IMG/VR virus record: IMGVR_UViG_3300020603_002318
Location: 1-21,454 of that record
DNA: 21,454 nt
Direction: 5' to 3' (one strand)
Source of the DNA: a virus
Shown: positions 1 to 21,454 of the stretch, in pieces
Layout: every line of letters starts with the position of its first letter
Position numbering within the stretch: the stretch's first letter is position 1
Translations under genes and position numbers: made by a program
Notes under the pieces: model-generated
Database searches by the model: none
Seen by the model: only the letters and a program-made list of their open reading frames with translations
What the model was told of the DNA's origin: nothing

Positions 1-78
1 TGGTGGACCGACCAGGACTTGAACCTGGAACCACACCGTTATGAGCGGCGCGCTCTAACCAAATTGAGCTATCAGTCC
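1..78 (-). tRNA. tRNA-Met or tRNA-Ile2 (anticodon CAT)
   Basis: Read on the minus strand this is a full cloverleaf: 7-bp acceptor stem GGACTGA/TCGGTCC, loop CTCATAA with anticodon CAT (plus-strand 41-43), T stem CCAGG/CCTGG, discriminator A and an encoded CCA at positions 1-3. The first pair is G-C, so it is not the initiator. Elongator Met and lysidine-modified Ile2 share this anticodon and cannot be separated by eye. It is the last tRNA of the operon inside the window. Confidence 0.93.
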
Positions 79-83
79 GTATT

Positions 84-177
84 TGGTGGCCCCGCCAGGA
101 TTCGAACCTGGACTGCTCTCTAATCTGGAGACAATGCCGAGTATAAGCCGGGTGTTCTACCTTTAAACTACAGGGCC
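84..177 (-). tRNA. tRNA-Ile (anticodon TAT) with long variable arm
   Basis: The acceptor stem GGCCCTG/CGGGGCC, the T arm and an encoded CCA are intact. The seven-base loop CTTATAC places TAT (plus 143-145) as anticodon, reading AUA. The anticodon stem has one C-C mismatch at its outer end. Between anticodon stem and T stem lie about 24 bases that form a TCTC/GAGA hairpin, a class II variable arm normally seen in Leu, Ser and bacterial Tyr tRNAs. The tRNA call is firm; the amino acid is less certain because of this arm. Confidence 0.8.
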
Positions 178-199
178 GTATTAATGCCTTCACATGAAA

Positions 200-275
200 T
201 GGCTCCCCCGGTTCGATTCGAACGAACGACATTTCGCTTAACAGGCGAATGCAACTACCGCTGTGCTACAGGGGA
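200..275 (-). tRNA. tRNA-Asn (anticodon GTT)
   Basis: Acceptor stem TCCCCTG/CGGGGGA, anticodon stem TTCGC/GCGAA with loop CTGTTAA, T stem GTTCG/CGAAC, discriminator G and an encoded CCA. The anticodon GTT is at plus 240-242. Confidence 0.95.
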
Positions 276-280
276 ATACA

Positions 281-357
281 TGGCGCTCCTGGCAGGATTC
301 GAACCCACAACCTTCTCGGTAGAAACGAGCAGCTCTTATCCGTTGAGCTACAGGAGC
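281..357 (-). tRNA. tRNA-Arg (anticodon TCT)
   Basis: Acceptor stem GCTCCTG/CAGGAGC, D stem GCTC/GAGC, loop TTTCTAC giving TCT (plus 321-323), and an encoded CCA. It reads AGA, a codon favoured by AT-rich genes such as those at 5-14 kb. It is the first tRNA downstream of the internal promoter at 384-412. Confidence 0.94.
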
Positions 358-383
358 ATATTCAATTGTCAAACAACATCTGA

Positions 384-412
384 AGTATACAATGACATGC
401 TGGGCAATTCAA
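384..412 (-). promoter_or_regulatory. Internal sigma70-type promoter in the tRNA operon
   Basis: On the minus strand TTGAAT (407-412) and TATACT (384-389) are separated by 17 bases. The predicted start near 377 lies about 20 bases before the 5' end of tRNA-Arg. It sits in the 65-base gap between tRNA-Trp and tRNA-Arg and would drive Arg, Asn, Ile and Met separately from the main promoter. Confidence 0.6.
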
Positions 413-422
413 GGACTATTTT

Positions 423-496
423 TGGCACCGGGTGTAGGAATCGAACCCACCTCTTTGGTTTTGGAGACCAAGGCCCAGCCACTAGACCAACCCGAT
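423..496 (-). tRNA. tRNA-Trp (anticodon CCA)
   Basis: Acceptor stem ATCGGGT/ACCCGGT (one T-G pair), anticodon stem TTGGT/ACCAA with loop CTCCAAA, T stem GTGGG/CCTAC, discriminator G and an encoded CCA. The anticodon is at plus 462-464. Confidence 0.94.
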
Positions 497-499
497 AAA

Positions 500-573
500 T
501 GGCTGCCCCTCATGGATTCGAACCACAATAAGCGGAGTCAAAGGCCGCTGTCCTACCGTTAGACGAAGGGGCA
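500..573 (-). tRNA. tRNA-Gln (anticodon TTG)
   Basis: Acceptor stem TGCCCCT/AGGGGCA, loop CTTTGAC giving TTG (plus 539-541), discriminator G and an encoded CCA. The innermost anticodon-stem pair is a C-T mismatch and the T stem has wobble pairs, so the fold is slightly weak. Its 5' end is 12 bases from the start of the opposite-strand GIY-YIG gene. Confidence 0.9.
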
Positions 574-585
574 ATAAATACTAAT

Positions 586-909
586 ATGAATTACTACATT
601 TATATCATATCATCAAAGAACTCGCCAGTCAAGATTGGAATTACTCATGATTGCGAAGAAAGACTTCGCAATCTACAGACTGGACATAGCGAGAAGCTTA
701 CAATCCAACACCGCGAACTTGTTGACAAGAAAAAAGCAAGATTGTTGGAACAAATATTACACAGGCAATTGAATTACAAACGCACACATGGCGAATGGTT
801 TGATATATCTATTGAAGATGCAATCAAACAATTGCAATGGTGCATAATTCGTTTTGAAGATGATCCATTATTGGAATACAAATTCAAAAACAATCTCATT
901 AGAGATTGA
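586..909 (+). CDS. GIY-YIG family protein, T5orf172/Mug113-like, inside the tRNA array
   Basis: This 107-residue protein is the only supported plus-strand gene. Residues 4-7 (YIYI) and 15-20 (VKIGIT) match the two half-motifs of the GIY-YIG fold. An RLRNLQTGH stretch follows at about residues 26-34, as in T5orf172/Mug113-type domains, and a GEWF motif lies further on. These small proteins bind or cut DNA, and several phage relatives are thought to be homing endonucleases. It fills the gap between tRNA-Gln and tRNA-His almost exactly: 12 bases before the ATG and 2 bases after the stop. It runs against the tRNA transcript. No Shine-Dalgarno site is evident. A homing-type element is the likeliest reading; loss of nuclease activity cannot be excluded. 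Confidence 0.85.
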   Translation: MNYYIYIISSKNSPVKIGITHDCEERLRNLQTGHSEKLTIQHRELVDKKKARLLEQILHRQLNYKRTHGEWFDISIEDAIKQLQWCIIRFEDDPLLEYKFKNNLIRD

Positions 910-911
910 TG

Positions 912-986
912 GGGAGACTAGAGGGAATTGAACCCTCACCTACGGAATCACAATCCGCCATCCTAAACCACTAGACGATAGCCTCC
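912..986 (-). tRNA. tRNA-His (anticodon GTG)
   Basis: Acceptor stem GGAGGCT/AGTCTCC, anticodon stem GCGGA/TCCGT with loop TTGTGAT. Discriminator C73 is as expected for His. A full CCA is not encoded: only C and A follow C73, unlike most tRNAs here. The base before G1 is not G, so G-1 would have to be added after transcription. Confidence 0.93.
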
Positions 987-992
987 ATCAAC

Positions 993-1068
993 TGGTACTC
1001 CCAATGGGGTTCGAGCCCATGTTTTTGCCGTAAAAGGGCAATGTCCTAGATTTCTAGACGATAGGAGT
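993..1068 (-). tRNA. tRNA-Lys (anticodon TTT)
   Basis: Acceptor stem ACTCCTA/TGGGAGT, anticodon stem TTGCC/GGCAA with loop CTTTTAC, anticodon at plus 1032-1034, encoded CCA. The T loop is CTCGAAC in place of the usual TTCGAAC. Confidence 0.93.
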
Positions 1069-1072
1069 ATAT

Positions 1073-1146
1073 TGGTGGACCCTGGGAGAGTCGAACTCCC
1101 GATTTCGGTATGCAAAACCGACGTGTTCCCACTAGCACTAAGGGCC
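1073..1146 (-). tRNA. tRNA-Ala (anticodon TGC)
   Basis: Anticodon stem TCGGT/ACCGA with loop TTTGCAT gives TGC. T arm and encoded CCA are present. The acceptor stem GGCCCTT/AGGGTCC has a C-T mismatch at its third pair, so aminoacylation may rest on other elements. Confidence 0.9.
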
Positions 1147-1157
1147 CTGGTTCGTAC

Positions 1158-1232
1158 TGGTGGGTCGTGACGGGATTGAACCGCCGACATTCTGCGTGTA
1201 AAACAGACGCTCTACCGCTGAGCTAACGACCC
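1158..1232 (-). tRNA. tRNA-Val (anticodon TAC)
   Basis: Acceptor stem GGGTCGT/ACGACCC is perfect. The anticodon stem TCTGT/GCAGA carries loop TTTACAC with TAC. Discriminator A and CCA are encoded. Confidence 0.94.
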
Positions 1233-1311
1233 GTAACGTCTTCATGATATGAATAGGCTATGTTCTAGCATATCAGCGCGCCGCGCCGAATTTACAGAGT
1301 GATCAAGATAT

Positions 1312-1387
1312 TGGTAGGGCGTAGGGGATTCGAACCCCTGTAAGCGGATTGAAAGCCCGCGATCCTAGGCCTCTAGACGAACGCCCC
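1312..1387 (-). tRNA. tRNA-Glu (anticodon TTC)
   Basis: Acceptor stem GGGGCGT/ACGCCCT (terminal G-T pair), anticodon stem GCGGG/TCCGC with loop CTTTCAA, T stem AGGGG/CCCCT, encoded CCA. The 79-base gap downstream (1233-1311) holds a GATATG/CATATC hairpin and a GC-rich GCGCGCCGCGC run but no gene that I can see. Confidence 0.94.
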
Positions 1388-1393
1388 ATAATG

Positions 1394-1481
1394 TGGCGGA
1401 AGCGGTGAGATTCGAACTCACGGAACCCATAGGTTCTTCAGTTTTCAAGACTGATGGATTAAACCACTCTCCCACACTTCC
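1394..1481 (-). tRNA. tRNA-Ser (anticodon TGA)
   Basis: A class II tRNA of 88 bases. Acceptor GGAAGTG/CGCTTCC, anticodon stem TCAGT/ACTGA with loop CTTGAAA, and a long variable arm with an AACC/GGTT hairpin. T arm, discriminator G and CCA are present. It gives a normal class II reference for comparison with the unusual tRNA at 84-177. Confidence 0.94.
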
Positions 1482-1496
1482 TAATGATTACTAGGA

Positions 1497-1620
1497 CTCC
1501 ACAAATGTCGGTGCCACCGCTCATTTGCGACTTCATTGGATTGCGCGACCCAACTAACTTGCCTCCACCTGGCTAGGCTTCATGGGCAAGCATCCTAGGG
1601 CATCACTTGATGATGATGCC
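1497..1620 (-). ncRNA. Candidate stable structured RNA between tRNA-Ser and initiator tRNA
   Basis: This stretch holds no ORF or tRNA, but on the minus strand it folds into consecutive hairpins. GGCATCA/TGATGCC (1599-1605 with 1614-1620) comes first. CTAGG/CCTAG with an inner GCTT/AAGC follows (1573-1598). CAAATG/CATTTG with an inner CGGT/ACCG (1502-1527) comes last, with a weaker TTGG/CCAA between. It begins four bases after the CCA of the initiator tRNA, within the operon. T4 also encodes stable RNAs (C and D) of unknown role in its tRNA cluster. A decayed tRNA or pure processing spacer is possible. Confidence 0.4.
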
Positions 1621-1624
1621 AATC

Positions 1625-1699
1625 TGGTTGCAGAGACAGGACTTGCACCTGTGTCCTTCTGGGTATGAGCCAGACGAGCTGCTTCTGCTCCACTCTGCG
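1625..1699 (-). tRNA. Initiator tRNA-fMet (anticodon CAT)
   Basis: Bacterial initiator hallmarks are visible: the C1-A72 mismatch (CGCAGAG/CTCTGCA), the A11-T24 pair in D stem GAGC/GCTC, and anticodon stem TCTGG/CCAGA. The anticodon loop is CTCATAC. The usual three G-C pairs at the base of the anticodon stem are only two. The D loop is short (AGAAGCA, lacking the GG pair) and the T loop is TGCAAGT, with G replacing the conserved T at position 55. CCA is encoded. It is the first tRNA of the operon. Confidence 0.92.
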
Positions 1700-1703
1700 T
1701 TAT

Positions 1704-1844
1704 TCTGATGTTTTCTAGTGTGCATGGGTCAACAAATATTGTCTCTCTCCTCTACTAAGGAAATTGGTAACAATTGTTTCGCCGTAGTAGCGACCGCACG
1801 CCCGCGTTAGCGGTAGCGCCTCATGCACACTAGAAAACATCAGA
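1704..1844. repeat. 23-bp perfect inverted repeat flanking 95 structured bases
   Basis: Positions 1704-1726 and 1822-1844 are exact reverse complements over 23 bases. In the tRNA-operon transcript they would form a long duplex ending 5 bases before the initiator tRNA. The 95 bases inside can fold further: AATTG/CAATT around GTAA, enclosed by CTACTA/TAGTAG, and a GC-rich part with repeated GCG/CGC. Possible roles are an RNase III processing stem, a stable RNA or a termini-like mobile relic. The function is unknown. Confidence 0.85.
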
Positions 1845-1863
1845 TTTTAATCTGATTTTTTTT
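1839..1863 (+). terminator. Plus-strand intrinsic terminator overlapping the inverted repeat
   Basis: ATCAGAT/ATCTGAT form a 7-bp stem with a short loop, followed by eight T on the plus strand. It would stop rightward transcription, for example antisense RNA coming from the gene at 586-909. The left stem half lies inside the right arm of the 23-bp repeat, so terminator and long duplex cannot form together. Confidence 0.6.
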
Positions 1864-1965
1864 GACCCGATTTTTACTCGCTGCGTTCTCGCCGCAGCTT
1901 TCATCCTCGGTTCCGACCGTTCGCCCTAATCTAGTGCAGGGCACGCCCTCGTTGCGTTTATCAAG
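1845..1965 (-). other. Structured leader of the tRNA operon, no gene seen
   Basis: This is the 5' part of the predicted leader between the main promoter and the inverted repeat. No minus-strand ORF with a ribosome-binding site is visible. It contains hairpins GCTGCG/CGCAGC (1880-1885 with 1893-1898) and GGGC/GCCC near 1938-1950. It is clearly richer in GC than the protein genes to the right. I tested it by eye against RNase P RNA and tmRNA core motifs without a match. Confidence 0.5.
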
Positions 1966-1971
1966 TACCAG

Positions 1972-2000
1972 ATACTATCTGGCACTCATCACTTTGTCAA
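1972..2000 (-). promoter_or_regulatory. Main promoter of the tRNA operon with overlapping palindrome
   Basis: On the minus strand TTGACA (1995-2000) and TAGTAT (1972-1977) are 17 bases apart, giving a start near 1965. The -35 is a perfect consensus. A 15-base perfect palindrome (CCAGATA-C-TATCTGG, 1968-1982) covers the -10 box, a good position for a repressor site. It lies just after the terminator at 2002-2025, so the tRNA operon is transcribed independently of the genes to the right. Confidence 0.75.
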
Positions 2001-2001
2001 C

Positions 2002-2025
2002 AAAAAAGCCCTCTTGGAGAGGGCT
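2002..2025 (-). terminator. Intrinsic terminator after the small-gene unit
   Basis: AGCCCTCT (2007-2014) pairs with AGAGGGCT (2018-2025) around a 3-base loop. On the minus strand the stem is followed by six T. It ends the transcript coming from 2314 and is directly followed by the tRNA promoter. Confidence 0.85.
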
Positions 2026-2067
2026 TGTCTTGTGTAACGAAAAGATAATCTCGTTTACAAGACAAGC
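2024..2067. repeat. Imperfect 17-bp inverted repeat next to the terminator
   Basis: The arms 2024-2040 and 2052-2067 both carry CTTGTCTTG/CAAGACAAG followed by TAACGA/TCGTTTA, differing by one shifted base. They enclose about 11 bases. The hairpin abuts the terminator stem and shares two bases with it. It could stabilise the 3' end of the upstream transcript; the role is not known. Confidence 0.6.
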
Positions 2068-2144
2068 TTCTTTGCTTGAATGGATATCCATTCCGATTTT
2101 GACGTTGTGCGAAATGTATTTTGTTTATGTGTTTTGTTTTTCAT
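2055..2144 (-). CDS. Possible 29-residue peptide
   Basis: An ATG at 2144 opens a 29-codon frame ending at 2055, 8 bases after the stop of the 53-residue gene, with a weak AGAGA upstream. The product would be basic and Lys/Thr-rich. Its 3' end falls inside the imperfect inverted repeat at 2024-2067, which argues for chance. No family is recognised. It is listed because it would be the only candidate gene between 2153 and the terminator. Confidence 0.25.
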   Translation of the reverse strand: MKNKTHKQNTFRTTSKSEWISIQAKKLVL

Positions 2145-2152
2145 GTCTCTAT

Positions 2153-2314
2153 TTAGTGGCTTGTTTTATTGTTTTCAATGAACCACAAGAACTCATGCCA
2201 GAGTTCAAAGTTGGAAATGTTAGCCTGCTCGTCAAGCCATTGCTCATATCCTTTCCAAAGGGTAGGATCGGCCACAGCTTCATCAAAAGAAGACTGCACT
2301 TTGTCCGGGTTCAT
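2153..2314 (-). CDS. Small acidic protein of 53 residues, unknown
   Basis: The frame begins at ATG 2314 with GAGG five bases upstream. A second ATG directly before it would be too close to that site. The product is acidic and rich in Trp (four residues) and Glu/Asp, with motifs such as WKGYEQWLDEQ and LWHEFLWF that suggest two short amphipathic helices. No membrane segment or signal peptide is seen. I recognise no family. A near-consensus promoter lies directly upstream (2344-2372) and the terminator at 2002-2025 follows, so this looks like a single-gene unit. Such solitary, strongly expressed small phage proteins often act early on host factors; that is inference only. Confidence 0.6.
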   Translation of the reverse strand: MNPDKVQSSFDEAVADPTLWKGYEQWLDEQANISNFELWHEFLWFIENNKTSH

Positions 2315-2343
2315 CATTACCTCATCAATCAACTTACATCCTT

Positions 2344-2372
2344 AGTATATGAGGGAACGAATGCTTTGTCAA
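2344..2372 (-). promoter_or_regulatory. Near-consensus sigma70 promoter for the 53-residue gene
   Basis: TTGACA (2367-2372), a 17-base spacer and TATACT (2344-2349) on the minus strand. The -35 box and spacing are perfect and the -10 has one change. The predicted start near 2337 leaves a leader of about 23 bases before ATG 2314, with GAGG in the right place. Confidence 0.85.
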
Positions 2373-2407
2373 GAACTAAAATTATGCAACAAAATCAATG
2401 ACTTAGC

Positions 2408-2433
2408 AAAAAGGGGTGCTTTTGGCACCCCTT
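2408..2433 (-). terminator. Intrinsic terminator after the gene at 2437-2634
   Basis: A 9-bp stem AAGGGGTGC/GCACCCCTT with a 5-base loop, followed by T residues on the minus strand, starts 3 bases after the stop codon at 2437. It separates the two-gene unit 2905-2437 from the next promoter. Confidence 0.88.
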
Positions 2434-2436
2434 CTA

Positions 2437-2634
2437 CTAGTCGCGGCGAGTTAACGTATGATATGGAAATTTTTCCAGAAAATCATTGCGATACTCTCTT
2501 CGGTAATAATGACTTAGCTCTAATGATATTGCCTTTTGGGCACGACGCTTATTTGCTTCTTCCATAAATTTCAAAAACTTTAGACCATATTCTTTGGTCT
2601 TGTTTCCTACTTTTTTTATCCAACATAGCTTCAT
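2437..2634 (-). CDS. Small basic protein of 65 residues, unknown
   Basis: ATG 2634 is chosen because AAGGAG lies 7 bases upstream, inside the last codons of the preceding gene. The longer frame back to 2664 lacks such a site. The product is very basic, with Lys/Arg clusters around residues 8-15, 29-34 and 44-48 and at the end (TRRD), and is predicted mostly helical with several aromatic residues. It has no membrane segment. It follows the gene at 2639-2905 by 4 bases, so the pair is translationally coupled, and a strong terminator follows. Nucleic-acid binding would fit the charge but is not shown. Family not recognised. Confidence 0.65.
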   Translation of the reverse strand: MKLCWIKKVGNKTKEYGLKFLKFMEEANKRRAQKAISLELSHYYRREYRNDFLEKFPYHTLTRRD

Positions 2635-2638
2635 TTGC

Positions 2639-2905
2639 TTACTCCTTGTACATGGAGTGAACAACGTTACGATAATTTAGAACCTGCTTGTTGAAGACAT
2701 TCTCATAGAGACCAAAGAAATTGTCCGTGTGTTTGTTGACAAGACCAAACATCTTTGTGGCCATATCAATCTGGATGTCTGTTACATCCAGCGCAATTTT
2801 CTTCATCTTATGTGATAATGCATCAACAGTCTTCTTGTTTTCGTCCAAACCGGGTGTAAAAAACTTGGTTAGATATTGATTTTCTTCTAGAGTCCAGGGC
2901 CACAT
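2639..2905 (-). CDS. Helical protein of 88 residues, unknown
   Basis: The start is set at ATG 2905, where GGAGGT lies 5 bases upstream. A longer frame to 3013 would run through the promoter at 2951-2979. The product begins MWPWTLEENQ and then consists of long amphipathic helices rich in Lys, Asp, Val and Phe. Residues about 35-75 (DIQIDMATKMFGLVNKHTD and following) resemble the heptad-like helices of phasin-type or other small helical phage proteins. That resemblance is weak and I assign no function. It is first in a two-gene unit with its own promoter and a terminator at 2408-2433. Confidence 0.7.
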   Translation of the reverse strand: MWPWTLEENQYLTKFFTPGLDENKKTVDALSHKMKKIALDVTDIQIDMATKMFGLVNKHTDNFFGLYENVFNKQVLNYRNVVHSMYKE

Positions 2906-2950
2906 TGTGCACCTCCATTGTTCGTCGCTCACAGTTGAGCCGACATCCAT

Positions 2951-2979
2951 ACTATATATGATTCTTGTGTGCAATGCAA
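2951..2979 (-). promoter_or_regulatory. Sigma70-type promoter for the unit 2905-2437
   Basis: TTGCAT (2974-2979), a 17-base spacer and TATAGT (2951-2956) on the minus strand. The predicted start near 2944 gives a 39-base leader. A 9-base inverted pair (GAGCGACGA at 3041-3049 and its complement at 2922-2930) brackets the promoter. The downstream copy lies just ahead of the GGAGGT site. Confidence 0.65.
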
Positions 2980-3051
2980 CATGAATTCTGTATGACAACT
3001 TGTCGCATGTCATCGAACGACGACATTTTGCTTTGTCTCCGAGCGACGACT

Positions 3052-3375
3052 TTATACACTAAATGATTTTCCACAACCACAACTGGATTTTTGTTGTGGA
3101 TTTTTTAGTTTCAAAGCACTACCTGCCAATGATTGCTCATAATCCAACTCTGTTCCCGCAACATAAAAAACACTCATACTATCTACAACAAATTTGTATT
3201 CATTCAAGCTTATGATAAAATCATCTTTTTCTATTTGTTGTTCATCTACAAACTGATAATCGTAGACAAAGCCAGAGCATCCGCCACCTTTGACTTGTAA
3301 CTTGACTGCTGGTTTTTGATGCTCTTTGCAAATGGAGCGAATGTATTCTTGTGCGTTAGGAGTTAGAGAGAACAT
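3052..3375 (-). CDS. iscA: A-type iron-sulfur carrier, IscA/HesB family
   Basis: A 107-residue protein matching the family length. The three conserved cluster ligands are Cys33 in GGGCSGF, and Cys99 and Cys101 in SSCGCGKSF at the C terminus. A-type carriers take [2Fe-2S] or [4Fe-4S] clusters from the scaffold and pass them to target enzymes in the cytoplasm. The start at 3375 overlaps the end of iscU by 20 bases, so the two are coupled. Phage-borne IscA and HesB proteins are known in marine T4-like phages. Here the likely clients are the Rieske protein (11536-12402) and the radical SAM enzymes (7375-8853, 20167-21432). SufA or ErpA type cannot be separated from IscA by eye; the adjacent IscU favours the Isc name. 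Confidence 0.93.
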   Translation of the reverse strand: MFSLTPNAQEYIRSICKEHQKPAVKLQVKGGGCSGFVYDYQFVDEQQIEKDDFIISLNEYKFVVDSMSVFYVAGTELDYEQSLAGSALKLKNPQQKSSCGCGKSFSV

Positions 3376-3745
3376 TTTTACTTCTATAATTTTCTATTGC
3401 TGTCTTGACGGCATCTTCAGCCAAAACACTACAATGTATTTTTACTGGCGGAAGTGCAAGATGTTGTGCAATTTGAGTATTTTTTATAGTTGATGCTTGG
3501 TCAAGAGATTTACCTTTTAGCCATTCTGTTATGTAACTTGAGCTTGCTATGGCAGAACCGCAACCGAAAGTTTTAAAGACCGCCGTATCAATTATTCCGT
3601 TTTCGTCTACTTTGATTTGCAGTTTCATCACATCGCCACAAGCAGGTGCTCCAACAAGACCTGTACCTACAGATTTATCTTTTGGGTCAAGAGAGCCAAT
3701 GTTGCGTGGATTCTCAAAATGATCTATTACCTTGTCGCTATACAT
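3356..3745 (-). CDS. iscU: Iron-sulfur cluster scaffold IscU
   Basis: A 129-residue full-length scaffold. All ligands are present: Cys36 and Asp38 in PACGD, Cys62 in FGCGSA, His104 and Cys105 in KIHCSVLAED. The LPPVK motif (98-102), recognised by the HscA chaperone in bacteria, is intact. This suggests the phage protein plugs into the host IscS/HscAB machinery, since no desulfurase or chaperone is encoded in the window. It overlaps the upstream gene by 8 bases and iscA by 20 bases, in one operon probably driven from 4407-4434. It assembles [2Fe-2S] clusters on sulfur delivered by a cysteine desulfurase in the cytoplasm. Confidence 0.95.
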   Translation of the reverse strand: MYSDKVIDHFENPRNIGSLDPKDKSVGTGLVGAPACGDVMKLQIKVDENGIIDTAVFKTFGCGSAIASSSYITEWLKGKSLDQASTIKNTQIAQHLALPPVKIHCSVLAEDAVKTAIENYRSKNVLSNS

Positions 3746-4364
3746 TTTTAAACTCGGTCATGTAACTATCGTCCGTTAGCATTTTATTTGCATTCTCTAC
3801 AGAATAGATAGAAAGATCTATTTCGTATCCTGGGTTTTTAGTTATTGGGTCTTTAACCCAAGCGTTGTCGTGCCAAATAACTCTATTGTTAGGATATATG
3901 TAATAATTACCTTCATCCATTTGAAATAGATGACCGCATTTATGTTCTGGTGTCTCAGAAAAATTAGTATCTAGCATTGCTTTATTTTCAAAGGCCCAAT
4001 CTAAAGTAAACAAATATATACCCTCTCTTTTTTCTCCGCTTGGAGTAACAAGTTTAGCCCTAAGTCTATTTAATCTAGCTCGCACCTGAACATCTACATA
4101 TGAGCTAAAACAATCCCAATAAACATGTTCATGTAAAGGTCTAATAGGCGCGTCACGTTTCCAACAAAATGCCGTTATAGGTCGTCTAGTCCAATTTACT
4201 CCATTTTCTAAAAATGCTTCAAATAAAGGAACTCTTCGCTCTATAGATGCCACACTATGAACATCACAAAAAGAATATTCGCCATGACCTTGCTTATGAT
4301 TGAAAAGATATTCATTTCTAATGAAGCAAGTTATTGTTGGAATGTTGTGATTCAAAAAACTCAT
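3738..4364 (-). CDS. Conserved protein of 208 residues, unknown, first gene of the isc operon
   Basis: The product starts MSFLNHNIPTITCFIRNEYL and continues with a KQGHGEYSFCDVHSVAS stretch, then PITAFCWKRD and RPLHEHVYWDCF. Many His, Cys, Trp and Tyr residues suggest a compact, possibly metal-binding enzyme, but no catalytic motif that I can name is visible. I have the impression that proteins with this N-terminal pattern occur in phages and proteobacteria, with no known function. ATG 4364 has AGGA upstream at about 9 bases. It overlaps iscU by 8 bases, so a link with iron-sulfur metabolism is plausible. No membrane segment or signal peptide is seen. Confidence 0.75.
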   Translation of the reverse strand: MSFLNHNIPTITCFIRNEYLFNHKQGHGEYSFCDVHSVASIERRVPLFEAFLENGVNWTRRPITAFCWKRDAPIRPLHEHVYWDCFSSYVDVQVRARLNRLRAKLVTPSGEKREGIYLFTLDWAFENKAMLDTNFSETPEHKCGHLFQMDEGNYYIYPNNRVIWHDNAWVKDPITKNPGYEIDLSIYSVENANKMLTDDSYMTEFKNV

Positions 4365-4406
4365 TTATATTTATCCTATTCACTATTAATTACAAATTAT
4401 TTTATA

Positions 4407-4434
4407 ATCTTACTTATTTTTATAAAAATGTCAA
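4407..4434 (-). promoter_or_regulatory. Candidate sigma70-type promoter of the isc operon
   Basis: TTGACA (4429-4434), a 16-base spacer and TAAGAT (4407-4412) on the minus strand. The -35 overlaps the stop codon of the Nudix gene. The predicted start near 4400 gives a leader of about 36 bases to ATG 4364. The -10 is a moderate match. Confidence 0.5.
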
Positions 4435-4871
4435 GGAAGATTATGATATGAGTCCTTGAGCATCTTCGAAAAGCCTGGATGCAAGTTCTTGGGCATTTCA
4501 TTTTTGTCAAACCAATCAAATCTATCATTTTCATAGTTTAGATTTGGCATGAACTCGGATTGTTTTGGAATCTTGCATAGAAATGTATGATACTGAAAAT
4601 TGGGTTTACTATAGTCCGTATGGATGTGCTTGAGCTGATCTCTGGTGATCTCACATCCGATCTCTTCACCAACTTCACGAACGACTGTATCCATGAGATC
4701 CTTGTCGTTCGTGTCAGCCGATCCGCCTACTGGTGAATATGTATGTGGACAATCGCAATCTTTGCTTCTCTTGGCAATACCATACTTGCCTGTGTCCTGT
4801 GCGTGAAACAATGCGCCAGCTGCTTGTCTTTCATTATCCTGTTCGCGTAAAAAAGACCTAAGTGTTTTCAT
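4431..4871 (-). CDS. Nudix hydrolase
   Basis: ATG 4871 is chosen because AAGAGGAAAAT stands directly before it; the longer frame to 4937 runs through a late promoter. The 146-residue product has a Nudix box at about 49-73: Gly49-Gly50, then REVGEE at 65-70 followed by Ile-Gly. The REVGEE core carries the metal-binding glutamates. The spacing between the box glycine and the Arg-Glu core is about one residue longer than the textbook motif, and the usual first Glu is replaced by Lys or Asp. Nudix enzymes cleave nucleoside diphosphates linked to another group; phage members act on dNTPs, ADP-ribose, NAD or RNA caps. The substrate is not predictable here. The start of the frame (MKTLRSFLRE) resembles other phage Nudix proteins. 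Confidence 0.85.
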   Translation of the reverse strand: MKTLRSFLREQDNERQAAGALFHAQDTGKYGIAKRSKDCDCPHTYSPVGGSADTNDKDLMDTVVREVGEEIGCEITRDQLKHIHTDYSKPNFQYHTFLCKIPKQSEFMPNLNYENDRFDWFDKNEMPKNLHPGFSKMLKDSYHNLP

Positions 4872-4905
4872 ATTTTCCTCTTGACAAACACTTGACAGAA
4901 CACTA

Positions 4906-4913
4906 TATTTATA
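4906..4913 (-). promoter_or_regulatory. T4-type late promoter for the Nudix gene
   Basis: TATAAATA, the T4 late promoter consensus, on the minus strand, 34 bases before ATG 4871. It is the centre of a 20-base inverted repeat (4899-4918, arms AACACTATA/TATAGTGTT). The leader contains two TCAAG copies and then a Shine-Dalgarno site, a layout shared with the promoter at 7249-7256. Confidence 0.7.
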
Positions 4914-4933
4914 GTGTTGCCGTTGAATTAATT

Positions 4934-6061
4934 TCACCAGATTTTTTTGTAAGTAAAATCACCTAGATATTTATCTTTAAGATAATTGTTGATTTTTTTG
5001 ATTGCAATCTCAACAGTTTCTCCTGATGCTGTCAATGAGCCAAAGACATTTCCTTTGCTCCACCGTAATTGACTTCCAAACACGACATCATTTGACCATT
5101 CAAGAAACGGATAATTACAATTTTCTTTTCTTGTTTCACTATAATCATCATGAATTAGTTGCAGACATGCACCAGCATTTCCTGTTCGTTTTATTTTTGG
5201 TAAAGATTGCATAGTTGACGATCTATAAAAAAGATCAAAAAGATCTATTGAAAGTGTTGGATATAATGATTGTGTTTCTGGTTCCCCAAACCTTGTGTTT
5301 ATTTCCAACACATAATATGTTGAATCAACTTTCATTATGTTTAGATACATTATACCGTTATATGAAATTTTAATTGAAGACAAGAAATCCAATATTTTTT
5401 GAATATATGAATCTATTTCTAATATGTTTTCTTGAATTGATTCAGATGTTGACGCTATTCCACATGTATTGTAACCTTTATATCTTTTATAATCTTTGGA
5501 TATGCCAAGGAAAGTAAAAGTATGTCCGTTACACATGACTTGATATGAAAATTCTTCTCCAATCAAGAATTTTTCAATCAATATGTCTTGTTCTAGAAAA
5601 TTTGGTTTTGATAAAGAACCTTCCCATTTTTCATCAATTATTTCAGTCTGTTTACCGAGTAAATGATCAGCATCATATTTTGCAACAAATGGACGATCTA
5701 GTTTTTCTAGATTTTTTCCCTTTTCAATTTTGTATTCTGATGTTGGTATTTTCAATTTTTCTAGAATTTTTTTCGTTGTTATCTTTGATTGTTCTAAATA
5801 AGCAACGTTCGTATTAGGTAAGAAAAAAGGTATTGTGCAGGTTTTGGCCAATCTTTGTAAAAAATCACTTTTCTGATATGCATTTCCAATTGCAACAACA
5901 AGATCAATCTTTTTTGATTTTAACCAATCTTGGGAAAGCATACAAGAAAGTGTAGAAAATTCCATATCTTGTATGTGTATCAATTTACAATTATGATATT
6001 GATCGTAATTTTCAATTAGTTGTGTGGAAAGAGAACTATGACAAAGAAGAGCTACGTTCAT
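4934..6061 (-). CDS. PurD-like ATP-grasp ligase
   Basis: A 375-residue protein from ATG 6061; a TTG 39 bases upstream is the alternative, and neither has a clear Shine-Dalgarno site. The domain order follows phosphoribosylamine-glycine ligase: N-terminal Rossmann-like part (1-90), ATP-grasp core (about 90-290), and a C-terminal domain with SLTASGETVEIA. ATP-grasp motifs include EKFLIGEE (163-170), DYKR (190-193) and VLEINTRFGEPETQ (251-264), the last nearly identical to PurD. Two family signatures are lost. The glycine-rich GGREHA-type motif is replaced by LLCHSSLS, and the NTGGMG substrate loop by NTCGIAS. So it may ligate a different acid and amine. PurD acts at step two of purine synthesis; no other pur gene is in the window. 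It follows the PP-loop gene by 54 bases. Confidence 0.82.
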   Translation of the reverse strand: MNVALLCHSSLSTQLIENYDQYHNCKLIHIQDMEFSTLSCMLSQDWLKSKKIDLVVAIGNAYQKSDFLQRLAKTCTIPFFLPNTNVAYLEQSKITTKKILEKLKIPTSEYKIEKGKNLEKLDRPFVAKYDADHLLGKQTEIIDEKWEGSLSKPNFLEQDILIEKFLIGEEFSYQVMCNGHTFTFLGISKDYKRYKGYNTCGIASTSESIQENILEIDSYIQKILDFLSSIKISYNGIMYLNIMKVDSTYYVLEINTRFGEPETQSLYPTLSIDLFDLFYRSSTMQSLPKIKRTGNAGACLQLIHDDYSETRKENCNYPFLEWSNDVVFGSQLRWSKGNVFGSLTASGETVEIAIKKINNYLKDKYLGDFTYKKIW

Positions 6062-6115
6062 CTGATTTGATCTGAATAAATTTGTTTTTAATTTTGCCAA
6101 GAAAAAATAAACAAA

Positions 6116-7213
6116 CTAATTGATAAAATACTTACGACTCCAAATATCATTTCTATTATAAGATCCATGTTTCATCAACAATTCTGAAAAATTTTTATGA
6201 GCCCAAACAACTTGCTTTACATAATCTTCATATATTTTTGAATTTTTATTTTTCATTATGAAGCTATCTCGTAATGATAAAATATTATTACTTTTCTGAG
6301 ATTTAAATCTTAGAGAGTTTTTTACATTATTGTAAATTATCTTCTTAATTATTTCATGATAATACTTAGAACTAAAAAATATGTCATTAGTTATTATTTT
6401 TTTTGACAACACATTTTCATTGTAAAAATTAGATAACAAATGTAGTTGTTTAGATAATATCTTAGGCATGTCAGGTGTCCAATAAAAAAATTCTCGATTT
6501 ATATCATTATATTCTTTACATAATGGATAGTTTCCATAATCAGAGACTGCAAGAGCATTAAAAGATAAAAAATGTTTAGAATCATTAATAGAAAAATTGG
6601 GTTTATAATCATTAATAGAAAAATTGGGTTTATCGATACCAAATATTATTGATTTTTTCTTTTTGTTATTATCAAAGTTTAACAATGATGATGTTTCCCA
6701 CCATCTATAATGTATACTAAAATGTGTGTCAACAACTATGTATTTTTTATCAATGTCATTGTACGACACAAATTTCTCTGGAGTATCAAATAATTTTGAA
6801 TAATCGTGGTAAGTTATTTTAGTGTTTTTCAAATTCATCATCTGTAAAGTAGGAATACAGTTATGGTAAATTTCGCCGTTATGATTTTCGTCTGATCCAT
6901 AATATGAATCTTGAGAGAACGCACCAACCATGATGATTTCGTCAATATGAATATTGTTATAGTAAAAAGCTTCAAGCATATTTGTTGAATCAATACCGCC
7001 AGAATATGCTAATATCAAATATTCGTATTTGTCTCGTAGCTGTTGGGCTCTCAATTTGTATAATTCAGACAATGTCTCCTTGGGTTCTATTTTCCAATCA
7101 AACTCAAGAAATTCTTTGTCGTAAAAATATAAAGAAATTTCGTTCTTTGAACGAAGTGCATCAAACTTGGAATAATATTTTTGTCCTAATTGATCATAAT
7201 AAAAATATTCCAT
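6116..7213 (-). CDS. PP-loop ATP pyrophosphatase family protein A
   Basis: ATG 7213 (365 residues) is chosen because AAGGA lies 7 bases upstream and a late promoter at 7249-7256 sits inside the longer frame. SGGIDS at 71-76 is the PP-loop that binds ATP in asparagine synthase, NAD synthase, QueC and related enzymes, which adenylate a substrate and release pyrophosphate. The N-terminal 110 residues are clearly homologous to the protein at 13200-14432: both have a YYxxLG start, KEPxESLxxLY-like stretch, LRxKYxYLIL, the PP-loop and NNIxIDE. No glutaminase domain is fused, so ammonia or an amine would come from elsewhere. A nine-residue KPNFSINDY tandem duplication lies near the middle. The gene is very AT-rich. 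Substrate unknown. Confidence 0.82.
   Translation of the reverse strand: MEYFYYDQLGQKYYSKFDALRSKNEISLYFYDKEFLEFDWKIEPKETLSELYKLRAQQLRDKYEYLILAYSGGIDSTNMLEAFYYNNIHIDEIIMVGAFSQDSYYGSDENHNGEIYHNCIPTLQMMNLKNTKITYHDYSKLFDTPEKFVSYNDIDKKYIVVDTHFSIHYRWWETSSLLNFDNNKKKKSIIFGIDKPNFSINDYKPNFSINDSKHFLSFNALAVSDYGNYPLCKEYNDINREFFYWTPDMPKILSKQLHLLSNFYNENVLSKKIITNDIFFSSKYYHEIIKKIIYNNVKNSLRFKSQKSNNILSLRDSFIMKNKNSKIYEDYVKQVVWAHKNFSELLMKHGSYNRNDIWSRKYFIN
6581..6634. repeat. 27-bp in-frame tandem duplication
   Basis: 6581-6607 is repeated at 6608-6634 with only the last base different. It encodes KPNFSIND twice within the PP-loop protein and keeps the reading frame, a sign of recent slippage. Confidence 0.9.
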
Positions 7214-7248
7214 ATCTTTTTCCTTGATAAGTACTTGATAGCACTGTA

Positions 7249-7256
7249 TATTTATA
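7249..7256 (-). promoter_or_regulatory. T4-type late promoter for the PP-loop A and PurD-like pair
   Basis: TATAAATA on the minus strand, 35 bases before ATG 7213. The leader resembles that of the Nudix promoter, with two TCAAG copies followed by an A-rich Shine-Dalgarno region. The rest of the gap to the radical SAM stop (7257-7374) is AT-rich, with short palindromes and no clear terminator. Confidence 0.7.
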
Positions 7257-7374
7257 TTGTTGTCGTTGAATGAATTATTATTCAAATAAAAACATTGATA
7301 AATAATTTTCTTGTATAGTTTAATAAACTTTAACTTGTATTAGGAATTACTTCTTGTTGAAAAATAAGTAAAAA

Positions 7375-8853
7375 TTACAACGACAATAATTTTTCAAAAT
7401 ATGCGTTGTCTAAATTCTCTATAATTTTTTCAACTTTTAATGTACGAAAAAATCTTTTTGTATTTGTTATGATTTCATCATGCGAAAATCCAAGATTGAT
7501 AAGACCATTATAATAAAATGCGCCATGTGTATCTTTTTTTTCCGTAACTGAATATAGTTTTCGAGAAAGACTGTAGCACCAATCGGAATTTAGATCTTCA
7601 TTCTTGTATTTCCAAGCAAAATGACCATCATTTTTTAACTCAAACTCCATATCATAATTTTTCCAAGTTAGATCAAATTCACTTCGATATAATTTAAATT
7701 GAGTTATTTCCGGAGGCATTACTCCAAAGTGAGAGAAAATATTATCGTTAAGTGGATTATCATTTGATACTACCCATTTACTGAAATTGATCAAACTTTG
7801 TTTTGTATCGGATGGTAATCCAAGTATCCATCCGGATCCCAAAACAACATTTTTGAATTCATTTAGTTTGAGTTTTTGTAAAAACTCAATTTGTTTATAT
7901 GGATCTAGTCCTTTTCCTATAAGTTTGGCTGCATTTCTATTAATTGTTTCTATACCAAATATTATTGCTGTAGCTCCCGATTCTTTCAATATTTCAGCAG
8001 TATGCGGAAATCTATAAATCAAATCAAGTCTCATATATACGCTAAATGATATTTTAAAGGGTAACTTTGAATACACTTTTTCATATAAATCTTGAATTTT
8101 TTCACATGAATCATTGTATGTATCATCAGTAAAAGTATAATTTGTAATTCCAAAATTTTCATAGTTATAAATAAATTCTTCTTTTAGAATATCATAATTT
8201 TTTATCCAATCACCTTTTGTTTTTCCATTTAATGGAAAAGAACAAAATTTGCATTTGAATATGCATCCTCTACTTATTTCCGCTGCTAGCGTTCTACAAT
8301 TTAAAACATCATTTTTTAGATAATTTATTTTACTACAATGAAAATTTTTATATTCCCTATTGTAAATTATTTTATTTGATGGTAAAATATTTTTCGCAAG
8401 ATTTTTAGTAAAATCTACAATTTGTTCATCAGTATATCCTCTAAATTGATAAAAATTTAAATAGTCTAGTGAAAATAATTTTGCACCACCTAAAATAAAT
8501 TGTATTTTATAATTTAGCGTTTTTGCATATTCAATGAATTTTTTTAGTTCAATATCAAAATTTGGATTATTTTTTTTATAAAAATCAACTTGTGTTTGTG
8601 AATCAAAATATTTGTAATCAAAAATATGATTTAAAAAATTTACGCTAAATCCAATCCACAAAGTATCTTTATCAACAAATTTATCTAGAATAGTTTCGTG
8701 TAGTTTTGTAAATGTTTTCAACTTGCAAATGTCTACAACTTGCACAGTAAATCCATTTTCTCTAAGCTGAGTTGCTATTCTATACGGACCTGCAGAAATT
8801 AGTCTAAACGGGCATTCAGTATTACCTGAAAAAATAAGACAATTTACACCCAT
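7375..8853 (-). CDS. Radical SAM protein with B12-binding-like N-terminal domain
   Basis: A 492-residue protein. Cys197, Cys201 and Cys204 in GCIFKCKFC form the CxxxCxxC motif that holds the [4Fe-4S] cluster for S-adenosylmethionine cleavage. The N-terminal 160 residues, with GPYRIATQLRENGFTVQVVD, look like the Rossmann-type cobalamin-binding domain of B12 radical SAM proteins, though the DxHxxG cobalt ligand motif is not evident. Radical SAM core strands follow (FTDDTYND, MRLDLI, AIIFGIET, GWILGLPSD). The C-terminal 120 residues are unassigned. ATG 8853 overlaps the end of tctA by 10 bases, so the gene closes the transporter operon. Known relatives perform methylations, methylthiolations or ring rearrangements; the substrate is unknown. 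It would need an iron-sulfur cluster that IscU and IscA could supply. Confidence 0.88.
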   Translation of the reverse strand: MGVNCLIFSGNTECPFRLISAGPYRIATQLRENGFTVQVVDICKLKTFTKLHETILDKFVDKDTLWIGFSVNFLNHIFDYKYFDSQTQVDFYKKNNPNFDIELKKFIEYAKTLNYKIQFILGGAKLFSLDYLNFYQFRGYTDEQIVDFTKNLAKNILPSNKIIYNREYKNFHCSKINYLKNDVLNCRTLAAEISRGCIFKCKFCSFPLNGKTKGDWIKNYDILKEEFIYNYENFGITNYTFTDDTYNDSCEKIQDLYEKVYSKLPFKISFSVYMRLDLIYRFPHTAEILKESGATAIIFGIETINRNAAKLIGKGLDPYKQIEFLQKLKLNEFKNVVLGSGWILGLPSDTKQSLINFSKWVVSNDNPLNDNIFSHFGVMPPEITQFKLYRSEFDLTWKNYDMEFELKNDGHFAWKYKNEDLNSDWCYSLSRKLYSVTEKKDTHGAFYYNGLINLGFSHDEIITNTKRFFRTLKVEKIIENLDNAYFEKLLSL

Positions 8854-10310
8854 TTTTTGTATATCTTGATTGACGAAAAAAGAAATAATAACACAATAAA
8901 CAATATAATATTTATTTCACTATTCCAAAATATGTCAAGATTACCTTTAGACATCATCATTGCTCGTCTAAATTGTTCTTCAATCATTGGAGTCAATAAA
9001 AATCCCATAATTATTGGAACACAATCAAGATTATTGCTTATCATAAACCAACCAAATAAACCAAAAAATAAAATCAAAAGTATTTCAAAATAAGATTGAT
9101 TTATATTGAACACTCCAAACAAACAAGCAAATAGTATAATGAACTTGAAATATTTTTTAGGTATAGATAATACTTTTATCCATATTGAAACAAGAGGAAT
9201 GTTCAATAATAATAAAAATATATTTCCTAAAATCATTGATGAAATCAATATCAAAAATAGATCATTACTTTGGGATGCAAATTTAGGACCAGGAACCAAA
9301 CCATATACTGTTAGTGCACCTAATATCATTGCGGTTGACGCATTTATTGGAATACCTAAAGACAAAGTAGGTATTAGACTTGATTGAGAACTAGCATTAT
9401 TTGCTGATTCAGGACCGGCAACACCCTCAATAGCACCACTACCAAATTCTTTTTTATATTTGCTAAATTTTTTTTCAAAAAAATATGAAACAAAAGATGA
9501 TAGAAGAGTTCCTCCAGGAAAAAGACCTAAAAAAATACCAAAAATAGTTCCTCTAAAAGTTGGAAAAATACTTCTTTTTATTTCTTCTTTAGTGGGATAC
9601 ATTGTATGTATTTTTTCAATAACTTGATGACTATTTACTTGTGAAGTCGATCTAAAAACTTCAGACAATCCAAAAATACCAATCGAAACTATTGCAATTC
9701 CAACACCATCATATAAACTTAGAATATTGAATGTGAATCTTTGCGTGCCAATTATTGGATCTAATCCGATCAATCCAATTAGAGAACCGATACATAATAA
9801 TCCTATTTTCATAAAATGATTATTATCATTAGACAAAAATATTGATGCTATCAGCCCTACAACACCCAAGTAGACGTATTCGGCTGGACCTAATTTTAGA
9901 GAAAACTCCGAGAAATACACGACAAAAAAATAAATTATAAAAGTTGTGAATATTCCCGCAAAAAAACTACTAATTGCTGCTATTGTTAGCGCAGATCCTG
10001 CTTTTCCTTTTTTGGCTAACAAATTACCTTCAATAATTGTTGGCACGGAAGTTATCTCTCCGGCAACTTTCATTAGAATAGCAGTTGTTGATCCACCATA
10101 CTGTGATCCATAATAAATTCCTATCATCATTATTATGGATTGTGGTGCTGGTATGTAAAAAGTTGTTGGTAAAAGTAGTGCTAAAGCTGTACTGGGACCA
10201 ATACCGGGAATAACACCAATCAAAGTACCTATCAAAACGCCAATGGCGCAATATACTACATTTGATAGTGTATAAAATTGTCCAAAATGATCAAGTATTT
10301 CTAAAACCAT
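8844..10310 (-). CDS. tctA: Tripartite tricarboxylate transporter, large permease subunit TctA
   Basis: A 488-residue integral membrane protein with about 10-12 hydrophobic segments and no frameshift. Family signatures are strong: GVIPGIGPSTALALLLP (32-48), GIYYGSQYGGSTTAIL (64-79), and the second-half repeat GVAGPESANNASSQ (296-309) followed by LSLGIPINAS. ATG 10310 is chosen over an upstream TTG because it matches the usual N terminus and overlaps the tctB stop. TctA is the ion-driven carrier of TTT systems, taking citrate, tartrate or aromatic acids from the binding protein TctC across the inner membrane. It is full length and keeps all signature motifs, so it is probably functional. A complete TTT permease in a phage is unusual. 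Confidence 0.95.
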   Translation of the reverse strand: MVLEILDHFGQFYTLSNVVYCAIGVLIGTLIGVIPGIGPSTALALLLPTTFYIPAPQSIIMMIGIYYGSQYGGSTTAILMKVAGEITSVPTIIEGNLLAKKGKAGSALTIAAISSFFAGIFTTFIIYFFVVYFSEFSLKLGPAEYVYLGVVGLIASIFLSNDNNHFMKIGLLCIGSLIGLIGLDPIIGTQRFTFNILSLYDGVGIAIVSIGIFGLSEVFRSTSQVNSHQVIEKIHTMYPTKEEIKRSIFPTFRGTIFGIFLGLFPGGTLLSSFVSYFFEKKFSKYKKEFGSGAIEGVAGPESANNASSQSSLIPTLSLGIPINASTAMILGALTVYGLVPGPKFASQSNDLFLILISSMILGNIFLLLLNIPLVSIWIKVLSIPKKYFKFIILFACLFGVFNINQSYFEILLILFFGLFGWFMISNNLDCVPIIMGFLLTPMIEEQFRRAMMMSKGNLDIFWNSEINIILFIVLLFLFSSIKIYKKWV

Positions 10311-10605
10311 AAAAATAAGATATTCCCATGAATAAAACTCCAACGTATATGTTGAACAAATAAGTAAATATACAAAAACAAGAAATACTCATAATAATCC
10401 AAAATAAAACATTTTTGTCGATATAAAAAGGAGGATTATCCTTTTTTAGTAAAATTATTCCACAAATGCAAAGTATTGAAGAGATAATTGTTGGAAAAAA
10501 ACCCGGTTTTATTTTTGATATAGATCCAAAATCATGTTGAAGAGATAAAAAAAGAAATGTGCTTCCTATGAAGAGAAAGCACATTCCAACTAAAGATAAC
10601 CTCAT
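10291..10605 (-). CDS. tctB: Tripartite tricarboxylate transporter, small subunit TctB, C-terminally short
   Basis: A 104-residue membrane protein. Hydrophobic segments lie at about 4-22, 37-53 and 67-98, the last long enough for one or two spans. The TctB hallmark KPGFFPTIISSIL (33-45) links the first two. Typical TctB proteins have about 140-160 residues and four spans, so the C-terminal part is reduced or missing. The ATGA overlap with tctC and a 20-base overlap with tctA show translational coupling. The stop lies inside the tctA start, so shortening may have come with operon packing. TctB is needed for transport in known systems, but its exact role is unclear. Confidence 0.85.
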   Translation of the reverse strand: MRLSLVGMCFLFIGSTFLFLSLQHDFGSISKIKPGFFPTIISSILCICGIILLKKDNPPFYIDKNVLFWIIMSISCFCIFTYLFNIYVGVLFMGISYFYGFRNT

Positions 10606-11480
10606 TTTTTATTGCTAAATTGCTGAATTTGCGAGTTGAAAAAAATAATTGGATTTTCTTCAATCTTTTCGTATCCGTATTTCTTGTATTCTTCATCTGT
10701 CATCAATGCATCAATCGATTTTTTAATCAAACTTACTTGCTGATCAATCAAACCAACATGAAATAGGCCAAACCAAGTTGTTAAATCATAATCAAAACCT
10801 TTCTCTTTGAGAGATACGATTTCAGGTAAAGCATAAAATCTTTTTTTGTCAAGAACAAGAATTGCTTTAGCTTTACCAGAAGAAACAAATGCATTATATG
10901 CACCATATGTATTTCCATATGCGTTTATTCTACCAGCCAATAAATCTGGAATAGCAAAACTAGAACTTCTATATGTGACTAAATTACAATTTTTGAAAAC
11001 TTTCAAAATGTTACATAGATAATCGTATATATTGTAAGATCCTGTTCCTGGCGAATTTGCGCCAAAAACAATATCTTTAGTTTGTGATAATAAAATCATT
11101 TCATCAATACTATTGACAGATAAACTTGTAAACAAAATTTGAGGACCTTCACCTATAAAGTAGATAGGTTTTGCAACTTTTGTTAAATTTTTTGGATAAC
11201 CATCAGAGGCATATTTTTTGTTCTCGATAATTGGATTTCCAGTTAGCAACAAAGCTTTTTTTTGATCAATAAAATAGCTTAGAGCAATATTTGAAGCGCC
11301 TCCTGTTTTGTTTATGACATCAACTTTCAAAACTGATTCATCAATTGCATTGGAAATTCTTCTAGCAAGAAGATCAAAACCACCGCCAGCACCATAAGGA
11401 ACTATCAACTCAATTTTTTCTTTTGAATATGCAAAAGACGAACATAAAATTACAAACAAAAATGATAAAATTCTAATCAT
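10602..11480 (-). CDS. tctC: TctC-type periplasmic solute-binding protein
   Basis: A 292-residue protein with a signal peptide (1-19: MIR, a hydrophobic core ILSFLFVILC, and a likely cut after AYS). No good lipobox is seen, so it should be soluble in the periplasm. The family signature VPYGAGGGFDLLARRI at 27-42 and a second GANSPGTGS motif form the carboxylate-binding loops of TctC/Bug proteins. Ligands of relatives include citrate, tartrate, nicotinate and terephthalate. AAGGAG lies 10 bases before ATG 11480. It is first of tctCBA, following the Rieske gene by 55 bases without a terminator, so it is probably co-transcribed with it. Confidence 0.94.
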   Translation of the reverse strand: MIRILSFLFVILCSSFAYSKEKIELIVPYGAGGGFDLLARRISNAIDESVLKVDVINKTGGASNIALSYFIDQKKALLLTGNPIIENKKYASDGYPKNLTKVAKPIYFIGEGPQILFTSLSVNSIDEMILLSQTKDIVFGANSPGTGSYNIYDYLCNILKVFKNCNLVTYRSSSFAIPDLLAGRINAYGNTYGAYNAFVSSGKAKAILVLDKKRFYALPEIVSLKEKGFDYDLTTWFGLFHVGLIDQQVSLIKKSIDALMTDEEYKKYGYEKIEENPIIFFNSQIQQFSNKK

Positions 11481-11535
11481 ATCTAACTCACTCCTTATTT
11501 TTCATAATCCATTTTATTTCATTTAAAAGTGCCCT

Positions 11536-12402
11536 TTAAGGGAATCGTGTCTCATGACTATTTACTAAACGGTTTCTTTTAATCCACTCACCAAAAATTT
11601 GAACTTGATATTCCAGCGGACTAATAGCATTAGAGTAAGGTACATATGGGATAATTTGTTTTTCGCTAGCTTTTACATCTTCTATAAAAACATCCTCTAC
11701 TTTGTTAAAAATTTCTCTTTCTTCTTGTGATATCCTGGGGTTAAAATAAATTTGAGTCATCCAACTATACCCCCACTCAGTATTTTTATTTTTAGGAAAA
11801 ATTGAATTTATTGATAGACAGCCAGGTGTCCATTCAACAAATATGTAGGGAAACACATAGACCCAAAAACCAGTGTGTTGTTTCTGAAATATCCAACCAT
11901 CTCCATTATCTAAAAAAATATTATTTGGATCGTATTGAGTATACAGCCAAGAATGAATGCCATCTTTATGAACATGAAGAAGATCTGCTTCAATCTCAGT
12001 CAACCACAACCAATTGCCTTCACTCTTGCCAGTATAGCTATGACTATATTCAAGATTGGTTTCATTTGAAATACAGTCGACCCATTCGTGTTTTGGCTCG
12101 ACAAAGTTTTTGAAAACAATACCAGATTTTCCTAAGTCGTAGCTTTGACAGTTAAGTTTATATTGATGCTGATTAATTGGCCTGCCATTATTGTCGTATT
12201 GAAACCCATGCAATTTGCAGGTAATATTGTCTGTGGGTCCTAACTGATCTCCAATAGGATAAAACCTGTGGGGGCATGTCCTATTAAATAGATTTACCTT
12301 TTCATTTGATTGCGACATTATGTATTCGTATCCAATAAATGGTCTGTTTTTACAAGCAGACACATGTCCTATAACCTTAGGAGGATTTTTAAACATTATC
12401 AT
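11536..12402 (-). CDS. Rieske [2Fe-2S] non-haem iron oxygenase, short
   Basis: A 288-residue protein. The Rieske motif is complete: Cys43 and His45 (CPHR), then 16 residues, then Cys62 and His65 (CKLHG). A catalytic-domain motif follows, ADLLHVHKDGIH (139-150). Asp140, His143, His145 and His150 are candidates for mononuclear iron binding, and an acidic stretch at about 240-255 may give the third ligand. Oxygenase alpha subunits usually have 330-450 residues, so this is a compact form. Such enzymes hydroxylate, demethylate or desaturate a substrate with O2 and an external reductase. No reductase or ferredoxin is seen, so host partners would be needed. The start overlaps the PP-loop B gene by 14 bases. 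Confidence 0.88.
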   Translation of the reverse strand: MIMFKNPPKVIGHVSACKNRPFIGYEYIMSQSNEKVNLFNRTCPHRFYPIGDQLGPTDNITCKLHGFQYDNNGRPINQHQYKLNCQSYDLGKSGIVFKNFVEPKHEWVDCISNETNLEYSHSYTGKSEGNWLWLTEIEADLLHVHKDGIHSWLYTQYDPNNIFLDNGDGWIFQKQHTGFWVYVFPYIFVEWTPGCLSINSIFPKNKNTEWGYSWMTQIYFNPRISQEEREIFNKVEDVFIEDVKASEKQIIPYVPYSNAISPLEYQVQIFGEWIKRNRLVNSHETRFP

Positions 12403-13216
12403 AACTCATTTTTTTCCACAAATTATTTAGCTTTCCTAGATGAAATTTGGTGTCTACACTATTTTTGTTATGCTTTAATAAAAAAAGAGAATTTAATTTT
12501 TGAATTTTTTCATTAAATATTGGTCTTATTTTATCTCTCGTCTCGCAATCAAATACTTGACTTTTTAGTTTTTTCCAAGATATAAAATCATTTTTTATTT
12601 CTCGAAGCATTGATGATACTAACTCCAACCTATAAAGAAAAAACGGAATTATATCTATATTTGATAAAGCATCATTATAAAAATCCCATTCTGAAAGATA
12701 GTATTCATAATTTTCTATTATTTCATCACTATCGCCAATTATGTGTTGTGCTTCAATAAAAGCATCTCCACGACTTTCTGCATATTTTGCAGCAGCTATT
12801 GTACCAACAGAATAAAAACCAATTCCATTTAATTTATTTACTATACTATTTTGAATTATATCAGCAATTTCAGAATTTGTCAATCGCAAGATTATTGAAT
12901 GTAAATTATATTTTTTGCAAAACTCAAAAGCATAAGCACTTTCTTTCAAATTATTTTCATATAATGATATTATTGGAATAAATTTTGCATTGTTTCTGTA
13001 AAAAATCTTGCACAAAAATTCAGAATCTATTCCACCACTTAGTCCTATAAAAATATTTGAATATTTTTGTGTTAGAATATTACAAGTTATATCGCATTCT
13101 TCTTGAAAAGACAAATGCGTAAATTTATAAGGAAGAAAGTCAACTGAAAAATTGCTTTTTTTATTATCAATTCTTTCTTTTATATTTGTAATAAGCCAAT
13201 TATTGTGTGTTACCAT
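12389..13216 (-). CDS. PP-loop ATP pyrophosphatase family protein B
   Basis: A 275-residue protein with SGGIDS at 60-65 after IFIGL, the ATP-binding PP-loop of asparagine synthase and N-acetyl-sugar amidotransferase-like enzymes. Further along, a GTIAAAKYAESRGDAFIEAQHIIGDSDE stretch (residues about 138-165) resembles the second conserved region of the fold, containing a GDSDE acidic motif. It differs in length and order from the paralogues A and C: it lacks their N-terminal YYxxLG region and carries about 58 residues before the loop. It overlaps the upstream PP-loop C gene by 17 bases and the Rieske gene by 14 bases. Two unlike PP-loop proteins back to back suggest a two-step or heteromeric reaction, which is inference. 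Confidence 0.82.
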   Translation of the reverse strand: MVTHNNWLITNIKERIDNKKSNFSVDFLPYKFTHLSFQEECDITCNILTQKYSNIFIGLSGGIDSEFLCKIFYRNNAKFIPIISLYENNLKESAYAFEFCKKYNLHSIILRLTNSEIADIIQNSIVNKLNGIGFYSVGTIAAAKYAESRGDAFIEAQHIIGDSDEIIENYEYYLSEWDFYNDALSNIDIIPFFLYRLELVSSMLREIKNDFISWKKLKSQVFDCETRDKIRPIFNEKIQKLNSLFLLKHNKNSVDTKFHLGKLNNLWKKMSYDNV

Positions 13217-14432
13217 TGTGATATCTTACATAATATTTGTTTGTTGAAAAAACCTCATCAAAAAAATTAATAACGGTCTCTATAGATTTTTTTGGAAAAA
13301 AACTTGTTTGAACAATATCAATTACTTTTTTGTAATTGGACAATTTTTCATTTTCATATAAAGACATTGTATATTCAGAAAAATAATCAATAGATAAATA
13401 TTTTTTTAACTGATTTTCTGATAAGTTTTTATTTTTTACTAGCTCAATTGTGGCGTCTGCATATTTTGGTCCTGTAAACAATCTTTTATTTTTGAATTTG
13501 TATATCACACTTGAGTACAAGTCTTCTATTTTTCGAGTTGAATATACTTTATTATTATAGGATGATATCTCTTCTTTTTTTAAGTTATTCAATATTAAAT
13601 GTGCCTGCTTTACATGTATCTTTGCAAAATTTGGATGTATGTAAAACAACTCCATATTGTTTGGCAAATTTTTTTGCGAAATAACATGAGATAGATCAAT
13701 AAAATCAACAACATTTATATCTGTCATATGAATATAATATCCAACACTATCATAATTTAGTTTTACTTTTTCCTTTCCATAAATATGTCCAACTTTTTTC
13801 ATTTCAGTAATTTTTTGCCATTCTTTGTTGAATAATGTCAAATCTTTGTTTCTAAAAGTAAGTTTTGGTTGAATACCTAAACTACATGATTTAAGATAAT
13901 TTTCAATTTTGTTTTTATCAATATTTTGAAAATATTTAAAGTTAATTCCATATACATCATTTATTATTGATAATTTTGTTTTTGATGAAAACGTATCTAT
14001 ATAAAATTTTGCCTGTGGTATTGCAGATTTTATTGGTTCGTGATAGTGATCTAAAAGAATATGATCTTGTAAAAACAATTCTAATTTATCGTTATTATAA
14101 GTATGAACTGCTACTTCATCAATGAAAATATTGTTCAACATAAAAGTCTCTAATATTTGATGACTATCATTCCCACCAGAATAATGTAAAATAAGATAAT
14201 CGTATTTATTTCGCAGTTGAATAGCTCTCTGCAAATACAATTGTTGTAAAGATTCTTCTGGTTCCTTAGTAATATCAATTTTTGACAAAGCGTTTTCCCA
14301 ATTAGGAAAATGCCAAGTTATGTGCTTGTCTTGAAACTTTTCTTTTGCATATAGGGCAAATAGTTTTGTTGAGAGTTTTTGATCACCAAGTTTGTAATAA
14401 TAATAGTAAGGATGATTTTCAAGATTATTCAT
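13200..14432 (-). CDS. PP-loop ATP pyrophosphatase family protein C
   Basis: A 410-residue protein with SGGNDS at 85-90, following KYDYLILHY. The N-terminal 120 residues are homologous to protein A (6116-7213), including the YYxxLG start, the KEPEESLQQLY stretch and NNIFIDE after the loop. The C-terminal two thirds diverge strongly and are rich in Lys, Asn and Tyr. The PP-loop has Asn in place of the Ile of the other two, a tolerated position. It begins 10 bases after the GIY-YIG gene and is the first gene of the AT-rich operon to 7375. No promoter is clear at 14433-14441, so read-through from the core block is likely. Confidence 0.8.
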   Translation of the reverse strand: MNNLENHPYYYYYKLGDQKLSTKLFALYAKEKFQDKHITWHFPNWENALSKIDITKEPEESLQQLYLQRAIQLRNKYDYLILHYSGGNDSHQILETFMLNNIFIDEVAVHTYNNDKLELFLQDHILLDHYHEPIKSAIPQAKFYIDTFSSKTKLSIINDVYGINFKYFQNIDKNKIENYLKSCSLGIQPKLTFRNKDLTLFNKEWQKITEMKKVGHIYGKEKVKLNYDSVGYYIHMTDINVVDFIDLSHVISQKNLPNNMELFYIHPNFAKIHVKQAHLILNNLKKEEISSYNNKVYSTRKIEDLYSSVIYKFKNKRLFTGPKYADATIELVKNKNLSENQLKKYLSIDYFSEYTMSLYENEKLSNYKKVIDIVQTSFFPKKSIETVINFFDEVFSTNKYYVRYHNGNTQ

Positions 14433-14441
14433 CTATATTTC

Positions 14442-14864
14442 TCATAATTTTGCCGTTGAATACAGCTGTGTATTTCTTCTGATCCTGCACTGTATCCATT
14501 TGTTGTATGTATTTTCAAGCAACACGGATAACTCAAATTGATACTTGGCTTCATAATATGTGCATTCGCTTTTTGACTTGCACAGTCTAAGTATCTCTCG
14601 GCGAAACATGTTCTTGCCTAGCTTCTGCACATCTTCGTTTAGTTCTTCTGATGAAGAGTAATAGTTCTTCCAATCAGATTCCACGCGAATCTTTTTCTTC
14701 TTCTTCTTGATTGTTTTATAACCAGCGCGGGTGAATAGCTTTTTGCCGATATAAAAGCGACCATCATTGAGATTCGTTATCTTGTAAACAAATCCAATGA
14801 TGTCGCTTATTTGTTCTAAAGTAAAAACTTTATCTTGATATATCCAGGGGTTTTCATAATCCAT
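14442..14864 (-). CDS. GIY-YIG domain phage protein
   Basis: A 140-residue protein with GFVYKITN (24-31) and GRFYIGKK (35-42), the two strands of the GIY-YIG nuclease core. A basic run (RAGYKTIKKKKKKIR) and ESDWKNYYSSSEEL follow, then a conserved Arg-Glu pair (RREIL) and YYEAKYQFE, whose Glu is the likely metal ligand. This layout, with the SDWxxYYxSSEEL signature, occurs in short GIY-YIG proteins of marine T4-like phages. It may be a structure-specific or homing nuclease. It is flanked by a short AT-rich gap at 14865-14907 and the PP-loop C gene. It has higher GC than the genes that follow it, so it belongs to the core block. The ATG has no strong Shine-Dalgarno site. Confidence 0.82.
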   Translation of the reverse strand: MDYENPWIYQDKVFTLEQISDIIGFVYKITNLNDGRFYIGKKLFTRAGYKTIKKKKKKIRVESDWKNYYSSSEELNEDVQKLGKNMFRREILRLCKSKSECTYYEAKYQFELSVLLENTYNKWIQCRIRRNTQLYSTAKL

Positions 14865-14907
14865 AAAATTATTTATTCATGGATTCTAGAATGAGTTTAT
14901 GTACTAT

Positions 14908-15078
14908 TTATTCCTCTTCGTCACTCCAGGACTTGTCAACTTCATCTTCATCATCGTCAAAATCATAAAGATGACCGCAGAAAGGACAGTAGCAATCCTT
15001 ACCTGATACGGCATCTTCATCATATTCTATCGTGTATTCTGAATCACACGATACACACATTAGAGTCCTCTCTATCAT
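14908..15078 (-). CDS. Small zinc-ribbon protein with acidic tail
   Basis: A 56-residue protein if started at ATG 15078, which overlaps the nrdJ stop as ATGA and has GAGG four bases upstream. An internal ATG at 15060 has a better placed AGAGGA and would give 50 residues. Cys8 and Cys11 (CVSC) pair with Cys31 and Cys34 (CPFCG) as a zinc ribbon. The last 20 residues are almost all Asp, Glu and Ser. Similar one-ribbon proteins are common next to replication genes of T4-like phages, and their role is not known. Coupling with nrdJ suggests co-expression, perhaps in nucleotide metabolism or transcription control. Confidence 0.78.
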   Translation of the reverse strand: MIERTLMCVSCDSEYTIEYDEDAVSGKDCYCPFCGHLYDFDDDEDEVDKSWSDEEE

Positions 15079-17000
15079 ATGACCTCGCATCCCCCAGAGG
15101 CCGCCGAACACGCCAACTCCTGTGTGCCTGTTGTTGTATCACGCTTTTCATATTCTGATAGCTTGGTCCAATCAACATTCTTAGGCATCTTTAGAAGCAT
15201 GGCTTCATATTCTTCCTTTGTGCAATCCTGATAAGGTGCCTGTTTATAAACATGATCAGAAAATGGCAAGAACGATACGCCAGACATCTCGTCAAAATGT
15301 TCATATACCCACGCACCAACTTCCATCCACTCGTCTTCCTTTACAGAAATGGTAACTGATGGCTTATGTTCACAGAAATGTCTCTGATATTCCAACCACA
15401 ATTCAAGCTGCTCAATCGCAGTCATGTCCTTGCGGAATACTGCATTCTCTGGTGTCTTCATGGGGAATGCAAATACATATGTGTGATCTGGCTTCATCAC
15501 ATCATCTTCAACAGGAAAGCCTGCATCAACCATCATCTTGGCCAAAGGATCTTTCTTGTCAGCACGAACTGTACGAATGTAGTATGGTGCATGACGAGCG
15601 TGGATACCTGATGCCGAGTCAACTAATTGTGATACTGTTCCAGAAGGTTTGACGCATGTGATTGCAGCAGAGCGAGGAATACCCAACTTCTTTGCCCATT
15701 CAACATTTGTATTCACAGCACGATCACGAATGGAATTCAATGTTGCACGAAGTTCATCTCTACCTTTCTTACCATTTGTGATTTCATTATCCATGATGCC
15801 GGTCAATGAAACGCCAAGCAATCTTTCTTCATCGCAATTGTTCTTCCATGTGTTGCGAAGATACTTGAAGTTTGTTAATGTAGATTGCCATGTTCCAAGA
15901 ATTGTTGCAAGCCTGATTTTGCGATGAAGATCAACTTCAGTATCCGTAGCGCGAACAACAACTTCGGTTAGATTGCAGAATTCACGATTGCGAAGAATGA
16001 TTTCGGAACATGGATTGGTTCCAAAATCAAAGTCTGGATTACGACGACCATACTTCTTGGCTTGTGCTTGCGATGCTGCTCGCGAGAAGATTCCTCTTTC
16101 GCCAGACTTTGATTCATAGAGAGCCAGCCATTCTTTCATGAAGACAGACATGTCAGGCTTACGCTTTGCAACAAATGAATTGTTGGCCAACGCTCTCTGT
16201 GCATTTTGTTCCCACCACTGACCACTCTTGGCAGCACGCATACCATCATCTGAAAGATCTGACAATGAAATTAGAGCGGAACGACGAACACCACCAACAA
16301 CGACAATCTCGGCAATCTTGCACACGATATCATGGCATTCAAGAGATGTTAACTTGCGACCAGCTGCGTTTTTGAAAATGCGTGTGACAAATTCAAATAA
16401 TGAGACAAGTGGTTCTGGACCAGATGCACGACCGCCAAATGTCTTGAGTGGCGCACCTGCAGGCCGAACCTTTGATACATCCCAACGAACAATTTGTCCA
16501 CCATATAAAAGATGAATGACTTCCTTGAGGGCTTTTGCCCAGCCCAACTTGCTATCGCCGACAACAACAGTTGTATCAGAATCATAGAAGTCTTCCGCAA
16601 CGATAGGAAGCTGATCTGTAAACTTTTGCTCAACCGAGAAACCAACTCCAGTACCGTTCATAAGAATATACAGAATTTCATCAAATGATCGAGGTGAATC
16701 AACAGCAACATATGAGCAATTATAACCAGCAACATTTTCGCGATGCAATGCTTCACCAGCAGTCATGAGGCATCGCATTGATGGCATAATCTCAAGACCA
16801 AGAACAGCTTCTTCAAGTTCACGACGCTCTTCGGGCTTTACCTTGTAGTTGCAATGATCTTTCAAATGATTTTCAAAGAAATCAAAGAAACGACCTACAG
16901 TTTCAAACCATGTCTCGCGTCTATTCTTTTCCGGAAGCCACCTTGAATATCTTGAAAGATGAATGAACGACTGATATTGTGTCGGAAGTGAATTACTCAT
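15075..17000 (-). CDS. nrdJ: Class II (adenosylcobalamin-dependent) ribonucleotide reductase
   Basis: A 641-residue single-chain enzyme of the Lactobacillus-type ribonucleoside-triphosphate reductase group. Catalytic residues are visible: Asn329, Cys331 and Glu333 in NPCSEI, the redox pair Cys95 (AGYNCSY) and Cys342 (EFCNLTE), and the C-terminal relay Cys631 and Cys638 (ACSAASGGC). Phosphate-loop motifs such as KPSGTVSQL are present. It makes deoxyribonucleotides and uses B12 to generate the thiyl radical, so it needs neither oxygen nor a small subunit. AGAGG precedes ATG 17000. It lies 13 bases downstream of thyX, forming a DNA-precursor pair. Dependence on host cobalamin is a family property. 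Confidence 0.95.
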   Translation of the reverse strand: MSNSLPTQYQSFIHLSRYSRWLPEKNRRETWFETVGRFFDFFENHLKDHCNYKVKPEERRELEEAVLGLEIMPSMRCLMTAGEALHRENVAGYNCSYVAVDSPRSFDEILYILMNGTGVGFSVEQKFTDQLPIVAEDFYDSDTTVVVGDSKLGWAKALKEVIHLLYGGQIVRWDVSKVRPAGAPLKTFGGRASGPEPLVSLFEFVTRIFKNAAGRKLTSLECHDIVCKIAEIVVVGGVRRSALISLSDLSDDGMRAAKSGQWWEQNAQRALANNSFVAKRKPDMSVFMKEWLALYESKSGERGIFSRAASQAQAKKYGRRNPDFDFGTNPCSEIILRNREFCNLTEVVVRATDTEVDLHRKIRLATILGTWQSTLTNFKYLRNTWKNNCDEERLLGVSLTGIMDNEITNGKKGRDELRATLNSIRDRAVNTNVEWAKKLGIPRSAAITCVKPSGTVSQLVDSASGIHARHAPYYIRTVRADKKDPLAKMMVDAGFPVEDDVMKPDHTYVFAFPMKTPENAVFRKDMTAIEQLELWLEYQRHFCEHKPSVTISVKEDEWMEVGAWVYEHFDEMSGVSFLPFSDHVYKQAPYQDCTKEEYEAMLLKMPKNVDWTKLSEYEKRDTTTGTQELACSAASGGCEVI

Positions 17001-17013
17001 TTATGCCTCTTTA

Positions 17014-17679
17014 TTAATTATTTGTTGACAATATTTTTTCAATAGGAAATACTTGTGATATTACCTTTGCAGCCTCAACAGCTATAAGCATGTGTTCTTT
17101 TTGAGTTCCATTACCTGAACGTAAATCTATATAGTGAACCCAAGATCGAAGAGTTCCTTTCATGTACATTCTAGAAAGTGTAATACCTTCTGGTAACACC
17201 GATCTTGCCACCTCTTTTGCTATACCATTACTAATTGCCCAATCATAAACTTTTTTTGTAACATCTAATACTTCTTGTTGATAATTTAACCAATTATTAT
17301 TCAGACACTCATCATTTGTTTCAACGCTATTTTGTCTATTTTTATTATCTTGTAATCTGACATCACGAAATTCACAACCCAAATCTGCAATGGCATATCG
17401 TTGTGAAAATTCTTGAAATACAAATGATCGGTGACGAAGAATCTGTCGTGCGATGTCGCGTGTGGTTTCAATCTCTAATGTCATGTCAACCATTTCAAGC
17501 GGGGACCAATGCTTGTGCTTGATCAAATAATTGACAAGCTTTTCCGATGTATCATTATTGAATTGATTGCCTGGATTAGAAACACGCGCACAAAATGCAA
17601 TAAGATCAATGGGCGTGACAATCCCTTGATCTTCTAATCGTTTCACAGGTCTTGTATAAGACACCAATTCTATTTTCAT
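17014..17679 (-). CDS. thyX: Flavin-dependent thymidylate synthase ThyX
   Basis: A 221-residue protein with the ThyX signature RHRx7S at 82-92 (RHRSFVFQEFS), followed by QRY. ThyX methylates dUMP to dTMP with methylenetetrahydrofolate and FADH2, working as a tetramer. Downstream motifs ARSVLPEG and LRSWVHYIDLR match the family, so the enzyme appears intact. The N terminus is standard. A TATACT box at 17703-17708 in the 79-base gap upstream could start a transcript, but its -35 is poor. Together with nrdJ it converts host nucleotides for phage DNA synthesis. Confidence 0.96.
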   Translation of the reverse strand: MKIELVSYTRPVKRLEDQGIVTPIDLIAFCARVSNPGNQFNNDTSEKLVNYLIKHKHWSPLEMVDMTLEIETTRDIARQILRHRSFVFQEFSQRYAIADLGCEFRDVRLQDNKNRQNSVETNDECLNNNWLNYQQEVLDVTKKVYDWAISNGIAKEVARSVLPEGITLSRMYMKGTLRSWVHYIDLRSGNGTQKEHMLIAVEAAKVISQVFPIEKILSTNN

Positions 17680-17758
17680 GAATCACCCATGATGTTGAGG
17701 ATAGTATACTTATCATAGATAATATCATAAATCTAGAAAATATCAACAAAAAATTATT

Positions 17759-18757
17759 TTATATTTTTTTCCATTGATTTAGCATGAACTTGGCCTTAAC
17801 GCCACTAAATACATTCTCGTCAATCATCTTCACGATTTGTTGCAAATTCTTACCAGAAAGAACCAGATCATTTATATCTTTGCAATTCATCGTTGATGGC
17901 CAAATACAAACACGCAAGCCCGCATCTATGTTTTGTTCAATTTGTCGCACAACATCTTTGTTTCTTGGCTCGTTGTCGGAAATAAACACAGCAGTGCTAT
18001 CATTTACATATTTACGAACTTGAATTAGATTAGCACCGGCAATTGCAATTGCATTTGGTAGAAACATTGAATCTATTGGACCTTCAACAACGTATGTCGT
18101 CTTGGAGACATCAAGACGATCCAGACCATAGATCTTTGGTGCTTCTTCATTAATCTTTATCGTGATATAGCGTATCTTGTTGTCGGCAGCCAATGCACGA
18201 CCTTGAACAGCAACAAGTTTCTTTTGTGTGTCATAAAATGGAATGACAATACGAGTGTCTTTCTTCAATTCTTTTCCATGAGCAGGAACAAGTTCATCAA
18301 TGAAGTCACGAAAATCTTCAGCATAATATAGATTGATCCAGAACTCTTTAGGAATCCTACGATTTGCTATATACTGACGAGCATAGTGTTCATTCTCTAA
18401 TGAGTCTATTGTTGGTAGATCTATTCTTGCACGAAACACGGGTGCTTTCATTGTCATTTTTGGTGGAGTCATGACGACTGTGTTAGCAGCACCAAATTTT
18501 TCCATCATATATTCACGATATGCATTTTCGTCAATCATTTTGATAAATTTTGAAATTGCCATAGATGCAGAACAATTATGGCATTTATACATCAAGCTGC
18601 CCTTGAGTTCAAATGCATAGCCACGAGCTTTCAACTTGTTTTTTTGAGAGTCGCCACAAAGTGGGCATCTCATATTGGCAAGTCTATCACTTTTCCATGC
18701 AAAGCGTTCAAGCTTAGGCGAGATCAAATTTAGGTATTTTTTATCTAACCATATCAT
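17759..18757 (-). CDS. DNA primase, T4 gp61 type
   Basis: A 332-residue protein, close to T4 gp61 in length. The N-terminal zinc finger has Cys31, Cys34, Cys59 and Cys62 (CPLCGDS and CHNC). The TOPRIM core has VEGPIDS (224-230) and SDNEPRN (260-266), nearly matching gp61. Regions such as RIPKEFW and VIPFYD are also shared. It makes RNA primers for lagging-strand synthesis together with a gp41-like helicase, which is not in the window. ATG 18757 is supported by the conserved WLDKKY-like N terminus. The predicted promoter at 18764-18792 would put the transcript start on or next to this ATG, so translation might be leaderless. Confidence 0.94.
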   Translation of the reverse strand: MIWLDKKYLNLISPKLERFAWKSDRLANMRCPLCGDSQKNKLKARGYAFELKGSLMYKCHNCSASMAISKFIKMIDENAYREYMMEKFGAANTVVMTPPKMTMKAPVFRARIDLPTIDSLENEHYARQYIANRRIPKEFWINLYYAEDFRDFIDELVPAHGKELKKDTRIVIPFYDTQKKLVAVQGRALAADNKIRYITIKINEEAPKIYGLDRLDVSKTTYVVEGPIDSMFLPNAIAIAGANLIQVRKYVNDSTAVFISDNEPRNKDVVRQIEQNIDAGLRVCIWPSTMNCKDINDLVLSGKNLQQIVKMIDENVFSGVKAKFMLNQWKKI

Positions 18758-18763
18758 GTCTCA

Positions 18764-18792
18764 AGTATAAATGAGATGATATTGAAAGTCAA
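18764..18792 (-). promoter_or_regulatory. Sigma70-type promoter upstream of the primase
   Basis: TTGACT (18787-18792), a 17-base spacer and TATACT (18764-18769) on the minus strand. Each box has one mismatch. The expected start falls at about 18757, the A of the primase ATG. Confidence 0.6.
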
Positions 18793-18796
18793 ATGA

Positions 18797-19285
18797 TTAA
18801 TTGAATATCTTGGATAGTGTTGCAAAATTTACGCTGGAGATCAGCCACATTACTGCGGCTGACCCACCAAGAATCATCCACTTCCAGCGTTGTATTTGTT
18901 CAACTACGTTTGAAGACTTATTATGTTCTTGTGTTATGTGTTGTTTTAGTGCTTTGATTTCGTTTGTTATTTTTGTTTCGGTATTTTCAATTTGTATTGT
19001 TAATTCACGATTTACTGTTGTTACTCTTGAGTGTAATTCTTTTATATCTGTTAATAACTCTGTTCTTCTTAGTTCTATTAGTCTATCTAATTCTTGATCT
19101 TTTCTTTCGTGATATTCTAGTTTTTGTTCATGAAGTGAAAGAATCTTAGTCATGGATACGGTCAACTCTTCTAATTTTTCTATTGTTGCATCAAGTTTTC
19201 TAAAAACATCGTTTATCAAAGTTATATCTTTTTTTAGTAATTCTACTTCAGTATTTACGTTTGATTTTCTTTTGACCGTAACCAT
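18797..19285 (-). CDS. Coiled-coil protein with C-terminal membrane anchor
   Basis: A 162-residue protein. Residues about 12-130 are a highly charged, heptad-like helix rich in Leu, Glu, Lys and Ile, typical of a long coiled coil. A single membrane segment (about 135-152, WMILGGSAAVMWLISSV) lies near the C terminus. There is no signal peptide, so the coil should face the cytoplasm. Similar proteins with an N terminus like KRKSNVNTEVELLKKDI are, to my recollection, conserved in marine T4-like phages without a known function. Paired with the small membrane protein at 19296-19466, it could be part of a lysis or membrane-associated structure. That is a guess from topology. Confidence 0.8.
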   Translation of the reverse strand: MVTVKRKSNVNTEVELLKKDITLINDVFRKLDATIEKLEELTVSMTKILSLHEQKLEYHERKDQELDRLIELRRTELLTDIKELHSRVTTVNRELTIQIENTETKITNEIKALKQHITQEHNKSSNVVEQIQRWKWMILGGSAAVMWLISSVNFATLSKIFN

Positions 19286-19295
19286 GTTTATTGTA

Positions 19296-19466
19296 TCACT
19301 CTACAGATGTAGATTTTTTAGGAAGAACTTTTGAAACCAGGCTCTTGATCCATGTTGGTTGCGGAAGAACATTCCAACCAACAAGAAGACCAACAACTAG
19401 CCAAAATGCTTCTTTTGTCCAAAGTAGGGCCCATACAAGGGATAGTAGATTTGTAACAAAGTCCAT
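19296..19466 (-). CDS. Small membrane protein of 56 residues
   Basis: ATG 19466 has AAGGAG six bases upstream. The product begins MDFVTNLLSLVWALLW and contains two hydrophobic stretches (about 3-16 and 20-34, FWLVVGLLVGWNVL) followed by PQPTWIKSLV and a basic tail. One or two membrane spans are likely. It ends 10 bases before the coiled-coil gene, so the two are coupled. Size, topology and neighbour are compatible with a holin-like or other small phage membrane protein, but no motif proves this. The 99 bases upstream (19467-19565) contain a TGCATC/GATGCA hairpin and no clear promoter. Confidence 0.75.
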   Translation of the reverse strand: MDFVTNLLSLVWALLWTKEAFWLVVGLLVGWNVLPQPTWIKSLVSKVLPKKSTSVE

Positions 19467-19565
19467 TTATTTCTCCTTTATCTTCTTCTAATCATATTGC
19501 TGCATCTTAGTATTGATGCAAGTACTATAACATATGATGAAGATTTCGGTGTAGTATTATTTAGT

Positions 19566-20192
19566 TTATATTTTTTTTCCAATAATCATAAATCTTTTAT
19601 ATTCTTTGTATTGATCGACGTATGTCTCACCTTTCCATAAAATATTGGTCATTAATGATTGTTTTTCAAACTCTTTTAGATCATTGCAACATCTTATATG
19701 TTCTTTTATTCTAAAAAGATTGTTAGATTGAAGTATTATTAGCGAATCTTTTGGTATTTTATCGTACCAAAGCTGGTATGTTTCATCGTTAATGTGTTCA
19801 AAAGATGTATTAATAACAATTGGATTGGAATCATATTTGTTCCAATCTTTCATATCTTGATTTACAAATATATAATTTTTATTCTTTTTGTTTAAATAAT
19901 TTGAAATTTCTTCACAATTTTTATTCGTATCAATATTGTAAATCTTGTCTATCTTGATATCATCTGCATTAAAAAGAAGAAAAGGTAAAAAACCATACCA
20001 TCCGCCAAAGACATAGATTTTGTGTTTTTGATTTAAATCAATGTAGTTTAGAAGTTTAAGGATCAACCAAATTTTTGATATGTATTGTGTTTTTGCAAAT
20101 GCATCAAAAACATTACTATGCGTTTGATGAAACTTTTTTGCTGTTTCCAATATAAAAATAAAATCATTATTTTTTAAAAAATCGTTCTTCAT
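19566..20192 (-). CDS. Class I SAM methyltransferase-like protein
   Basis: A 208-residue protein. VFGGWYGFLP (61-70) stands where methyltransferase motif I (the SAM-binding glycine loop) is expected. IYNIDTN (84-90) matches the acidic residue after strand two, and IVINTSFEHI (about 125-134) matches motif IV. Strand-helix alternation fits a Rossmann fold. Related phage proteins are annotated as class I methyltransferases, with the substrate unknown. It overlaps the upstream radical SAM/SPASM gene by 26 bases, so the two are translated together. It is very AT-rich, like the genes at 5-14 kb. The downstream gap to 19466 shows no strong terminator. Confidence 0.7.
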   Translation of the reverse strand: MKNDFLKNNDFIFILETAKKFHQTHSNVFDAFAKTQYISKIWLILKLLNYIDLNQKHKIYVFGGWYGFLPFLLFNADDIKIDKIYNIDTNKNCEEISNYLNKKNKNYIFVNQDMKDWNKYDSNPIVINTSFEHINDETYQLWYDKIPKDSLIILQSNNLFRIKEHIRCCNDLKEFEKQSLMTNILWKGETYVDQYKEYKRFMIIGKKI

Positions 20193-21432
20193 CAGTTAGA
20201 TCGGTTCTTAAAGTTTTAGATTGACCAGAAAAAGTTGCGTCATACACATTACGATTTAATCCGCATGTTTTAGCACAAACTGCTAATTTTCCTTCAGCGC
20301 AACTTTTTTGTTTCCAGCGATTTGGTATTGTTTCTTGAAAAAATTTACCATTAATTATTGTTTCAAGATCATTTATTTTTATGTCAAGTTTGTTTATTCC
20401 AACTTCATTTATTGCGTCCCAAACTTGAGATCCTTTAAATGCTCTATACGGACTATACATGTCACTACCTATCCAACAACAAGGTATAACATATCCTTCA
20501 GAAGAAATAAAAATACTCCTTTCCGACAAGACTCTACATTTTATTTCAACTTTATCCAAATTTTTTTCAGTACTATTCTTCTTATCAAAGTCAAGATTAT
20601 AACTTTCATAACCAAAAAATTTATTAGTTATTTTTTGTTTTATCCAATATTCTTCATATCGTTCATTTTTTAATCCTGAAATTTTTTTATTTACTTCTCT
20701 TATTTTTGCATTATTGTCATTTAAGATTTTAAAAATCATTTCATTTTGATATTTTGAGTTTTCTGGCATTTCTATAAGATTAGTATTATTACCTTTTATA
20801 TCAACAGCTTGCACTCCCCTACAAGCATCAATTGAAAATTGATTATAAAATCTTCCTGTTTTTTTTATTAAGAATTCTACAAATTTCATTTCTTTTGCAA
20901 GTTTAGCTGCTTTTTCAACTTGATGTTCATTGTGTTTGAAAACAATATAATGCCATTTTGCATTTCCACCTGCATCTATAAATGACTTTACGTTTTCAAT
21001 TATTTTTTTCCAATTTGTACCTTGACGATATATATGATTTGTATCTTCCAAACCATCTATGCCAAAAACAATATGATGGTTTTTTCCTAAAATTTTAGGA
21101 AGAGAACTCCACCACTCCTGAGTTCGCATACTTCCGTTTGTATGCATTGATAAAGACATCGTAGGATTTGTGTCTCTTAAATGTTGAAATATTTCTCTAG
21201 TGTCTCTAGCAACACCAGGATCACCAAAATTACCACACATATATAGGCTTCTAAGTTGCTTAATGAATTCTGGTTTTAATATTTTTTTGATATCATCAAG
21301 ATATAACTGTGAACCTTTTAAATATGGATTGTCTGCTCCTCCCATGATATTTCTAGGGCATTGAGGACAACGAGCATTACACAAATCAGTTATTTCAAGA
21401 TGAACAGAATTTACTTCGGAATATTTGTACAT
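20167..21432 (-). CDS. Radical SAM protein with SPASM-like C terminus
   Basis: A 421-residue protein. Cys18, Cys22 and Cys25 (LCNARCPQC) form the radical SAM cluster motif. GNFGDPG (about 68-74), MHTNGS and FGIDGLEDTNHIYRQG are typical of the MoaA/PqqE/SPASM group. The C-terminal half carries many cysteines: KCRVL, PCCW, SCAEGKLAVC and AKTCG. They are suited to one or two auxiliary [4Fe-4S] clusters as in SPASM or twitch domains. AGAGGT precedes ATG 21432. SPASM enzymes usually modify peptides or proteins; no precursor peptide is visible in this window, though the upstream region is cut off. It is coupled with the methyltransferase-like gene. Confidence 0.88.
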   Translation of the reverse strand: MYKYSEVNSVHLEITDLCNARCPQCPRNIMGGADNPYLKGSQLYLDDIKKILKPEFIKQLRSLYMCGNFGDPGVARDTREIFQHLRDTNPTMSLSMHTNGSMRTQEWWSSLPKILGKNHHIVFGIDGLEDTNHIYRQGTNWKKIIENVKSFIDAGGNAKWHYIVFKHNEHQVEKAAKLAKEMKFVEFLIKKTGRFYNQFSIDACRGVQAVDIKGNNTNLIEMPENSKYQNEMIFKILNDNNAKIREVNKKISGLKNERYEEYWIKQKITNKFFGYESYNLDFDKKNSTEKNLDKVEIKCRVLSERSIFISSEGYVIPCCWIGSDMYSPYRAFKGSQVWDAINEVGINKLDIKINDLETIINGKFFQETIPNRWKQKSCAEGKLAVCAKTCGLNRNVYDATFSGQSKTLRTDLTDEERFFKK

Positions 21433-21454
21433 GATCTACCTCTAAATAATTATT

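Follow-up and report, generated by a model that had tools for sequence, protein, structure and literature searches.

A candidate capture-and-activate cassette of Tct transporter, PP-loop and oxygenase genes on a T4-like phage backbone

The gene run and its borders

The window is the whole 21,454-nucleotide stretch of IMG/VR record IMGVR_UViG_3300020603_002318. It contains a run of seven genes on the minus strand, from 14432 to 7375, all with open reading frames. In gene order, these encode PP1 (13200–14432), a viral PP-loop ATP-pyrophosphatase of family PPa without a Pfam match; PP2 (12389–13216), from a second, shorter PP-loop family with weak Pfam matches; a Rieske non-haem iron oxygenase (11536–12402; PF00355, E = 1.5e-7); a TctC-type solute-binding protein (10602–11480; PF03401, E = 1.4e-8); a short TctB-type small membrane subunit (10291–10605; PF07331, E = 5.9e-9); a TctA-type permease subunit (8844–10343; PF01970, E = 4.8e-125); and a radical SAM enzyme of the B12-binding-like group (7375–8853; PF04055, E = 8.9e-13). 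The Pfam matches and the SGGxDS motifs of the PP-loop proteins agree with the identities and single direction given in the preliminary description. The spacings from PP1 to the radical SAM gene are −17, −14, +55, −4, −53 and −10 bases, and taking the ATG at 10310 as the TctA start reduces the TctB/TctA overlap from 53 to 20 bases; given this alternative start, the earlier figures of overlaps of 4–20 bases and a largest gap of 55 are right. The seven genes stand as a unit, but the list was incomplete, as the run continues on the same strand past 7375 through PP3 (6116–7285; gap 89), a PPa paralogue 33% identical to PP1, and a PurD/PylC-like ATP-grasp ligase (4934–6100; gap 15; GARS_A, E = 1.1e-19). 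The unit thus extends to 4934, where the ATP-grasp gene is overlapped by a minus-strand NUDIX hydrolase gene (4431–4937; PF00293).

The NUDIX gene is a backbone gene and marks the downstream border, while the upstream border is formed by a segE-type GIY-YIG putative homing endonuclease (14442–14864, minus strand; PF19835, E = 3e-36). Further downstream on the same strand are an IscU/NifU-N Fe-S scaffold (3356–3745; PF01592, E = 4.5e-51) and an IscA-type Fe-S carrier (3052–3375; PF01521, E = 2e-16), which could supply the clusters of the Rieske and radical SAM enzymes. The virus is a phage, and the run is a candidate operon on its genome. The backbone is T4-like, the primase matching Synechococcus T4-like phages best (43–44%), and the genes flanking the cassette (the T4-like primase, NrdJ, ThyX and segE) recur in relatives; by gene content, the cassette is a set of putative auxiliary metabolic genes on a phage backbone. 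Its G+C content is low (0.25–0.34) compared with segE (0.36), NUDIX (0.40) and NrdJ (0.43). A scan for sigma-70 promoters gave no excess over shuffles. A second contig is 99.9% identical across the module, and the near-identical contig L075 lacks 906 bases comprising most of the ATP-grasp gene. Codon differences from relatives with 50–70% protein identity fall mostly at position 3, the pattern expected under purifying selection.

Transporter, oxygenase and PP-loop proteins

TctA, TctB and TctC all score over their Pfam cut-offs, as in a tripartite tricarboxylate transporter. TctC matches solved TctC/Bug proteins (phmmer, 8.6e-19), and its relatives among the solved Bug/TTT receptors include a terephthalate-binding protein. 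The N-terminus of TctC is hydrophobic and signal-like, and TctA and TctB contain eight and three TM-like segments, respectively. Signal-like segments were found in 55 of 58 TctC-type proteins, and in none of the viral DctP relatives sampled (0/10 and 0/84), indicating that at least the viral DctP relatives are not classical periplasmic receptors. As in bacterial TctCBA systems, TctC, TctB and TctA lie in one operon and TctC carries a signal-like segment; here, however, PP-loop, Rieske and radical SAM genes surround them, and most viral relatives show TctC without TctA (in 22 viral records, the cut-off was passed by TctC in 17 and by TctA in 4).

The Rieske protein has intact motifs (CPH..CKLH, DLLHVHKDGIH and ED), and the cluster motif together with D-x2-H-x(4-8)-H is present in all 12 viral homologues. 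Eight of the 12 have H-x6-H at the iron site in place of the usual H-x4-H, and the final ED is invariant in 4. The radical SAM CxxxCxxC cluster motif is intact in the window protein and in 10 of 10 sequences compared; the DxHxxG cobalamin motif is absent from the window protein and from all 10. Certain members of the class B radical SAM enzymes do not have the cobalamin-motif histidine, so that B12 use by the viral enzyme is a possibility. NCBIfam places the protein, below threshold, with the HpnJ/PhpK-like enzymes, and PF02310 is weak in the window protein (0.017) and below cut-off in a relative (1.3e-5). The ATP-grasp gene has a 58% identical counterpart in the L006 cassette.

The SGGxDS ATP-binding loop places PP1, PP2 and PP3 in the PP-loop superfamily, and it is conserved throughout the three viral families (199/203 PPa, 52/54 PP2 and 49/50 PP36). 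Related phages thus keep the SGGxDS, Rieske and radical SAM motifs, and the inactivated catalytic sites that would have spoken against a working pathway were not found. PP1 belongs to a clade of four with the L006, L099 and L007 members, which all adjoin TctA, and PP3 to a clade of 24. AlphaFold2 modelled PP3 with a pLDDT of 85 and PP2 with a pLDDT of 90 (from A3), and a Foldseek search with the PP2 model gave carbapenam synthetase as the best match (4.4e-6), followed by TtuA, LarE and NadE. PPa matched PDB structures only weakly (best E about 2e-3), and no solved structure aligns with its C-terminal half; its chemistry could therefore be thiolation, or amidation of another substrate. The PPa profile found nothing credible among PDB sequences, and Pfam offers no convincing match to the larger PP-loop family.

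In the clavulanate and thienamycin pathways, a PP-loop synthetase is accompanied by iron oxygenases, radical SAM and ATP-grasp enzymes and a carbamoyltransferase, and clavulanate has OppA-type binding proteins. The viral enzyme set is comparable to these pathways, with PP2 closest in fold to carbapenam synthetase. The viral proteins differ in their low identity (10–16%) and in the distinct C-terminal half of PPa, as well as in the N-terminal Ntn (glutaminase-type) domain, the hallmark of AsnB and beta-lactam synthetase, for which PP1, PP2 and PP3 gave no Pfam match. The PP-loop begins at residue 60 in PP2, 85 in PP1 and 95 in PP3, leaving no room for such a domain. We, therefore, do not assign these proteins to the AsnB/beta-lactam synthetase family.

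Recurrence and exchange of the cassette in viral contigs

Single-protein scans with PP1, the Rieske protein, TctA and the radical SAM enzyme recovered the same virus only, and alignments were required to find relatives. Viral contigs were scanned with separate PP-loop, Rieske, TctA and DctP seeds and counted by group, the groups not being fully independent by descent. All seven groups from the Rieske seed contained PPa as well as PP2 or PP36; PPa was also present in 7 of 11 groups found with TctA and in 22 of 35 found with DctP. From the PPa seed, a TctC- or DctP-type binding protein was found in 35 of 46 groups, and the fetched stretch of the other 11 contained none. The same associations were thus recovered from four separate seeds and in many viral contigs rather than as scattered genes, and this recurrence, with the intact motifs, bears out the preliminary description in that the genes belong together.

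Same-strand adjacent pairs of PPa and a binding protein numbered 32, as against 10.6 ± 3.0 in within-locus shuffles (maximum 23 across 2000 shuffles). Most of these pairs overlap, by 1–59 bases, and they are spread over several separate PPa clades. Relatives also carry a Trp halogenase, P450, carbamoyltransferase, ketoacyl synthase and amidoligase, tailoring enzymes of types typical of small-molecule pathways. FAH and Rieske genes occur together in none of 27 PP2/PP36 groups (Fisher 2e-4, a value weakened by shared descent).

Three phages with related backbones (NrdJ 92–93% identical) contain different cassettes between segE and NUDIX, and the segE (77–78%) and NUDIX (65–67%) copies stand at the same borders in L007, L099 and L102. 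All three cassettes keep PP-loop, TctA and TctC-like proteins, and the smallest, that of L099, consists of TctA, PPa and a TctC-like protein only. This suggests that the cassette is exchangeable as a block next to the homing-endonuclease gene, and that phages swap whole uptake-plus-chemistry cassettes there.

A proposed function and its alternatives

We tentatively favour, at a confidence just short of probable, an exchangeable phage cassette for the uptake, adenylation and tailoring of a carboxylic acid. During infection, TctC and the phage TctB and TctA would import one particular small organic acid; where the binding protein is found alone, as in most relatives, host permeases would probably be used. 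PP1, PP3 and PP2 would then adenylate the carboxyl group, as AsnB-, NadE- and beta-lactam-synthetase-type enzymes do, so that an amine or another nucleophile could be coupled to the acid. A second amide bond may come from the ATP-grasp ligase, and the Rieske and radical SAM enzymes may oxidise or alkylate the molecule. With a constant PP-loop core, exchange of the binding protein and tailoring enzymes would alter the molecule. We infer from the gene content that the substrate is a carboxylic acid, that uptake, with transport directed inward, precedes activation, and that the PP-loop products are amides whose benefit falls to the phage. Besides the recurrence, adjacency, cassette swapping, intact motifs, folds and tailoring enzymes described above, this capture-and-activate reading is favoured by another viral record, in which the TctC gene shares 16 bases with that of an AMP-forming acyl ligase (FlxY/PaaK-like), a non-homologous carboxylate-adenylating enzyme. 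Points on the other side are the weak structural matches of PPa, the missing signal segment of the viral DctP relatives, the 11 PPa-seeded groups in which the fetched stretch contained no binding protein, the loss of most of the ATP-grasp gene in a near-identical contig, and the incomplete independence of the groups.

A broader proposal, doubtful at present, is that the loci belong to a large class of viral biosynthetic gene clusters, in which many uncultivated tailed phages would make a small molecule with virus-specific PP-loop ligases and interchangeable oxygenases, and matching periplasmic TctC or signal-less DctP proteins would capture the precursor or product.

It is unlikely that the cassette acts on a surface or virion glycan, with PP-loop enzymes amidating sugar acids, oxygenases and radical SAM enzymes decorating host or phage glycan, and binding proteins scavenging a sugar acid. 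PPa does lie near genes for UDP-glucose-dehydrogenase-like, glycosyltransferase-like, SPASM radical SAM or carbamoyltransferase proteins in L053, L011 and L045/L051, and the module abuts putative tail-fibre genes in T4-like relatives. However, no glycosyltransferase was recognised in the window cassette, the PP-loop proteins have no glutaminase domain and most TctC-linked cassettes are without sugar genes. The surface-sugar product suggested earlier fits a minority of loci only.

Nutrient assimilation, in which an aromatic or other organic acid is imported and oxidised to supply the infected cell with carbon or energy, is improbable, even with a terephthalate-binding protein among the TctC relatives and with phage-encoded PstS as an earlier case of uptake helped by a binding protein alone (PMC10976474). 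Intradiol PF00775, the ring-cleavage family searched, and Fer2 ferredoxin (PF00111) were each found in none of 21 viral records, and a Rieske oxygenase would therefore need host partners in place of a dedicated ferredoxin or reductase. The window contains no CoA ligase or AMP-binding PF00501, the operon has no ring-hydroxylating beta subunit, and the Rieske protein scores 22.1 bits against the ring-hydroxylating catalytic domain, under the Pfam cut-off of 24.9. The several PP-loop paralogues per locus would also be left unexplained. Aromatic catabolism, the model put forward in the preliminary description, is thus poorly supported.

Chance co-location of PP-loop, Tct and oxygenase genes in a hypervariable region that gathers unrelated auxiliary genes is quite improbable and already disfavoured. 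The cassettes do sit in variable regions with shuffling contents, where segE may drive exchange, but the same families were reached from four different seeds, adjacency exceeds the within-locus shuffles, reading frames overlap, and a minimal three-gene version exists in L099. We give equally little credence to a sponge or sensor, in which binding proteins would sequester a host or competitor molecule (a defence signal or antibiotic) that the enzymes would adenylate and oxidise and so inactivate. The signal-less viral DctP proteins, which may be cytoplasmic, and the high divergence of the binding proteins (10–32% identity between the window TctC and others) are consistent with it, whereas the signal-like segments of TctC-type proteins and the full permease in the window argue against it, as do PADLOC matches that are superfamily-level only (radical SAM, 4e-7; QueC, 4e-7), with no defence-specific family. 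Modification of phage DNA or tRNA by the PP-loop enzymes in the manner of QueC, TilS or TtuA, which would correspond to the modified nucleotide suggested earlier, is very improbable: TtuA, LarE and QueC are among the fold or profile neighbours and the window has 13 tRNA genes, but no QueD/QueE/QueF or base-hydroxymethylating partner was recognised in the cassettes, nor any other positive evidence, and the binding proteins and permease would be left unexplained.

Relation to described systems

For cyanophage PstS, it was suggested that the phage solute-binding subunit works with the host PstABC permease (PMC10976474). Both systems have a phage-supplied solute-binding subunit. The present cassette differs in its probably organic ligand, in the coupling of the binding protein to PP-loop enzymes and in its phage-encoded permease subunits. 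A TctA domain has likewise been reported on SUP05 viral contigs, its role in infection being stated as unknown (PMC4164917). That was a single domain match, in contrast to the multi-gene cassette here, which occurs in several phage groups and has TctA beside a virus-specific PP-loop gene. In the open-access literature searched, we found no paper joining these families in phages, in agreement with the earlier view of an undescribed pathway. The cassette joins isolated viral hits (tctA, lone TctC or DctP, Rieske oxygenases) into one testable system, and a virus-specific PP-loop family without a Pfam model is defined in dozens of phage groups.

Neither 50,697 phage records, searched by tblastn, nor 84,980 prokaryote species, covered by a limited pattern scan, yielded a relative of the larger PP-loop family. 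Cultured phages and plasmids contained no relatives of PP1, PP3, the Rieske protein, the radical SAM enzyme or PPa/PP2 members from other loci, and PHROGs gave no match for PP1, PP2, Rieske, TctC, TctA or radical SAM. For TctA, seven distant matches (28–37%) were found in cultured phages and plasmids. Limited pattern scans of bacterial genomes returned nothing of the PP3 type and, for PP2, a single hit, a PP36-like gene next to fatty-acid desaturases in a Bdellovibrionaceae MAG.

The extended operon of the window

The window is the complete IMG/VR record IMGVR_UViG_3300020603_002318 (21,454 bases). The seven genes that the preliminary description reported on the minus strand from 14432 to 7375 (PP1, PP2, Rieske, TctC, TctB, TctA and radical SAM) are found at those positions with open reading frames, and TctA, TctB, TctC, Rieske and radical SAM have Pfam support. 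The intergenic spacings are -17, -14, +55, -4, -53 and -10, and the -53 at TctA becomes -20 if a downstream ATG is the TctA start. The run extends beyond these genes to PP3 (6116-7285), a PP1 paralogue with 33% identity, and then to an ATP-grasp ligase (4934-6100). The G+C content of the cassette is 0.25-0.34 versus 0.36-0.43 in segE, NUDIX and NrdJ. A second contig, L075, is 99.9% identical to the window over the module and lacks window 5004-5909 inside the ATP-grasp gene; these 906 bases are a multiple of three with ~10 matching bases at the ends, and their absence is either a true deletion variant or an assembly effect. Genes for iron-sulphur assembly lie downstream of the cassette and could supply clusters for its Rieske and radical SAM proteins.

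Several other features were observed in the window. On the coding strand, a hairpin of 14 pairs and then a run of seven T (10554-10587) lie near the tctB start and might form an attenuator or be a chance occurrence. Positions 1-1699 hold an array of 13 tRNA genes and a small ORF (586-909) with relatives in the viral loci L013 and L036. The protein at 3738-4364 carries a doubtful ferredoxin label from PHROG 3704 and has no Pfam match. At 19566-21432, where the otherwise near-identical contig L003 diverges (58% in the radical SAM part), there is a radical SAM/SPASM gene with a neighbour, a pair that recurs in L045, L051 and L059.

Recurrence of the PP-loop and binding-protein genes

Alignment of PP1 and PP3, members of the PP-loop family PPa, recovered 71 viral loci. 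Across sixty PPa members, the SGGxDS loop has invariant residues and is followed by a conserved region, and no PP-loop Pfam family gives an E-value below 0.05 with any of them. The confident AlphaFold2 model of PPa (PP3; pLDDT 85, pTM 0.87) has GMP synthetase, NadE, LarE, AsnB and beta-lactam synthetase as its best solved neighbours, all weak (E ~2e-3), while matches to uncharacterised viral proteins reach 7e-30; in the model, the PP-loop domain of PPa is accompanied by a distinct C-terminal half. PP2 belongs to a family separate from PPa, and its model (pLDDT 90) has carbapenam synthetase, TtuA, LarE and NadE as nearest neighbours. Five PP-loop queries found no relatives in 50,697 phage records, and a non-exhaustive pattern scan with short conserved peptides found no PP3-type relatives in 84,980 species. 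The core PP-loop enzymes form a viral family.

Each related locus is a metagenomic contig that IMG/VR classes as viral; ORFs were called in every locus, clustered and built into profiles, and near relatives were collapsed into 56 groups. A TctC- or DctP-type binding protein is present in 35 of the 46 PPa-seeded groups, with none in the fetched stretch of 11, and at least two PP-loop genes occur in 31/46 and at least three in 21/46. PPa and binding-protein genes are direct same-strand neighbours 32 times, versus 10.6 ± 3.0 (maximum 23) when labels were shuffled within each locus 2000 times, a null that ignores shared descent. The majority of these adjacent pairs overlap, and the pairing recurs across the PPa tree in several distinct clades: in one clade the binding-protein gene adjoins PPa in 17 of 17 rows, and in that of PP1 the other three members all adjoin TctA.

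Reciprocal scans, independent of the PPa seed, were run with Rieske, TctA and DctP. PPa was found in all seven groups (12 loci) of the Rieske scan and in 7/11 groups (22 loci) of the TctA scan; among the best 80 of 508 matching DctP stretches, which form 35 groups, PPa occurs in 22 and TctC in 16. The preliminary description proposed a single pathway, a reading at odds with relatives that are always scattered or catalytically inactivated. Instead, the PPa, Rieske, TctA and DctP seeds all recover the same associations, and the PP-loop, Rieske and radical SAM proteins nearly always retain their catalytic motifs. The cassette genes belong together, and we are highly confident that this is a genuine, recurring system. 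Separately, the 316 kb viral record L111 has TctA next to the gene for a PBP-like (PstS-type) binding protein (5645-8459), a few kb from PPa-TctC-DctP.

Cassette exchange and novelty

The window shares a backbone with the related loci L007/L102 and L099 (NrdJ 92-93%, primase 80%, ThyX 75%) as well as the border genes segE (14442-14864; 77-78%) and NUDIX (4431-4937; 65-67%), and the content between the borders differs. The window carries PP1-PP2-Rieske-TctCBA-rSAM-PP3-ATP-grasp; L007 carries a family-5 binding protein, PPa, an unassigned cluster 20 protein and PPa, followed by TctA, a TctC-like protein, a carbamoyltransferase-family protein and a radical SAM gene; in L099, TctA, PPa and a TctC-like protein make up the whole cassette. 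PP-loop and Tct genes are constant across the swapped cassettes while the tailoring enzymes vary. Homing-driven exchange is plausible because segE, a putative homing endonuclease, lies at the cassette border. In other T4-like relatives, the module has putative tail-fibre genes on one side and neck/terminase genes on the other, and it includes a fatty-acid-hydroxylase-family protein (FAH, PF04116); FAH and Rieske co-occur in none of the 27 PP2/PP36 groups.

The cassette members belong to known superfamilies and broadly form a phage auxiliary metabolic cassette. We know of no named system with its architecture, and the core PP-loop enzyme family is unclassified. We found no paper in the open-access literature searched on PP-loop, TctC/DctP and Rieske genes together in phages; TctA on viral contigs has one earlier mention, as a single domain hit of unknown role (PMC4164917).

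In the phage loci L055, L063, L083 and L084, PP-loop genes of a further family, PP36, occur with genes for fatty-acid desaturases (L055 has eight of them), a ketoacyl synthase (L055) or a P450 (L063). These loci resemble clusters for the biosynthesis of lipids or polyenes. In a Bdellovibrionaceae MAG contig (L108, 3724-7556), which also holds ordinary bacterial-looking genes, two genes for fatty-acid desaturases lie close to a PP36-like PP-loop gene.

Proposed capture and activation, and transport

TctC- and DctP-family binding proteins bind organic acids, and AsnB/NadE-type PP-loop enzymes activate carboxylates to acyl-adenylates. The tight coupling of the genes suggests that the captured molecule would be the same one that the PP-loop enzymes activate, a mechanism that we put forward tentatively as a serious possibility. 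An independent clue comes from another viral record, L109, in which TctC and its neighbour have overlapping genes; this neighbour is an AMP-forming acyl ligase (FlxY/PaaK-like), which is non-homologous to the PP-loop enzymes and has the same kind of chemistry. The radical SAM protein of the window lacks the DxHxxG cobalamin motif, and B12 dependence is therefore unproven.

Of 22 records, which may be incomplete, 17 have a TctC match over the cut-off and 4 have TctA, and the majority of relatives have TctC without TctA. This arrangement recalls phage PstS, a lone binding protein thought to act with host PstABC (PMC10976474). An N-terminal signal-like segment is found in 55 of 58 TctC-type proteins and in none of the viral DctP proteins in two samples (0/10 and 0/84). 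If real, its absence would place viral DctP proteins in the cytoplasm or virion, a location unexpected for the family, and would speak for binding or sensing as their function in those phages. The signal-less homologues of this TRAP receptor (L010 6347-7321; L073, L084, L088, L097; L112-L191) start at the mature domain, and their genes often adjoin that of a DUF2061 membrane protein and sometimes lie between neck and terminase genes.
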